Position numbers and translations under genes: made by a program. Below the pieces are notes generated by a model. That model was not told the DNA's origin. It did not search any database and saw nothing but the letters and a program-made list of their open reading frames with translations. Positions 1-64,000 of a stretch of DNA of 64,000 nucleotides are shown here, one piece after another. The DNA lies in the NCBI RefSeq assembly GCF_005795905.1, contig NZ_VAWE01000001.1, positions 744,001 to 808,000 on the forward strand, read 5' to 3'. How positions within the stretch are numbered: the stretch's first letter is position 1; the number at the start of each line of letters is the position of its first letter. The DNA is from Streptomyces marianii (GTDB taxonomy: Bacteria > Actinomycetota > Actinomycetes > Streptomycetales > Streptomycetaceae).

Positions 1-594
1 CGAGGACCCGGGTCTCGCGTTCCGGCGCGCCCTGCGGCAGCACGTTGAGGTGGTTGACCTTCGCCGAGGTGAAGAGCATCGCCGAGCCGTTGGGGCAGGC
101 TGCCACACACGCGCCGCAGCCGATGCACTCGGCGTGCTCGAAGGCGGAGTCGGCGTCGGCCTTGGGGACCGGCGTGGCGTGCGCCTCCGGCGCGGAGCCC
201 GTCGGGACGGAGACGTAGCCGCCGGCCTGGATGATCCGGTCGAAGGCCGATCGGTCCACGACCAGGTCCCTCACCACCGGGAAGGCGGAGGCGCGCCAGG
301 GCTCGACGTCGATCGTGTCGCCGTCCTCGAACGAGCGCATGTGGAGCTGACAGGTGGTGGTGCGCTCCGGGCCGTGCGCCTCGCCGTTGATGACGAGCGA
401 GCATGCCCCGCAGATGCCCTCCCGGCAGTCGTGGTCGAAGGCGACCGGCTCCTCCCCGCGCAGGATGAGTTCCTCGTTGAGCGTGTCGAGCATCTCCAGG
501 AACGACATGTCCCGGGAGATGCCGTCGACCTCGTAGGCGACCATGGCGCCGGGTGCGTCGGCGTTCTTCTGGCGCCAGACGCGCAGTCTGAGCT

Positions 595-598
<4 letters not shown>
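1..598 (-). CDS. sdhB: Succinate dehydrogenase/fumarate reductase iron-sulfur subunit (partial)
   Basis: Electron-transfer subunit that passes electrons from the flavoprotein to the membrane quinone site. The protein starts [17 protein letters not shown] and shows the plant-ferredoxin [2Fe-2S] cluster motif CREGICGAC with a further Cys in TTTCQLH, then [12 protein letters not shown] for the second half of the cluster set. About 199 codons are visible and the 3' end lies outside the window, so the last cysteine cluster cannot be seen. Its ATG overlaps the TGA of the flavoprotein gene (ATGA), so it is the last gene of a cytochrome-flavoprotein-iron-sulfur operon and probably translationally coupled. 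Family assignment is firm; whether the enzyme runs mainly as Sdh or Frd is not decided by sequence. Confidence 0.95.
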
Positions 599-2541
<1,943 letters not shown>

Positions 2542-2542
2542 G

Positions 2543-3247
2543 TCAGCTCACGACTCCGGTCATGACGGCGACGGGTACCGAGACGAAGCCCACCGTCAGC
2601 ACCAGCGCGAGGCCGTCGGCCGCGGCCTTGAGCGCGCTGTCGCGGCGTGCGCTGCCCGCCCCGAGGGTCTGGGCCGCGCTCCAGAACCCGTGGCGGACGT
2701 GCAGGCCGAGAGCGAGCATCGCGGTGAGGTAGACGGCGTTGCCGTAGGGGGTGGAGAAGGTCGCGACGACGTTCTCGTAGGGCCTGCCCGGCTGGGCGTT
2801 CTCGTTGACGGTGAGCGTGGTCAGGTCCAGCAGGTGCCAGACGATGAACAGCCCGAGGATGATGCCGCCCCAGCGCATGGTGCGGGTGGCGTAGCTCGCG
2901 CGCCGGCGCTTGTGGACGTACGTGCTCGGACGGGCCCGGATGTCCCGCCTGCTGAGCTGGTACGCCGACACGCCGTGCAGGACGACGGCCGCGAGGAGCA
3001 CGAGGCGGACGATCCACAGCGCCCACTCGTGGTGGAGGAACGGCTCACCGAGCGTGCGCAGCCAGTGGGCGTAGCCGTTGAACTCGTCGGAGCCGAAGAA
3101 GATCTTGAGATTGCCCAGCATGTGGACGACCAGGTAGCCGAGCATGATCAGGCCGGTCACGGCCATCACGGTCTTCTTGCCGACGGTCGATCCCCAGATC
3201 GTGCGCGTCATGGACGGCCGTCGGTCCGTCCGGGTTGCCAGAGCCAT
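2543..3247 (-). CDS. sdhC: Succinate dehydrogenase cytochrome b subunit (b558 family)
   Basis: Single membrane anchor of a type B succinate:quinone reductase, binding haem b and quinone. 234 residues starting [19 protein letters not shown]; an internal ATG twelve codons in is an alternative start, but the longer N-terminus is what I recall from Streptomyces homologues. Five hydrophobic helices are visible (around residues 28-50, 80-105, 130-150, 165-185, 210-232), with histidines in [24 protein letters not shown] and [10 protein letters not shown] as candidate haem ligands. It is the first gene of the sdhCAB operon. The 76-bp gap to the divergent LysR gene must hold both promoters, so LysR control is plausible. 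Confidence 0.94.
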
Positions 3248-3306
3248 GGACACAGACGCTAGGCGCGGAGGCACCGAGAGGTCCAAGACATGGTCCGGCT
3301 GATCTC

Positions 3307-3323
3307 GATAGGCAGGGACTATC
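3307..3323. promoter_or_regulatory. Candidate LysR operator
   Basis: Inverted repeat GATAG-N7-CTATC sits in the only intergenic space between sdhC and the divergent LysR gene, ending one base before the LysR GTG. It has the T-N11-A dyad architecture known for LysR-family sites. Function is inferred from form and position. Confidence 0.55.
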
Positions 3324-4244
3324 GTGGAGGGCGTGCAGTTCCAGCAACTCCAGTACTTCGTGGCCGTCGCGGAGACCCGGCACTTCACCCGGGCCGCGGA
3401 GCGGGTGCACGTCTCCCAGCCCTCGCTCTCGCAGCAGATCCGGTCGCTGGAGAAGGAACTGGGGGCGGAGCTGTTCAGCCGGGCGCGCGGCAACATCGCC
3501 CTCACCGACGCGGGCGAGGCGCTGCTGCCGCTGGCCCGGCGGATCCTCGCCGACGCGGACACCGCCCGGCACGAGGTGCAGGAGCTGGCACAGCTGCGCC
3601 GGGGGCGGGTGCGTCTGGGGGCGACGCCGAGCGTGTGTACGGGGCTGCTCCCGGACGTGCTCCGGGCCTTCCACGATCTGCACCCGGGGATCGAGCTGCT
3701 GATCGAGGAGGGCGGCTCGCACGACCTGGTACGGGAGCTTGCGCGCGGCGCGCTCGATCTGGCGCTGGTGGTACTGCCGCTGCCGACTCCGTCACCGGCG
3801 CTGACGACGGTGGAGCTGCTTCAGGAGGATCTGGTGGTGGTCTCCTCGGCGGCGTCCCCGGCACCGCGCCGGCCGGTGCGGATCGCGGACCTCCAGGGCG
3901 AGCCGCTCGTGATGTTCCGGCACGGCTACGACCTGCGAGATCTCACGGTGGCGGCGTGCCGCGCGGAGGGCTTCGAGCCGGCGTTCACGGTGGAGGGCGG
4001 GGAGATGGACGCGGTGCTCGGCTTCGTACGGGCCGGGCTGGGCCTGGCGGTCGTCCCCCGCATGGTCGCGGCACGCGCGGGCCGCGACCTCCGGGTCACC
4101 GCACTCGCCCGCCCCGGCCTGCGCCGTACGATCGCGCTGGCCCACCGCAGCGACGTCGCGCCACCGCGTGCCGCCCGTGAACTCCAGCGCCTGCTCCTGC
4201 GGACGCGGTCGGCTGCTCCGCAGGAGCCGGGCTCGGACGGGTGA
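3324..4244 (+). CDS. LysR-family transcriptional regulator
   Basis: 306 residues. The N-terminal winged helix-turn-helix is clear (QLQYFVAVAETRHFTRAAE, then VSQPSLSQQIRSLEKELG), followed by the LysR substrate-binding domain from about residue 92 (VRLGATPSVCTGLLPDVLRAF). It is divergent from sdhCAB with 76 bp between them, the classic layout for a LysR protein controlling its neighbour. The GTG at 3324 and a second GTG at 3333 are both possible; the second would give the commoner MQFQQLQYF beginning, but the GGAGG ahead of it lies only two bases away. The effector is not predictable from sequence; a C4-dicarboxylate-related signal is a guess from context. Confidence 0.9.
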   Translation: MEGVQFQQLQYFVAVAETRHFTRAAERVHVSQPSLSQQIRSLEKELGAELFSRARGNIALTDAGEALLPLARRILADADTARHEVQELAQLRRGRVRLGATPSVCTGLLPDVLRAFHDLHPGIELLIEEGGSHDLVRELARGALDLALVVLPLPTPSPALTTVELLQEDLVVVSSAASPAPRRPVRIADLQGEPLVMFRHGYDLRDLTVAACRAEGFEPAFTVEGGEMDAVLGFVRAGLGLAVVPRMVAARAGRDLRVTALARPGLRRTIALAHRSDVAPPRAARELQRLLLRTRSAAPQEPGSDG

Positions 4245-4298
4245 GGCGCGGGGTCCCGGTTCCGGTTCCCCACCCCCTGCCGCTGCCGCTACCGCTGC

Positions 4299-4706
4299 TC
4301 AGTCGAGCATCGCGGTGGCTTCGATCTCGACCAGGTGCTCGGGGACGTCCAGGGCCGCGACGCCCAGCAGGGTGGCCGGCGGCACCGGGGTCACCTCCAG
4401 CTTCGCGGCCGCACGGGCAATGCCCTCCATGAGCAGCGGCATCTTCTCGGGCGTCCAGTCGACGACGAACACCGTCAGCTTCGCCACGTCGTCGAACGAG
4501 GCCCCGACCCCGGCCAGCGCGGTGCCGACGTTGAGGTAGCACTGCTCGACCTGGGCGGCGAGATCGCCTTCCCCGACCGTGACCCCGTCGGCGTCCCAGG
4601 CGACCTGTCCGGCGACGAAGACCAGTCTCGACCCGGACGCGACCGACACCTGACGGTAGGCGTCGATCTCCGGCAGTCCGCCGGGGTTCACCAAACTGAC
4701 GGCCAT
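4299..4706 (-). CDS. RidA/YjgF family protein
   Basis: 135 residues of the RidA (YER057c/UK114) fold, a trimeric enamine/imine deaminase family acting in the cytoplasm. Seen: SRLVFVAGQVAWDADG near the N-terminus, the central LAGVGASFDDVAKLTVFVVD, and the C-terminal PPATLLGVAALDVPEHLVEIEATA. The conserved Arg normally found in the RidA active-site segment (xRxxV) is not obvious here, so it may belong to a non-archetypal RidA subgroup with another small substrate. A strong AAGGAGG lies seven bases ahead of the ATG. Divergent from an HxlR regulator with a palindrome between, which suggests direct control. Confidence 0.88.
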   Translation of the reverse strand: MAVSLVNPGGLPEIDAYRQVSVASGSRLVFVAGQVAWDADGVTVGEGDLAAQVEQCYLNVGTALAGVGASFDDVAKLTVFVVDWTPEKMPLLMEGIARAAAKLEVTPVPPATLLGVAALDVPEHLVEIEATAMLD

Positions 4707-4782
4707 GCTGCCGCCTCCTTGTCCTGGCTCACGAGGACGCCCCGGCCCGGATCCACCGGACAGGGCTCCTTCGGTCTCTTGT

Positions 4783-4797
4783 GGTTACTCGGTAACC
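4783..4797. promoter_or_regulatory. Candidate HxlR operator
   Basis: Perfect inverted repeat GGTTAC-TCG-GTAACC in the 147-bp divergent region between the ridA-like gene and the HxlR gene. Size and placement fit a dimeric winged-helix regulator acting on both promoters. Inferred. Confidence 0.6.
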
Positions 4798-4853
4798 GTA
4801 GGAGAGTGGCCCCTGACATGGAAGAACGCACTTTTCAGTGACTGGGGAACCTG

Positions 4854-5234
4854 ATGGTGACCAAGCAGTTCACGGGCTCGCCCGACGAAGCGGACCTCCG
4901 GCGCGCGGACTCCCTGGCACGGGAGATATTCGCGGACGTCGCCAACAAATGGGCTCTCCTGATCATCGAGGCTCTGGGTGAGCGCACTCTGCGCTTCAGC
5001 GAGCTGCTCGGCGAGGTGGAGGGCATCAGCCACAAGATGCTCACCCAGAACCTGCGCATGCTGGAGCGCAACGGTCTGGCCCACCGCAAGGTGCACCCCA
5101 CCGTGCCGCCGCGGGTCGAGTACAGCCTCACCGAGCCAGGGCTGGCCCTGCGGCGGACCGTTGACACGATGTGCGACTGGACCCACCGGTACCTCGGGCA
5201 CATCGAGGCCTCCCGCAGCCGTTTCGACGCCTGA
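4854..5234 (+). CDS. HxlR-family transcriptional regulator
   Basis: 126-residue winged-helix protein of the HxlR/MarR-like family. The hallmark block runs from about residue 27: VANKWALLIIEALGERTLRF, then a recognition region (EGISHKMLTQNLRMLERNGL) and the wing (HRKVHPTVPPRVEYSLTE). The LRFSELLGEVEGI segment is diagnostic. The gene is divergent from the ridA-like gene; the palindrome at 4783-4797 is its likely operator. Either ATG 4854 or the next GTG codon may be used; a GGGGAA precedes the ATG. Its likely inducer is a small reactive metabolite, by analogy with other HxlR proteins, but nothing in the sequence identifies it. Confidence 0.93.
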   Translation: MVTKQFTGSPDEADLRRADSLAREIFADVANKWALLIIEALGERTLRFSELLGEVEGISHKMLTQNLRMLERNGLAHRKVHPTVPPRVEYSLTEPGLALRRTVDTMCDWTHRYLGHIEASRSRFDA

Positions 5235-5264
5235 CGGTTCTGCCCGCCCCCACTCCTGCCGCCT

Positions 5265-5329
5265 GGTTCCGAACGCTCGGTTCCGAACGCTCGGTTCCGA
5301 AGTCTCGGTTCCCGGCTCGAACGGGAACC
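5265..5329. repeat. Three 14-bp tandem repeats followed by a hairpin
   Basis: Units at 5265-5278 and 5279-5292 are identical (GGTTCCGAACGCTC); 5293-5306 differs at two positions. Each holds a small dyad GTTC-N-GAAC. They run straight into an inverted repeat GGTTCCCG-N7-CGGGAACC (5307-5329). The array begins 30 bases after the HxlR stop, so it may work as a terminator or as a protein-binding array. Confidence 0.75.
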
Positions 5330-5543
5330 GCGCGAAGGGGGGTGATCGAGCGCCGCAGCGCGGACACGGATCGCCCCCGGCCCCTGACCGGTCCTTACGG
5401 CAATCGCCGCGGGCCAGGCGGCGTTCGGGCCGGGCCACCGGTGCCCCTGCCCCGAGCCCCGCGCCTCGGCGGCGTCGGGCCCCGGGGTGGGGCCCTCGCG
5501 GGCCACCCGGTCGGGGCTCCGCGCCGGTCCGGCGCGGCACCGG
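5330..5543. other. Intergenic stretch without supported gene
   Basis: Between the repeat array after the HxlR gene and the 168-bp inverted-repeat element. Open frames here are GC-driven, lack ribosome sites and resemble nothing I know. Confidence 0.5.
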
Positions 5544-5711
5544 CCAAGGGCTGTCCCGCGATCCCCGGCGGGCGCGCGACGACAGCCATGACGCCTCGCC
5601 GCGTTGTCGGATCATCCGAACACACCCGGTACGAGGACGGCTCTCCGCCTCCCGACGCACCGCGTCCGACGCCGCGCGCCGGTCCCTCAGGGACTGCGGG
5701 ACAGCCCTTAG
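5544..5711. mobile_element. MITE-like 168-bp element with terminal inverted repeats, copy 1
   Basis: The ends are imperfect inverted repeats of about 22 bp: the left end begins CCAAGGGCTGTCCCGC and the right end read backwards begins CTAAGGGCTGTCCCGC. The interior shares a long run of identity with a second copy at 28581-28747 (core CGCCTCGCCGCGTTGTCGG), about 80-85 percent overall by eye, in the same orientation. It has no coding capacity. Its right terminus contributes the TAA stop codon of the rmdA gene. It could be a non-autonomous transposable element or a repeated 3'-end (terminator-like) element. Confidence 0.75.
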
Positions 5712-7879
5712 ACCGCGTCCGCGAGCGACAGCGTGTGCAGACGGTCCGGCGGGCCCGGCCGGGCGTAGTACCAGCCCTGCGCCGTGTCACAGCCCAGCTC
5801 GCGCAGTTGCTCGGCCTGGACGCCCGTCTCCACGCCTTCCACCGTCACCGCCAGCTCCAGGCTGTGGGCCAGCGAGACGATGCCCTCGACGATCTTCCGG
5901 TCCACCGGATCCGCCGGGTGCTGCTGCATGCCCCGGGTGAAGGAGCGGTCCAGCTTCAGCACCCTCACCGGGAGCCGCCTCAGATTGGCCAGGTTCGAGT
6001 AGCCCGTGCCGAAGTCGTCGAGCGCGATGTCGACGCCCATCTCCGCGAGTTGCCGCAGCGGCTTGAGCAGGTCCTCGTCCGCTCCGATCAGAGCGGACTC
6101 GGTGACCTCCAGGCACAGCGCGCCGGGCGGCAGACCCGAGCGTTCCAGTACGTCCACGGTGTCTGCGACCAGCCCCGGGTGGTGCAGCTGGGTCGGGGAC
6201 AGATTGACGTTGATCCGCAACGGCGGTACCGAACAGCCCGGTTCGGCCTGCTCGTGCCAGAAGCGCGCCTGCCGCACGGCCTCCTGCAGGACCCACCGGC
6301 CGAGCGGCACGATCAGCCCGGTGTGCTCGGCGAGCGGGATGAAGTGGTCCGGCCCGAGGACCCCGTGTTGCGGGTGCAACCAGCGCACCAGCGCCTCCGC
6401 GCCGTGCACCCGGCCGTCGCCGAGGTGCACCAGCGGCTGGTACTCGATGAAGAACTCGCCCCGCTCCAGGGCCGCAGGGAGCGCCGTGGTGAGCCCGTGC
6501 CGGGTGATCGCGCGGGCGTCCGCCTCCGGGTCGGCGAGCTCGAAGCGGTTCCCACCCGCGGACTTGGCCCGGTACATGGTGATGTCCGCGCTGCGCAGCA
6601 CCTCCGCCGAGGTACGCTCCCCGGCCGGCCCCTCGACGATCCCGATGCTGCCCCGGACGCTGATCTCCCGGCCTTCGAGGGTGATGGGCGCGGCCAGTGC
6701 GGCGAGGATCCGGGCGGCGAGCTCGGTCACCTCGCACTGGGTCTCCCGGCCGGTCGTCAGCGCGACGAACTCGTCACCGCCGAGCCTTGCCACCATCTCC
6801 CCGGGGGCCGTGGCGCAGCTCTGCAGCCGGTCGGCGACCTCGACGAGCAGCCGGTCGCCGGCCGAGTGGCCGAGGCTGTCGTTGATCGCCTTGAAGCCGT
6901 CGAGGTCGAGGTAGCAGAGCCCGAAGCGGGCGCCGTCGCCGGCCGCCAGCGCCTTCTCCAGGCGCTCGAAGAACAGGGTCCGGTTGGGCAGCCCGGTGAG
7001 CGCGTCGTGCGTCGCCTCGTAGCGCAGCCGGAGGTTCAGCAGCCGCCGTTCGGTGGTGTCCTCCATCAGCGCCAGCTGGTACTGGGGCAGACCGTCGGCG
7101 TCCCGCAGCAGCGAGACGGTGAGGTTCGTCCAGAGCACCGTGCCGTCGTTGCGGTAGAAGGGCTTCTCGACGCGGTAGTGCTCGCGTTCGCCGCGCACCA
7201 GCTCTTCGTACATGTTCCAGGTCTGCGGGCGGTCCTCCGGGTGTGCCCATTCGTTGACCTTGCGTCCGCGGACATGGTGCTCCAGTCCGCCGAACATCCG
7301 GGTGAGCGTGTCGTTGACCTCCAGGACGTTGCCGTCCAGGTCGGCGATGCCGATGCCGATCGCCGCGTCCTCGAACACCGCGCGGAAGCGCGTCTCGGTG
7401 GCGTGCAGGGCCTCCATGGCCACGCTGCGGGCCGACAGCGCCGACCTGGCGATGGCCTCCTGCTCGCTGAGGGTGCGCTCCCGCAGCGCGAGGGCGTACC
7501 CGGCGGCGAGGGCGTGCTGCAGTCTGGCGCAGCGGGCCCGGCTGTCGTCGGCGGGCTCCTGGTCGTTCCCGCAGTACAGGACCAGGTAGGCGTCGACGAC
7601 GCCGAGCGTGCGGCTGAGGGCGTCCGGGTCCGTGCAGTGGACCTCGACGAGGGCGGCGCCGACCCGCTGGGCGGGGCCCGGGTCGAACGGGCGCGTGTGC
7701 AGTGCGTCACTCAACTGCCTCGCCAGCGGCAGCAGATGCCCCTCGAACTCGGGACGGGTCAGCGATGTGGCGGTGACCGGGAAGATCGCCCGGCTCCAGA
7801 TGGTCGCGAACCGTCTGAGCCTGTCCTCCAGGTCGTCCGGGCCCGCCGTCGAGCCCGCTGCCTGCGACGGCGTCATCAC
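5708..7879 (-). CDS. rmdA: PAS-GGDEF-EAL cyclic di-GMP protein, RmdA-like
   Basis: 723 residues, cytoplasmic. An N-terminal helical region of about 165 residues is followed by a PAS domain (FRAVFEDAAIGIGIADLDG to LALMEDTTERR), a GGDEF domain with intact RLGGDEFVAL, and an EAL domain with EALVRWLHP and DDFGTGYSNLANLRRLPV. Both catalytic signatures look intact, so synthesis and hydrolysis of c-di-GMP are both conceivable. From memory, S. coelicolor RmdA (SCO0928) has this layout, acts mainly as a phosphodiesterase and affects development, and lies near sdh genes as here. The start is GTG 7879, overlapping the methyltransferase stop as GTGA, or the next codon, ATG. The stop is TAA, unusual here, and is provided by the end of the inverted-repeat element. 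Confidence 0.9.
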   Translation of the reverse strand: MMTPSQAAGSTAGPDDLEDRLRRFATIWSRAIFPVTATSLTRPEFEGHLLPLARQLSDALHTRPFDPGPAQRVGAALVEVHCTDPDALSRTLGVVDAYLVLYCGNDQEPADDSRARCARLQHALAAGYALALRERTLSEQEAIARSALSARSVAMEALHATETRFRAVFEDAAIGIGIADLDGNVLEVNDTLTRMFGGLEHHVRGRKVNEWAHPEDRPQTWNMYEELVRGEREHYRVEKPFYRNDGTVLWTNLTVSLLRDADGLPQYQLALMEDTTERRLLNLRLRYEATHDALTGLPNRTLFFERLEKALAAGDGARFGLCYLDLDGFKAINDSLGHSAGDRLLVEVADRLQSCATAPGEMVARLGGDEFVALTTGRETQCEVTELAARILAALAAPITLEGREISVRGSIGIVEGPAGERTSAEVLRSADITMYRAKSAGGNRFELADPEADARAITRHGLTTALPAALERGEFFIEYQPLVHLGDGRVHGAEALVRWLHPQHGVLGPDHFIPLAEHTGLIVPLGRWVLQEAVRQARFWHEQAEPGCSVPPLRINVNLSPTQLHHPGLVADTVDVLERSGLPPGALCLEVTESALIGADEDLLKPLRQLAEMGVDIALDDFGTGYSNLANLRRLPVRVLKLDRSFTRGMQQHPADPVDRKIVEGIVSLAHSLELAVTVEGVETGVQAEQLRELGCDTAQGWYYARPGPPDRLHTLSLADAV

Positions 7880-8688
7880 GCCTTGCGCCCCACCCCTGCG
7901 TAGCCGGAGAACGCATATGGGTCCTCCTGCGCGTCCGGTGTCTCGGGCCGCCAGTCCGGCATCGAGACCAGTCCGGGCTCGACCGTCTCGAACCCGTCGA
8001 AGAACCGTGCGATCTCCTCCCGTGAACGCATCACGAGCGGGTTGCGGATGTCCTTGTAGACCCTGACGGCGCCGCCCGCCTGCTCCTTGGGCAGCGGGAT
8101 GCCCTCGTACGAGGCGTGGGTGACGACGACGAGGCTGCCGGGGGCGAGCGCGTCCCGCAGTGCGGCGACGGACCGCTGCGGGTCGTCGGAGTCCTCCAGG
8201 AAGTGGAGGACGGCGACGAGCAGCAGGGCCACGGGCCGTTCGAGGTCCAGCAGCCGGATGGTCTCGGAGTCCGCGAGGATGTCGGCCGGCTTGCGCAGAT
8301 CGGCCTGGACGATCCCGGCTCGCTCGTTCCCCTCCAGCACCGCCTGGCTGTGGGCGACGGCGACCGGGTCGTGGTCGACGTACACCACCCGCGCCTCGGG
8401 GTCGGCCTTCTGCGCAACCTCGTGGGTGTTGCCGAACGTGGGTATGCCGGAGCCGATGTCCAGGAACTGGTTGACGCCCTCGCTCACGGCGTAACGTACG
8501 GCACGGCGCATGAAGGCCCGGTTCGCCTGCATGATCTTGGGAAGGCCCGGGAGGAACTGCATGGCCTTCCGGGCGGCTTCACGATCGACCTCGAAGTTGT
8601 GCGAGCCGCCCAGGTAGTAGTCGTAAATGCGGGACACGCTCGGCACCGAGATGTCGATGCCCGGCGGGGCCCAGGCGGGACGCTCCAT
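7876..8688 (-). CDS. SAM-dependent methyltransferase, DUF574 (PF04672) family
   Basis: 270 residues beginning MERPAWAPPGIDISVPS. The family signature SVSRIYDYYLGGSHNFEVDR comes first, then the SAM-binding segment FLDIGSGIPTFGNTHEVAQ and an acidic strand end VVYVDHDPVAVAHS. This family is greatly expanded in Streptomyces and most members have no known substrate. I chose ATG 8688 because GGAGAC lies five bases upstream; an in-frame ATG at 8727 would add 13 residues but lacks a ribosome site. It overlaps rmdA by four bases, so the two are probably one transcript, an arrangement that may link methylation and c-di-GMP signalling; that is inference. Confidence 0.88.
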   Translation of the reverse strand: MERPAWAPPGIDISVPSVSRIYDYYLGGSHNFEVDREAARKAMQFLPGLPKIMQANRAFMRRAVRYAVSEGVNQFLDIGSGIPTFGNTHEVAQKADPEARVVYVDHDPVAVAHSQAVLEGNERAGIVQADLRKPADILADSETIRLLDLERPVALLLVAVLHFLEDSDDPQRSVAALRDALAPGSLVVVTHASYEGIPLPKEQAGGAVRVYKDIRNPLVMRSREEIARFFDGFETVEPGLVSMPDWRPETPDAQEDPYAFSGYAGVGRKA

Positions 8689-8715
8689 TGATGTCTCCAA
8701 CAAGTCGCCACGGGG

Positions 8716-8799
8716 ATTAACGGCCATTCGCACGGCCGGTGTTCGAGCCGAGGCTACTGATCGCCCGCCAAGAGAGCGAGCAGAAACGGAAATTAACGG
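8716..8799. promoter_or_regulatory. Promoter region of the methyltransferase-rmdA unit with a repeated octamer
   Basis: ATTAACGG occurs at 8716-8723 and again at 8792-8799 in the same orientation, in a relatively AT-rich stretch just upstream of the methyltransferase start. The copies may be regulator half-sites. No confident -35/-10 pair was identified. Confidence 0.35.
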
Positions 8800-8853
8800 T
8801 CCGTTCTTGGTCACACGCCACCGGCACGTGCTGGCAGGAACCACCCCAAACAG

Positions 8854-8890
8854 CCGGCCCGCCGTACGCGGGGGCGTGACGGCGGGCCGG
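8854..8890 (-). terminator. Hairpin terminator after the lipoprotein gene
   Basis: Perfect 12-bp stem (CCGGCCCGCCGT at 8854-8865 with ACGGCGGGCCGG at 8879-8890) about 24 bases past the lipoprotein stop. There is no T tract, as is usual for Streptomyces terminators. Confidence 0.75.
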
Positions 8891-8913
8891 TGGCCGGAGC
8901 GCTGCGTGGGGAC

Positions 8914-9882
8914 CTACTTGGGCGCTCCGACCGGCTTGCCCTGGGGCGACACGGCGTACCAGGTGCCGCCCACTCCCTGGCCGTTGGTGTCACCGGGCTT
9001 CTTGTCGCCGGCGAAGGTGTAGATCGGCCAGCAGTCGATGGTCTGCTGCTTGATTCCGTCGGGACGGTCGAAGGTGACGAAGCCCTTCTTCAGAATGCCT
9101 TCGGTGTCGTTCTTGTCGACAGGCGCTACGACCGGCCACTTCTCCAGGCAGCCACCCGTGCAGGCGGTCTTCATCGGCCAGGCCGAGTCCTTCATGAAGC
9201 GGTAGACAGTCATTCCGTTCTTGTCCACGACGATCTCGCCGAGCTTCGGGTCCTTGCGGACGGAAAGGCCGGCGAGGTCCGAGGACCCGCCGCCGGCCAC
9301 CTCGCCGCCGCCACCACCGAGCGCTGCCTTCTTGCCGTCGGGCGCCGAGGCGAACCACGTGCCGCCGACCCCCTGTCCGTTGGCGTCCCCGGGCTTGGTG
9401 TCCTTCGCGTAGCGGTACATCGGCCAGCCGCCGACGGTGAGCTGCTTGGTACCGTCGGCACGGGTGACCGAGCCGATCAGCGAGGCGTCGGTCCCGGGAG
9501 CCGGCGTGACATCGCCGGCGGCCACCACCGGCCATGCCTTCGCGCAGTCGCCGTTGCAGTTGGACGTCACCGGGTCGACGGAGTCCTTGTCGAAGCGGTA
9601 GAGGGTCAGGCCGTCGCTGTCGGTGAGCACCTCGCCGAGCTTCTTGCTCTCCCACACGGCGAGTTGGCCCGCCGTCTTCGGCTTGGCGTCCGCGGCACCG
9701 GCCTCCGCACCGTACCCGGATCCGGGTCCGTAGCCACTGTTGGCGGCGGGCTGCCCGGCGGGGTTGACCGCTCCGACGGCCTGGCCGTTCGGCTGCGCCT
9801 CCGTCTCCTGACCGCACGCCGTCGTCAGCGCGAGTACGGCCGCCGCGGTCACCGCGAGCGAGGCGTTCCGCCAGGTCTTCAT
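8914..9882 (-). CDS. Secreted lipoprotein with two DUF/PF03640 secreted repeats
   Basis: 322 residues. Signal peptide with a lipobox LTTAC near residues 19-23 (MKTWRNASLAVTAAAVLAL before it), so it should be lipidated and outward facing. Two copies of the lipoprotein_15 repeat follow: DGLTLYRFDKDSVDP with NCNGDCAKAWPVV, and NGMTVYRFMKDSAWP with ACTGGCLEKWPVV, each ending in a GDxNGQGVGGTW(F/Y) block. Paired cysteines C-x3-C occur in both. Role unknown; a homologue near rmdA (SCO0930 in S. coelicolor, from memory) has been linked to development. It is divergent from the polyproline gene. Confidence 0.88.
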   Translation of the reverse strand: MKTWRNASLAVTAAAVLALTTACGQETEAQPNGQAVGAVNPAGQPAANSGYGPGSGYGAEAGAADAKPKTAGQLAVWESKKLGEVLTDSDGLTLYRFDKDSVDPVTSNCNGDCAKAWPVVAAGDVTPAPGTDASLIGSVTRADGTKQLTVGGWPMYRYAKDTKPGDANGQGVGGTWFASAPDGKKAALGGGGGEVAGGGSSDLAGLSVRKDPKLGEIVVDKNGMTVYRFMKDSAWPMKTACTGGCLEKWPVVAPVDKNDTEGILKKGFVTFDRPDGIKQQTIDCWPIYTFAGDKKPGDTNGQGVGGTWYAVSPQGKPVGAPK

Positions 9883-10077
9883 GTCAACTCCCGTAGCCCG
9901 GTGTCCGTTGTGGCGCCCTTGGTGCGCCGTTCATGGCCCTAGGTACGCGCGGCGAGGCGGGGTGTGTTCAACGGCCGGCGGAAAAAATCTTCGCGGGGCC
10001 GCAAACACGATCCCCGAACATCCCCACCATCAGGCGAATCGCCCCTCCTCCGGGCGTGTCCGGCCCTGGCGTGGATC

Positions 10078-10620
10078 ATGCTCACCAGCGTGTACGGATC
10101 GCTCGTCGCGCGGCTGCTGTCAGCCGCCGCACTCGCCTGGCTGCTGACGGCCCCGCTGCCCGCCGCGGCCGACTCCTGCTCGTACGCCTCGATCGGCCCC
10201 GGCGGGCCGAACGAGCCGAACGGGCCGAACTCCTCCGTCGCCATCGCCGGCGGCGCCCACTGCACCGCGGGCCCGGTCCTCATTCCCGAACCGCCGCCAC
10301 CACCGCCGCCTCCGCCACCACCACCGCCTCCGCCACCACCGCCTCCACCGCCTCCACCGCCACCGCCACCGCCACCACCGCCACCGCCGGCACCCACACC
10401 GCCACGGATCGAGCCCGTTCCCCCGCCACCGCCGCCACCGCCGTCGCCGCCCCCGAAGACCCGCCCCGCACCGCCGAGGCCGACCCCGGTCGCCCTCCCC
10501 CACTACCGCAGGCCCCAGCGCGCGGAGCCGCGCGGCGGACCCTCGCTGGTCTCCCTCACGCTCCTGGTCACCGCCCCCGCCGTGCTCGCCGCGGCGTTCC
10601 TTCGCCCCCGATCCCGCTAG
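10078..10620 (+). CDS. Secreted proline-rich protein with C-terminal membrane anchor
   Basis: 180 residues from the ATG at 10078 (an earlier in-frame start at 9964 would put a charged stretch ahead of the signal). Signal peptide MLTSVYGSLVARLLSAAALA, mature part starting near ADSCSYAS with two cysteines, then 33 uninterrupted prolines (10291-10389), a second run of nine prolines, a basic segment, and a terminal hydrophobic helix LVSLTLLVTAPAVLAAAFL followed by RPRSR. This looks like a surface protein with a rigid polyproline stalk spanning the wall. Its translation should depend on EF-P. Function unknown. It is 15 bases from the DUF4239 gene, probably one operon. Confidence 0.75.
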   Translation: MLTSVYGSLVARLLSAAALAWLLTAPLPAAADSCSYASIGPGGPNEPNGPNSSVAIAGGAHCTAGPVLIPEPPPPPPPPPPPPPPPPPPPPPPPPPPPPPPPPPAPTPPRIEPVPPPPPPPPSPPPKTRPAPPRPTPVALPHYRRPQRAEPRGGPSLVSLTLLVTAPAVLAAAFLRPRSR

Positions 10621-10635
10621 CTCCCGGAGGTTCAC

Positions 10636-11400
10636 TTGTCGGAGTGGGTCGTACTGTCCCTCGCCATGGCCGCGGCGTGTGCGGTCGTCCTCGCCATCAC
10701 CTTCATCAACCAGCGGCGGGTCGGCGACGACGACGATCCGTCGGAGACCCCGGACGTCATCGAGTACATGACGATGATGATCGGCGTGGTCTACGCGATC
10801 GTCCTCGGCCTCGCCATCGCGGGTGTCTGGGAGGCGCGCGGCGCGGCGGAGGACTCGGTACGCCAGGAGGCCCAGGCGCTGCACGAGGTGAGTGCGCGCG
10901 CCGAGGTCTACCCGGCCGAGGCGCGCGCCCGGATCCGGGGCAGCGTCGACGCCTATGTCTCGCACGTCGTGAACACGGAGTGGCGCCACATGGTCGAGAA
11001 GGGCGAGCTGACGGAGGAAGGCACACGGCGGCTCGAACAGGTGCGCAGGGACGTGACGGACTACGTACCCAGGAACGACCACGAGGGCCAGGCGTACCAG
11101 CCCCTCGTCGACCAGGTGGCGGCGGTGGACGACGCCCGTGGGGCCCGGGGGCAGGGCGCCGAGGCGACGATGCCCGGGGTGGTGTGGTTCGGCCTGGTCG
11201 CGGGGGCCGCGGTCACCGTCGGGCTGATCTTCACCCTGCAGATCCGCCGGACTTTCCGGGAACTGCTGCTGGCCGGCCTCTTCAGTGCGCTGATCGCGTT
11301 CCTGCTCTTCCTGATCTGGGATTTCGACGCGCCGTTCGGACGGGGCCTCTCAGCCGCCCCCGGGCCGTTCACGGAACTCTTCCCGCACGTCCTCGGCTGA
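10636..11400 (+). CDS. DUF4239 integral membrane protein
   Basis: 254 residues with a TTG start preceded by GGAGG at five bases. Four hydrophobic helices: residues about 3-23, 48-66, 188-207 and 214-235, the last two separated by a short basic loop (QIRRTFRE). The middle is a long soluble, helical, charged region. This pattern is the DUF4239 (bestrophin-like) family, of unknown function; a channel-like role is suggested by remote similarity only. It directly follows the polyproline surface protein and ends before a strong hairpin. Confidence 0.85.
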   Translation: MSEWVVLSLAMAAACAVVLAITFINQRRVGDDDDPSETPDVIEYMTMMIGVVYAIVLGLAIAGVWEARGAAEDSVRQEAQALHEVSARAEVYPAEARARIRGSVDAYVSHVVNTEWRHMVEKGELTEEGTRRLEQVRRDVTDYVPRNDHEGQAYQPLVDQVAAVDDARGARGQGAEATMPGVVWFGLVAGAAVTVGLIFTLQIRRTFRELLLAGLFSALIAFLLFLIWDFDAPFGRGLSAAPGPFTELFPHVLG

Positions 11401-11410
11401 GCACGCGTCT

Positions 11411-11452
11411 CCGGGTGGCGCAAGCCGGGGAGACCGCCGGTGCGCCACCCGG
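11411..11452 (+). terminator. Hairpin terminator after the DUF4239 gene
   Basis: Perfect 12-bp arms CCGGGTGGCGCA and TGCGCCACCCGG with an 18-base loop, starting ten bases after the stop. Confidence 0.75.
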
Positions 11453-11590
11453 GGGACAAGCGTGCCCCATTCGCCCGTCTGAGATCGCGGGGGTGAATGC
11501 GCACTTCTAGCGTTTCGGTCATCGAGGTGCATTACCCGCCCTTGTGGAAAACCCTTCCGCAACTGCTCCTCGGGGACCCGGAGGATTGCC

Positions 11591-12145
11591 ATGCGCGCGA
11601 TACCCGTCGCGTCCGCCGCTCTCATGGGAGCGGCCGCCCTCGCCCTGACCCTTCCCACCGCGGCGGCCGACACCGCCGACGGCGCCGGCGGCAGCGTCCG
11701 CAAGCAGCCGTTCTCGTTCGCCGTCACCCCCTCGACCGTCGCCCCGGGCGGTACCGTCACTCTGGGCGTGTCCGGCTGCAACACCACGGCCACGGCCTCG
11801 TCGGGCGTGTTCGACACCGTGACCATCCCGCCGCGCCAGACCGGCACGGCGCGGGTCGACCTGGACGCACGGCGCGGTGCCGTGTACTCGGTCCAGTTCA
11901 CGTGCAACAACCAGACCGGCACCACGGACCTCACCATCTCCGGCGGCAGTGGCGCGGCGGCCACGCCCACCATCCGCTCCACCAGCACGGCCGCATCCCA
12001 GCCCCGGGGCGTCAAGGGCGGTATGGGCGGCAGCATCAGCGCCATGAACGCGGTGGAGATCGCGGCAGGCGTCGTGCTCGTCCTGGCAGCGTCCGGTGGC
12101 GTCGTCTACGTCGTGCGCCGCCGCTCGGGCAGCCGACTGCACTGA
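11591..12145 (+). CDS. Secreted, C-terminally anchored surface protein (unknown)
   Basis: 184 residues with GGAGG six bases before the ATG. Signal peptide MRAIPVASAALMGAAALALT ending near AAADTADG; an extracellular beta-type domain with the phrase TPSTVAPGGTVTLGVSGCNT and a second Cys in VQFTCNNQTG, which probably form a disulfide; a low-complexity Ser/Thr/Gly linker; and a C-terminal helix AAGVVLVLAASGGVVYVV followed by RRRSGSRLH. It has no LPxTG sorting motif. The neighbouring minus-strand Asn/Gly-rich gene has the same plan and similar domain phrases, so they look like paralogues facing each other. A sortase lies 1.5 kb on. Confidence 0.82.
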   Translation: MRAIPVASAALMGAAALALTLPTAAADTADGAGGSVRKQPFSFAVTPSTVAPGGTVTLGVSGCNTTATASSGVFDTVTIPPRQTGTARVDLDARRGAVYSVQFTCNNQTGTTDLTISGGSGAAATPTIRSTSTAASQPRGVKGGMGGSISAMNAVEIAAGVVLVLAASGGVVYVVRRRSGSRLH

Positions 12146-12176
12146 CTTCTCCCTGCCGGCTCCCCCGTCCCGTTCG

Positions 12177-12254
12177 GGTCGGCCCGCAAAGCCCGCGTCT
12201 CCCCGAGTCATCCTGGTTGTCAGGACTCGGGGAGACGGGCTTTGCGGGCCGACC
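12177..12254. terminator. Very long bidirectional hairpin between convergent genes
   Basis: Arms of about 31-33 bases: the left starts GGTCGGCCCGCAAAGCCCG and the right ends CGGGCTTTGCGGGCCGACC. They are perfect except for two extra bases in the left arm, and an inner TCCTG/CAGGA pair extends the stem. It separates two convergent surface-protein genes and should stop transcription both ways. Confidence 0.9.
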
Positions 12255-12270
12255 AGGGGGATTGGGCCGT

Positions 12271-13325
12271 TCAGACCTCTCCGCCGCTCATGCTGCGGCG
12301 ACGCCGGAGGAGGTACACGGCGCCACCTACGGCCGCAGTGGCGACGAGACCGCCGCCCACGGCCATCTCGGTGCTGGAAGGGCTCTGCGAGCCACCGAGA
12401 CCACCCTGGGCGCCGCGGCCCGAGAGCACGATGAAGGTGCGTGTCGCGATCCGGTTGCTGTCGTGGCACCGGACGGCCAGGTTGTACTGGCCCGGGGTCG
12501 CACGGTCGAAGATGCGGGCCGTGGCGACGGCGACGCCCGCCCCGCCCCGGAAGTTGTCGAAGCGATCGCGGTCGTTGCGACGGTTGTTGTCGTTGCGGCC
12601 GTTGTCGTTCCGGCGGTTGTTGTCGTTCCGGCCTTCGTTGCCGCGGCCGTTGTCGTTCCGGCGGTTGTTGTCGTTACGACCGTTGTTGTTGCGACCGTTG
12701 TTGTTCCCGCCCTGGTCGTTACGACCGTTGTTGTTGCGACCGTTGTTGTTCCCGCCCTGGTCGTTACGACCGTTGTCGTTGCGACCGTTGTTGTTCCCGC
12801 CCTGGTCGTTACGACCGTTGTCGTTGCGACCGTTGTTGTTCCCGCCCTGGTCGTTACGACCGTTGTCGTTGCGACCGTTGTTGTTACCGCCCTGATCCTG
12901 GCCGTTCCCGTTGCCGTTCCCGTTGCCGTTGCCGTTCCCGTTGTTGTTCCCGTTGCCGTTCCCGTTGTTGTTCCCGTTGTTGTTCTGGTCCTGACCGAAG
13001 CTGTTCGCGTTCGCGTTCCCGTTGACGTTCGCGTGCCCGTTCACGTCGACCTCGTCCCCGCCCGCTTGCCACTCGGGCCGTAGAACCCGCCGCGGTCGGC
13101 ACTGAGGTTCGCGGCGGGAAAGGCGTTGGACGACACCGTGCCACCGCGGTGGCAGCCGTCGACCAGGATGGTCAGGGTCGAGCCCTGGTGGACCTCGGAC
13201 GGGGAGAGACGGACGTTGGCCGGACCGTTGCCACCTCCGGTGGCGGTGGCGGCGACCACGGGAGAAGTGGCGCCCATGGCCGCACACGCGGTGATCGCCA
13301 CCGCGACAGCGCGTGAAGCACGCAT
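12271..13325 (-). pseudogene. Asn/Gly-repeat secreted surface protein, frameshifted
   Basis: The N-terminal half reads from ATG 13325 (GGAGG seven bases upstream): signal peptide MRASRAVAVAITACAAMGAT, then a domain with LSPSEVHQGSTLTILVDGC and GGFYGPS. The frame is then lost; the C-terminal half reads in another frame from about 13065 down: Asn/Gly-rich tracts, five exact 15-residue repeats, a domain with CHDSNRIATRTFIVLS, and a C-terminal anchor helix ending LLRRRRSMSGGEV. Adding one G near 13055-13064 would restore a single 351-residue protein paralogous to the protein at 11591. Either a real inactivating indel, a phase-variable site or a sequence error. Function unknown; a surface adhesin or stalk is plausible. 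Confidence 0.78.
12671..12895 (-). repeat. Five 45-bp tandem repeats inside the Asn/Gly-rich gene
   Basis: Back-to-back units at 12671, 12716, 12761, 12806 and 12851, nearly identical, each encoding a 15-residue unit of the type DQGGNNNGRNDNGRN. Shorter Gly-Asn dipeptide coding repeats follow to about 12980. Such arrays are prone to slippage and copy-number change. Confidence 0.92.
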
Positions 13326-13636
13326 GGTTGAACCTCCATCGGAGGTGCGCCCCGGAACGGTGCTCCGGAGATTTCGACGAGAACGCCCTCCATGACGAAA
13401 CCCTCACCGGCTTGCACATCCGTCGCATTTCGGGACTCGTCCACCCCGGTGATCGACACGCCGGGGCGAGCAGCCCGGATCTGACGGACTCGCAGGTCAC
13501 GGACTGTCAGAGAAATTGCCCGACTGTCTACTCGTATGGGTCACCCCGACCGGCCGTACCACCCGTTCGCCCTTCTCAGGTCGCGGCCCCTCTGCCATGT
13601 GCTTAGCGTGCGGGCAGACGATGAGATGGGAGAACC

Positions 13637-14299
13637 ATGCGCCGGCAGGAGTTCACGGGGGCGGATTCGAGGAGACGCTCCCCTTGGGGCGTACTGGCCC
13701 TTGTCATGCTCACAGGACTCGCCCTGGTGCGGAACGGCGTCGACGTCGGCATGGGGCCGCCCCAGCCCGCCGTGGCGGCTTCGCTGGACGACGTACGCGC
13801 CAACCAGGACTCCATTCCGCTGCCCGGCACCGTCGAGCCGCTGCCGTACGCCCCGGCCTCGCGGATCGCCATCCGATCCGTCGGCGTCGACGCGCCCGTC
13901 ATCGACGTGGGGCTCGACACCAACGGCTGGATCGAAGCACCGCCGGCACAGGACACCAATCTCGCCGGCTGGTACCAGAACGGCATCGCCCCCGGCCAGC
14001 AGGGCACCGCCGTGGTCGTCGGACATGTCGACAACGCCGGCGGGCCCGCCGTGTTCTACGGGCTCGGTTCGATGCAGAAGGGCCAGCACGTCGAGGTGAC
14101 CCGCTACGACGGCCGGGTCGCGGTCTTCGAGGTGTACGGCGTCGAGGTGTTCTCCAAGAACAACTTCCCGGGCGCCCGGGTCTACGGCGACACCGGCACC
14201 CCTGAACTGCGGGTGATCACCTGCGGCGGCGGCTACGCGCGGGGCACCGGCTACGACGGGAACGTCGTCGTCTTCGCCCGTATGGTCGCCACGCGCTGA
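13637..14299 (+). CDS. Class F/E-type sortase
   Basis: 220 residues with GGGAG five bases before the ATG. N-terminal membrane helix WGVLALVMLTGLALV near residues 17-31, then the sortase beta-barrel: IRSVGVDAPVIDVGLDTNG, the catalytic His in VVVGHVDNAGG, the catalytic Cys in LRVITCGGGY, and the terminal strand GYDGNVVVFARM; an Arg in GGGYARGTGYDG is the candidate third residue. The pattern fits the actinobacterial class F sortases, some of which may lack a clear LPxTG partner. Two anchored surface proteins upstream are candidate partners, but neither shows a sorting motif I can recognise. Confidence 0.88.
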   Translation: MRRQEFTGADSRRRSPWGVLALVMLTGLALVRNGVDVGMGPPQPAVAASLDDVRANQDSIPLPGTVEPLPYAPASRIAIRSVGVDAPVIDVGLDTNGWIEAPPAQDTNLAGWYQNGIAPGQQGTAVVVGHVDNAGGPAVFYGLGSMQKGQHVEVTRYDGRVAVFEVYGVEVFSKNNFPGARVYGDTGTPELRVITCGGGYARGTGYDGNVVVFARMVATR

Positions 14300-14303
14300 G
14301 GCC

Positions 14304-14352
14304 GCTCCCCCGCCGGACGGCTGCCCGTGGGCGGTCCGTCCGGCGGGGGAGC
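14304..14352. terminator. Bidirectional hairpin terminator between the sortase gene and lysX
   Basis: Perfect 17-bp arms at 14304-14320 and 14336-14352 (GCTCCCCCGCCGGACGG and its complement) between convergent genes. Confidence 0.88.
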
Positions 14353-14420
14353 GCGGTCCGGGCGAACAGCGGCGACGCGGTCCCGGCGACGGCAGGGCGG
14401 CGCGGCCGCGCGTCCTCCGC

Positions 14421-17400
14421 TCAGTGCCTGCGCACCAGGGGGAACGGCAGCGTCTCGCGGATGGTCAGCCCCGTCAGGAACATCACCAGCCGGTCCACAC
14501 CGATGCCGAGCCCTCCGGTCGGGGGCATCGCGTACTCCAGGGCGTCGAGGAAGTCCTCGTCGAGCTCCATGGCCTCGGGGTCGCCACCGGCCGCGAGCAG
14601 CGACTGGGCGGTGAGCCGCCGCCGCTGCTCGACCGGGTCGGTCAGCTCCGAGTAGGCCGTGCCGAGTTCGGTGCCGAAGGCGACCAGGTCCCAGCGTTCC
14701 GCGAGGCGCGGGTCACGACGGTGCTGACGGGTCAGCGGGGACACGTCGGTCGGGAAGTCCTTGTAGAAGGTCGGCAGCTGGGTCTTCTCCTCGACCAGCC
14801 GCTCGTACATCTCCAGCACGACGTCGCCGCGCGTGTCCTCGGGGCCGTGCGGCACTCCCGCGAGGTCGCAGAGCCGTCGCAGCCGCTCGTCGTCGGTGTC
14901 GGCGTCCACCGGTTCGCCGAGTGCCTCGGACACTGCTCCGTACAGGGTCTTGACGGGCCAGTCGCCGGAGATGTCGTGGATGACGAGCTTGCCGTCGGGG
15001 CCCTTCTTGTGGGCGACCGGAGCGCCGAACGCGGCGGTGGCGGCGCCCTGGATGAGCTCGCGGGTCAGGTCGAGCATCACGTCGTAGTCGGCGAACGCCT
15101 GGTACGCCTCCAGCATCGTGAACTCGGGGTTGTGCTTGTACGAGACGCCCTCGTTGCGGAAGGTGCGGCCCAGCTCGAAGACCTTCTCCATGCCGCCCAC
15201 GCACAGCCTCTTGAGGAACAGCTCGGGTGCGATCCGCAGGTAAAGGTCCATGTCGTAGGCGTTGATGTGGGTGGTGAACGGGCGGGCGTTGGCGCCGCCG
15301 TGGATCTGCTGGAGCATCGGGGTCTCGACCTCGAGGTAGCCGCGGTCGAGCAGCCCCTGCCGCAGCGCCTGCACCGCCGTGGAGCGGGCCCGGACGACGC
15401 TGCGGGCGTCGGGGCTGGTGACCAGGTCGAGATAGCGGCGGCGTACCCGTGCCTCCGGGTCGGCCAGTCCCCGGCGTTTGTCGGGCAGCGGACGCAGGCA
15501 CTTGGCGGTGAGCTGCCAGGCGCCGGCGAAGACGGTGAGTTCGCCGCGGTCGCTGGCACCGATCTCGCCGGTGGCCGTGACGTGGTCGCCGAGGTCGACG
15601 TCGGCGGAGAAGGCGGCGAGCACCCCGGGTCCTGAACCGTCGCGGGTCAGGGCGATCTGGAGGTCGCCGGACCAGTCGCGCAGCACGGCGAAGAGGACTC
15701 CGCCGAAGTCGCGTACGGCCATGACCCGCCCGGCGACCGTGGCTCTTTGCCCGGTACGGGCCCCGGGCGGCACGTCCGGATGGGCGGCGCGTACGGCGGC
15801 GAGCGGGTCGGTCCGTGCGGCGATCCCCACGGGGTACGGGTCGACGCCCTGCTCGCGCAGCCGTTCGAGCTTGCGGTGGCGGACGCGTACCTGTTCGGGC
15901 AGCCGGCGCTCCCCCATGGGCCGTACGGTGTCGGGTCCGGCGAGTTCCAGCGCGTCGAGCGGCGGGAGGTCCCTGGTGCCGGCGACCGGCCCGGCGACGA
16001 CGCCGCGCGGCCGCCCGTTGCCCCAGCGCTTGCGCAGCCGGGGCACGGAGACGAAGCCCTCGGCGATCGCCGAGGCGAGGCTGATACGGGCGAGGGCCCC
16101 GGCGTCCCCGTAGCAGAGGAAGCGCGGGTACCAGGCCGGCTGGTACTTGACGTTGGAGCGGTACAGCGCCTCCAGCTGCCACCATCTGGAGAAGAACAGC
16201 AGCAGCCTGCGCCAGAGCCGGAGGACGGGTCCCGCGCCGATCCTGGCGCCTTCCTCGAACACGGAGCGGAAGACGGCGAAGTTGAGGGAGATCCGGCGCA
16301 CGCCGAGCTGCGGGGCCTCCGCGCACAGCTCGGCGACCATGAACTCCATGATCCCGTTGGGTGCGTGGTCGCGGTCCCGGCGCATCACGTCGAGGGAGAT
16401 CCCGTCGCGGCCCCAGGGGACGAAGGAGAGCAGGGCGATGAGGTTCCCGTCGGCGTCGAGGGCCTCGACGAGCAGGCAGTCGCCGTCCTCGGGGTCGCCG
16501 AGCCGGTCGAGGGCCATGGAGAAGCCGCGCTCGGTCTCGGTGTCGCGCCACGCGTCGGCGCGGTCGATGATCTGCTTCATCTCGTCGGCGCCGAGGGCGG
16601 AGTGCCGGCGGATGCGGGTGGTGGCCCCCAGTCTGCGGACCCGGCCGACGGCCTGCCGGGTGACGCGCATGTCCCGGCCGTTCAGGTCGAAGCGGTCGAC
16701 GTGCAGGATCGCCTCGTCCCCGAGCTGGATGGCGCCGAGCCCCGAGCGGGCGTAGGCACGCGCACCGTCCTCGGAGGCGCCCATGACGGCCGGCGCCCAG
16801 GCGTAGCGGCGGGCGACGTCGAGCCAGGCCTCGACGGCGGGGGTCCATGCCTCCGTGTCGCCGACGGGATCCCCGCTGGCGAGGGCCACGCCGGCCTCGA
16901 CGCGGTAGGTGACTGCGGCTTTGCCGTTGGGCGCGAAGACGACGGCCTTGTCCCGGCGGGTGGCGAAGTAGCCGAGCGAGTCCTGGGAGCCGTAGGCGCC
17001 GAGCAGGGCGCGGATACGGGGTTCCTCGTCGCCGTGCAGCGCGGCCTCCATCCGTTGTGAGCGGAACAGGGTCCGGGCGGAGTTGAGCAGCGCGAGCGCG
17101 CCGAAGAGGCCGAGGAGGAAGAACAGGGCGCGGGGCGGAGTGCCGTCGAACTGAGCGTTGGAGACGAGCCCTCCGAGTACCCGGTTGGCGGCCCACAGCA
17201 GCCGCTGCCCCTGCGGGAGGTCGTTGGGGAAGAGCTCCACGAGCCCCCAGCCGACGAGCACGGCCAGCACGAGCCCGAGGACGAGCACGAGAAGGGCGTG
17301 CCGCAGGGCGCCGCGGCGGGTCAGGGCGTAGAACTCGCCGCGCGCGGCGAACAGCACGCCGAGGGCCATCAGGCACAGGACCAGATTGGGGATCCACGAC

Positions 17401-17732
17401 CAGTCCCGCAGCAGGGCCAGGGTGAGGACGTCGGTGAGGACGAGCAGGGCGAGATAGGCGACGACCAGCCACCAGGCGGCCTTCTTGCGGGCGCCGATGG
17501 CCGCCGCCAGCAGGAGCAGGAAGACGGCGTAGGCCAGGTTGGCGCTGACGGGTACGGCCACCAGGTCGAGGAACGCGGAGACCGGGCTGAGCAGCCTGCG
17601 CAGCGGGGCGATCAGCGCGATCACCGCGCAGTACACGCCGAGCAGGGCGAAGAACATCGCGAAGGCGCCCGGCACCCTGGCCTTCAGGCCGCTCCGGGCG
17701 GCGGTCGCACGCTCCGCCACGCTGATGCTCAT
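14421..17732 (-). CDS. lysX: Bifunctional lysylphosphatidylglycerol synthetase/lysyl-tRNA synthetase
   Basis: 1103 residues. Roughly residues 20-220 hold seven or so membrane helices (flippase-like part). A DUF2156 GNAT-type aminoacyl-transfer domain follows (about 235-560; [30 protein letters not shown]). The C-terminal half is a class II lysyl-tRNA synthetase: an OB fold ([19 protein letters not shown]) and catalytic core with [11 protein letters not shown] (motif 1), [20 protein letters not shown] (motif 2) and [16 protein letters not shown] (motif 3). The fusion charges tRNA-Lys and moves lysine to phosphatidylglycerol, adding positive charge to the membrane. I prefer ATG 17732 to GTG 17741; neither has a clear ribosome site. 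Confidence 0.93.
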
Positions 17733-17796
17733 GTTCCGCACTCTAGGGAGACGGTCGCCGGGCCGCCTGTCGGGCGGGGCGGGGAGCCCCCCGCGG

Positions 17797-17829
17797 GGAC
17801 GGGCCCTGCGGGATCCGCAGGGCCCGTCC
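17797..17829. terminator. 15-bp perfect hairpin in a divergent intergenic region
   Basis: GGACGGGCCCTGCGG and its complement with a three-base loop, lying between the start of lysX and the start of the USP pseudogene. Terminators are not expected between divergent starts, so it may instead belong to an attenuator, or mark a lost gene end. Confidence 0.6.
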
Positions 17830-17888
17830 AGCCTGGTCGCCTGAGTGGGCAGCCCCGGGGTTCCGAGCGCGGTACGGACGGTCCGAAG

Positions 17889-18298
17889 GTGATCGTCGCG
17901 GGTGTGGACGGTTCGGAGTCGTCGCTACGGGCGGCGTCGTACGCCGGCGGTCTGGCGCGGCGGCAGAACGCGCTTCTCGCCCTCGTGTACGTGCAGCCGC
18001 CGATGACGGCGGGCGCCGCCTTCGGCGCCCCGGTCGCGACACCACCGGGGAGACAGCGGAGGGGCTGGTCGCGGAGATCCGCGAGGCGGCCGAGCGGGTG
18101 CGGGGCATCCGGGACGTGCGCCGGGAGTTCCACACCTTCCGCGGCGACCCGTACAACGGGCTGGTGGCGGCCGCCGACGAGCTCGAGGCGGACGCCGTGG
18201 TGGTGGGCGCGTCGGAGTCGGCGGGACACCGGATCGTCGGCTCGGTGGCCGTACGGCTGGTGAAGGCCGGGCGCCGGCCCGTGACGGTGGTTCCGTAG
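17889..18298 (+). pseudogene. Universal stress protein, single domain, frameshifted
   Basis: The N-terminal part [20 protein letters not shown] to [10 protein letters not shown] reads in one frame and the remainder (ETAEGLVAEIREAAERVRG to AVRLVKAGRRPVTVVP) in another; one missing base near 18038-18051 separates them. Restoring it would give a 136-residue USP of normal length with the ATP-binding type C-terminal block partly preserved (VVVGASESAGHRIVGSVAVR). The GTG start is weakly supported. It stands alone, upstream of the APC permease by 109 bp. Frameshift may be real or an error; if real, the protein would end early in unrelated residues. Confidence 0.75.
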
Positions 18299-18407
18299 CC
18301 TCCCGGAACCCTCACCTCGGCGCGACCGCATGTCGTCTTCCACCACTGCTCCACCTCGGCCATCATGAGCCGCCATCGGCCGACTGCAGTCCGCGAAGAG
18401 GTGTCTC

Positions 18408-19844
18408 ATGGCACGGCTCCGGGTGGGGCAGGGCGTATTGCGCCGCAAGCCCATCGAACAGATCCAGGAGGGCGCTCCGAGCGAGCAGCTCACCAGAACG
18501 CTCGGCCTCTGGCAGCTCACCGCGATCGGCGTCGGCGGCATCATCGGCGCCGGCATCTTCGCCCTGGCGGGAGCGGTGGCCCACGACCGGGCCGGACCCG
18601 CGGTGGTGGTGTCGTTCCTGATCGCGGGTGTGGCGAGTGCCGCCGCGGCCTTCTCGTACGCGGAGTTCGCCGGCCTGATCCCGAAGGCGGGCTCGGCGTA
18701 CACGTACGGGTACGCGGTGCTCGGCGAGTTGGCGGGGTGGTTCATCGGCTGGGACCTGCTGCTGGAGTACACGGCGATCGTCGCGGTGGTCGCCATCGGG
18801 ATCTCCGGCTACTTCGGCTTCCTCCTGGGACAGCTGGGGCTCGATCTGCCCGCGTGGATGCTGGGCGCGCCGGGCACGGGTCCCGGGCACAAGGTCGACC
18901 TCTTCGCGATGGTCCTGTGTCTGTTCATCGCCTGTCTGCTGACGCTGGGCATCAAGAACGCGGCCCGTTTCGAGACGATCGTGGTGGTGCTGAAGGTCCT
19001 GGTCGTGCTGCTGGTGATCGCGGTCGGCTTCTTCCACATCGACACGGCGAACTACACCCCGTTCTTCCCGTTCGGGGTCGGCGGGGCCGTCACGGGGGCG
19101 GCGACCGTCTTCTTCGCTGTGTTCGGCTACGACGCCATGTCCACGGCCGCCGAGGAGTCCAAGGACGCACAGCGGCACATGCCCAAGGCGATCATCCGCT
19201 CGCTGGCGATCTCGATGGTGCTCTACGTGCTGGCCTGCCTGGTGCTGACGGGTATGCAGAACTACAAGGAGATCGATCCGGAGAGCGGCTTCTCGACGGC
19301 CTTCAAGGCGGTGGGATTGGAGAGTCTGGCCAACGTCATCGCGATCGGCGCCGTCATCGGGATCCTCACGGTGATGTTCACGTTCATGCTGGGCGTGACG
19401 CGCGTGTGGTTCTCGATGAGCCGGGACGGACTGCTGCCACGCTGGTTCGCGAAGACGCACCCCACGCGGCACGTGCCCGTGCGGGTGACGTGGATCGTCG
19501 GTGCCGGCTCCGCGCTGATCGCCGGCCTCCTGCCGATCGGCGAGGCCGCCGAGCTGACGAACATCGGCATCCTGCTGGCCTTCGTGGTGGTGTGCCTCGC
19601 GGTGATCGTACTGCGCTACCGGCAGCCCGACCTGCCGCGGACGTTCCGCTGCCCGGGCATGCCGTTCGTTCCGGCGATCGGCGTGGTGTTCTCCCTCTGG
19701 CTGATCACGTTCCTGGACCCGCAGACCTGGGTCCGGTTCGCGGTGTGGCTCGTGGTCGGGCTGATCATCTACTTCGCCTACTCGTACCGGCACTCGAACC
19801 TCGCGGGGGAGGAGTCCGCCGGGCCGGCGGAACCGAACGGGTGA
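18408..19844 (+). CDS. APC-superfamily cationic amino-acid permease
   Basis: 478 residues with about 12 membrane helices. The family signature at the first helix, IGVGGIIGAGIFALAGAVAH, is intact, and AAFSYAEFAGLIPKAGSAYT follows as helix 3. It is closest in feel to the CAT/YfnA branch, which imports basic or branched amino acids with protons; substrate not assigned. The C-terminus is short and polar. GAGGTGTCTC precedes the ATG. It follows the broken USP gene; downstream 258 bp separate it from an ECF sigma gene. Confidence 0.92.
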   Translation: MARLRVGQGVLRRKPIEQIQEGAPSEQLTRTLGLWQLTAIGVGGIIGAGIFALAGAVAHDRAGPAVVVSFLIAGVASAAAAFSYAEFAGLIPKAGSAYTYGYAVLGELAGWFIGWDLLLEYTAIVAVVAIGISGYFGFLLGQLGLDLPAWMLGAPGTGPGHKVDLFAMVLCLFIACLLTLGIKNAARFETIVVVLKVLVVLLVIAVGFFHIDTANYTPFFPFGVGGAVTGAATVFFAVFGYDAMSTAAEESKDAQRHMPKAIIRSLAISMVLYVLACLVLTGMQNYKEIDPESGFSTAFKAVGLESLANVIAIGAVIGILTVMFTFMLGVTRVWFSMSRDGLLPRWFAKTHPTRHVPVRVTWIVGAGSALIAGLLPIGEAAELTNIGILLAFVVVCLAVIVLRYRQPDLPRTFRCPGMPFVPAIGVVFSLWLITFLDPQTWVRFAVWLVVGLIIYFAYSYRHSNLAGEESAGPAEPNG

Positions 19845-19928
19845 CCGTGGAGTGTCGCGCGCCGGACGTACTCGTGACGGCCCCTCCCCGTCCGGCGCCG
19901 TCCCACCGGATGCGCGGCCGTCGCGAGC

Positions 19929-19962
19929 ACGTCCGGCCGACCGTCCGGCCGACCGTTCGGCG
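19929..19962. repeat. Short 12-bp direct repeats
   Basis: CGTCCGGCCGAC occurs twice head to tail, with a third degenerate copy, in the gap between the permease and sigma genes. No function is evident; the rest of the gap shows nothing recognisable. Confidence 0.6.
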
Positions 19963-20102
19963 CACCACTCGCCGCTCTGTGCGACCGCTCGTCGCACACC
20001 CGTGCTCGACACCTGTCCCTCCGCTCGCCGTTGCGCTCGTATACGCCACGAAGCACACGGAGCACCGACCCCCCGGAAGATCCTGCGGAAAGGGAGCCGA
20101 CG

Positions 20103-20639
20103 ATGACGACGGCGACGACCGACGAGCGGGCCCTGGCGGAGCTGCAGCGCGAACACGGTCCCGCCCTGCTGAGCTTTCTCGTCGGCCTGACGTACGGGGA
20201 CCGACAGCGTGCGGAGGACCTACTGCAGGAGACCCTGCTCAGGGCCTGGCAGCACCCCGAGGCGTTCGACGCGCCGTACGAGTCGATGCGGCCGTGGCTC
20301 TTCACCGTCGGACGGCGCCTCGCGATCGACGCGCGCCGCTCGCGGCTCGCGCGGCCGGCGGAGATCGGGGACGGCGTACTGGCCGCGACGCCGGACCCCT
20401 CCGACGTGACGGACCGGGCGGTCGCCGCGCTCGACGTGCGGGCCGCGGTCAGGTCGCTGAGCCCCGAGCACCGTGCCGTACTGGTGCAGATCTACTTCCA
20501 GGGCCGCAGCGTGGCCGAGGCCGCCCGAGCGCTCGGTATCCCGCAGGGCACGGTCAAGTCCCGTTCGCACCACGCGTTGCGCGCCATGGCCCGCGGTCTG
20601 CCGGGCTACAGCAGGAGGTCGCTCTCCTCGGCGGCGTGA
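20103..20639 (+). CDS. ECF-family RNA polymerase sigma factor
   Basis: 178 residues starting MTTATTDERALAELQ, with AAGGGAG before the ATG. Region 2 is clear: LLSFLVGLTYGDRQRAEDLLQ then ETLLRAWQHPEAFD and MRPWLFTVGRRLAIDARRSR. Region 4 has LSPEHRAVLVQIYFQGRSVA and LGIPQGTVKSRSHHALRAM. It directs RNA polymerase to an alternative promoter set. No anti-sigma gene is adjacent; zinc-finger anti-sigma-like proteins lie 6-7 kb on, too far to assume a pair. A strong hairpin follows. Confidence 0.92.
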   Translation: MTTATTDERALAELQREHGPALLSFLVGLTYGDRQRAEDLLQETLLRAWQHPEAFDAPYESMRPWLFTVGRRLAIDARRSRLARPAEIGDGVLAATPDPSDVTDRAVAALDVRAAVRSLSPEHRAVLVQIYFQGRSVAEAARALGIPQGTVKSRSHHALRAMARGLPGYSRRSLSSAA

Positions 20640-20745
20640 GCCGCCCGCCCTCCTTGTGCCCACGAGACGGCGCCTCCGGCGACCGCCCGTCCCAGCGGAG
20701 CTCGGAACGACGGCCCGCCCGGTCGTCGCGGGCCGCTCCCGGCGC

Positions 20746-20785
20746 GGCGCCCCTCGTGCCGCACCGGTGCCGCACGAGGGGCGCC
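20746..20785 (+). terminator. Hairpin terminator after the sigma factor gene
   Basis: Perfect 14-bp arms GGCGCCCCTCGTGC and GCACGAGGGGCGCC around a 12-base loop, about 107 bases after the stop. Confidence 0.75.
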
Positions 20786-20991
20786 GGTGCGAGCACCGTC
20801 GGACACGGGCCGGTCACTTCCGCCCCCGGATTCCCACAGGGCACCTGTCCTCCCTGGTGCCACGTTCACAGGCGACCGGATTCGAAACCACCCGTTCGAG
20901 TTGAGTAAAGAGGAACCGTGACACGTGTCTTCAGGTGGAGGCTCGTCGTCGAGACCCGTGCCCGAACACGTCCCGGGAGAAGGTGGAGAGA

Positions 20992-21510
20992 GTGCGGCCC
21001 GAGAGTACGAACGGCACCAGCGGAGGCGGTCTGGCAGTCCCCATGGCATGGCTGTGCGCCGAGTACCTCGCCGACGAGGTGCTGCGCACCGGCGGTCTGG
21101 TGGAGCCGGGTTCACTGGAGTACAGAGCCGGCCGGGCGACGCTGGCGCTGACGGTCCACCTCTGCGGCGCCGAGGACGGCCCGGCCGGTGTCCCCACCGC
21201 GTCACGGCTGGACGAATGGCTGTCCGTCACGGCCTACGGCCATCCGTGGCAGGAGTGGGTGCGCGACCGCATGGCCGAACGGGAGACGTTCGACCGGGAC
21301 GTCCCCGGCACGGACCCCGATCTCGCCCTGGCCCGCGACACCTGGGGATGGCTGGAGCGGACCGAACTCCTCGCCGCCGATCTGGGCGACACCGACCCGT
21401 GGCACCCGGCCCTTCCGGTGGACCCGGCAGCCGGCGAGAACGCCCAGGTCTGGACGCCGGCCTGGCGTCTCGGTCTCCCGCTGGGCCATCTGGCCATCCA
21501 TCTGTACTGA
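20992..21510 (+). CDS. Conserved-type hypothetical protein
   Basis: 172 residues from GTG 20992, chosen because GGTGGAGAGA lies just ahead; an ATG at 20935 would extend it with a basic stretch. No signal peptide or membrane helix. Acidic and tryptophan-rich, with phrases MAWLCAEYLADEVLRTGG, LDEWLSVTAYGHPWQEWVRD and a C-terminal LGLPLGHLAIHLY. I do not recognise the family. The 352-bp gap before it holds the sigma-gene terminator, and the region after it is a microsatellite. Coding character (third-position GC, even composition) supports a real gene. Confidence 0.65.
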   Translation: MRPESTNGTSGGGLAVPMAWLCAEYLADEVLRTGGLVEPGSLEYRAGRATLALTVHLCGAEDGPAGVPTASRLDEWLSVTAYGHPWQEWVRDRMAERETFDRDVPGTDPDLALARDTWGWLERTELLAADLGDTDPWHPALPVDPAAGENAQVWTPAWRLGLPLGHLAIHLY

Positions 21511-21620
21511 GCTCTTCCCTGGAGTACCGACGCCGTCCCGGAGGTACCGGCCCCGTCCTCGAGCGCGTCCGCCGTCGGCCTCCGCCCCTGCCGCTCCCCG
21601 GTGCGGCCCGGCGCGTCCGC

Positions 21621-21704
21621 ACCGCACCTCACCGCACCTCACCTCACCTCACCGCACCGCACCGCACCGCACCGCACCGCACCGCACCGCACCGCACCGC
21701 ACCG
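21621..21704. repeat. Pentanucleotide microsatellite (ACCGC/ACCTC)n
   Basis: About 17 units of five bases: six mixed ACCGC and ACCTC units, then almost eleven pure ACCGC units (21651-21704). The array ends two bases from the histidine kinase stop codon at 21707. Perfect pentanucleotide arrays of this length are uncommon in bacterial chromosomes. Confidence 0.93.
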
Positions 21705-21706
21705 GC

Positions 21707-22918
21707 TCAGGTTGCGCCCGCGTTCTTGTGCACGCCCGCGCGGTACTTGGGGATGCGCACGGTGATCTTCATTCCCGCCCCGACACCCGTCTCGATGACC
21801 AGTCCGTGGGCGTCCCCGTACACCTGACGCAGCCGCTCGTCGACGTTGGAGAGACCGATGCCGGAGGGGCGGTCGGCCTCCCGTGCGAGGATCCGACGCA
21901 GTTCGGCCGGGTCCATGCCGATGCCGTCGTCCTCGATCGTCACCACCGCCTCCGAGCCCGCGTCCTGGGCGGAGAGGGAGATCCGGCAGGTCCGACCGGT
22001 GTCCTCGAGACCGTGCTTCACCGCGTTCTCGACGAGCGGCTGGAGGCAGAGGAACGGCATTGCGACCGGGAGGACTTCGGGCGCGATCTGGAGTGTCACC
22101 TTCAGCCGCTCGCCGAAGCGGGCCCCGGCGAGGGCGAGGTACTGCTCGATGCAGCGCAACTCGTCGGCGAGATGGGTGAAGTCGCCGTGCCGGCGGAAGG
22201 AGTAGCGGGTGAAGTCGGCGAACTCGAGCAGGAGTTCCCGCGCCCGTTCCGGGTCGGTGCGGACGAAGGAGGCGATGGCCGCGAGCGAGTTGAAGATGAA
22301 GTGCGGGGAGATCTGGGCGCGCAGGGCACGGATCTCGGCCTCGATGAGCCGGGTGCGGGAGCGGTCGAGCTCGGCCAGTTCCAGTTGGACGGAGACCCAG
22401 CGGGCGACCTCGGTGGCGGCCCGTACGAGGACCGCCGACTCCCCCGTGCCGTAGGCGACGAGCGTGCCGAGCACGCCCTCCTCCCCGGTCAGCGGGGCGA
22501 TCACGGCCCAGCGGAGCGGGCACTCCGCGTCGTCGCAGCCGGTACGGACGCTCTGGCTGCGACCGGATTCGAGGACGTCGCCGACGCGGTGCATCACGCG
22601 CTCCCGGTGATGGTCCGCGCCGATTCCGTCCCAGGCGAGGACGGTCTCCCGGTCGGTGAGGCACAGCGCCTGGGTGCCGAGCAGCGAACGCAGCCGGCGG
22701 GCCGCCCTGCGCGCGGTGTCCTCGGTGAGCCCGGCGCGCAGCGGCGGCGCGGCGAGGGAGGCGGTGTACAGGGTGTGGAAGGTGGCCCGTTCGACCGGCG
22801 TGCCGAGGTCCGGCCCACTGCCGGCCCCGCGGCCGGCCGTCACCCTGCCGAGGGCGAAACCGGCGGCGAGCAGTACGGCCGCGGCCGCGCCGAGTGCCGC
22901 CAGCGCCGTCCCGGTCAT
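21707..22918 (-). CDS. LytS-type sensor histidine kinase
   Basis: 403 residues. One N-terminal membrane helix (ALAALGAAAAVLLAAGFAL), a GAF-like sensor region (about 50-190) with cysteines in RTGCDDAECPLRW that might bind a metal or sense redox, then the His_kinase domain with the phospho-acceptor in LRAQISPHFIFNSLAAI and an HATPase_c with LQPLVENAVKHGLED and PSGIGLSNVDERLRQVYG. This is the LytS/YehU class that partners LytTR regulators. It overlaps the symporter gene by four bases (ATGA) and its regulator is encoded 2.6 kb upstream on the same strand, so the transporter and sensor are one unit. Confidence 0.92.
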   Translation of the reverse strand: MTGTALAALGAAAAVLLAAGFALGRVTAGRGAGSGPDLGTPVERATFHTLYTASLAAPPLRAGLTEDTARRAARRLRSLLGTQALCLTDRETVLAWDGIGADHHRERVMHRVGDVLESGRSQSVRTGCDDAECPLRWAVIAPLTGEEGVLGTLVAYGTGESAVLVRAATEVARWVSVQLELAELDRSRTRLIEAEIRALRAQISPHFIFNSLAAIASFVRTDPERARELLLEFADFTRYSFRRHGDFTHLADELRCIEQYLALAGARFGERLKVTLQIAPEVLPVAMPFLCLQPLVENAVKHGLEDTGRTCRISLSAQDAGSEAVVTIEDDGIGMDPAELRRILAREADRPSGIGLSNVDERLRQVYGDAHGLVIETGVGAGMKITVRIPKYRAGVHKNAGAT

Positions 22919-24648
22919 CGCTGTGCTCCTTCGTGCTGCGGCCGGCCGACGAGGTCCTCCGGCAGATGGAGGCGGGTGAGGATGGCGGCGGCGCCGGGAG
23001 GTATGTGGCGGGGCGTCGCCAGCGACACCAGGATCATGGTGAGGAAGCCGAGCGGCACGGACCAGACGGCCGGCCAGGCCATGAGCGTGTGCGGCCACCC
23101 CTCGGGCGCGAGTCCGGCCCGGGTGGCCATCACGGCGGTCAGTGCTGCTCCGCCGCCGGTGACCAGTCCGGCCGCGGCGCCCGGCGGGGTCAGTCCGCGC
23201 CACCAGATGCCGAGGACGAGCAGCGGGCAGAAGGACGACGCGGAGACGGCGAAGGCCAACCCGACGGCGTCGGCGACCGGCACGTTGGTGGCGACGACGC
23301 TGACGGCGAGCGGCACCGCCATGGCGAGGACGGTCGCGAGCCGGAAGTGGCGTACACCGCGCGAGGGCAGGACGTCCTGGCTGAGGACCCCGGCGACGGA
23401 CATGGTGAGCCCGGACGCGGTGGACAGGAAGGCGGCGAACGCGCCGGCCGCGAGGAGCGCGCCGAGCAGATCGCCCGCGAGTCCGCCGACCATCCGTTCC
23501 GGCAGGACGAGCACGGCGGCGTCGGCGTCGCCGGTCAGGGCGAGTTCCGGAGCGTAGATCCGGCCGAGGGCCCCGTACACGGGAGGCAGCAGGTAGAAGG
23601 CGCCGATCAGGCCCAGGACCACGAGGGTGGTGCGGCGCGCCGCGCGGCCGTTGGGGCTCGTGTAGAAGCGGACGGCGACGTGCGGCAGGCCCATGGTGCC
23701 GAGGAAGGTGGCGAGTATCAGGCCGTACGTGGCGTACAGCTGGTAGCCGTCGCGCCCGCCCGCGAGGGGCTGGGACCAGCCGGCGGGGTCGGCGCCGGTG
23801 GACGCCCGTTCGGGTATGTCCGCACCCGGAGGGAAGGTGAGAGTGGTGCCCGACTCCACCTGGTGGGTGCCCTCGTCGAGGGTGGTCCGACCCCCCTCGT
23901 GGCGGGTGCCGTCGATCGTGCCGGTCACCCCGACGGACAGCGGTGCGTCCAGTTCGATCCGTACGGTGGCGTCGAGCCGGACCTCCGTGTGCTCGCGCAG
24001 GACGGCGGGCGCGTCGAAGCGCGCCCGGGGCGCGTCGTCCCCGGCCCAGGCGGCGACGAGGAACAGGGCGGGGACCAGCAGCGCCGTCAGCTTCAGCCAG
24101 TACTGAAACGCCTGTACGAAGGTGATGGAGCGCATCCCGCCCGCGGCGACGGCGCCCGTGACGACGACGGCGACGAGGAGCCCACCGAACCAGTCGGGGG
24201 CGCCGGTGAGGATCTCCAGGGTCAGTCCCGCGCCCTGGAGCTGGGGCAGCAGATAGAGCCAGGCGATGCCCACGACGAACAGGCTGGCGAGGCGCCGCAC
24301 CGCGGGCGACTCGAGCCGCGCCTCGGCGAAGTCCGAGAGCGTGTACGCGCCCGAGCGCCGCAGCGGAGCGGCGACGAGGACGAGCAGCACGAGATAGCCC
24401 GCCGTGTAGCCGACCGGGTACCAGAGCATGTCGGGGCCCTGGAGGAGCACCAGCCCGGCGATGCCGAGGAACGAGGCGGCGGACAGGTACTCGCCGCTGA
24501 TGGCGGCGGCGTTCAGCCCGGGGTTGACGGTGCGTGAGGCGACGTAGAAGTCGGAGGTCGTCCGGGAGATGCGCAGGCCGAGGGCGCCGATGAGGACGGT
24601 CGCCAGCACCACCGAGGTCACGGCCGCCACCGCGTAGGTCTGGTTCAC
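22915..24648 (-). CDS. SSS-family sodium:solute symporter (ActP/MctP-like)
   Basis: 577 residues with about 13 membrane helices. SSS landmarks are SRTVNPGLNAAAISGEYLSA, ASFLGIAGLVLLQG, LLPQLQGAGLTLEIL, and GLPHVAVRFYTSPNGRAARR. A non-membrane insertion of about 120 residues (roughly 215-330; RFDAPAVLREHTEVRLDAT to GADIPERAS) rich in charged and Thr residues lies between helices, as in some actinobacterial ActP relatives. Likely substrate is a small monocarboxylate such as acetate, pyruvate or lactate, inferred from its DUF485 partner and LytS/LytTR neighbours, which in other bacteria control pyruvate and carboxylate uptake. Confidence 0.9.
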   Translation of the reverse strand: MNQTYAVAAVTSVVLATVLIGALGLRISRTTSDFYVASRTVNPGLNAAAISGEYLSAASFLGIAGLVLLQGPDMLWYPVGYTAGYLVLLVLVAAPLRRSGAYTLSDFAEARLESPAVRRLASLFVVGIAWLYLLPQLQGAGLTLEILTGAPDWFGGLLVAVVVTGAVAAGGMRSITFVQAFQYWLKLTALLVPALFLVAAWAGDDAPRARFDAPAVLREHTEVRLDATVRIELDAPLSVGVTGTIDGTRHEGGRTTLDEGTHQVESGTTLTFPPGADIPERASTGADPAGWSQPLAGGRDGYQLYATYGLILATFLGTMGLPHVAVRFYTSPNGRAARRTTLVVLGLIGAFYLLPPVYGALGRIYAPELALTGDADAAVLVLPERMVGGLAGDLLGALLAAGAFAAFLSTASGLTMSVAGVLSQDVLPSRGVRHFRLATVLAMAVPLAVSVVATNVPVADAVGLAFAVSASSFCPLLVLGIWWRGLTPPGAAAGLVTGGGAALTAVMATRAGLAPEGWPHTLMAWPAVWSVPLGFLTMILVSLATPRHIPPGAAAILTRLHLPEDLVGRPQHEGAQR

Positions 24649-24670
24649 CGGTCGTCCCCCACTGGCGGTC

Positions 24671-25051
24671 TCAGCGGCCTTCGACGAGCCCGGTGAAGTC
24701 CTCTTCGTTGCGCTCGGCGCGGCGGACGTACCAGCGGGCGGTCAGCCACATCAGCGGGTAGACACCGACCCCGAGCACCACCCACACGAAGGGCTCGGGC
24801 GAGGAGAAGGAGCCGAGGACGGCGGCCGGGAAGGCGAAGAGCAGTGGGAGCGTGCCGACGAGGACGGCCAGCGTGCCCAGCGCGTACAGGGCGGCACGCA
24901 GCTGGCTGCGCATCAGGGAGCGCACGTAGACCGCGCCGATCGTGGTCTGCTCGCTGATCTCCGAGTGGGCGGGGGCGTGTCCGGGGCGGCGGCGGGTGCC
25001 GCGGGGCACGCCCGTGACGACTTCACGGCGGGGTGGCTGTGCTGCAGACAT
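24671..25051 (-). CDS. DUF485 small membrane protein (symporter partner)
   Basis: 126 residues: a basic, proline-rich cytoplasmic N-terminus, then two membrane helices (ALYALGTLAVLVGTLPLLFAF and FVWVVLGVGVYPLMWLTARW) and a short acidic tail ending NEEDFTGLVEGR. DUF485 genes usually sit directly before acetate/monocarboxylate symporter genes, as here (22 bp), and are thought to help the transporter. First gene of the DUF485-symporter-kinase unit; its promoter is in the 458-bp gap upstream. Confidence 0.88.
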   Translation of the reverse strand: MSAAQPPRREVVTGVPRGTRRRPGHAPAHSEISEQTTIGAVYVRSLMRSQLRAALYALGTLAVLVGTLPLLFAFPAAVLGSFSSPEPFVWVVLGVGVYPLMWLTARWYVRRAERNEEDFTGLVEGR

Positions 25052-25509
25052 CGGCGTCCGCTCCCGGCGTTCTCTCGGCGGCTCGTACGGGACGGCCGCT
25101 CACTGCGACGGGCGGCCTGCCCGCAAGGGTCGTTGGAGTCTACGCAGGTGGGGCGAGGCAGGGATAGGCGCCGGGGGTCTCGGCGCGATCTCACCGGGGC
25201 GCCGGTCCGGGGTACGGCTCGGCCGGCGGGGCAGGCTCTCCCGTCGCCCACGACTGCGGGAGAGCCGCACCGCCCGGCTTCCCCGGAGCGAGGCGTCCGG
25301 CGCGGTTGTCGGGGCCCGGCTCGCCGCCACGCGGCGAACTCGCCCTTCCCGAGCGCGACCGGATTCCGCGGTGGAGCCGGGTCACATCCACTGTGCGGCG
25401 TCCGTCCGGGCCCCGGGGAGACTCGCGTCGTTGGCACAGCGGTTTCCCCACCGGCGGCACACGGCGCGTCCTCGGCGGTCGCCGCCGTGGGGCCACGGAG
25501 GGGCGGCGG
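25052..25509. other. Intergenic region with no supported gene
   Basis: It separates the response-regulator gene (ending at 25510) from the DUF485 gene on the same strand and should contain the promoter of the transport unit. Long open frames in several registers are GC artefacts. No clear operator repeats or RNA structure were seen. Confidence 0.5.
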
Positions 25510-26367
25510 TCAGCCCCGGGCGTGGCGCATCAGCAGCTCCCGCAGCTGACGGGCGTGGCGGCGGCTCACGGCGAGTTCCGCCGCGCCCACGCGGACGGTC
25601 GTGGCACCCGCGTCCAGTCGGAGTTCGTCGATCCGGCCGAGGGCCACGAGGTGGCTGCGGTGTATCCGGACGAAGCCGCGGGACGCCCAGCGCTCCTCCA
25701 GCGTGGAGAGGGGGATCCGGACGAGATGACTGCCGTCGGCCGTGTGCAGCCGCGCGTAGTCGCCCTGAGCCTCGACGTAAGCGATCTCGTCGATGGGGAC
25801 GAACCTGGTCACGCCACCGAGTTCGACGGGGATCTGCTCGGGCGCGGTGCCCGGTGCGGTCGACCCGGTGACCAGGGGACCGGTGGCGGCGGAGCCCGCC
25901 CGGTCCGGGGCCGGCCCGCCCGCCGCGCCCGCGTCCGCGCCGGCCACCGGCGGGGACTGCCGGGCACCGCGCGCCGCGGCGGTCAGATCGCTGACCCGGC
26001 GGACGGCTTCGGCGAGCCGTTCTCTGCGCACCGGCTTGAGGACGTAGTCGACGGCCTTGAGGTCGAACGCCTGCACGGCGAAGCCCTCATGGGCCGTGAC
26101 GAACACGATCAGCGGCGGCCTGGCGAACTCCGAGAGCAGCCGGGCGACGTCGAGCCCGGTGAGCCCCGCCATGTGGATGTCGAGGAAGACGACGTCGATG
26201 CCGTCGCCGCCGTCCGGTCCCGCGTCCAGCGCCCGGCTGATGCGGCGCAGCGCCTCCGTGGCGTCGGTGGCACCGTCCGCGCTGCGCACCCGCGGGTCGG
26301 ATCGCAGCAGGTACAGCAGTTCCCCCAGCGCCGGCTTCTCGTCGTCGACGGCAAGTACGCGCAGCAT
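25510..26367 (-). CDS. LytTR-family response regulator
   Basis: 285 residues from ATG 26367 (a GTG six codons earlier is possible). Receiver domain 1-125 with the acidic pair VDDE, phospho-acceptor Asp about 63 in VVFLDIHMAG, and the conserved Lys in DYVLKPVRRER. A long Ala/Gly/Pro linker (about 140-185) leads to a LytTR DNA-binding domain: IAYVEAQGDYARLHTADG, IPLSTLEERW and GFVRIHRSHLVAL. It is the natural partner of the LytS-type kinase at 21707-22918 and probably controls the symporter unit between them. It follows the small zinc-finger protein gene by 48 bp. Confidence 0.94.
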   Translation of the reverse strand: MLRVLAVDDEKPALGELLYLLRSDPRVRSADGATDATEALRRISRALDAGPDGGDGIDVVFLDIHMAGLTGLDVARLLSEFARPPLIVFVTAHEGFAVQAFDLKAVDYVLKPVRRERLAEAVRRVSDLTAAARGARQSPPVAGADAGAAGGPAPDRAGSAATGPLVTGSTAPGTAPEQIPVELGGVTRFVPIDEIAYVEAQGDYARLHTADGSHLVRIPLSTLEERWASRGFVRIHRSHLVALGRIDELRLDAGATTVRVGAAELAVSRRHARQLRELLMRHARG

Positions 26368-26415
26368 GCTGCGGATTTTAGGCACGGGCCGCCCGTGCGG
26401 CCACGGGCGTGTCCA

Positions 26416-26664
26416 TCACCTCGTCCACCGGGCGCGGCCGCCGGTCCCTCCCGACCCGGCGGCTCCGGTGCCGAAGGAGTCGTCCTCCGCACACGCCGCC
26501 CGCAGCTCCTGGGCGTCGGCCATGCCGAGGTACGTGGCACGGCACCGGTGGCAGTGGGTGAGGTGCCCCGCCACCCGGGCCTCCTCGTGGGGGACGAGCA
26601 CACCGAGGACATACGCGCCGAGCAGCGGCTCCACATGAGGACTGCCGGAAGGTCGCCCGGTCAT
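26416..26664 (-). CDS. Small zinc-finger (zf-HC2) anti-sigma-like protein
   Basis: 82 residues from ATG 26664; GTG 26691 would add nine residues. The segment EEARVAGHLTHCHRCRATYLG carries the H-x3-C-x2-C core of ZAS/zf-HC2 anti-sigma factors, after PLLGAYVLGVL, the usual first helix. There is no membrane helix, so it would be a soluble anti-sigma or sensor. No sigma gene is adjacent. It sits just upstream of the LytTR regulator gene and is divergent from a second, membrane-bound ZAS protein whose first 35 residues look related, which hints at duplication. Confidence 0.7.
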   Translation of the reverse strand: MTGRPSGSPHVEPLLGAYVLGVLVPHEEARVAGHLTHCHRCRATYLGMADAQELRAACAEDDSFGTGAAGSGGTGGRARWTR

Positions 26665-26873
26665 ACGGACGCCCGAATCTCCACCGTTCACCCACCCATT
26701 CTGACGGTCCTCTCCATAACTCCGCGCCAGAGTCGCAGCACTGCACGACCCGGTCGCACTTTCCCCTTCCGCCGCTGAGCACGGCACTGCTCCGCTGCGT
26801 ATTCCAGGGCGACACCCACGGTGCATACGCCTCGTATGCACCGTTCGTAGCCGACGAGCCGAAGGATTGGTCC

Positions 26874-27554
26874 ATGAATCTGCGGGAGCAGCACCGGGAT
26901 GTGGCCGCATACGCGCTCGGTGTCCTCGACCCCGCGGACGCCTTCCGCTTCGAGGAGCATCTGGCGGACTGCGGCCTCTGCGCCCTGTGGCTCTCCGACT
27001 TCGCCCCGGTCGCGTCCGCGCTGGGCGATCTCGCGGGTCCCGGCCGGGCCGACGAACCGCCCGCGCCGCGGCTGCTGGAGCGCCTGCTCCACGAGGTCGC
27101 GGCCCGGCGCCGGCGCGCTTCGCGCCGCAGGCTGCGGCTCGTGGCCGCGGCGGCCGCGTTGGTCGTGGCGCTGCCCGCGGCTGCGGTGAGCCTGTCGCGC
27201 GGGCCGGACGGCCCGCTCACGGGAGGCCCCGACGAGCGGATCACGGCCACGGACGGCGCCACCGGTGTCTACGGCGCGGTGGACCTGCGTTCCAAGGGCT
27301 GGGGCACGGCCGTGGCCCTGCGCATGGCGAAGCTGCCCGGTCCGCGGACCTGCCGGCTGGTCGCGGTCGCCAAGGACGGCACGGAGTACGCCGTCACCAG
27401 CTGGTCGGTGCCTCCTGCCGGTTACGGGACAGACACCCCGGGGGCGGAGGAGGAGATGGACATGGAGGCGGGGACGGCGCTGCAGCGCGAGGAGATCGGC
27501 CGCTTCGAGGTCCGCACGGACAGCGGCGAGCACCTGGTGTCCCTGGACCGCTGA
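26874..27554 (+). CDS. Membrane-bound anti-sigma factor (RskA/ZAS-like)
   Basis: 226 residues. N-terminal ZAS domain: HRDVAAYALGVLDPADAFRF, then EEHLADCGLCALWLSDF with H-x3-C-x2-C. A membrane helix follows a basic stretch (LRLVAAAAALVVALPAAAV, about residues 88-106), and the outer part (about 110-226) is the RskA-type sensor domain with SKGWGTAVALRMAKLPGP and CRLVAVAKDG. It should hold a sigma factor at the membrane until a surface signal arrives. Its sigma partner is not next to it; the ECF gene at 20103 is the nearest candidate but this is only proximity. Confidence 0.86.
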   Translation: MNLREQHRDVAAYALGVLDPADAFRFEEHLADCGLCALWLSDFAPVASALGDLAGPGRADEPPAPRLLERLLHEVAARRRRASRRRLRLVAAAAALVVALPAAAVSLSRGPDGPLTGGPDERITATDGATGVYGAVDLRSKGWGTAVALRMAKLPGPRTCRLVAVAKDGTEYAVTSWSVPPAGYGTDTPGAEEEMDMEAGTALQREEIGRFEVRTDSGEHLVSLDR

Positions 27555-27592
27555 CCGTCGGCCCGGGGCCCGCCCCCGGCGCCCGCGCGCCG

Positions 27593-28456
27593 TCATTTGA
27601 GCAACCGTGACAGCCTGCGGTCCGCCAGCGGCTTGCCGCCCGTCTGGCACCTGGGGCAGTACTGCAGTGACGAGTCGTGGAACGACACCTCGCGGACGGT
27701 GTCGCCGCACACGGGGCAGGGCTCGCCGGTGCGGCCGTGAACCCTCAGACCGCTCTTCTTCTCGGCCTTCAGCCGGCCGGCGGCCAGGCCCCTGGAACGC
27801 TCGACGGCGTCGGTGAGCGTCGTGCGCATCGCCTCGTAGAGACCGGTGATCTCGTCCTCGCCGAGTCTCGAGGTGAGCTTGTACGGCGACATCCTCGCGG
27901 CGTGCAGGATCTCGTCGCTGTACGCGTTGCCGATTCCGGCGATGAGGCTCTGGTCGCGCAGCGCGCCCTTGATCTGCCGGCGCTCCCCGGCGAGGAGCGC
28001 GGCGAACGCGTCGCGGTCGAAGTCGTCCGCGAGCGGGTCCGGTCCGAGGCGGGCGACGCCGGGCACCTCGGCCGGGTCGTGCACGAGGTGCACGGCGAGC
28101 CGCTTGGTCGTGCCGGCCTCGGTCAGGTCGAAGCCGTCCCCGCCGGTGAGCGCGGCGCGCAGGGCCAGCGGACCCTTGCCCGGGCGGGGCATGCCCGACG
28201 GGAGGACGTCCTTCCACTGAAGCCAGCCGGCCCGGGCGAGGTGGAAGACGAGGTGCAGTCCGCCTGCGGTCCCGATGTCCAGGAACTTGCCGTGCCGGCG
28301 CACGGAGGTGACCTCGCCGCCTTCGAGGGCGGTGAGCGGCGGGTCGTACGTCTTCAGCACACTGATCGCCACGGGCATCATCCGGGCGATCTCCTTGCCG
28401 AGCAGGTTCTCGTCGAGGAAGCCCCTGAGCGCTTCGACTTCGGGCAGTTCCGGCAT
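27593..28456 (-). CDS. Fpg/Nei-family DNA glycosylase
   Basis: 287 residues. N-terminus MPELPEVEALRGFLDENLLG places the catalytic Pro-Glu immediately after Met; RRHGKFLDIG carries the conserved beta-hairpin Lys. The H2TH motif is DQSLIAGIGNAYSDEILHAA, and the C-terminal zinc finger has CPVCGDTV and YCPRCQTGGK. It removes oxidised bases and cuts the strand. The insertion GGDGFDLTEAGTTKR and linker suggest the actinobacterial Nei-like/Fpg2 branch rather than the housekeeping MutM. Monocistronic; convergent with the anti-sigma gene with only 38 bp between. Confidence 0.93.
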   Translation of the reverse strand: MPELPEVEALRGFLDENLLGKEIARMMPVAISVLKTYDPPLTALEGGEVTSVRRHGKFLDIGTAGGLHLVFHLARAGWLQWKDVLPSGMPRPGKGPLALRAALTGGDGFDLTEAGTTKRLAVHLVHDPAEVPGVARLGPDPLADDFDRDAFAALLAGERRQIKGALRDQSLIAGIGNAYSDEILHAARMSPYKLTSRLGEDEITGLYEAMRTTLTDAVERSRGLAAGRLKAEKKSGLRVHGRTGEPCPVCGDTVREVSFHDSSLQYCPRCQTGGKPLADRRLSRLLK

Positions 28457-28580
28457 GGCTCCAGCCTGCCGTACCGGGTCCGCTCGCGCAGGCCCGCCCC
28501 GGGCACCGGTCCGGTCCCTGGGGCGGGTCTCGAGAGTCCCGTCCGGCCGGGAACGTCCGCACCGCGCCCCAACGGGCTCG

Positions 28581-28747
28581 CTGAGAGCTGTTCCGCAAAC
28601 CCCGGCGGGCGCGCGACGACGGCTACGGCGCCTCGCCGCGTTGTCGGATCATGCGAGTACACCCAGTGTGAGGACGACTCTCCGAGTTGCGATGCACCGC
28701 GTCCGACGCCGCGCGCCGGCCCCCGGGGACTGCGGGGCAGCCCTCAG
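28581..28747. mobile_element. MITE-like 167-bp element with terminal inverted repeats, copy 2
   Basis: The left end begins CTGAGAGCTGTTCCGC; the right end read backwards begins CTGAGGGCTGCCCCGC, giving about 23-bp imperfect inverted repeats with five mismatches. The interior matches copy 1 (5544-5711) over its full length and in the same orientation. As in copy 1, the right terminus overlaps the stop codon (here TGA) of the minus-strand gene to its right. No coding capacity; no clear target duplication. Confidence 0.75.
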
Positions 28748-30153
28748 CGGACCAGCTCCAGCAGCGCGGCCATCTCCTCCTCGATCGCGCGGGCCAGCCG
28801 GTCCACGTCGGGCAGGGCCTTCCCGTCGGCGACCAGGCCGAAGTACACCCGGCCGCCGTACGTGGACATCGCCACGGCGAGGGACTGGCCGCGGGCGAGC
28901 GGGGCCATCGGGTAGATCTCGCGCAGCGGGCAGCCGCCGAGCGACAGTGCGGAGCGGGGCAGCGGCACGCTGGTCGCGAGGAGGTCGAACAGCATCCGGG
29001 CGGCGTTGCCGGCGATCGGTGCCCCGAACCGGTGGGCGAGCGGCGGCAGTTGGTCGGCGAGCACGGCGACGGCTCCGGCCCCGCGCAGTGGCCCCGCCGC
29101 CTTGTTGCGGTCCATGCCGTCGCGGACCGCGTAGAGCCGGGCCCAGGGGTCGGGCTCGGTGACGGGGAGGTCGAGCAGGTACGCGGACAGCTTGTTGCCG
29201 GAGCCGGGCGGGCCGCCGGGACGGCGCCTGGACACCGGGACGAGGGCGCTGGGGTCGGTGGGCGGCAGGGCGTCACCCCGCTCGGTCATCCAGCGGCGCA
29301 GCGCCCCGGCGACAGCGGCGAGGAGCACGTCGTTCGCGGTGCCGCCGGCGACCCTGCGGACCTCGTGGACCTCGTCGAGGTCGAGTACGGAGGTGGCGAG
29401 CCTGCGAGTGCCACTGGAGCTGGCGCTGAGCGCCGCGGCGCCGCGGGGGTCGAGCCGGCCGGCCCGGGCGAGCGAGGCGCCCAGGAGGGAGGCGCCGACT
29501 CCGAAGGCCCGGCCCAGTTCCTCGATGCGGCCGCGGGCCATCCCGGCGACCTGCCAGGGACCGGGCAGCCAGGACCGGGGCGGTACGGCGGCCGGGCCCC
29601 GGCCGGACCTTCGGCCGTGCCTGCGGGCGCGCGCCGCGAGCGGCCCGGCGATCTCGTCGAAGATGCCCGCCCCGATGGCGACGGCCCGCATGCCGTCCGC
29701 GAGAGCGTGGTGCAGTTTGACCAGGACGGCGAACGGATCGCCCGGACCTCCGGTGAGCAGGTACATCTCCCAGGGCGGCAGCCCCCGTTCGAGCGGGCGC
29801 TCCATCAGCTCCGCGGCGAGCGTGGCCGCGGACGCCGCGAAGTCGCCCGCCGGCAGCCGGACCTGACGCAGATGCCGCCGTACGTCGAAGTCCTTGTCGG
29901 CCGTCCAGGCGGCGCCGCCCACGGGCAGCAGGACGTCGGTGACGCGCATGCGCAGGCGGGGGATCGCGGAGGCACGGGCGGCGAGCAGCGCGAGGATCTC
30001 CTCGCTGCCGGCCGCGGCCGTGCCGGCGTCCCCGGACGCGGGCGGGGTGAAGTGGGCGAGCGCGCCGAGGTGCATCGGGTGGTCGGCGGACTCAAGGTGC
30101 CAGAAGGCCAGATCCAGGGGTGCCAGCAGCTCGGTGCTCAAGGGTGTCCTCAT
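28744..30153 (-). CDS. WS/DGAT family wax ester synthase/diacylglycerol acyltransferase
   Basis: 469 residues, the usual length. The active-site HHxxxDG is intact (KLHHALADGM, His148-His149). The C-terminal part has GGTANDVLLAAVAGALRRWM, VPVSRR, and PLARGQSLAVAMSTYGGRVY. It joins fatty acyl-CoA to diacylglycerol (or fatty alcohol) to make triacylglycerol, a major Streptomyces storage lipid, working at the inner membrane face. The upstream region contains three in-phase GGTTAC motifs. The stop codon lies within the end of an inverted-repeat element, so the C-terminus may have been reset by insertion, though the length looks normal. Confidence 0.93.
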   Translation of the reverse strand: MRTPLSTELLAPLDLAFWHLESADHPMHLGALAHFTPPASGDAGTAAAGSEEILALLAARASAIPRLRMRVTDVLLPVGGAAWTADKDFDVRRHLRQVRLPAGDFAASAATLAAELMERPLERGLPPWEMYLLTGGPGDPFAVLVKLHHALADGMRAVAIGAGIFDEIAGPLAARARRHGRRSGRGPAAVPPRSWLPGPWQVAGMARGRIEELGRAFGVGASLLGASLARAGRLDPRGAAALSASSSGTRRLATSVLDLDEVHEVRRVAGGTANDVLLAAVAGALRRWMTERGDALPPTDPSALVPVSRRRPGGPPGSGNKLSAYLLDLPVTEPDPWARLYAVRDGMDRNKAAGPLRGAGAVAVLADQLPPLAHRFGAPIAGNAARMLFDLLATSVPLPRSALSLGGCPLREIYPMAPLARGQSLAVAMSTYGGRVYFGLVADGKALPDVDRLARAIEEEMAALLELVR

Positions 30154-30201
30154 GTCCTAGGAGGCCGGAACACAGGAATCAGCAGTCAATCGCCTGCGGT
30201 C

Positions 30202-30238
30202 GGTTACGGTCAAGCGCAATCAGGTTACATAGGGTTAC
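30202..30238. promoter_or_regulatory. Three helically phased GGTTAC motifs upstream of the acyltransferase gene
   Basis: GGTTAC at 30202-30207, 30223-30228 and 30233-30238, spaced 21 and 10 bp, so on one face of the helix. They lie 50-85 bp upstream of the acyltransferase ATG and just past the phosphatase gene stop. Candidate activator or repressor sites; the same hexamer forms the palindrome at 4783-4797. Confidence 0.45.
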
Positions 30239-30251
30239 TGTCGGGTGGTCT

Positions 30252-32324
30252 TCAGGTTGCCGCCCGGACCGGGACGACGAACTCGCACCACACGCACTTG
30301 CCGGTGCCGCGCGACTCCACTCCCCAGACGTCCGCCAGCCGGTCCACCAGCATCAGTCCCCGGCCCGAGACCCCGGCGTCCCCCGCCTCCCGGCGCCGGG
30401 GCAGGGCGCTGGAGGAGTCCTCGACCTCGGCGCGCAGCCGCCGTTCGGGCCCCGTCAGCACGCGCACGGTCACGATCGCCCCGCCGTCGGTGTGCATCAG
30501 GGCATTGGTGATCAGTTCGTCCGCCGCCAGCTCGATCTCGTCCGAGCGGTCCGCCGCACCCCAGGCCCGTACGGCGGCCCGGATCATGTGCCGGGCGGAG
30601 CTGAGCGCCTCGGGGTCGTTCTGGGCGACATGCTGCTGGAGCCGCCCGCCGGTGCGCGGGGCGTAGGCTCCGCGGCGCTGGAGCAGCAGCAGCGCGACGT
30701 CGTCGTCGCCACCCCGTTCGTCGACCTCCTCGCAGAGCTGGTCCGCGAGCATCTGGAGGTTCTTGGAGCCGCCCCGGATCGCGGTCGTGAGCTGCCGCAT
30801 CCCGTCGTCGAGGTCGGCACCCGGCTGTTCGACGAGCCCGTCGGTGTAGAGCAACAGGGTCTGCCCGGGGTCGAGTTCCAGGGTGGCGACGGGGTACTCG
30901 AGCCGGCCGAACTCCGCGGACAGGCCCAGGGGCAGCCCGCCCTCCACCGGGATCCGGCGGCCCTCCCCGTCGGAGTCGAGGAGCAGCGGGTCGACATGGC
31001 CGGCGCGCACCATCTGCACGACGCCCGTGGTGAGGTCGGCCTCCGCGTAGATGCAGGTGGCGAAGCGGTCGGTGTCGAGCTCGTGGAGGAAGACCGAGGC
31101 GCGGGCCATCACGGTCGCGGGAGTGTGCCCCTCGGCCGCGTACGCGCGCAGCACGATGCGCAGTTGGCCCATGACCGCCGCGGCGTGGGTGTCATGCCCC
31201 TGGACGTCGCCGATGATCGCGCCGACCCGGCCGCCGGGCAGGGGGATGACGTCGTACCAGTCGCCGCCGATGTCGCGGCCGAGGCGGGCCGAGCGGTAGC
31301 GCACCGCGATCCGGGCGCCGGGCACGGAGGGGATGCGGCGGGGCAGCATCGCCTGCTGGAGCCCTTCGGCCAGGTCGTGCTCCTGCTCGAAGAGCATGGC
31401 CCGCTGCAGGCTCTGCGCGATGCTGCTGCTCAGCGCCACCAGCAGATTGCGCTCCTCGGTGGTGAAGCCGGTCTTCTCCCGGTACAGCAGGCCGAGCGCA
31501 CCGATCGGCCTGCCCTGGGCGATCAACGGCATGTAGGCCGCGGAGGTGATGCCGAGTCCGCTGATGTGCGGCCAGAGTCGCGGGTACGAGCCGGCGAAGT
31601 CCTCCTTGGACTCGATGAACCGGGGCACCAGCGTGCGGATGACCTCGCTCATCGGGTACTGCTCGTCGACCCGGGTGAAGCGGGTACCCGGGACGAAGGA
31701 GCCCTCCGGGCCCTCCGCGACGAGATGGATACGTCCGGACTCCAGCAGCCCCATCACCAGGCTGGTGGCGCCGAGGTGTTCCAGCCCGTGCGAGTCCTTG
31801 AGCACGTCGATGACGTCCTTGACGGTCCTGGCGTCGGCGAGGGCGGCCGTGGTGCTCTCCACGACACTGGTCTGACGTCGGCGTTCCGCGTCGAGTTCGA
31901 GCCGGGCGGAGGATTCGGCGAGCTCCTGGGTGGCGTCGCGGACGATGCCGATGATGCGGTGGGGGCGGCCCTCGGCATCACGGAGCACCGATCCCTGGGT
32001 GTGCGTCCAGCGCAGGGTGCCGGTGCGGCAGCGGATGCGGAAGTACGCACCGTAGTGGGAGCTGCCGTTCTTCAGCGCCTGCGAGACCAGCTCGTCCAGC
32101 CGGGCCGCCTCGCCGCGCGGGAAGCGCCGGGCCAGGGTCTCCGGGCGGCCGTCGTACTGGTCGGCGGGCGTGTCGAACACGTCGAGAGCGGGCTGATCCA
32201 GATGCATCAGCCCGCTGTCGAGGTCCCAGTCGAAGCTGCCCATGCGGTTCAGGGCCAGGCTCAGATCCGGGTTGGCGGGCCAGTCGTCGGGAAGCGACAG
32301 GGCCCCCGCTGCCCGATCAGCCAT
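30252..32324 (-). CDS. PAS-GAF-PP2C (SpoIIE) phosphatase with C-terminal HATPase
   Basis: 690 residues, soluble. Domains in order: PAS (about 25-130; LNRMGSFDWDLDSGLMHLD), GAF (about 155-310; YMPLIAQGRPIGALGLLYRE), PP2C-type phosphatase (about 330-545; RDIGGDWYDVIPLPGGRVG, VMGQLRIVLRAYA, LLLYTDGLVE) and an RsbW-like ATPase (about 580-690; IELAADELITNALMHTDG and SGRGLMLVDRLADVWGVES). Such proteins control alternative sigma factors through anti-anti-sigma phosphorylation states; Streptomyces has dozens. Metal-binding Asp in GGDWYD and IGDVQGHD are present. Its anti-anti-sigma partner is not encoded nearby. Same strand as, and 55 bp downstream of, the DUF6777 lipoprotein gene. Confidence 0.93.
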   Translation of the reverse strand: MADRAAGALSLPDDWPANPDLSLALNRMGSFDWDLDSGLMHLDQPALDVFDTPADQYDGRPETLARRFPRGEAARLDELVSQALKNGSSHYGAYFRIRCRTGTLRWTHTQGSVLRDAEGRPHRIIGIVRDATQELAESSARLELDAERRRQTSVVESTTAALADARTVKDVIDVLKDSHGLEHLGATSLVMGLLESGRIHLVAEGPEGSFVPGTRFTRVDEQYPMSEVIRTLVPRFIESKEDFAGSYPRLWPHISGLGITSAAYMPLIAQGRPIGALGLLYREKTGFTTEERNLLVALSSSIAQSLQRAMLFEQEHDLAEGLQQAMLPRRIPSVPGARIAVRYRSARLGRDIGGDWYDVIPLPGGRVGAIIGDVQGHDTHAAAVMGQLRIVLRAYAAEGHTPATVMARASVFLHELDTDRFATCIYAEADLTTGVVQMVRAGHVDPLLLDSDGEGRRIPVEGGLPLGLSAEFGRLEYPVATLELDPGQTLLLYTDGLVEQPGADLDDGMRQLTTAIRGGSKNLQMLADQLCEEVDERGGDDDVALLLLQRRGAYAPRTGGRLQQHVAQNDPEALSSARHMIRAAVRAWGAADRSDEIELAADELITNALMHTDGGAIVTVRVLTGPERRLRAEVEDSSSALPRRREAGDAGVSGRGLMLVDRLADVWGVESRGTGKCVWCEFVVPVRAAT

Positions 32325-32379
32325 GGTGACACTCTGCCATCATTTGTCCGATTTATCGAGCGAACGGGGCGCTGCGGCC

Positions 32380-33714
32380 TCAGCGCTGAACACTCCCACC
32401 GGCGGCGGGCAGGCCGGCGCCGGTCCCGGCACCGACACCGGCGGGAAGCGGCGCGTCCGGAAGGATGACGCCGGGTCCGCCCTGGGGCTCACCCGCGCCG
32501 CCGACGGCACCCGAACCCTGGTCCACGCCGCCGACGCCGCCCGAACCCTGGTCCACGCCGCCGACGCCGCCCGAACCCTGGCCGGCACCGCCGCCGGAGT
32601 CCGGCGAGATCAGGATGTCGCTGTCACTCAGACCGGCACCGCCCTGGTCGAACCCGCCCTGGCCTCCGGCGTCCTGCCCGCCGGTACCCTGGCCCGCCCC
32701 GTCGGGCAGTGGCGCGTCCGGAAGGATCGGCGGCGGGCCGTCGGGGCCACGGGGCGGCGAGCTCGGGACAGCGGGACGGACCGCGCTCGGAGACGCCGGC
32801 TGCGGCCCGGAGGCGTCGGGACTCGGTGGCGGCGGTTCGCTCGGCGACCCGAGCCCGGCCGGCTGGGGCCCCTGAGGAGCGTCGGTGACATGGAGCCCGG
32901 GGTCGTACGCCGGCGGCACCTGCGGATTCTGGTCCGCCTCGCCGTCAGAGCCGCTCCTGCGCTCCATCCAGGTGTTCGCGCCGATATCGACGAGCACCAG
33001 GCCGTCGATCACGTGCGCGGCCCGGGTGATCACGACCACGCGGTCACGGTCGTACCCCTGCCAGGGCTTGCCCTGCTCGTTCACCGCCCCGGCGGTCACC
33101 ACGGGGGAGGCGAGCGGGCTCCCGGACCCACAGCGGACCCGTGGTGAGCCGTGCTCGTCGACGAGCACGGCGGTCCCGCCCTGGAGCACGGCCTGCCGGC
33201 GCTGGGCGACACCGTCGCGGTAGCCGTGGTTGGTGACCCGGGCGTCGGCCCGCAGCACCACGGGCGTGAGACCCCGCAGGAACCCCGGCAGGTCCTCCTG
33301 GCCTACGCCGACGCCCTCGGCGAACGCCTGCGCCTTGCCCTGGTCGGCGACCAGGAACCGGATCTGCTGCTCCACGTCACAGCTCGCGACGGACCGGGTG
33401 CCCCCGTACAGTCCGGGCGTGGAGCCCAGCACGGTGCGGATGGACCGCACATCGGGGTCCTGCTGCACGGAGCTGGACGCACGCGGCGTCGGCAGCTGAC
33501 GGGACACCGCCGTCACGGTGGCCGTGGAGGGCGTGAACGGATCGGGGCCGGGCTCCGCGGCCGGCTGCAGACGGACCTCCTGAGAGGGGGTCGAGCCCGA
33601 CTGCCCCTGATCCGTGAGACTGCTGCAGCCAGTGACCAGCAGTGCGGCCGACAAGCCGGCCGACATCGCGGCCAGCCCGGCGTGCCGGCGATACATCGGT
33701 GAGCGCACGAACAT
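32380..33714 (-). CDS. DUF6777-type secreted lipoprotein with repetitive tail
   Basis: 444 residues from ATG 33714. Lipobox LLVTGCSS near residues 23-30, so probably lipidated and extracellular. The conserved domain (about 60-290) includes TPGLYGGTRSVASCDVEQQ, RFLVADQGKAQAFAEGVGV and NEQGKPWQGYDRDRVVVI, which I associate with DUF6777 of Streptomyces. The remainder is Pro/Gly/Asp-rich with duplicated ILPDAPLP and exact 30-bp DNA repeats coding GGVDQGSGGV units. Function unknown. The gene is divergent from the YndJ operon; the two operator-like palindromes lie between. Confidence 0.78.
   Translation of the reverse strand: MFVRSPMYRRHAGLAAMSAGLSAALLVTGCSSLTDQGQSGSTPSQEVRLQPAAEPGPDPFTPSTATVTAVSRQLPTPRASSSVQQDPDVRSIRTVLGSTPGLYGGTRSVASCDVEQQIRFLVADQGKAQAFAEGVGVGQEDLPGFLRGLTPVVLRADARVTNHGYRDGVAQRRQAVLQGGTAVLVDEHGSPRVRCGSGSPLASPVVTAGAVNEQGKPWQGYDRDRVVVITRAAHVIDGLVLVDIGANTWMERRSGSDGEADQNPQVPPAYDPGLHVTDAPQGPQPAGLGSPSEPPPPSPDASGPQPASPSAVRPAVPSSPPRGPDGPPPILPDAPLPDGAGQGTGGQDAGGQGGFDQGGAGLSDSDILISPDSGGGAGQGSGGVGGVDQGSGGVGGVDQGSGAVGGAGEPQGGPGVILPDAPLPAGVGAGTGAGLPAAGGSVQR
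32521..32580 (-). repeat. Two exact 30-bp tandem repeats in the DUF6777 gene
   Basis: Identical 30-bp units at 32521-32550 and 32551-32580, with partial copies on both sides, coding ten-residue Gly-rich units. Confidence 0.88.
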
Positions 33715-33796
33715 GCCCCGCCATCTCCCGCCTGTTGTGAGGGTGTACCCGGAGTGATCACTCCCTGTCTTGCACCACACTCTCCGGAGCCGCGAC

Positions 33797-33849
33797 TTGA
33801 ACACGTTCAAGAATCACCTTAGGCTCGAGCGCGGAACTGAACGCGTTCA
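33797..33849. promoter_or_regulatory. Twin TetR-type operators (KstR-like)
   Basis: TTGAACACGTTCAA at 33797-33810 and TGAACGCGTTCA at 33838-33849; centres are 40 bp apart, close to four helical turns, so both dimers would sit on one face. The first site fits TNNAACNNGTTNNA, the KstR consensus I recall from actinobacteria; the second differs at one outer base. They lie between the DUF6777 gene and the YndJ operon, 17 bp from the latter start. Confidence 0.65.
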
Positions 33850-33866
33850 AGATGGGGGGTGGCGCG

Positions 33867-34781
33867 ATGACCGCGCTGGTCAACGCGATCGTGATGCTCG
33901 GGATGCTGGTGATCGTTCCGCTGGGACTGCGACTGCTGCCGGGCCCGGACCCGGGCGCCGTCCGGCGGCTCTGGCCCTTGCTCGCCCTGCCCGGCGCCGT
34001 CAGCCTGTGGTTGCCCCGGGGCGCCCTCGCCACGGCCCTGGCCTCGGTCTACGCCCTCGCCACCGCCGCCCTCGCCCTGCACGCCCCGGCCCGGCTGCGG
34101 CGCACCCGCTCGCTCGCGCCGGCGGAGATCGCCGTCCTCACGGCCCTGGCCGCGCCGGCCGTGGCAGGAGTGGCCCTGGTGGCCGAGCGCTCCGGCCACG
34201 AGCTGCTCGGATTCGACCTGGAGATCCTGGCCCTGACCGTGCCGCACTTCCACTTCGCGGGCTTCGCCGCGGCGCTGGTCGCGGGCCTGGTCTGCCGTTC
34301 CGCCGGGGGTTCCACCGGCCGGTTCGCGGCGGTCAGCGTGCCTGCGGGAACCCTGCTGGTACTCGCCGGCTACTTCACGGGCGACCGGGTCGAACTGGCC
34401 GGGGCGGTGGTGCTGACCGCCGGGATGTGGGCGGTTGCACTGCTGACCTGGCGCGATGTGCGCACAGGCAGGGCCGAACGGCTGATTCGCACATTTCTCG
34501 GGGTATCGGCGGCCGTTCTGGTGGCGACGATGCTCCTCGCCCTGAGCTGGGCACTCGGCGAGGCCACCGGCCTGCCGCACCCCGACCTCACCTGGATGGC
34601 CGCGACCCACGGCCTCGGCAACGCCCTGGGCTTCGCCCTCTGCTCGCTGCTGGCCTGGCTGCGGCTGGAGGAGACCACCGCCCAGAAGGCCGACGGCCGC
34701 CGCACCACCGCACGAGCCGGATCGACAGGACCCGGACCAAGAGGACCGGAATCGACGGGACCGGAAAGGACCGCCACGTGA
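33867..34781 (+). CDS. YndJ-like integral membrane protein
   Basis: 304 residues from ATG 33867, with a G-rich ribosome site immediately ahead; an ATG at 33852 is also possible. Eight or nine hydrophobic helices, with the central signature LTVPHFHFAGFAAALVAGL and a later TWMAATHGLGNALGFAL; His residues in those helices are typical of YndJ-family transporters. The C-terminal 30 residues are Gly/Pro/Thr-rich and soluble. Substrate unknown. First of three overlapping genes (stop overlaps the next GTG), so co-expressed with DUF1990 and LMF proteins under the twin operators. Confidence 0.82.
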   Translation: MTALVNAIVMLGMLVIVPLGLRLLPGPDPGAVRRLWPLLALPGAVSLWLPRGALATALASVYALATAALALHAPARLRRTRSLAPAEIAVLTALAAPAVAGVALVAERSGHELLGFDLEILALTVPHFHFAGFAAALVAGLVCRSAGGSTGRFAAVSVPAGTLLVLAGYFTGDRVELAGAVVLTAGMWAVALLTWRDVRTGRAERLIRTFLGVSAAVLVATMLLALSWALGEATGLPHPDLTWMAATHGLGNALGFALCSLLAWLRLEETTAQKADGRRTTARAGSTGPGPRGPESTGPERTAT

Positions 34782-35353
34782 CCCTCGCCGACGGACTCAA
34801 CTACGCCGAGACCGGCGCCACCCGCCGCACCCCCCTGCCCGAGGGCTACCACCACCTCCACGTCCGCGTACACGTGGGCCACGGCCCCGCGGCCCTGGAG
34901 ACCGCGGGCGCCGCCATCACCGGCTGGGCGGTGCACCGCGCGTCCGGAGCGCGGGTGGCCGCCTCCACCGCCCGCGCCGAACCGGGCACCTCGGTCGAGA
35001 TCTCGCTCGGCGTGGGCCCGCTGCGCTTCCGTGCCCCGTGCCGGGTGATCTGGACCGCGTACGGACCGGACCGCATCGGGTTCGCCTACGGCACGCTGAC
35101 CGGCCACCCCGAGTGCGGCGAGGAGAGCTTCCTCGCGGAGGCGGCGGAGGACGGCTCCGTGTGGTTCACGGTGACGGCGTTCAGCAGGCCCGCCCGCTGG
35201 TACACCCGGCTCGCCGGGCCGCTCGTACCGGTGGCGCAGCGGATGTACGCGCGACGGCTCGGCGCCGGCCTGCGGCGGCTTGTCGCCGAGGCGGATACTG
35301 GGGGTACGGGAGGTCCGCGATGGAGTGGTTCTCGGCACCCGACTACTGGTTGA
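34778..35353 (+). CDS. DUF1990 family protein
   Basis: 191 residues from the GTG that overlaps the YndJ stop (GTGA). The DUF1990 signature is seen at the start (LNYAETGATR, LPEGYHHLHVRVHVGHG) and later PCRVIWTAYGPDRIGFAYGT and GHPECGEESFLAEA, with FTVTAFSRPARWYTRLAGP near the end. Soluble; the fold is related to lipid-binding SRPBCC-type proteins, so binding a hydrophobic ligand is possible. The last 34 bp overlap the LMF gene in another frame, which is a larger overlap than simple coupling needs. Confidence 0.88.
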   Translation: MTLADGLNYAETGATRRTPLPEGYHHLHVRVHVGHGPAALETAGAAITGWAVHRASGARVAASTARAEPGTSVEISLGVGPLRFRAPCRVIWTAYGPDRIGFAYGTLTGHPECGEESFLAEAAEDGSVWFTVTAFSRPARWYTRLAGPLVPVAQRMYARRLGAGLRRLVAEADTGGTGGPRWSGSRHPTTG

Positions 35354-36753
35354 GCAGACTCGTCTTCCAGCGGGCGCTGGCCGCGCTGTACCTGGCGGCC
35401 TTCGTCGGGGCGGCCCTTCAGTTCCGCGCCCTCATCGGTGAGCGCGGCATGCTCCCGGTACCCGAGTACCTGCGGTACGCCCCGATGCGGCGGGCGCCGA
35501 GCATCTTCCAACTGCACTACTCGGACCGGTTCTTCGCCTGCTGCGCCTGGGCGGGGGCGGTGCTCTCGGCCGCGCTGCTCGGGGGCGCGGCCGACCACCT
35601 GCCGCTGTGGACGGCGATGCTGTGGTGGGCGGCGCTGTGGGCGCTGTACCTCTCGATCGTCAACGTCGGGCAGACCTGGTACGCCTTCGGCTGGGAGTCG
35701 CTGCTGCTGGAGACCGGGTTCCTCGCGGTCTTCCTCGGGAACGAGCGGGCCGCGCCCCCGGTGCTGGTGCTGTGGCTGCTGCGCTGGCTGCTCTTCCGGG
35801 TGGAGTTCGGCGCCGGGCTGATCAAGGTCCGCGGAGACGAGTGCTGGCGCCGGCTGACGTGTCTGTACTACCACCATGAGACCCAGCCGATGCCCGGCCC
35901 GCTCAGCTGGTTCTTCCACCGTCTGCCGGGGCCGCTGCACCGGGCCGAGGCCGCCGCCAACCATGTGACCCAACTGCTGGTGCCGGTGCTGCTGTTCACC
36001 CCGCAGCCCGTAGCCTCCGCGGCGGCGGGGCTGATCGTCGTCACCCAGCTGTGGCTCGTCCTGTCCGGCAACTTCGCCTGGCTCAACTGGCTGACGATCG
36101 CCCTCGCGCTCTCCGCCGTCGACTTCTCCGCGCTCACCGGGCCGCACCCCCTGCCCGCCCCGCCGCTCTGGTACGAGGTCCTGGTGATCGCGGCGACCGT
36201 CCTCGTCCTCGTTCTGAGCTACCGCCCCGTGCGCAACCTGATCTCCCGGCGGCAGGCGATGAACCGGTCCTTCGACCCGCTCCACCTGGTGAACACCTAC
36301 GGCGCGTTCGGAACCGTCGGGAGGGTCCGGTACGAGGTCGTGATCGAGGGCACGGACGAGCCGGTGCCCCGCCCGGGCACCGTGTGGAGGGAGTACGAGT
36401 TCAAGGGGAAGCCGGGCGGCCTCCGCCGGCTGCCCCGGCAGTACGCCCCGTACCATCTGCGCCTCGACTGGCTGATGTGGTTCGCCGCCCTCTCCCCCGC
36501 CTACGCCCGGTCCTGGTTCGGCGGCTTCGTGGAGCGGCTACTGGAGAACGACCGGGACACGCTGAAGCTGCTGCGCCGCAATCCCTTCCCGGACGCACCG
36601 CCGTCGTACGTCAGGGCCCGGCTGTACCACTACGCGTTCACGGACTGGCGGCAACTGCGCTCCACGGGCGCGTGGTGGGAGCGCCGCTATCTGCGCGAGT
36701 ACCTGCCGCCGACCCGGCTGAGCAGCACGCACGTCCCGGCGGAACGGGTCTGA
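35320..36753 (+). CDS. Lipase maturation factor-family membrane protein
   Basis: 477 residues with about nine helices. Family signatures: NVGQTWYAFGWESLLLETGF, RWLLFRVEFGAGLIKVRGDE with CWRRLTCLYYHHETQPMP, and in the C-terminal soluble part FGTVGRVRYEVVIEGTDEP and PYHLRLDWLMWFAAL. LMF1 in animals folds dimeric lipases in the ER; bacterial relatives are unstudied, perhaps acting on secreted enzymes or on lipid. The start overlaps DUF1990. Third gene of the operon; a terminator hairpin follows at 36866. Confidence 0.9.
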   Translation: MEWFSAPDYWLSRLVFQRALAALYLAAFVGAALQFRALIGERGMLPVPEYLRYAPMRRAPSIFQLHYSDRFFACCAWAGAVLSAALLGGAADHLPLWTAMLWWAALWALYLSIVNVGQTWYAFGWESLLLETGFLAVFLGNERAAPPVLVLWLLRWLLFRVEFGAGLIKVRGDECWRRLTCLYYHHETQPMPGPLSWFFHRLPGPLHRAEAAANHVTQLLVPVLLFTPQPVASAAAGLIVVTQLWLVLSGNFAWLNWLTIALALSAVDFSALTGPHPLPAPPLWYEVLVIAATVLVLVLSYRPVRNLISRRQAMNRSFDPLHLVNTYGAFGTVGRVRYEVVIEGTDEPVPRPGTVWREYEFKGKPGGLRRLPRQYAPYHLRLDWLMWFAALSPAYARSWFGGFVERLLENDRDTLKLLRRNPFPDAPPSYVRARLYHYAFTDWRQLRSTGAWWERRYLREYLPPTRLSSTHVPAERV

Positions 36754-36865
36754 CCCGGCCGTGGGGACCGGCCCGGCCCGCGCTGCGGGCGGGGACGGGG
36801 AGATTCGTCCCGTCGCGCCGCCCCGGCGTCCCGCGTGCGGCCGGGGGGGAGGACGGGATGCAGGG

Positions 36866-36892
36866 ACCCCCGGTCCGGAGCGGACCGGGGGG
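36866..36892. terminator. Bidirectional hairpin between convergent genes
   Basis: Stem CCCCCGGTCCG/CGGACCGGGGG (11 bp) with a three-base loop between the LMF gene and the 55-aa peptide gene. Confidence 0.8.
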
Positions 36893-36914
36893 GTGACAGC
36901 CCTGGGGCGCGAGA

Positions 36915-37082
36915 TCAGTCGATGCCCTGCAGGATGTGCGGCTCGGCGAGGTCGTCCTCGTAGCCGGCCAGTCTGATCGGCGCGGAACGGGCCCAGACCT
37001 CGAGGCTTCCGAGCTCGTCCGGCCGCCCCGGTCGTTCGCCGGGTTCCGCCGCGGGCTTGGTCTTCTTCGTTTCAGTCGTCAC
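36915..37082 (-). CDS. 55-residue conserved-looking peptide gene
   Basis: GTG start with AAGGAG six bases upstream, one of the best ribosome sites in the window. The peptide starts MTTETKKTKPAAEPGERPGR, a disordered Lys/Pro/Glu-rich leader-like half, and ends in a compact, non-repetitive half containing GSLEVWARSAPIRLAGYEDD and EPHILQGID. No signal peptide or helix long enough to cross a membrane. The two-part structure resembles a RiPP precursor or a small protein-binding factor, but no recognised modification enzyme is adjacent: the neighbours are an LMF gene (convergent) and a zinc-ribbon SDR. I do not recognise the family by name. Its promoter must be in 37083-37389. Confidence 0.72.
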   Translation of the reverse strand: MTTETKKTKPAAEPGERPGRPDELGSLEVWARSAPIRLAGYEDDLAEPHILQGID

Positions 37083-37389
37083 CGCGCACTCCTTAGTGTC
37101 GCGTCACAGGGACAAGGGCGGTTCGGTCGCGGTGGCGCCGTTCTTCGGGCGGGATCGCGGCCGAGGTTGCGGACCTGTCCCGGGGCGGTCTCGGGAGGTT
37201 TCGTGACCCCTTGCCGACCGTCCGTTGGATCCAGACTAACCAAATGAGCGCGGCTGCGCTCGATGGATTACGTCACATTGGGCGTTTCTTTACGGGAAAG
37301 CGTCCTAAGGTGACGGCCCATCGGGTACAGGAAACCCCCGGGGAGTCCTGCTCGCCCGGGGGAATCCGCCGTTCGGGTTACCTCGCGAC
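37083..37389. other. AT-richer promoter region of the 55-aa gene
   Basis: 307 bp between the SDR stop and the peptide start, both on the minus strand. About 37225-37320 is clearly less GC-rich than its surroundings, with runs such as GTAACC-like and CGTAAAGAAACG on the minus strand. It is a likely promoter or leader; no defined operator was recognised. Confidence 0.4.
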
Positions 37390-38853
37390 TCACCAGTTCG
37401 CGCGGTCGTAGTCCTTCAGGAAGCAGCCGAAGAGCTCCTCGCCGGCCTCGCCGCGCACGATCGGGTCGTACACCCGGGCCGCGCCGTCGACCAGGTCCAG
37501 CGGAGCGTGGAAGCCCTCGGCCGCGAGGCGCACCTTGTCCGGGTGCGGACGCTCGTCGGTGATCCAGCCGGTGTCGACGGCGGTCATCAGAATGCCGTCG
37601 GCCTCGAACATCTCCTGGGCGCTGGTGCGCGTCAGCATGTTCAGGGCCGCCTTGGCCATGTTGGTGTGCGGATGGCCGGCACCCTTGTAACCGCGACTGA
37701 AGACGCCCTCCATGGCGGAGACGTTCACGACGTACTTGCGCCGGGCCGAGGACGCGGCCATCGCTGCTCGGAGCCGGCTGATCAGGATGAACGGCGCCGT
37801 CGAGTTGCACAGCTGCACTTCGAGGAGCTCGACCGGGTCGACCTCGGAGACGGTCTGGATCCAGCTGTTGGTGTCGTGCAGATCGGGCACGAGCCCGCCG
37901 GCGTCGATCGCGGTGCCGGCCTCGATCCGCGCGAGCGACGCCGACCCGGAGACGAGGGCGAGACCGGTGACGTCCTGGGCGCTCAGCCCTTCCGAGCGGG
38001 GCCCGGGCAGGGCCGCGACCCGGTCCACCCCACCGCTGCCGAAGGTGCCGATCACCTCGGCGGCGGGCAGTTCGCCCGCGGGCAGCGGGGCCCCCTCGGC
38101 CGCGACGAGCTCGCTGTACGCCTGCGGGGAACGACGCACGGTCTGCGCCGCGTTGTTGATCAGGATGTCCAGCGGCCCCTCGGCCGCGACCGAGTCGGCG
38201 AGCGCCACGACCTGCGCGGGGTCACGGAGGTCGATACCGACGACCTTGAGCCGGTGGATCCACTCGTCGCTGTCCGGCATCGCCTTGAAGCGGCGGACCG
38301 CGTCGTTGGGGAAGCGGGTGGTGATGGTGGTGTGGGCTCCGTCGCGGAGCAACCGCAGTGCGATGTACATGCCGATCTTGGCCCGGCCACCGGTGAGCAG
38401 CGCCCGCCGGCCGGTCAGATCGGTGCGGGCGTCGCGACGGGCCCGGTTCTCGGCCGCGCACTTCTGGCACAGCTGGTGGTAGAAGGCGTCGACCTCGACG
38501 TAGCGGGTCTTGCAGATGTAGCAGGACCGGGGACGCTGGAGTATGCCCGCGATCTCCCCCGTCACCGACGAGGACGGCAGCAGCCCCTGGGTCTCGTCGT
38601 CGATGCGGTCCGCGGAGCCGGTCGCCGTGGCCTCGGTGACGACCTTGTCGTGGGCGGTCTTGGCGGCGCGGCGCTCCTGGCGGCGGCGCTGCTTCACGGT
38701 GCGGTAGATCCCCGCGGTGGCCCGGCGGACCGCGACCGCGTCGGGGTGGTCGACCTCCAGGCGGTCGAGCTCCTCGAGAACGCCCAGGCAGACGGCCAGT
38801 CGCTCGGGGTCGATGCCGGGGCCGAAGTCCAGGCTGTCGTCTGTCACCGTCAT
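37390..38853 (-). CDS. SDR oxidoreductase with N-terminal zinc ribbon
   Basis: 487 residues from MTVTDDSLDFGPG. The first 140 residues are helical and basic and include a zinc-ribbon-like CYICKTRYVEVDAFYHQLCQKC (shown as C-x2-C, then C-x2-C). The rest is a Rossmann short-chain dehydrogenase: cofactor loop ALLTGGRAKIGMYIALRLL, NNAAQ strand (DILINNAAQTVRRS), and catalytic segment YVVNVSAMEGVFSRGYKGAG in which Tyr is followed three residues later by Gly rather than Lys, so catalysis may be altered. The later NMAKAALNMLTRTSA supplies a Lys. Streptomyces homologues are common but I know no function. An ATG nine codons earlier is possible. Confidence 0.85.
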   Translation of the reverse strand: MTVTDDSLDFGPGIDPERLAVCLGVLEELDRLEVDHPDAVAVRRATAGIYRTVKQRRRQERRAAKTAHDKVVTEATATGSADRIDDETQGLLPSSSVTGEIAGILQRPRSCYICKTRYVEVDAFYHQLCQKCAAENRARRDARTDLTGRRALLTGGRAKIGMYIALRLLRDGAHTTITTRFPNDAVRRFKAMPDSDEWIHRLKVVGIDLRDPAQVVALADSVAAEGPLDILINNAAQTVRRSPQAYSELVAAEGAPLPAGELPAAEVIGTFGSGGVDRVAALPGPRSEGLSAQDVTGLALVSGSASLARIEAGTAIDAGGLVPDLHDTNSWIQTVSEVDPVELLEVQLCNSTAPFILISRLRAAMAASSARRKYVVNVSAMEGVFSRGYKGAGHPHTNMAKAALNMLTRTSAQEMFEADGILMTAVDTGWITDERPHPDKVRLAAEGFHAPLDLVDGAARVYDPIVRGEAGEELFGCFLKDYDRANW

Positions 38854-38968
38854 CGCCGCTGCCGTTCCCTGTGTTCTTCGCATGCCGCTTGGGGGTTTCC
38901 AAAAGCGGAACTTTACTTCAGAGGCGGGCGTGCGGGCCAAACCGTTGCAGGGCGAGACCGGCACATGA

Positions 38969-39001
38969 CGTTCCGCATCCAATCCTGCACGGTGCGGAAC
39001 G
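38969..39001. promoter_or_regulatory. Inverted repeat upstream of the SDR gene
   Basis: CGTTCCGCA (38969-38977) and TGCGGAACG (38993-39001), perfect 9-bp arms separated by 15 bases, about 120-150 bp ahead of the SDR start. Could be an operator or a weak terminator for the degraded glgC relic. Confidence 0.4.
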
Positions 39002-39016
39002 GCGATGGGTGTCACC

Positions 39017-39188
39017 TCATCCGCCGCCCCTTGCCCAACGCGATCACCCCGGGCTTCGAGAGGGTGTACGGCTCCCGGTCCCGTTCCGGATCGACGCCGG
39101 GCGTGGCTCCCGGCGGGAGCCGACGTTCTCGTCGAGCACCGCTGCGCGCACGACCGCACCCCGACCGACGCGTACGCTGCCGAGTCCC
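39017..39188 (-). pseudogene. 3' relic of glgC (glucose-1-phosphate adenylyltransferase)
   Basis: In one frame the sequence reads LGSVRVGRGAVVRAAVLDENV, the beta-helix tail typical of ADP-glucose pyrophosphorylase; a frameshift near 39105-39120 leads to GATPGVDPERDREPYTLSKP then GVIALGKGRRMR and a TGA stop. Those two halves together match the C-terminal 55-60 residues of GlgC proteins as I know them. The upstream body is absent; the next gene begins 50 bp away. So a deletion has removed most of a glycogen-synthesis gene, leaving the tail, which sits at a small hairpin (39103-39119). Confidence 0.72.
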
Positions 39189-39237
39189 ACGGGTGCCGCG
39201 GCCGCCGATGCAGACGGGTGGCCGAAGCCCCCGTACG

Positions 39238-39927
39238 CTACGGCCGTTGCCCGCCGGGCGGACGGTCGAGGACGCAGTCGCCGCACAGTCCGCCGCCCGG
39301 GCAGCGGTAGTAGAGGCAGCAGCTGGTGCGGCGCAGCGCCGGACCCCTCACGGTGCCGGAGAGGTCCGGGTGGTCCAGCAGTCCCGCGGTGAGTGCGGTG
39401 GCGCGCTCGGCCACGTCGGGCCGGTCTCGTTCCCGCGCCCAGCGCCGGATCTCGCGCAGGGCGCCGGCGAGGGCGGAGCCGGCGTTGCCCCACAGCAGCC
39501 GGTGCGAGATGCGGACGTCGCTCCGCAGGGCATCGGCGAGCGGGACGAGGTGGCCGTACTGGACCGCCTCCCGGATGCCGTCGACGGTACCGGGGAGCAT
39601 CCCCGCCCCTGTCCAGCAGAGATCGTCGGGTGAGCTGAGCTCCGGGTCCCAGTACAGCGCTGCGGCGGCCGGGTCGGGGAACTCTCCGTGGAGCGCGGCC
39701 GGGCCGAGCGCCGCGGACCAGAGCCGGGCGGCGAGCCCGAGGTGGGCGATGGAGGCGGCGACGCGGCGCTCGGGGGTACGCAGCCGGGCCGCGACCCGGT
39801 CGACGCGGGCGGTCAGGGGCGCGAGTTCGCCGGCGTGGAGCCTGGACAGCGGCAGATGGCCGGGACCTGGCTCTGCGGTCCGGGTCGCGAAGAAACCGCC
39901 GATCGACTCCGTCTCCGTCCGCTCCAC
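39238..39927 (-). CDS. FhuF-like (2Fe-2S) siderophore-iron reductase
   Basis: 229 residues. The C-terminus carries RRTSCCLYYRCPGGGLCGDC, a CC-x10-C-x2-C motif that binds the [2Fe-2S] cluster in FhuF-type ferric-siderophore reductases. The N-terminal two thirds is mostly helical with Leu/Ala-rich segments (HLGLAARLWSAALGPAALHG, RLLWGNAGSALAGALREIRR) as in the family. It would reduce Fe(III)-siderophore in the cytoplasm to free iron. No siderophore transporter is adjacent. Start ATG 39927 is followed by an acidic N-terminus; no strong ribosome site seen. Confidence 0.88.
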   Translation of the reverse strand: MERTETESIGGFFATRTAEPGPGHLPLSRLHAGELAPLTARVDRVAARLRTPERRVAASIAHLGLAARLWSAALGPAALHGEFPDPAAAALYWDPELSSPDDLCWTGAGMLPGTVDGIREAVQYGHLVPLADALRSDVRISHRLLWGNAGSALAGALREIRRWARERDRPDVAERATALTAGLLDHPDLSGTVRGPALRRTSCCLYYRCPGGGLCGDCVLDRPPGGQRP

Positions 39928-40103
39928 GCGCCCCGCCCGGTTTCGTTCCGTCGTCCGTCGTCCCGCTGTCCGGCCGGGACCCGAGCGCCGCTGGCGGGGC
40001 CGGGTTCCTGCCTCGTGTGCAGCATACGGCGGCGGCCACGAGGCTCGTCCCCGATTCCGGCACCGGGCTCACCGCCCCCCGTGCCGGCGCCGCCGGAACG
40101 CCG

Positions 40104-43027
<2,924 letters not shown>

Positions 43028-43066
43028 GCCGTGGGCCGGCGCATCCGGGTCGCATGGTGGCGCGCC

Positions 43067-43104
43067 GACGCGGCGGATCACCACAGGTCGTGATCCGTCG
43101 CGTC
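43067..43104. terminator. Bidirectional terminator after gnd
   Basis: 15-bp arms GACGCGGCGGATCAC and GTGATCCGTCGCGTC with one mismatch, nested inside an outer pair GGGCCGGCGC (43033-43042) and GCGCCGGCCC (43114-43123), between convergent genes. Confidence 0.85.
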
Positions 43105-43131
43105 CGTGGTGTGGCGCCGGCCCTTACGGCG

Positions 43132-43401
43132 TCAGCTCAGCGGGCCGGGCTGGGGGTCCGGTCCGGGCACCGGGTCCGGTCCCGGCGGTTTGGGAATCGG
43201 GTCCGGTGCGGGGCCCGGCGGCGGCTGCGGCGGGGGTACGGGTCCGGGCGGAGGCCCCGGCGCCGGCCCCGGACCGGGCTCCGGTGGCGGCGTGGGAGCC
43301 GGGGGCACGGGGTCGGGTGGCGGCGTCGGTGGCACGGGGTCGGGTGGTACGGGGTCGGGTGGCGGCGCAGGGGGTGCCGGGTCGGGCGGGGGTTGTGTCA
43401 T
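43132..43401 (-). CDS. Small Pro/Asp/Gly-rich protein
   Basis: 89 residues, from MTQPPPDPAPPAPPPDPVPP on, made almost only of Pro with Asp, Gly, Val and Ala (PDPVPP-type repeats). The ATG has GGGGAGA six bases upstream, which argues for translation in spite of low complexity. It has no signal peptide, no helix and no Cys. Probably an unstructured cytoplasmic or secreted filler; role unknown. The frame is biased enough that an artefact is possible. Confidence 0.55.
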   Translation of the reverse strand: MTQPPPDPAPPAPPPDPVPPDPVPPTPPPDPVPPAPTPPPEPGPGPAPGPPPGPVPPPQPPPGPAPDPIPKPPGPDPVPGPDPQPGPLS

Positions 43402-43758
43402 GACGGTCTCCCCGGGGATTCGGTCGGCCGGGCGTCGGCTAGGCCGGACGCGCGTTTCGGGTTCCACGCATGCGGCTTCCCACACGCGTCCGGTCCAGTC
43501 ATCGGCACGTGTGGGGCAAGGGTTGAGGGCGCGGCCGGGGGCGGACCCGTCGGTGCAGCCCGGGGAACGCGCGGTCCGGGCAGGCCGCCGGTCCGCTTGC
43601 CTCGAGGTGCCGGCCGACCGGGGAACACGAGGTCCGCGCCCGCCGCCGGCGCTCCCTCGCGCAGGCCGGGGGTGCCGGCGGCTCGCGCAGGCCGGGGGTG
43701 CTCACCCGTGTACGCCGGTCGACGGTGCCCGGAACCGCAGGGCAGGGGCCCCGGGACC
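43402..43758. other. Intergenic region with a 20-bp direct repeat
   Basis: CTCGCGCAGGCCGGGGGTGC occurs at 43656-43675 and again at 43682-43701. No gene could be supported; both flanking genes are on the minus strand. Confidence 0.55.
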
Positions 43759-44649
43759 TCACGGCTCGCGGCGGACCGCCGTCTCCGGTGCCGAAGGGGC
43801 TGCCGACGGCTCCTCGCCGTCGACCGCCCCTGCCGCCACCGCCCGTACCGCTGCCGCGAGGCCGGGGCGGGGGCTGGAGAGCACGGGGATGGACGTGGTC
43901 ACACGGGCGGCCGCGGCCGCCATGGACGCCTGGGCCAGGACGGTCACATCGGCGTCGCGGACGGAGTCGACGGCGGCGGCGACCAGGTTCAGACAGCCGT
44001 CGTGGTCGCCGGACTCGAAGCGCTCCCAGGCTCCCCCGACGAGATGGGTGCGCACCGTTCCGGAGCCGTCCGGAACGGCGGGCTCCATCATCCGCTCGCG
44101 GTCCGCCGGGTCCAGGGCTTCCCACAGGGGTTCCGCGCGCACCACGGCCCCTCGGCCCACTTCCCCGCGAACCCGTTCCTCCCCGATCAGCGCGACCGTG
44201 GGCGCCAGGGTGGTCGCGACCGCCGCGACGACCGCGATCCGCCGGTGGGCGGCGGCGGCCGCGGCCATGGGCCGGTCGACCCGCAAGACGGGCACCCCGA
44301 CGTCCGCCGGGCACCGCTCGGCCACCGCCCCGATGGTGGAGCAGGTACACAGGACCGCATCCGCTCCCCCGGCGACGGCCCCGGCCAGAACCGAGCGGAC
44401 GGCGTCGGCCACCGCTGCCGCACCGTGCGACCTGGCCCGGGCCAGCAGGTCCTCGTCGACGGTGTGCCGCAGCCGCAGACCCGGGTGGTGGCGGCCCTGC
44501 AGGGCGTCGAAGACGGGCACATGAACCGGGGAGGTGTGCAGCAGGGACAGCACGGGCTCCGCTGCCTCCGGCGGGCCGGCCTCGGGCGAACGCTCCGCCA
44601 GCGGGCCGGCCCTGTGCGAGCGGTCGGCCCACGGCGGCAGGGCCGTCAC
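43759..44649 (-). CDS. Aspartate/glutamate racemase-superfamily protein
   Basis: 296 residues from the GTG that overlaps the GNAT stop (GTGA). First half: LSLLHTSPVHVPVFDALQG and the first-Cys segment DAVLCTCSTIGAVAERC; GVPVLRVDRPM follows. In the second half, where racemases have a catalytic Cys (usually GCT), the sequence is TVLAQASMAAAAARV, without Cys. So true two-base racemisation is unlikely; a one-cysteine decarboxylase or isomerase (as in the AMDase branch) is more likely. Coupled to the GNAT gene. Substrate unknown. Confidence 0.82.
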   Translation of the reverse strand: MTALPPWADRSHRAGPLAERSPEAGPPEAAEPVLSLLHTSPVHVPVFDALQGRHHPGLRLRHTVDEDLLARARSHGAAAVADAVRSVLAGAVAGGADAVLCTCSTIGAVAERCPADVGVPVLRVDRPMAAAAAAHRRIAVVAAVATTLAPTVALIGEERVRGEVGRGAVVRAEPLWEALDPADRERMMEPAVPDGSGTVRTHLVGGAWERFESGDHDGCLNLVAAAVDSVRDADVTVLAQASMAAAAARVTTSIPVLSSPRPGLAAAVRAVAAGAVDGEEPSAAPSAPETAVRREP

Positions 44650-44987
44650 AGCCCCGGGTGCTCCTTCGTCTGCCGCTCGGCCTCCTTGACCAGTTCGGCG
44701 GACGGCACGGGAGCCTCGTCCGGGTGCCGCTGCGCCCACTTCGCGGCGTACGGGCAGAGCGGCACGACCGGCACCCCCTCACGGGCGGCCATCGCGTAGA
44801 ACTCTCGCACCAGGGTGCTGCCGATGCCCTTGCCCTCGTGCGCCGGCTCGACGATCGTGTGCACGGGAACCAGCGCCGCAGGGCGGAAGTCCAGTGTGAA
44901 GTACGCGATGTGGCCGACGAACTCGCCGTCCTCGTGCGCCTCCAGCCGCCCCTTCTCACGATCGTCACGGAGTTCGGAGTCAGCCAT
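44646..44987 (-). CDS. GNAT N-acetyltransferase (YidJ/COG2388-type)
   Basis: 113 residues. The short GNAT core is present: GRLEAHEDGEFVGHIAYFTL, then the acetyl-CoA loop VEPAHEGKGIGSTLVREFYA and VPVVPLCPYAAKWAQRHPDE, the last being the signature of the small GtnAT/YidJ branch that resembles human NATD1. Substrate unknown. Coupled by GTGA overlap to the racemase-like gene. Upstream, 38 bp separate it from panD, so all three may share a transcript. Confidence 0.9.
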   Translation of the reverse strand: MADSELRDDREKGRLEAHEDGEFVGHIAYFTLDFRPAALVPVHTIVEPAHEGKGIGSTLVREFYAMAAREGVPVVPLCPYAAKWAQRHPDEAPVPSAELVKEAERQTKEHPGL

Positions 44988-45025
44988 CGTGCTCTCCTCG
45001 GTCAGCGGACGTGCCGTCGGTCGGT

Positions 45026-45460
45026 TCAGTATCGGGCCACGGGAGCCGGCACGGCGTGCGGGCTGCTCTCCGTGTCGCTCCCGGGGACCGGCCGGGACGG
45101 GTCCGAGCCCAGCTCGACGATGCGGTTCCGCCCGTCGACATGGACGACGCGGGGCACCAGCGACCTCGCCTCGGCGTCCTCGACCTGTGCGTAGCTGATG
45201 AGGATGACCAGGTCACCGGGGTGCACGAGATGGGCGGCGGCGCCGTTGATCCCGATGACGCCCGAGCCGCGCTCCCCTTCGATCACGTACGTCTCCAGCC
45301 GGGCGCCGTTGTCGATGTCGACGATGTGGACGAGCTCGCCGGGAAGCAGGTCGGCTGCTTCCATCAGCTCGGCATCGACGGTGACGGAGCCGACGTAGTG
45401 CAGGTCGGCCTGGGTCACGGTGGCCCGGTGGATCTTGGACTTGAACAGAGTACGCAGCAC
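45026..45460 (-). CDS. panD: Aspartate 1-decarboxylase
   Basis: 144 residues, pyruvoyl enzyme making beta-alanine for pantothenate and CoA. The self-cleavage Gly24-Ser25 site is in [20 protein letters not shown]; the conserved Lys9 ([11 protein letters not shown]), Thr57-type segment ([15 protein letters not shown]) and Tyr in [10 protein letters not shown] are present. The GTG start has AGGAG six bases upstream. The C-terminus has an extra Pro/Ser-rich tail of about 15 residues compared with the usual form. The gene is isolated from panBC. Confidence 0.95.
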
Positions 45461-45567
45461 TTTGGACTCCTGAAAGACGGCTCCCTGCCTGCTTTCTGCA
45501 GGTCAAGGGCGGTCTTCACTTTACACGGGCACGCGTCGGAGTCGACGGTTGTGAGGAACATCGCTTC

Positions 45568-45768
45568 TCATCGGGACAGGGCTCCCTGCCTGGGATTCCG
45601 CGCCTGACGGCCGCCCCGGCCCTCCAGCCAGCCCGGAACCGGCATCGACGCCCGCACCACCTGCCACTCGGCCTCGGTCATGTCCGACGCATAGCACGGG
45701 ACATGGTCCGGACGGTCCGCGGCATTCCCGAACCTGTGCACGAGGCAGCCACACGACCGGGACACCAC
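45568..45768 (-). pseudogene. IS5-family transposase N-terminal fragment
   Basis: The translated stretch YASDMTEAEWQVVRASMPVP then GWLEGRGGRQ matches the start of IS5-type transposases common in Streptomyces (SDMTDAEW...LPxPxWLEGRGGxP). It ends at a stop after about 66 residues, before any catalytic DDE residue. Base composition is lower in GC than in neighbours. It marks the left edge of the scar zone. Confidence 0.72.
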
Positions 45769-45951
45769 GTTGGACTCGGCAGGCCCGAGCGCGAAAGACT
45801 GTGACAGCAGGGCCTCCTGGTGCTGCTCGGTTGGAATCGCAACCCCGAGCTACCAAGAGGCCCTTCCTTCATGCATCAACCTCGCGACCATCACCCGAAC
45901 AGGAACCCTGTTCGACTGGCCAAGCCCGCTGAACGGAAAGCGGAAGCCTTC

Positions 45952-46373
45952 TCAGGCGTTCTCGTCATGGATCCGCGCACCCAGATCCTCCGCCCACTCC
46001 AGCGCCCACGCCTTGAGCTCTTCGATCTGCCGGGAGGTAAGCCCGTACGCGGTGTAGTCCTCATCCTCGTACCAGTCCGCGCCGATCAGCCGATCCCGGA
46101 GGTCTTCGAGGCTGAACTCGTCGTGGGCGCGACGGCGGCCCAGGGATTCGAGGTCGGCGATGGAGCGGTGGCGGGAGGCAGCCTGCACGTCGATGAGGTC
46201 GCGGACGGTGCCGCGGTCGGCGAGGGCACGGTGGCGACGTCGAGGTCGCGGCTGAAGCGCTCGACCAGGCCGTGGGCCTGCACGGCGTATCCGCCGGTGA
46301 GGACCAGAGGGTAGGGGGAGCCGAGATCGAGGATGTCGGCGAGGAGACGCCCGTGGAGCGGAGTGAGCTTCAT
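45952..46373 (-). pseudogene. AbiEii/AbiGii-type nucleotidyltransferase toxin, internally deleted
   Basis: The first 47 residues are intact (MKLTPLHGRLLADILDLGSP, VLTGGYAVQAHG, VERFSRDLDVA, the nucleotidyltransferase GG and D-x-D core). The sequence then jumps, with a frame change near 46230, to the C-terminal part: HRALADRGTVRDLIDVQAAS, EFSLEDLRDRLIGADWYEDE and the end WAEDLGARIHDENA. Compared with family members of about 230-250 residues, roughly 100 central residues are missing. The toxin should be inactive. The start overlaps the upstream partner gene (ATGA). Confidence 0.8.
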
Positions 46374-46732
46374 GCGGCGGTCGTGTCGGCCGGAGCGGTG
46401 CGGAGCAGCTCGGGGAAGGCGTCCTCCCAGACCTCGCGGATGTAGGGACTGATCAAGCGCCGCAGCACGGGCCACTGCTCGGCGAGCAGCCGGTGGTGCA
46501 GGAGGGTCACCAGGTCCTCACTCAGTCCTTCGGCGAGGACGGTCCGGTAGAGCGTCATGCGGGACTTCGGACGGTCCAGGCTGTAGCTCGTCCGCCCGGA
46601 CCAGACGATGTGGAGCGGCAGGTCAACGTCGCCCTCGACGGGGCCGGCCAGCTCCTGCAAGCGCTCGGGCAGCCGGCTGCGGTAGCGGTGCCGCAGCACC
46701 TCGGCGCGGGGTGCGGTGATCGTCGTGTCCAT
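46370..46732 (-). CDS. AbiE-associated small protein (possible antitoxin)
   Basis: 120 residues, MDTTITAPRAEVLRHRYRSR to LLRTAPADTTAA. Soluble, helical, with VEGDVDLPLHIVWSGRTSYS and YRTVLAEGLSEDLVTLLHHR. I recall it as a hypothetical protein that precedes AbiEii-type genes in Streptomyces, so its antitoxin role is inferred only from coupling (four-base overlap) to the toxin remnant. No winged helix-turn-helix of the classical AbiEi antitoxin is recognisable. Intact itself, while the toxin is broken. Confidence 0.6.
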   Translation of the reverse strand: MDTTITAPRAEVLRHRYRSRLPERLQELAGPVEGDVDLPLHIVWSGRTSYSLDRPKSRMTLYRTVLAEGLSEDLVTLLHHRLLAEQWPVLRRLISPYIREVWEDAFPELLRTAPADTTAA

Positions 46733-46985
46733 GCATCCAGTATCGCTGCTGGGAGGCGGCGGCATGGCGGATACGGGGCGCCCTGACGTACCGCACGGGT
46801 CGGGCACCGCCTGCCCTGCTCTCGGCCATCTCATCCCGTGGGCGCTTTGGCTCCGGGGCCTGGATCGTGGTCGGCATCGCCCTGCCGGCGCTGCTGGGCG
46901 GTGTCACGCCCGCACTCGTGTTCGTTGCGGTCGAGCTCCGACCTCGGTCCGCTCGGTCGACGGAGCATGATCGACGCCGGCGCGT

Positions 46986-47180
46986 GAGGGCCGGGGCCGA
47001 GTTCCACACCGTGACCCCGTGCCGGACCGCCGACTCCGCCCAGTGCCGAGGGTCCTTGGCCCGGTCCGGCGAGGGAACGACCACGGTGCCGCCCGCCGCG
47101 GTGGTGCCGAGGAACTCGACGAAGGACATGCCGAAGCTGGGCGACGAAAGGGCCAGGACCGTGTTGAAGTTTCCCTGGGA
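46986..47180 (-). pseudogene. NRPS adenylation-domain fragment
   Basis: One frame reads NTVLALSSPSFGMSFVEFLG, TTAAGGTVVVPSPDRAKDPR and HWAESAVRHGVTVWNSAPAL, which is the A-domain segment around core motifs A4-A5 of non-ribosomal peptide synthetases (compare LSFDLSVYDVFG and AAGGTVVLP...). Only about 65 residues survive; both sides are unrelated. It lies 5 bp from the stop of the exporter gene, suggesting both came from a natural-product cluster. Confidence 0.78.
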
Positions 47181-47184
47181 AGCT

Positions 47185-48726
47185 TCACGCGGGGGCGTCG
47201 TCGGGTTTCTGGCCAGTGGTGGAACTACGCGCAAGGGTCCAGAACAACACTGCGGTGACGGTGCAGAATGCCGCGCCGACGGCGACGCTCAACTGACTGG
47301 CTCGGATGAAGTCCTCTTTGGCCGCCGTCACGATGGCCTCGCGCTGGCCGGGAGTGGGTGCGGGAAGCGGCCTGCCTGGTCCGACCTCGGCGACGTACGC
47401 GTACGGGTTGGCCTCTTGGATGATGCGGTCGGTGACCGCCTGACGCGCCCGTGACTCTGGTACCGCCTCCCGCAGTGCGGCGTCGAGGGTGCCTCCCAGC
47501 CAGACCGCGAGGATGGTGCCGAGGACCGCGAAGCCGAACGTTGAACCGATGGCCCGCTGGGCATTGAAGATGCCGGAGGCCATTCCGGCCCTGTCCGGCG
47601 GGACCGATCCCACGGCCAGAGAGGTGATCGGAATGACGAGCAGAGCGGTGCCTGCGCCTGTGACGAACAAGCCTGCTGCGACCAGGTACACCGAGACCGG
47701 CATGCTCACAGCGATGATGGCCAGCCCCACGACCAGCAGGGGTTGACCGATTCTGGCGATTGGCAGAGCCTCGAACCGTGCGACCAGTCGGCCCGCGACC
47801 GGCGACAACACCATGAGGGTGAAAGCGAACGGGAGAATCAGCAGCCCGGCCAGTTCAGGCGAATAGTCCTCGACGTTCTGGAAGTACTGCGTGACGACCA
47901 GCAGCATGCCGTACACGCCGAAGAACGCGGAGAAGGCCGTGACGATGGCCACGGTGTAGGTGCGGTTTCCGAACAGCCTCACGTCCATCATCGGGTTCGG
48001 CGACCCGTACTCGTACCGACCGAAGACTGCAAACCCGGCCACGCCGACGGCCAGCAACGCCAGGACAAGAGGCGACGTCCAGCCGAGGTTCTGGCCCTGG
48101 ATGAAAGCGTATGCCAGTGCACCGACGGACACGGCGAACAGCATCTGCCCGCCCCAGTCGAAGCCACGGGTCTGCTCCGCACGGGACTCGCCGACGTATC
48201 CGAAGGTCAGGGCGAGTGCCAGCACGCCGACAGGGACATTGATCAGGAAGACAGCCCGCCAGCTGACGGCCTCGGTGAGGAAGCCACCGAGCGTGGGCCC
48301 CAGAGGTGAGGCGATGGTGGCCACACCGGTCCACAGCCCAATGGCCTTTGCCCGGTCGCCCTTGTCAGGGAAGGCAGAGCTCACCAGGGCCAGCGAGCTC
48401 ACGATCACCGCCGCTGCGGCAACGCCCTGAACAGCTCGGGCGACCGCCATGACTCCGAGGTCCGGAGCCAGGCCGGCAGCCACGGAGCAGACGGTGAAAA
48501 CCGAGATCCCCACGACGTAGACGAGACGGCGCCCGAAGCGGTCGGCGAAGGTGGCGGCGGCCATGACGAACACGGACATGCCGATGGAGTACGCCGTGAC
48601 CACCCACTGCAGGCCGGACTCGCCCACACCAAAGTTCCGCTGGATGTCGGGCAGGGCCACGTTCGCGATCAGCACGTCGAGGGCCACCAGGAAGACACCC
48701 AGCGCCGTCGCGACGACCGTCAGCAT
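47185..48726 (-). CDS. DHA2-type MFS drug/proton antiporter
   Basis: 513 residues from ATG 48726, with about 14 membrane helices. MFS family signatures: LDVLIANVALPDIQRNFGV, TFADRFGRRLVYVVG (motif A) and GLWTGVATIASPLGPTLGGF (motif C of exporters). The last 100 residues include an extracellular stretch rich in Glu/Arg before a final helix, as in EmrB/QacA-like pumps. The start is uncertain: no ribosome site precedes ATG 48726, and the sequence just upstream may be the edge of an insertion. Adjacent to an NRPS relic, so it may have been the self-resistance exporter of a lost cluster. Confidence 0.86.
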   Translation of the reverse strand: MLTVVATALGVFLVALDVLIANVALPDIQRNFGVGESGLQWVVTAYSIGMSVFVMAAATFADRFGRRLVYVVGISVFTVCSVAAGLAPDLGVMAVARAVQGVAAAAVIVSSLALVSSAFPDKGDRAKAIGLWTGVATIASPLGPTLGGFLTEAVSWRAVFLINVPVGVLALALTFGYVGESRAEQTRGFDWGGQMLFAVSVGALAYAFIQGQNLGWTSPLVLALLAVGVAGFAVFGRYEYGSPNPMMDVRLFGNRTYTVAIVTAFSAFFGVYGMLLVVTQYFQNVEDYSPELAGLLILPFAFTLMVLSPVAGRLVARFEALPIARIGQPLLVVGLAIIAVSMPVSVYLVAAGLFVTGAGTALLVIPITSLAVGSVPPDRAGMASGIFNAQRAIGSTFGFAVLGTILAVWLGGTLDAALREAVPESRARQAVTDRIIQEANPYAYVAEVGPGRPLPAPTPGQREAIVTAAKEDFIRASQLSVAVGAAFCTVTAVLFWTLARSSTTGQKPDDAPA

Positions 48727-48997
48727 CTGGCGCGTGTGCAACTGTTGTGCGGGGAGAGCCGGCCCCGCTCCCTGACCGCCGTGACGCCACAGATGACGCG
48801 GACCGGGCACGTGTCTCCCTCTGTCTGCCCCGCAAGGGGCGCCGACCAGCAACCTGCCCTGAGCCTGACGACATGGACTCACGGAGGGTTCAAGCAAGTC
48901 CGAAAGGCAGAGGAAGGTTCGGGCATGTCCCGGAAGGACACTCGCAAGTCCGATGTTGTATCAGTGGACCGGCAGGAAGTCCTCCCGCCGCGCCGCT

Positions 48998-49087
48998 GAA
49001 GCCTTCCTCCCGCAGCAGATCGCCAACGGTGTCCGCGCCGACCTGGTGCCCGGTCCGGGTCAGTTCTCCGGCGAGTGAACGGGGCGA
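48998..49087 (-). pseudogene. ISAzo13-type transposase fragment
   Basis: About 30 residues, SPRSLAGELTRTGHQVGADT then VGDLLREEGFS, match the helix-turn-helix region of ISAzo13 transposases (xLAxELxxxGHxVSxxTVGxLLxxxGYS). No other part remains. Confidence 0.68.
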
Positions 49088-49120
49088 CCTCACCGTCCGT
49101 CGGCACAGAGCGCCTATCGA

Positions 49121-49560
49121 TCAGAAAATCATGGGGTTCTCGTCGAGGATGTGACGGACGTGCGGGCCGCCGAAGGAGCAGCAGACGATGTGTGGCTGAC
49201 GCTGGTGTCTGCGGAAGAAGCGGCGGGTTTCGGCGGCGAGTTCGGCTTGATCTCGGGCTCGGTGCCGCCTGGGCAGGCTCTGTTTGCGGTCGGCGTGACC
49301 AGCTCGTCGAAGTTGAGTTCCGGTGAGTACGGCGGCAGGAAGTGCAGCTCGACGTCGTCGGGATGGTCGGCCGGCCACTCCCGGGCCTTCTTGGAACGGT
49401 GGGCGGAGTGCCCGTCGACCACGAGGTGGACCTTGCGGTCGAAGTGGCCGGCGAGGCGGTCCAGGAAGCGGCACATCACCTCGGGTTCCGGCGGGGCGCG
49501 CGTCAGGCGGACTGCCGGCACGGTCCACGGGTCGGCGGTCAGGGCGGCGAACAGAAGGGC
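49121..49560 (-). pseudogene. IS630-family transposase, 3' part, frameshifted
   Basis: The C-terminal half of an IS630 DDE transposase: FLDRLAGHFDRKVHLVVDGH, SAHRSKKAREWPADHPDDVE, then LHFLPPYSPELNFDELV, after which the frame changes (near 49300) to DRKQSLPRRHRARDQAELAA and ending GPHVRHILDENPMIF. The Asp of VVDGH and the Glu of the NxDEL segment are the second and third catalytic acids. N-terminal half missing and frame broken, so inactive. Confidence 0.82.
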
Positions 49561-49645
49561 CGGCCCGTGGCGGCCTCGAAGAACGGCCGCATGCCCACCC
49601 CCCGTTCGTCCCGCCCCGCGACGGCAACGGCCACGGCCACGGCCA

Positions 49646-49766
49646 GACTCTGCTGCCCAATTCGGTTGAGCAGCAGAGTCATGCCGGGAAGGCCGCAACG
49701 GTCACCGCGTTGTCGCAGGTCATGGTCCGCGTGTCGGAGTTGCCCCGGAATTGGGCAGCAGAGTCG
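49646..49766. repeat. 121-bp element bounded by 18-bp perfect inverted repeats
   Basis: GACTCTGCTGCCCAATTC at 49646-49663 and its exact complement at 49749-49766. A third partial arm (GCAGCAGAGTC, 49670-49680) also pairs with the left arm, forming a short hairpin. No coding capacity. It may be the remnant ends of an insertion sequence or a small mobile element. Confidence 0.7.
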
Positions 49767-49896
49767 GCCACGGCACAAAGCCAGGTCCTGGTGCCGGTTC
49801 ACCTGCCGGTGTCCGGCATCAGGACCTTGGCGCGTGCTCCCCTGAGGCTGCCGGTTGCCGGCAGCTGCTCGGAGAGGTGTTCCCCAGGCCCGGCCG

Positions 49897-52731
49897 TCAG
49901 TGCCCGCGGGTCGCGTCCACCGGGCGGCCGGGCCGTGTCCGGCCGGCGTGCCAGGCGTGCTCGGTCAACAGCACGGTGGAGGCCGTGGCGAGGCAGATCG
50001 CCCACTGGGCGGGGCTGAGCGGCACGGTGTCGAAGACTCCCCGGGCCATGGGCACGTGCACGGCGATGATCTGGAGGGCCAGGACGGTGGCCAGGCAGAT
50101 CCACAAGGCGCGGTTGTGCAGCTGGTGGCGGCCGAGGACGGGGCCGTCCTCGGCGCGTGCGGCCAGGGCGTTGCACAGTTGGAAGAGGACGAACGTGGTG
50201 AAGGCCATGGTGGCGGCGGTCTCGGTGTCGGTGAGGTGCCGGGCGCCGACGAAGACGGCCAGGGTGCCTGCGGCCATGACCGCGCCGGAGCGGGCGATGG
50301 CGACCAGGCGGCGGGCGTTCAGGATGCGCTCGCCGGGCGGGCGGGGCGGACGCCGCATCACGTTGTCCTGCGGCGGGTCGATGCCCAGAGCCATGGCGGG
50401 CGGTCCGTCCATGATGATGTTGACCCACAGCAGCTGGATCGCGGACATGGGCGCGGGCAGTCCGGCCAGCACGGTGGCGAGCAGGGTGAGGATGGCGCCG
50501 ATGTTGGTGGACAGCTGGAAGCGGACGAACGTGACGATGTTGTCGTAGACGGAACGGCCCTCGCGGACCGCGCGGACGATGGTGGAGAAGTCGTCGTCCG
50601 TCAGGACCATGTCGGCCGCCTCTTTGGCCACGTCGGTGCCGGCCATCCCCATCGCGACGCCGATGTGGGCGGCGCGCAGGGCGGCGGCGTCGTTGACGCC
50701 GTCTCCGGTCATGGCCACGATGTGGCCCTTCTCGGAGAGCGCGCGGACGACGGTCACCTTGTGTTCGGGGGCGACGCGGGCGAAGACACCGACGTCCTCG
50801 ATGCGGTCCGCGAGTTCCTGGTCGCTCATCCGGGCCAGTTCTGTGCCTGAGACGACGTCGCCGGTGATGCCGAGTTCGCGGGCGATGGCGGCGGCGGTGT
50901 CGGCATGATCCCCGGTGATCATCTTGACGGTGATGCCGGCGGCCTGTGCCAGGGCGACGGCTTCGCGGGCCTGAGGACGCGGAGGGTCGGCTATCCCCGC
51001 GATCGCGGTCAGGGTCAGTCCCGTCACCTCCCGGGGGTCCGACCGGTCCGTGGTGCCGGTGGCTGCCCCGAGGACCCGCAGGCCCTGACCGCCCATCCGC
51101 CGGGCGGCGTCGGTGACCTCACGGCGGCGCTCGGCGTCGAGGGGGACGCGGCACTGTTCGATCAGGACGTGGGTGCAGCGCTCCAGCAGGACGTCGACGG
51201 CACCCTTGGCGTGGACACGGACGCGACCGTCCTCCGCGTCGGTGTGGAAGGTGGCCATGTACTTGGCGGCCGGGTCGAAGGGGATCTCACCGGTACGCGG
51301 CATGCGGTCGCGGAGCCCGGCGTCGACACCGGCCTTGGCGGCGAGTACGGCCAGGGCGGCCTCGGTGGGGTCTCCTAACACGCCGGCCGGGGTGACGCGG
51401 GCGTCGTTGCACAGCGCGAAGGGCAGCACCGCGTCGCACAGGGCAGGCGGGGGCGCGTCATGCGGGGTCACATCGCGCTTGGCCTCGTCGTGCAGGGCCG
51501 CATCGTGCGGGTCCCGGCCGTGCCGTTCGTCCACAGGGCGGACGTTGCCCTCGGTGCCGTATCCCTCCCCGGTCACCTCATAGGCACGCCCGGCGGCCCA
51601 CAGGGCGCGGGTGGTCATCTCGTTCAGGGTCAGGGTGCCGGTCTTGTCGCTGCACACCACGGTCGCCGAGCCGAGTGCCTCGACGGAGGCCAGGAGTTTG
51701 ACGATGGCGCCGCGGCGGGCCATGCGGTGGACGCCCAGGGCCAGGGTGAGCGCGAGAACGGCCGGCAGACCCTCGGGAATCGCGGCGACGGCCAGGGCCA
51801 CCGCGCGCAGTGCGAGGTCGGCGAGTTCCTCACCGCGCAGGAGGGCCACGAGCGCGTAGGCGGCCACGGCGATGCCGCTGACCAGGGCCAGGCGTCGGCC
51901 CAGGCTGTCCATCTGGACCTGGAGCGGGCTGGGCGGTTCCGCGCCGGTGCGCAACGCCTCGGCGATCGCGCCGACCTCGGTGCGCATGCCGGTGGCCGTG
52001 ACGATCATCTCGGCGCGGCCGCGGGTCAGCGCGGTGTTCATGAAGAGCATGCCGGTGCGCTCGGCAACGGGTACGGGCTCGGCACCGTCGGCCTCGGTGG
52101 GCGCGGTCGTCTTGGCGACGGGCTGGGACTCTCCGGTCAGCGCGGCCTCGCCCGCCTCGACCGACTCGGCGACCACCAGGCGCCCGTCGGCCGGGACACG
52201 GTCGCCGGCTTCCAGCAGGACGACGTCGCCGGGCACCAGGGTGCCGGCCGGGATCTCCTTCACCTGGCCGTCGCGGCGCACGCGTGCGATGGGGACCAGC
52301 ATCTGGCGCAGGGCCTCCAGGCTGCGCTCGGCGCGGCGTTCCTGCAGGTAGCCGATGGTGGCGTTGATGAGCAGGACGACCGTGATGACGAGAGCGTCCT
52401 TGATCTGGCCGATGATTCCGGCGACGACGGCTGCGACGAGCAGGATGCCGATCAGCCAGCTGCGGAACTGGTCCAGCACGCGCAGCCACTGCGGTCGGCG
52501 CACCGGTTCGGCCAGTGCGTTGGCGCCCCAGGCGGCGGCCCGCTGCTCGGCGTCCGCCGTGGTCAGGCCCGTGGCCGGGAGCACGGCCAGTAAGCCCGCC
52601 ACTTCGGCGGCGTCGCGCCGGTAGGCGTCCGGCTGCGGGGGCGTCGGTACCGGCAGGGCGTGGTTTACGGCCGTGGTCTGCTCGGGCAGGGTGTCATTCC
52701 CTGCCGTGGACTGCTGCTCAGGCAAGGTCAC
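49897..52731 (-). CDS. P2-type cation-transporting ATPase
   Basis: 944 residues from the GTG overlapping the USP stop. Cation_ATPase_N is at the start (AEVAGLLAVLPATGLTTADA), TGES loop in GEAALTGESQPVAK, helix 4 motif AIPEGLPAVLALTLALGVHR (PEGL type, as in Ca/Mn P2A pumps), phosphorylation site VVCSDKTGTLTLNEMTTR, and hinge VAMTGDGVNDAAALRAAHIG. About ten helices. The N-domain has an unusual His/Asp-rich insertion (RHGRDPHDAALHDEAKRDVT) of around 30 residues, perhaps metal-binding. Ion unknown; Ca, Mn or monovalent cations are possible. Coupled to the USP upstream. Confidence 0.92.
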   Translation of the reverse strand: MTLPEQQSTAGNDTLPEQTTAVNHALPVPTPPQPDAYRRDAAEVAGLLAVLPATGLTTADAEQRAAAWGANALAEPVRRPQWLRVLDQFRSWLIGILLVAAVVAGIIGQIKDALVITVVLLINATIGYLQERRAERSLEALRQMLVPIARVRRDGQVKEIPAGTLVPGDVVLLEAGDRVPADGRLVVAESVEAGEAALTGESQPVAKTTAPTEADGAEPVPVAERTGMLFMNTALTRGRAEMIVTATGMRTEVGAIAEALRTGAEPPSPLQVQMDSLGRRLALVSGIAVAAYALVALLRGEELADLALRAVALAVAAIPEGLPAVLALTLALGVHRMARRGAIVKLLASVEALGSATVVCSDKTGTLTLNEMTTRALWAAGRAYEVTGEGYGTEGNVRPVDERHGRDPHDAALHDEAKRDVTPHDAPPPALCDAVLPFALCNDARVTPAGVLGDPTEAALAVLAAKAGVDAGLRDRMPRTGEIPFDPAAKYMATFHTDAEDGRVRVHAKGAVDVLLERCTHVLIEQCRVPLDAERRREVTDAARRMGGQGLRVLGAATGTTDRSDPREVTGLTLTAIAGIADPPRPQAREAVALAQAAGITVKMITGDHADTAAAIARELGITGDVVSGTELARMSDQELADRIEDVGVFARVAPEHKVTVVRALSEKGHIVAMTGDGVNDAAALRAAHIGVAMGMAGTDVAKEAADMVLTDDDFSTIVRAVREGRSVYDNIVTFVRFQLSTNIGAILTLLATVLAGLPAPMSAIQLLWVNIIMDGPPAMALGIDPPQDNVMRRPPRPPGERILNARRLVAIARSGAVMAAGTLAVFVGARHLTDTETAATMAFTTFVLFQLCNALAARAEDGPVLGRHQLHNRALWICLATVLALQIIAVHVPMARGVFDTVPLSPAQWAICLATASTVLLTEHAWHAGRTRPGRPVDATRGH

Positions 52732-53609
52732 TCCCTGCCGCGGACGACGGTGACGGGGCAGTGGGCGTGGTGCAGCAGGGCTTGGCTGACGGAGCCGAGC
52801 AGCAGGCCGGTGAAGCCGCCCCGGCCCCGGGCTCCGGTCACCACCAGCTGGGCGCCGCGACTGGCGTCGATCAGGGCCGGGCGGATCCGGGAACGCACCA
52901 GACACCGCTCGACCACGACCTGGGGATGGACCTTCTGCCAGGAGGCCACCGTCTCGTCCAGCAGGTGCTGCTCGGCCTCGCGGACACGGTCGGCGTCTGC
53001 CACCACGGCGGTGAGGGGGTCGCCGGGGCCTTCGTAGGCGCGCTCGCTGAAGGTGTTCCACACATGGAGGGCGACCAGCGGCGCCTTGCGCAGTGCCGCC
53101 TCGGCGAACGCGAACTCCACTGCCGCCTCGCCGGCCGTGGAGCCGTCCACGGCCAGGATCACCGCACCGGCCGGATCGGGGCGGCCCCGCACCACCATCA
53201 GCGGGCATTGGCCGTGGGCGGCCAGATGTACCGCCGTCGAGCCCAGCAGCAGCCCGGAGAAACTGCCCAGGCCCCGGCTGCCGACCACCGCCAGCGACGC
53301 CGACCGTGACTCGATCTCCAGCACCTCAAGCGCCTCCCCGGCCACCACCGACCGGGTGATCTCGATGTCCGGCGCGATCGTGTACGCCCGTTCCTCTGCG
53401 CGGGCCAGCGCACCCCGCACCATCGGCTCCAGGCCGTGGTCGGCGGCGTTCCACGGTGGCGCGCCGACCGGCCGATGTCCGGACGCCTGCCCGAAGGCGT
53501 GCACGATCCGCAGCCCCACCCCGCGCAGATGCGCCTCACGCGCGGCGACCTCGACCGCGACGATGCTGGAGGCGGAACCGTCCACGCCCACGATCACGGG
53601 ATCACTCAC
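52728..53609 (-). CDS. Universal stress protein, tandem domains
   Basis: 293 residues, two USP domains. Domain 1 starts VIVGVDGSASSIVAVEVAAR and ends with GSRGLGSFSGLLLGSTAVHL; domain 2 starts VILAVDGSTAGEAAVEFAFA and ends GARGRGGFTGLLLGSVSQAL. Both keep the G-x2-G-x9-G(S/T) nucleotide-binding loop. The region 5' to the gene holds direct repeats TCACTCACCGGGT (53602 and 53620), which duplicate potential GTG starts; I chose 53609. Coupled to the P-type ATPase. A DevR-like dyad lies about 130 bp upstream. Confidence 0.9.
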   Translation of the reverse strand: MSDPVIVGVDGSASSIVAVEVAAREAHLRGVGLRIVHAFGQASGHRPVGAPPWNAADHGLEPMVRGALARAEERAYTIAPDIEITRSVVAGEALEVLEIESRSASLAVVGSRGLGSFSGLLLGSTAVHLAAHGQCPLMVVRGRPDPAGAVILAVDGSTAGEAAVEFAFAEAALRKAPLVALHVWNTFSERAYEGPGDPLTAVVADADRVREAEQHLLDETVASWQKVHPQVVVERCLVRSRIRPALIDASRGAQLVVTGARGRGGFTGLLLGSVSQALLHHAHCPVTVVRGRE

Positions 53610-53739
53610 CGGGTCACGGTCACTCACCGGGTAACTCACTGGATACTCCCATCCCGGACCATCGCCGACGCGCGGCCCCTCGGCTTCCAGCCTCGGTGCG
53701 GCCGGCCCGGTACGCCCAGGGGCCGTCAGTCCGGGCCAA

Positions 53740-53755
53740 GAGGCCACTCGGCCCT
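53740..53755. promoter_or_regulatory. DevR/OsdR-like dyad, site 1
   Basis: GAGGCC-ACTC-GGCCCT, 131 bp upstream of the USP start (minus strand) and about 213 bp ahead of the KhtT-like gene. It matches the GGGCC-N4-GGCCC form in all but one arm base. Confidence 0.35.
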
Positions 53756-53967
53756 GTCGGGCCCCGAGGGTGCTCACGACACTGATCACCTGCCGTGCTG
53801 CTCCGGCACCTGCCGTGCGCCCTGTACGACGACTTGAGCGCTCCGCGACGCGTGCCGAAAACCTGTGCACGGCGGGCCGCCGCGACGCCTGCCGAAGACC
53901 GTCTACGGCGGGCCGGGGCCATGGCCCGGTGCGAAGACTCCGGATACGTGACGACGGGGAGATCCAC

Positions 53968-54447
53968 ATGGACGTCAACGAGGTGCTGCTGCCCGGCGTG
54001 GGGCTGCGCTACGAATTCGTCAACCACGAGGGTGACCGGATCGGGGTCGTCGCCCAGCGCTCGGGTGACTTCGAGCTGGTGGTGTACCCCGGCGACGATC
54101 CGGACGAGGCTCACCCGATCCTCCGGCTCACCAGCCAGGAGGCCGACACTCTCGCCGAGATCCTCGGGGCCCCGCGCATCGCCGAGCGGTTCGCCGATCT
54201 GACCCGTGAGGTGCCCGGTCTGAGCGCGGGTCAGGTCGAGGTGCGTCCCGGCAGCCCGTTCGCCGACCGGGCCCTGGGGGACACCAGGGCCCGGACCCGC
54301 ACCGGTGCCTCGATCGTGGCCATCGTCCGCGGCGAGGACGTGATCGCCTCCCCCGGACCGGGCCAGACCCTGCGGGCCGGGGACATCCTGGTGGTGATCG
54401 GCACCCGCGAGGGCATCGCCGGAGTCCAGCGCATCGTCCAGGGCTGA
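53968..54447 (+). CDS. KhtT-like regulatory subunit of K+/H+ antiporter
   Basis: 159 residues with GGGGAG before ATG 53968. The N-terminal part (MDVNEVLLPGVGLRYEFVNH, GVVAQRSGDFELVVYPGDDP) is the KhtT-type domain; the C-terminal RCK_C (TrkA-C) domain includes TGASIVAIVRGEDVIASPGP and LRAGDILVVIGTREGIAGV. It gates the antiporter, in other bacteria through nucleotide or c-di-AMP binding. The antiporter gene starts three bases after its stop. Confidence 0.92.
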   Translation: MDVNEVLLPGVGLRYEFVNHEGDRIGVVAQRSGDFELVVYPGDDPDEAHPILRLTSQEADTLAEILGAPRIAERFADLTREVPGLSAGQVEVRPGSPFADRALGDTRARTRTGASIVAIVRGEDVIASPGPGQTLRAGDILVVIGTREGIAGVQRIVQG

Positions 54448-54450
54448 GCG

Positions 54451-55710
54451 GTGCACACGCCCATCGCCCTGCTGCTGGAACTGGGCATCATCCTGGCCGT
54501 GCTGAGCCTGCTCGGCACCGTCGCACGGCGTTTCGCCCTCTCTCCCGTACCGCTGTACCTGCTGGCCGGACTGGCCCTGGGCGACGGCGGGCTCGCTCCG
54601 GTTCCGGCCGCCCGGGACTTCGTCGACACCGGCGCCGCCATCGGTGTGATCCTGCTGCTCCTGGTCCTCGGTCTGGACTTCACCGTCCGGGAGTTCACCG
54701 TCAGCCTTCGCCGCCACCGTTCCTCCGCCGTCATCGACCTCGTCCTCAATGCCGCCCCGGGCGCCGTGGCCGGCTGGCTGCTCGGCCTGGACGCCGGCGG
54801 GATCCTGGCGCTCGCGGGCGCCACCTACGTCTCCTCCTCCGGGATCGTCGCCCGCCTGCTCGGCGACCTGCGCCGGCTGGGCAACCGGGAGACCCCCGCG
54901 GTGCTGTCCGTGCTGGTGGTGGAGGACTTCGTGATGGCCGCCTACCTGCCGCTGCTCGCCGTCGTCGCCTCCGGAGGCACCTGGTGGCAGGCGCTGCTCG
55001 CTGTCGCGGCCGCCATGACGGCCGTCACCGCGGCCATAGCCGTGTCCTGGCGCTGGAGCCAGCATGTCGGCCGTATCCTGTCCCACCCCGACGCCGAGCA
55101 GGTACTGCTCCGCGTTCTCGGCATCACCCTGATCGTGGCCGCGCTGGCCGAGATCATCCACGTCTCGGCCGCCGTCGGCGCTTTCCTGATCGGACTCGCG
55201 CTGACCGGGACCGCCGCCGACCGGGCACGGGCCGTGCTCAGCCCGCTGCGCGACCTGTTCGCCGCGGTGTTCTTCCTCGCCCTGGGTCTGACCGTCGATC
55301 CGGGCGACCTGCTGCCGATGCTGCCCGCCGCCGCGGCGCTGGCGGTGGTCACGGCCGCGACCAAGGTGGCCGCCGGCTGGTATGCCGCCCGACGCGAGGG
55401 CGCGGGCCGCCGCGGCCGGCTGCGGGCCGGAACCGCGCTCATCGCCCGCGGCGAGTTCTCCGTCGTCATCATCGGGCTGGCCGCCCCTGCACAGGGCCGC
55501 CTGGCGGCCCTGGTCACCACCTACGTGATGCTCCTCGCCGTCTGCGGCCCCGTCCTCACACGCTTCGCGCCCACCCGGCAAGCGGCCCCCCGCCCGCCCG
55601 CACCGCGGGACAGGGCAGGGGGCCGCCCACCGCACGAGGTCAGTGCCGCGGGTCCACTCCCCGCACCACCGCGACCGGGCAGTGGGCGTGATGCAGCAGG
55701 GCCTGACTGA
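54451..55710 (+). CDS. CPA2-family cation:proton antiporter (KhtU/KefB-like)
   Basis: 419 residues, about 12 helices, GTG start. CPA2 landmarks: LGTVARRFALSPVPLYLLAG, DTGAAIGVILLLLVLGLDFT, VSAAVGAFLIGLALTGTAAD and RGEFSVVIIGLAA. It probably releases K+ in exchange for H+ under KhtT control. It lacks its own RCK domain, consistent with the separate subunit. The last 70 bases of the gene overlap the 3' end of the convergent USP gene; the C-terminal 23 residues (Pro/Gly-rich) arise from antisense of that USP. Confidence 0.92.
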   Translation: MHTPIALLLELGIILAVLSLLGTVARRFALSPVPLYLLAGLALGDGGLAPVPAARDFVDTGAAIGVILLLLVLGLDFTVREFTVSLRRHRSSAVIDLVLNAAPGAVAGWLLGLDAGGILALAGATYVSSSGIVARLLGDLRRLGNRETPAVLSVLVVEDFVMAAYLPLLAVVASGGTWWQALLAVAAAMTAVTAAIAVSWRWSQHVGRILSHPDAEQVLLRVLGITLIVAALAEIIHVSAAVGAFLIGLALTGTAADRARAVLSPLRDLFAAVFFLALGLTVDPGDLLPMLPAAAALAVVTAATKVAAGWYAARREGAGRRGRLRAGTALIARGEFSVVIIGLAAPAQGRLAALVTTYVMLLAVCGPVLTRFAPTRQAAPRPPAPRDRAGGRPPHEVSAAGPLPAPPRPGSGRDAAGPD

Positions 55711-56528
55711 CCGAGCCGAGCAGCAGCCCGGTGAAGCCGCCCCGGCCGCGGGCGCCGGTCACCACCAGCTGGGCGGACCTGCTCGCCTCGATCAGCTCCT
55801 CCCGCGTGTGGCCGTGCACTACCCGGTGCTCCACCACCACACCCGGGTACCGCTCCTGGCGTCCGGCGAGCGCCTCGGACAGCAGGCGCTGCTCCTCCCC
55901 GGCGAGGGCGCCCGGCGGGTTCGCGTAGGGCATCGACGGGTCCTGCGGCGCGGGCATCGGCGCGTTCCAGGTGGTCCAGGCGTGCAGCGCCACCAGCGGC
56001 GCCTTTCGCAACTCGGCCTCGGCGAAGGCGAAGTCCACCGCTGACTGACCCGCCGCCGAGCCGTCGACGCCCAGCACGATCGGGCCTTCCTCACTCGGCC
56101 GCTCCCGCACGACCAGCACCGGACACCGGCCATGTGCCGCCAGATGGACCGCCGTCGACCCGACCAGCAGCCCGACGAACCCGCCCATGCCGCGGGACCC
56201 GACCACCACCAGCTCAGCCGCACGCGACTGCGCCTCCAGGACCGTCAGTGGCTCTCCGGTCACGACGGCACGGCTGACCTCGACCTCCGGTGCCGCGGCG
56301 CGCGCCCGCTCGACCGCCTCGGCCACCAGACGGTCGGCCAGGTTCCGGAGCCCGCCCTCGGGGGGGGCCCGAAGGTGACGGGCCCAGGGGCACATGCAGC
56401 GCGGGCCAGATGAACGCGTGCACCACCCGCAGCCCCGCCCCGCGCAACCGCGCCTCCCGTGCCGCGGCCTCGACCGCGGCGAGACTCGACGCAGACCCGT
56501 CCACACCGACTACCACCACACCGCTCAT
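55640..56528 (-). pseudogene. Universal stress protein, tandem domains, frameshifted in a G run
   Basis: From ATG 56528 the first frame gives MSGVVVVGVDGSASSLAAVE through VVHAFIWPALHVPLGP. After a run of eight G (56360-56367, plus strand) the USP continues in another frame: PEGGLRNLADRLVAEAVERA, GSRGMGGFVGLLVGSTAVHL, and second domain VLGVDGSAAGQSAVDFAFAE to GARGRGGFTGLLLGSVSQAL. With seven G the two would join to an intact protein of about 295 residues very like the USP at 52728. A slippage site: real mutation, phase variation or sequencing artefact. Both nucleotide-binding loops are intact. Confidence 0.85.
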
Positions 56529-56623
56529 CGTGCCTCCCACATCCAGTGCCTACGCCATTGCTCTCACCCGTCACACTCCCCCGCCCGCGCCCCCGTGTGC
56601 ATGGGCCTGATGGCGCCACGGTC

Positions 56624-56639
56624 AGGGCCGACCGGCGCT
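56624..56639. promoter_or_regulatory. DevR/OsdR-like dyad, site 2
   Basis: AGGGCC-GACC-GGCGCT about 96 bp upstream of the USP start at 56528 (minus strand). Confidence 0.35.
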
Positions 56640-56757
56640 CCTTCGCGGCGGCGACGTACCCGCCCTCGCTCCGGCGGGCGATCGTTGCGGCCCACGCCGT
56701 GGCGGTGTCGTCACCGACCGGGTCCAGGCGGCAGGGGGAAGGTTCGCCTCGCGGCTC

Positions 56758-56773
56758 AGGGCCGGTCGGCCCT
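56758..56773. promoter_or_regulatory. DevR/OsdR-like dyad, site 3
   Basis: AGGGCC-GGTC-GGCCCT, perfect six-base arms, in the long divergent gap between the USP and CBS genes (about 257 bp before the CBS start). Confidence 0.4.
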
Positions 56774-57029
56774 GCCCCGTCGAGCCGGTGCGCGGGAGGC
56801 TGTAGAGGCATCGAGGACCGGCCACCCGGGACGGTCCAACGGGACGGCAGCGGCCGGACCGGCCACCCTCACCCGAGAGTTCCGGGCCCGATGCCGGCCA
56901 CCGGCACCTCGCCCTGTGGGGGACACGGGACGACCCGCAGCGGCCGTACGCGGGGAAGGCGATCGCCCTCCACGGGCACCGGCAGAGACCGGTGACCCTC
57001 CACGGACACCAGCGGAGAAGGGAACTGCC

Positions 57030-57755
57030 GTGAAGACATCCAAGGTCGGCGAGGTGATGACCCCCGACGTCGTCCAGGCGTGCCAGGAGACTCCGTTGAA
57101 GGACGTGGCACGGCTGCTGGCCCGGCACAGGATCAGCGGCCTGCCGGTGGTGGACGCCGATGACAAGGTCCTCGGGATGATCTCCGAGACCGACCTGGTC
57201 CGCCGGCAGGCGGCGCAGGCCCGGCGAGCCCAGGGCATCCGCTCCCGGCTGCCGGCGCTGCGCCGCAGGACCCGAGTCGCCGCCGCCGAGGCCCGTGCCA
57301 TGACCGCCGGGCAGCTGATGTCGACACCCGCGATCACCGTGCACCCGGAGCAACGCGTCGCGGACGCCGCGCGGGTGATGGAGCGTCATCAGGTCGGACG
57401 GCTGCCCGTGGTGGACGAGGAGGACCGCCTGATCGGCATCGCCACCCGCCGTGACCTGCTGCGGGTCTTCCTGCGCACGGACGAGGAGATCCAGCAGGAG
57501 ATCATCGACGAGGTCCTGACCCATGCCATGTGCCTGCCGCGCCGCACCGTCATCGTCTCGGTCCACGACGGGACGGCCACGCTTGCGGGGCGCCTGGAAC
57601 GCCGTAGCGACATCCCGGTGGCCGTCCGGCTTTCCTGGCGGGTGGACGGCGTTGTGGGCGTGATGAACAGTCTCACCTTCCGCGTCGACGACAGCCGCCC
57701 GCCCGAGAAGCACCCCTTGCGCTGGACCCCTCCGGGCTCCCCCCTGGCTCCCTGA
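57030..57755 (+). CDS. CBS-domain pair plus BON-like domain protein
   Basis: 241 residues from GTG 57030 (AAGGGA seven bases upstream). CBS 1: VGEVMTPDVVQACQETPLKD with ISGLPVVDADDKVLGMISET; CBS 2: AGQLMSTPAITVHPEQRVAD with VGRLPVVDEEDRLIGIATRR. The tail (RRTVIVSVHDGTATLAGRLE, VDGVVGVMNSLTFRVDD) is a BON-type domain. CBS pairs bind adenosine ligands, so this is a likely energy sensor. Streptomyces stress islands commonly carry such a gene beside USPs. The 500-bp gap upstream contains two DevR-like dyads but no other gene. Confidence 0.9.
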   Translation: MKTSKVGEVMTPDVVQACQETPLKDVARLLARHRISGLPVVDADDKVLGMISETDLVRRQAAQARRAQGIRSRLPALRRRTRVAAAEARAMTAGQLMSTPAITVHPEQRVADAARVMERHQVGRLPVVDEEDRLIGIATRRDLLRVFLRTDEEIQQEIIDEVLTHAMCLPRRTVIVSVHDGTATLAGRLERRSDIPVAVRLSWRVDGVVGVMNSLTFRVDDSRPPEKHPLRWTPPGSPLAP

Positions 57756-57816
57756 GCGCGTTGCCCGTCTCCGGCCCCCGCTCCATGGTGCCGCCGCCGC
57801 TCGGCCTTCGACCGGC

Positions 57817-57942
57817 TTACCGGTATCCCGCCCGGCCGTGGCATGCCCGGATGAGCCGGTCGGTGCCGTAGAGCGCGACGCGCCGGTAGTCGCCGATGAT
57901 CCGGCCGCGGCCGTACAGTCGGGCAGACCGGTGATGATCCTC
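57817..57942 (-). pseudogene. Pyruvate formate-lyase fragment
   Basis: About 41 residues: LYGRGRIIGDYRRVALYGTD then RLIRACHGRAGYR. The string YGRGRIIGDYRRVALYG is a hallmark of formate C-acetyltransferase. Neither the glycyl-radical segment nor the Cys-Cys site remains. Upstream a variant of the DevR-like dyad persists (57975-57990). Confidence 0.78.
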
Positions 57943-57974
57943 TTTGATGCTCGTCGCTCGTGACACCCCCGGGG

Positions 57975-57990
57975 AGGGCCTCTCGGCGCA
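57975..57990. promoter_or_regulatory. DevR/OsdR-like dyad, site 4
   Basis: AGGGCC-TCTC-GGCGCA just upstream of the pyruvate formate-lyase remnant (minus strand); it may be a leftover of that gene's former promoter. Confidence 0.3.
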
Positions 57991-58169
57991 CCTGGGGCAC
58001 TCCACCCGTCCCTCTCGTGCCGGGCCGTAGGTCCCTGCCGGACCAGGGCCCCGCTTCTCGTCGCCTCGCCTGGTACAAGACCCGCCGTGCACCGCCTCGC
58101 GGGAGCACAGGCAACCGGGGCACCCCCGCCGGCAAGCGGAGGCACCCCGGTCCGGCAAGTGTCCGGCCC

Positions 58170-58793
58170 TCACAGGAGCCAGCGGTTGCGGCTGACGAAG
58201 GGCAGCCGTGCCCATGCCTTGCCCAGGCCCCAGGTGGCGCCGGCGCCCGCGGCCGCGAGGGCGATGAGGACGACGGCGTAGATGAGGTGGTAGTCGGCGA
58301 ACGGGTTGGCCGACATGCTGGCCGACCCGTCGGACAGGTGCCGGGCGGGCGGCCACTCCGCGATCCACATCAGCGCCATCATCAGCGTGCCGGCGACCGC
58401 CGCGAGCCGCAGGCCGATGCCGGCGACCAGGGCGAGACCGATGCCGAGCAGGCCGAGCATGAACAGCCAGTCGGCCCAGGCGGCCCCGGCCCAGACGTGG
58501 AAGGTGGACTCCATCGGCCCTACGGCCACACGGCTGAGGAAGCCCTCGGTGGGTGAGCCGCCGTCGGTCCAGCCGCTGCCGGACCGGGTGGCGTAGCCGA
58601 AGCCGAAGGTCTTGTCCAGGAACGCCCACAGGAAGACGAACCCGGTCAGCAGACGCAGACCGGCGAAGGCGTACGCCTGGGTGGCCGTCGCCGCCGCGGT
58701 CGCCACCTCACCGGACGCGGGCGCCGTCCCGCTCCGGCGCAGGGACGGGAAGCGGAGTCCCAGGTGCCGGTGGGGGTGGTTGTGCACTGCCAT
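58170..58793 (-). CDS. DoxX-type membrane protein
   Basis: 207 residues from the ATG of MAVHNHPHRHLGLRF, chosen because AAGGG lies nine bases upstream (the ATG three codons earlier has no proper spacing). A His-rich N-terminus leads to four membrane helices: FAGLRLLTGFVFLWAFLDKT, WLFMLGLLGIGLALVAGIG, LAAVAGTLMMALMWIAEWPP and LIYAVVLIALAAAGAGATWG. The first has the DoxX-type LRL...FxxxxxDK. Family members are linked to thiol or quinone redox handling. The extracytoplasmic loop is longer than usual (GSGWTDGGSPTEGFLSR), a feature of Streptomyces homologues. Confidence 0.85.
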   Translation of the reverse strand: MAVHNHPHRHLGLRFPSLRRSGTAPASGEVATAAATATQAYAFAGLRLLTGFVFLWAFLDKTFGFGYATRSGSGWTDGGSPTEGFLSRVAVGPMESTFHVWAGAAWADWLFMLGLLGIGLALVAGIGLRLAAVAGTLMMALMWIAEWPPARHLSDGSASMSANPFADYHLIYAVVLIALAAAGAGATWGLGKAWARLPFVSRNRWLL

Positions 58794-58894
58794 GATGCTC
58801 ATCCCTTTCGAGGGCTGTGACGCACAGGATGGGGTCGACTTCTCGTGGTGCCTTCAATGTCCCGCGTCGCTCACGCCCGTCGGAGGGGCTGCGA

Positions 58895-58934
58895 GGCCCC
58901 GGGCAGCGGGCCGAACGTCCCGCTGCCCGGGGCC
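58895..58934 (-). terminator. Hairpin terminator after the phosphoketolase gene
   Basis: Perfect 16-bp arms at 58895-58910 and 58919-58934 (GGCCCCGGGCAGCGGG and complement), about 15 bases past the stop. Confidence 0.9.
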
Positions 58935-58948
58935 TGTCGGCATCGGGT

Positions 58949-61369
58949 TCAGCCGTCCCAGGACCAGTCGGCGACCTCCGGCAGGTCGACGCCGTGGACG
59001 CGGATCCACTCGGCGTGGCGCAGCCGGGCGTCCTCCATCCGCTGGCGTACGGCCGCGGCGCGCACCGCCAGGCCGGGCACGCGGTCGATGACGTCCATGA
59101 CCAGCCGGTAGCGGTCGAGGTCGTTGCCGACGACCATGTCGAACGGCGTGGTCGTCGTCCCGATCTCCTTGTAGCCGCGCACATGGAGGTTCTTGTGGCC
59201 GGTGCGGCGGTAGGCGAGGCGGTGGATGAGCCACGGGTAGCCGTGGTAGGCGAAGATCACCGGCTTGTCGGTGGTGAACAGGCCGTCGTACTCGAAGTCG
59301 CTCATGCCGTGCGGGTGTTCCTCGCTGGGCAGCAGCCGGGCGATGTCGACGACGTTCACGACGCGGACGGCGAGGTCGGGCAAGTACCGGCGCAGCAGCT
59401 GGGCGGCGGCCAGTACCTCCTGGGTGGGCACGTCGCCCGCGCAGGCCAGCACGACGTCCGGCTCACGGCCGTTCTCCGTCCCCGCCCACTCCCAGATCCC
59501 CGCACCACGGGCGCAGTGCGCCTTCGCCTGTTCCATCGACAGCCAGTCGAAGCAGGGCTGCTTGCCCGCCACGATCACGTTCACGTAGTCCTTGCTGCGC
59601 AGCGCGTGATCGGCGACCGACAGCAGCGTGTTGGCGTCCGGCGGCAGGTAGACCCGTACCGCTTCCGGGCTCTTGTTGAGGATGTGGTCGACGAAGCCGG
59701 GGTCCTGGTGGGAGAAGCCGTTGTGGTCCTGCCTCCACACGTGCGAGGTGAGCAGGTAGTTGAGGGAGGCGATGGGAGCGCGCCAGGGCAGGCGGCGGGT
59801 GACGCGCAACCACTTGATGTGCTGGTTGACCATGGAGTCGACGATGTGGACGAACGCCTCGTAGCAGGAGAACAGCCCGTGCCTGCCGGTCAGCAGATAT
59901 CCCTCCAGCCAGCCCTGGCAGGTGTGTTCGGACAGGATCTCCATCACCCGGCCGTGCCGGTCCAGATGCTCGTCCACGGGAAGGGTCTGTGCCTGCCAGG
60001 CCTTGCCGCTGGCGTCGAAGACGGCCTGGAGCCGGTTGGAGGCCGTCTCGTCCGGTCCCACGAGGCGGAAGTCACGCCGCTCGCGGGTGGCGTGCATGAC
60101 GTGCTCCAGCAGATCGCCGAGGACACGGGTGGGTTCGTGCAGGGTCGCGCCGGGCTTGTCGACGGGCACGGCGTAGCGTTCCAGCGGGGGCAGCGGCAGT
60201 TCGCGCAGCAGCAGGCCGCCGTTGGCGTGCGGGGTGGCGCCCAGGCGCCGGGAGCCGTCCGGGACGCAGGACAGCACCTGCTCGCGGGGGCTGCCGTGCG
60301 CGTCGAAGAGTTCTTCCGGCTTGTACGAGCGCAGCCATGTCTCCAGCTGCCGCAGATGCTGCGGGTTGTCCCGTACGGCGGCCAGCGGCACCTGGTGGGA
60401 GCGCCAAGTGCCCTCCACCGGCAGTCCGTCGACCACCGCCGGGCCGGTCCAGCCCTTCGGTGTGCGTAGCACGATCACCGGCCAGGGCGACCGCTCGGAC
60501 ACGCCGTCTTCGCGCGCGCTGCGCTGCAGGAGCGCGATGCGGTCCAGCGCGTCGTCCATCGCGGCGGCCATCGCCCGGTGCACCGTCATCGGGTCGTCGC
60601 CGCTGACGTGGATCGGGGTGTGGCCGTATCCCCGCAGCAGGGCGTCGAGTTCAGCGTCGGGCAGGCGGGACAGCACCGTCGGGTTGGCGATCTTGTAGCC
60701 GTTGAGGTGGAGGATCGGCAGGACGGCGCCGTCGTGGACGGGGTCGAGGAACTTGTTGGAGTGCCAGGAGGCGGCGAGCGGGCCGGTCTCCGCCTCGCCG
60801 TCGCCGATCACACAGGCGACGAGCAGGTCCGGGTTGTCGAGGGCGGCGCCGTAGGCGTGGGAGAGCGCGTAGCCCAGCTCGCCTCCCTCGTGGATCGAAC
60901 CGGGTGTCTCGGGGGCCACGTGGCTGGGCACGCCGCCGGGGAAGGAGAACTGCCTGAACAGCCTCTCCATGCCGGCCGCGTCCCGGGTGATGTCGGGGTA
61001 GGTCTCGCTGTAGGTGCCCTCCAGCCAGGAGTTGGCGAGAACCGCCGGGCCGCCGTGACCGGGCCCCCAGATGCACAGGGCGTCCTGGCCGCGTGCCTTG
61101 ATGACGCGGTTGAGATGCGTGTGGACCAGGTTCAGCCCGGGCGAGGTGCCCCAGTGGCCGAGCAGCCGCGGTTTGACGTGCTCGGGACGCAGCGGCTCGG
61201 TCAGCAGGGGGTTCGACATGAGGTAGATCTGACCGACGGACAGGTAGTTCGCGGCGCGCCAATGGGCATCCAGCGTCCTCAACTCGTCCTCGGTGAGCGC
61301 AGCGAGACGGGGGTCTCCCCGGCCGGAGGCTGGGAGAGGGGCGGACGCCTGCCGTGTGTCGTCGGACAT
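58949..61369 (-). CDS. xfp: Phosphoketolase (xylulose-5-P/fructose-6-P)
   Basis: 806 residues, normal length. TPP-enzyme landmarks: [60 protein letters not shown] (pyrophosphate site), [20 protein letters not shown] and [17 protein letters not shown]. It splits xylulose-5-P or fructose-6-P to acetyl-phosphate, giving ATP or acetyl-CoA without pyruvate dehydrogenase; useful under low oxygen or stress. Start ATG 61369 ([12 protein letters not shown]). Substrate preference is not clear from sequence. Two USP genes lie upstream and a DevR-like dyad is about 90 bp before the ATG. Confidence 0.95.
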
Positions 61370-61455
61370 CGAAGGTTCCCTTCCGGGTCGGGGCGGTCGG
61401 AGGTGCAAGAGGGTCCGTGCCTCCCCACCCTCCCCCACCCCGCCGGGCACCCGAC

Positions 61456-61471
61456 AGGGCCGACCGGGCCA
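61456..61471. promoter_or_regulatory. DevR/OsdR-like dyad, site 5
   Basis: AGGGCC-GACC-GGGCCA about 87 bp ahead of the phosphoketolase start. Confidence 0.35.
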
Positions 61472-61494
61472 TCCGCGTGGCCCGGCGGCGGGCG

Positions 61495-61548
61495 TCAAGT
61501 GGTCGGCACCAGCACCACGGGGCAGTGGGAGTGAGGCGAGCTTCTGAG
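61495..61548 (-). pseudogene. USP C-terminal scrap
   Basis: About 17 codons ending [11 protein letters not shown] and a TGA stop, like the last strand of a USP (HCPVxVV). No upstream part in frame. Lies just after the stop of an intact USP gene, so it may be the end of a deleted tandem copy. Confidence 0.5.
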
Positions 61549-61555
61549 ACACCGG

Positions 61556-62476
61556 TCAGGCGTCGTGCCCCCGGTGCGGCACGATCGCGACCGCGCAGGC
61601 GGAGTGGTGGAGCACCGCGTGGGCGGTACGGCCGAGCTGGAACCCGAGTTGCCCCTCGCGCCGACTGGCGCCGACGACCAGGAGGTCAGCACTGTGCGAG
61701 GCGTCCACCAACGCCCGGCGGGCATGGCCCTCGACGGTGCGCCGGCGCACCTCGACGTCCGCCGGGAGGTCCTGCAGCGCCCCTTCGAGTTCCTCGATGG
61801 CCCGTTCCTCGTACTGGCGGGTGGGTTCGCCGAGCATCAGGGGATAGCCGCCGGGCTCGTACGCGGGGCAGCGCCATGCCCGTATGGCCTCCAGAGGCAC
61901 CCCGCGCCGCCGCGCCTCCTCGGCGGCGAAGCGAACCGCCGCCGATTCCTTCGCGTCCTCGCCGACGCCCACGACGACCCGTCCGTGCACCGGTGGCGTC
62001 GCCTGGTTGTCGTGGCTGCCGCGCAACACGATCACCGGGCAGTCGGCGTGGGCGGCGACGGCCAGACTGACGGAGCCGAGCAGCATCTCGGCAAGGCCGC
62101 TGCGGCCGCGGGTGCCCACGACCAGCGCGGAGGCGTTCCGGGCCGCGCGGACCAGGGCGTACTCCGGCTCCTCGAACACCACGTCGGCGGTGACCCGCAG
62201 CCCTGGGTGCCGGGCGCGTGCCCGCTCGGCGGCGGCGCCCACCACGTCCTGGGGCAGGGGCGGTTCGGTCGGTTCGCCGATGTCCCGGGCGAGCGCGGCA
62301 CCCTCGTACCGGTCCCAGAGGCAGGCGTACACCACCCGCAGTGGCACCCCGCGCAGGGCGGCCTCGTCGGACGCCCAGTCGGCGGCGCGCAGGCTCGGCT
62401 CGGAACCGTCGACGCCCACGACCAGGGGCCCTCCGAGGGCTCGCTCGGCCACTGCGTTCTCGTCCGCTGTGTTCAT
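61556..62476 (-). CDS. Universal stress protein, tandem domains
   Basis: 306 residues from ATG 62476 (GTG 62485 would add three). Domain 1: PLVVGVDGSEPSLRAADWAS and GTRGRSGLAEMLLGSVSLAV; domain 2: RVVVGVGEDAKESAAVRFAA and GASRREGQLGFQLGRTAHAV, where the nucleotide loop is altered (G-x2-RxxG..., no G-S), so domain 2 may not bind ATP. It is clearly diverged from the two USPs at 52.7 and 55.6 kb. The start is 27 bp from the stop of the next USP, so the two are co-transcribed. Confidence 0.9.
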   Translation of the reverse strand: MNTADENAVAERALGGPLVVGVDGSEPSLRAADWASDEAALRGVPLRVVYACLWDRYEGAALARDIGEPTEPPLPQDVVGAAAERARARHPGLRVTADVVFEEPEYALVRAARNASALVVGTRGRSGLAEMLLGSVSLAVAAHADCPVIVLRGSHDNQATPPVHGRVVVGVGEDAKESAAVRFAAEEARRRGVPLEAIRAWRCPAYEPGGYPLMLGEPTRQYEERAIEELEGALQDLPADVEVRRRTVEGHARRALVDASHSADLLVVGASRREGQLGFQLGRTAHAVLHHSACAVAIVPHRGHDA

Positions 62477-62503
62477 GTTCTCCACTTCCTTCCGAAGGCG
62501 CTG

Positions 62504-63412
62504 TCAGTCGTGCGCGACGACGGCGACGGGGGCGGCGGCGTGGTGCAGTACCGCGTGCGTGACGGGGCCGATGTGCACGCCGAAGGGGCTGCGCCGGACC
62601 CGGCGTCCGACGACGACCAGGGACGCCTCGCGGGAAGCGTCGATGACGTGGTTGGCAGGGCTTCCGGACGGGGACTCCTCGACGACCTCGACGTCCGGGT
62701 ACTTCTGCCGCCAGGGCCGCAGCACCGCGGCGAGGGCGGCGGCTTCATGCCGGCCGAGTGCGGCGTTGAGCTCGGCGTCGGCGGGCACGCCGTAGGCGGC
62801 GTAGGGCGGGAGGTTCCAGCCGTGCACGACCCGCAGTGCGGTATCGCGGAGGGCGGCCGCCTCGAAGGCGAAGGCGATCACCGTGTCGTCGGGGTGGGTA
62901 GTGTCGAGGCCGAGCACGACGGGCTGGTACGGGGTGGCGGTGGACGGAATGCCGGCGGGGTCCATCTCGTGCTCGTCGGCGGCTTGTTCCCCGGCCCGCA
63001 CCAGGACGACGGGGGTGCCGGTGTGCGCGATCACGGCCGCGCCCACGGACCCGACGAGGAACCCGCCGATCCCGCTCAGCCCACGCGAGCCGAGGACCAG
63101 CAGTTCGGTGTCCTTCGCCGTCTCCGGCAACGCGTCCATCGGCTTGCCGGGAACCTGCTCGGTCTCCACCCGCAGGCCGGGGTGGCGCCGACGCAGACCC
63201 TCGGCCGTCTCGCGCGGAATCCGTTCGCTCCAGTGCCGCAGCTTCTCGGCGCCGAGGGGGGCCTGCGCCTGGGCAATGGGCTCCGGAACGGGCTCCCAGA
63301 CGTGCACCAGCCGCAGCGGCAGACCGCGCAGCTTCGCCTCCCGGGCCGCCCACTCGGCAGCCGTGCGGCTCTCTGCCGAGCCGTCGAGGCCCACGGTGAC
63401 GTTGCGGGACAT
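62504..63412 (-). CDS. Universal stress protein, tandem domains
   Basis: 302 residues, with a perfect AGGAGG eight bases from ATG 63412. Domain 1: RNVTVGLDGSAESRTAAEWA with GSRGLSGIGGFLVGSVGAAV (ATP-binding loop intact); domain 2: PVVLGLDTTHPDDTVIAFAF with GRRVRRSPFGVHIGPVTHAV, where Gly positions are partly replaced. First gene of a two-USP unit. A GC-rich DevR-like dyad is 85 bp upstream. Confidence 0.9.
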   Translation of the reverse strand: MSRNVTVGLDGSAESRTAAEWAAREAKLRGLPLRLVHVWEPVPEPIAQAQAPLGAEKLRHWSERIPRETAEGLRRRHPGLRVETEQVPGKPMDALPETAKDTELLVLGSRGLSGIGGFLVGSVGAAVIAHTGTPVVLVRAGEQAADEHEMDPAGIPSTATPYQPVVLGLDTTHPDDTVIAFAFEAAALRDTALRVVHGWNLPPYAAYGVPADAELNAALGRHEAAALAAVLRPWRQKYPDVEVVEESPSGSPANHVIDASREASLVVVGRRVRRSPFGVHIGPVTHAVLHHAAAPVAVVAHD

Positions 63413-63496
63413 GCTGTCCACCTCCTGTGTCGGGGTTGCGATGCCAGCGTGGTGGCGGGAGAGGCCGCGGGTGCAGGTACCGCAGGTCCCCCGTCC

Positions 63497-63512
63497 GGGG
63501 CCGACCGGCCCC
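63497..63512. promoter_or_regulatory. DevR/OsdR-like dyad, site 6
   Basis: GGGGCC-GACC-GGCCCC, perfect six-base arms, 85 bp upstream of the USP start. A looser relative, GGGACC-GATG-GACCCC, is at 63603-63618. Best of the set. Confidence 0.45.
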
Positions 63513-63682
63513 ATCGGCCCAGGCGGCATCCCCGCACCACGCTGCGGCGCCGTTCGGCCCTGGCTTCCCGGCACCCCGTTGGGCCGATGCGTCCGAGTCG
63601 GTGGGACCGATGGACCCCTCATTGGCCCAGCACCGCGAAACGACGGCGGAACGCGGCCGCTCACCACGCGGAGCGTCCCTGA

Positions 63683-63916
63683 TCGGCCACAGCCGCCCTG
63701 CACGCCGGACGGCGTGACGTTGTCGTGCACGCTGAGGAAGCCACCGGCCACGAACTCGTCGACCAGCTCCAGGACCGGCTGCGCCGCCGGACCGACAAGG
63801 CGGCCCGCTCCGGACACAACGGCCACCGTGCGGGGTCCCCGCCGTGGCGCGTCGGCCCCGGTACCCCGCATCCCGCGGAAAGCGGCGGCAGGACGGCGGA
63901 CTACCACCCGGCGTGA
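63683..63916 (+). pseudogene. Possible ribosome hibernation factor (HPF/RaiA-like) fragment
   Basis: An open frame without its own clear start reads RRDVVVHAEEATGHELVDQL, then QDRLRRRTDKAARSG, PPWRVGPGTPHP and ESGGRTADYHPA to a stop. The helix ...VDxLxDRLRRRLxxxAR and the later DYHP resemble the middle linker of long HPF proteins found in Streptomyces stress islands. The N-terminal RaiA fold and C-terminal HPF tail are not seen, so it is a relic at most. Confidence 0.35.
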
Positions 63917-64000
63917 GACCCCGGTACGTACCGGCCCGGTCGGAGAGGGTCCACCGACCAGGCTTGCGTTGTGGCCCGCGCCGTCCACGGAAGCCCACCT

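Follow-up and report, generated by a model that had tools for sequence, protein, structure and literature searches.

A family of MITE-like elements of Streptomyces targets CTAG and can rebuild TAG stop codons as TAA

A close described counterpart of the element reported here is TnRErm46, a resistance transposon of Rhodococcus equi that targets CTAG and whose flanking repeat can provide a TAG that serves some target genes as their stop codon (PMC6794481). CTAG direct repeats also flank an IS5-type element of Mycobacterium shottsii, and the same report quotes a two-ORF criterion for assignment to the IS427-like group (PMC9241763). Bacterial MITEs in general, for example those of Haloquadratum, are short, multi-copy and bounded by terminal repeats, and their target duplication is set by a transposase acting in trans; rebuilding of stop codons or a core with exchanged ends was not found in the accessible sections of that work (PMC3119063). 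The Streptomyces MITE studied here resembles TnRErm46 in its CTAG target and in the preservation of target gene function via the stop, but TnRErm46 is not a MITE: it encodes a transposase, is flanked by direct repeats of the form NCTAGN, differs in its inverted repeats, and the stop stays TAG. The principle of CTAG targeting with a preserved stop is thus not new. For the MITE family itself, the rebuilding to TAA, the evidence for selection and a common core with exchanged ends, no precedent was found in searches of the open literature, nor any paper on this family or on such a core in Streptomyces.

We analyzed a 64,000-nt stretch of the Streptomyces marianii genome (the window), which carries two copies of the element, both of subfamily A and in the same orientation. 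Copy 1 (162 bp, AGGGCTGTCCCG...CGGGACAGCCCT) lies at 5547–5708 and copy 2 (161 bp) at 28584–28744; they are ∼85% identical, with a mean column identity of 87% when the flanks are included, and both are bounded by terminal inverted repeats (CTNAGGGCTGTCCCG...CGGGACAGCCCTNAG), which comparison of copies puts at ∼20 bp. A previous sequence-only reading had recognized the pair, its common orientation and its inverted repeats; its location of the copies (5544–5711 and 28581–28747) was right, but the actual elements lie slightly inside these limits, as set by comparing copies and by the empty site in G254, the nearest relative found. The 9.0-Mb genome (7 contigs) harbors at least ∼40 copies in two subfamilies, a lower bound since 40 candidates per search were scored, and with ∼40 copies the repeat is not a product of chance. 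Three fragments of this genome (4795242, 4238056 and 1958394) were excluded from every count. The element is short, multi-copy and bounded by terminal inverted repeats, and compared with the empty G254 sites at two loci it is flanked by a 2-bp TA duplication, all of which characterize MITEs; at 162 bp it is too short for any transposase. Matches were present in 23 of the 61 genomes searched (our strain included), mostly of the same genus and some of them restricted to the core of the element, as well as in 47 of 72,556 plasmid records, all from Streptomyces.

Both window copies end within the stop codon of a gene on the minus strand, as the sequence-only reading had stated. At copy 1 this is a gene for a PAS-GGDEF-EAL protein of 723 aa (5708–7879, minus strand; the name rmdA comes from that reading only), whose TAA stop (5708–5710, TTA on the plus strand) consists of the target TA on the right of the element (5709–5710) and one A of the element. 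The left copy of the dinucleotide (5545–5546) now reads CA, and on the opposite side of the element a gene for an HxlR-type regulator (4854–5234, plus strand) is convergent with the GGDEF-EAL gene. At copy 2, the gene for a wax ester/triacylglycerol synthase (WS/DGAT) family O-acyltransferase of 469 aa (28744–30153, minus strand) ends with TGA (28744–28746, TCA on the plus strand), composed of the two bases of the right target dinucleotide (28745–28746, now CA, which is TG on the gene strand) and again an element A; the left dinucleotide (28582–28583) is now TG. The earlier proposal that the end of the element supplies the stop therefore holds insofar as the end is part of the stop, but just the last A comes from the element.

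Comparison of empty and filled sites identified CTAG, less often GTAG, as the target sequence, with duplication of TA. In G254, whose GGDEF-EAL gene matches ours at 97% identity in the 3′ part, the empty site reads GCG GTG TAG, and the filled site reads GCG GTC TAA|GGG; on the other flank the alignment resumes exactly 2 bp back relative to G254, corresponding to a duplicated TA. The position of the stop is unchanged: among 29 fetched relatives, this gene ends at the exact codon in 26 (10 TAG, 16 TGA) and one codon later in three, as counted by eye. Locus L028 shows the same 2-bp offset as copy 1, with GCG TAG in the empty G254 site and GCC TAA in the filled one, and here as well as at L036 all five relatives stop at the codon in question (four TAG and one TAA in each case). 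The site of the L030 copy carries TAG in G254 and G297 and TGA in G034. For the acyltransferase, Streptomyces sp. I6 (CGC TAG), S. wuyuanensis (CGC TGA) and our strain (CGC TGA) share the same stop position; as both target dinucleotides have changed here (now TG and CA) and S. wuyuanensis also has TGA, we infer the TA origin at this site. The earlier idea that the element brings the stop is not borne out by these comparisons: the first two stop bases belong to the target, and relatives without the element have a stop, mostly TAG, at the same codon, with unchanged C-termini. Empty sites with a stop at this place are one of the outcomes that the sequence-only reading had itself named as speaking against its proposal.

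In G383 (L248), a degenerate element-like sequence, TG|AGGTCCGTCCCG..., is located at the stop of the gene that carries the L030 copy. No element-like sequence was displayed at that stop in G254, G034 and G297, unlike in G383, where it could represent either an old shared insertion or a second insertion.

The base preceding TA at copy 1 (window position 5711) and at L028 is C in the filled sites and G in all five nearest relatives, so that the codon before the rebuilt stop is GTC or GTG at copy 1 and GCC or GCG at L028; at L036, this base is G in both states. The target at copy 1 and L028 was either a CTAG that had arisen by a silent change or a GTAG that was altered later. All six distinct G024 copies examined carry intact CTA|A and T|TAG on their two sides. 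A 3-bp TNA duplication was rejected, as the middle base is mostly R at left ends and Y at right ends and the empty sites give 2 bp.

We consider it very probable that the repeat is a non-autonomous MITE, presumably mobilized by an IS5-type transposase, which targets CTAG or GTAG, is flanked by a duplicated TA and rebuilds TAG to TAA. An IS5-type (IS427-like) transposase acting in trans would cut CTAG, less often GTAG, duplicate TA and thereby split a TAG stop after its TA. As A is the outermost base on each side of the element, TA plus this A would give TAA in either orientation and the protein would remain unchanged. A later A-to-G change could then convert TAA into TGA and be tolerated, and a T-to-C change would yield CAA and extend the protein. 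CAA was not seen at any end that meets a coding frame in that register. Elements with G as their first base follow the same rule, with TAG as the rebuilt stop. In this 71% G+C genome, where CTAG is depleted and rare in coding interiors, most of the surviving sites are intergenic and about one fifth coincide with C+TAG stop codons.

In 804 kb of this genome (the window plus 37 other stretches), CTAG is strongly depleted: base composition would predict 2090 sites and trinucleotide frequencies 410, and 120 are present. Gene ends at most copies were called by a codon-usage score, and in the same test 116 CTAG sites fell into 21 at a stop, 90 noncoding and 5 coding, compared to 892 coding positions among 1500 random ones, indicating that the target sequence steers insertions away from coding interiors. 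For our 40 own copies (at most 4 mismatches allowed in the 12 terminal bases, and stops accepted from offset −1 to −3), we scored 13 with a gene stop at an end, 20 noncoding, 1 coding and 6 one-ended without a stop; the copy at L030, where relatives have a stop, narrowly missed the score threshold. The overlap with stop codons noticed at two copies is systematic; 27 of the 40 copies were not scored at a stop. Relative to the CTAG sites, placement at stops is not significantly increased (13/40 versus 21/116, odds ratio 2.2, p = 0.075), and the choice of CTAG combined with selection suffices to account for it.

A true targeting of gene 3′ ends beyond CTAG, for example through transcription or a terminator hairpin, appears improbable to us. 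The odds ratio would agree with it, as would another MITE at the GGDEF-EAL stop codon of G297 and the share at stops among loci of relatives (19 of 37; 16 of 34 once three duplicates are set aside by eye), which were mostly high-scoring ones among well over 100 places listed, with the CTAG background computed for our own genome. However, 20 of our 40 own copies are noncoding with no stop at an end, the excess at stops does not reach significance, and the G024 copies L282 and L287 have both ends intact with no gene stop called.

This register was examined at 126 distinct ends (67 own and 59 from the relatives' loci; up to 3 mismatches, with 7 of 133 ends removed for having the same flank). At 28 of them a coding frame reaches the boundary, and 26 of these arrive in a stop-making frame, 25 of them in the −2 register, in which the target TA and the element A form a codon, and one (L020) shifted by one base. 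The other two (L037 and L273) arrive in another frame. The test did not require a stop to be present, and all 25 in-register ends are stops (14 TAA and 11 TGA). At the 101 other ends, which include the shifted stop-serving end of L020, the dinucleotide is TA in 41, TG in 11, CA in 27 and something else in 22 cases. TA or TG is therefore retained at 25/25 in-register ends compared to 52/101 elsewhere, where 49 have lost it (p = 1e-6, for ends that are not fully independent, since orthologous copies were removed only when their 40-bp flanks were identical). Among the changed forms, CA is absent from the 25 in-register ends, and the ratio of TG to CA is 11:0 there against 11:27 elsewhere (p = 2e-5). 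The simplest reading of this retention is that ends used as stops are under purifying selection; TAA would be the precursor of the TGA stops.

The sequence-only reading had put forward an ordinary MITE with chance placement as its alternative. It is right in that no sensing of gene ends is needed. Chance as the reason for the position at stops is hardly credible: the noncoding half of our own copies and a stop fraction not significantly above the CTAG background would fit it, but the nearly uniform arrival of coding frames in the stop-making register (26/28) is caused by the target sequence.

The orientation of the flanking genes brings in a further explanation. Flanks facing a gene's 3′ end are relatively more frequent at our own copies than at CTAG sites (31:29 versus 45:101, p = 0.007), and the gene-strand RNA of both window copies folds strongly (z near −6, computed for the gene strand only), as would be expected of a stop-and-terminate cassette, an element retained at 3′ ends for terminating transcripts with its long hairpin as well as completing the stop. 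We regard such a role as unlikely. The enrichment of 3′-facing flanks is equally expected if insertions upstream of genes, near promoters, are purged, and the empty site at L028 already has a palindrome just downstream of the stop, as read from its sequence. Moreover, a simple scan of positions 5200–5900, which covers U-tract terminators only, found no hairpin followed by a U-tract, so that copy 1 does not have the form of an intrinsic terminator of this type.

With regard to the transposase, the IS5-family elements of this genome (NF033580, PF13340; IS427-like under the two-ORF criterion) share the CTAG target and the TA duplication with the MITE, and their ends CTA|G...C|TAG rebuild TAG. One of them, 1.1 kb long with ends CTA|GGGCGTG, has rebuilt TAG stops at L045 and L082. 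In contrast to the MITE, these elements encode a transposase and carry the terminal repeats GGGCGTGTTCTG or GGACTTGTCC instead of AGGGCTGTCCCG, and the repeats of the MITE were not found at the IS5 loci examined. An autonomous element with AGGGCTGTCCCG ends was absent from 45 loci with IS5-type genes, comprising 30 PF13340 loci (among more than 150 matches listed), which were scanned for inverted repeats and matching ends, and 15 further own-genome stretches; altogether 19 stretches of our genome cover each distinct IS5 type listed. No parent transposon appeared in 16 stretches around lone ends from relatives and our own genome, and five lone-end stretches of G028 turned out to be ordinary copies cut by contig ends. 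A search of our genome with the exact-end pattern, inspected by eye and covering one-mismatch matches in part, gave no pairs of ends 0.7–3 kb apart. Duplication of TA is typical of the IS630/Tc1 superfamily, and a transposase of that type could in principle have moved the MITE; we find this doubtful, as IS5-type elements of the same genome use the same CTAG and duplicate TA as well.

The middle of the element is more widespread than its ends. Seven MITE families with different termini, including the one studied here, share a core of ∼100 bp, which in copy 1 extends approximately from 5576 to 5676. The others were found in Streptomyces (G016, G012, G018, G015/G004 and G297, the last with ends GGCCGTGTCTGAC) and in G044, which belongs to another family of the same order; matches in G016, G012, G044 and others cover just the middle of the query. 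These elements are 165–230 bp long and have CTAG-type ends as in our MITE, but their terminal repeats are unrelated and G follows CTA, so that the rebuilt stop would be TAG. Alignment to the G016 core gave scores of 35–80 for the other families and 48–72 for the tested members of the studied family, and at most 20 for shuffled sequences (200 shuffles, one locus). The occurrence of the same core under unrelated terminal repeats indicates that the core outlives its termini. Small GC-rich palindromes are nested in the core at L336, L339, L341 and L257 and lengthen these copies to ∼200–230 bp.

In G297, a different MITE with ends GGGGGTGTCCGGTGGG (L106) occupies the same TAG stop of the GGDEF-EAL orthologue and is an independent insertion at one stop codon. 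Four of nine examined loci of this G297 family are at a called stop, with TAG as the rebuilt form. The L106 element itself was not counted as core-sharing, as its score of 18 is within the range of the shuffles.

A conserved RNA was considered and set aside, as most changes on both sides of a pair fall into the exchanged termini and the core pairs are mostly invariant. The fold of the alignment pairs the whole element, and one core pair, columns 41–125, occurs as four pair types; given the weak covariation within the core, we claim no RNA. Rfam gave no match at E up to 1 for window positions 5000–6200. It is conceivable, if rather unlikely, that the ∼100-bp core is under selection in its own right as a functional hairpin and has repeatedly been re-framed with the termini of different IS5-type elements, which carried it into CTAG sites. 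If so, it would act as a modular cargo, able to spread at gene 3′ ends and leave the genes undamaged, with the first base of each terminal repeat seen here (A or G) rebuilding the stop.

More generally, a palindromic target containing TAG together with a terminal purine would make a mobile element harmless in a stop codon, a rule from which the places of surviving insertions in G+C-rich genomes can be predicted. Of the 1065 gene ends called here, 45 are TAA, and some of these rare stops may stem from the element. For genome annotation, it follows that a transposon may contain the last bases of a gene.

On annotated plasmids, a CDS ends on the junction at 2 of 15 places found with the element as query (L309 and L314; place H7, which has no annotation, is outside the 15) and at 1 of 5 places found with the end alone (L306). 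Most plasmid copies thus lie away from annotated stops, and the 2 of 15 is a smaller share than that of our genome, to be read with an incomplete gene table.

Elements also occur close to one another. At L010, the right end of an element copy has a further CTAG-type end (CTAGGGCGTGTTTCGAA) a few bases away, as if CTAG elements pile up. At L030, a second repeat family of ∼160 bp (L030:3226–3389) is located ∼60 bp beyond an element copy, and this family has many copies in relatives, especially in G403 and G254.
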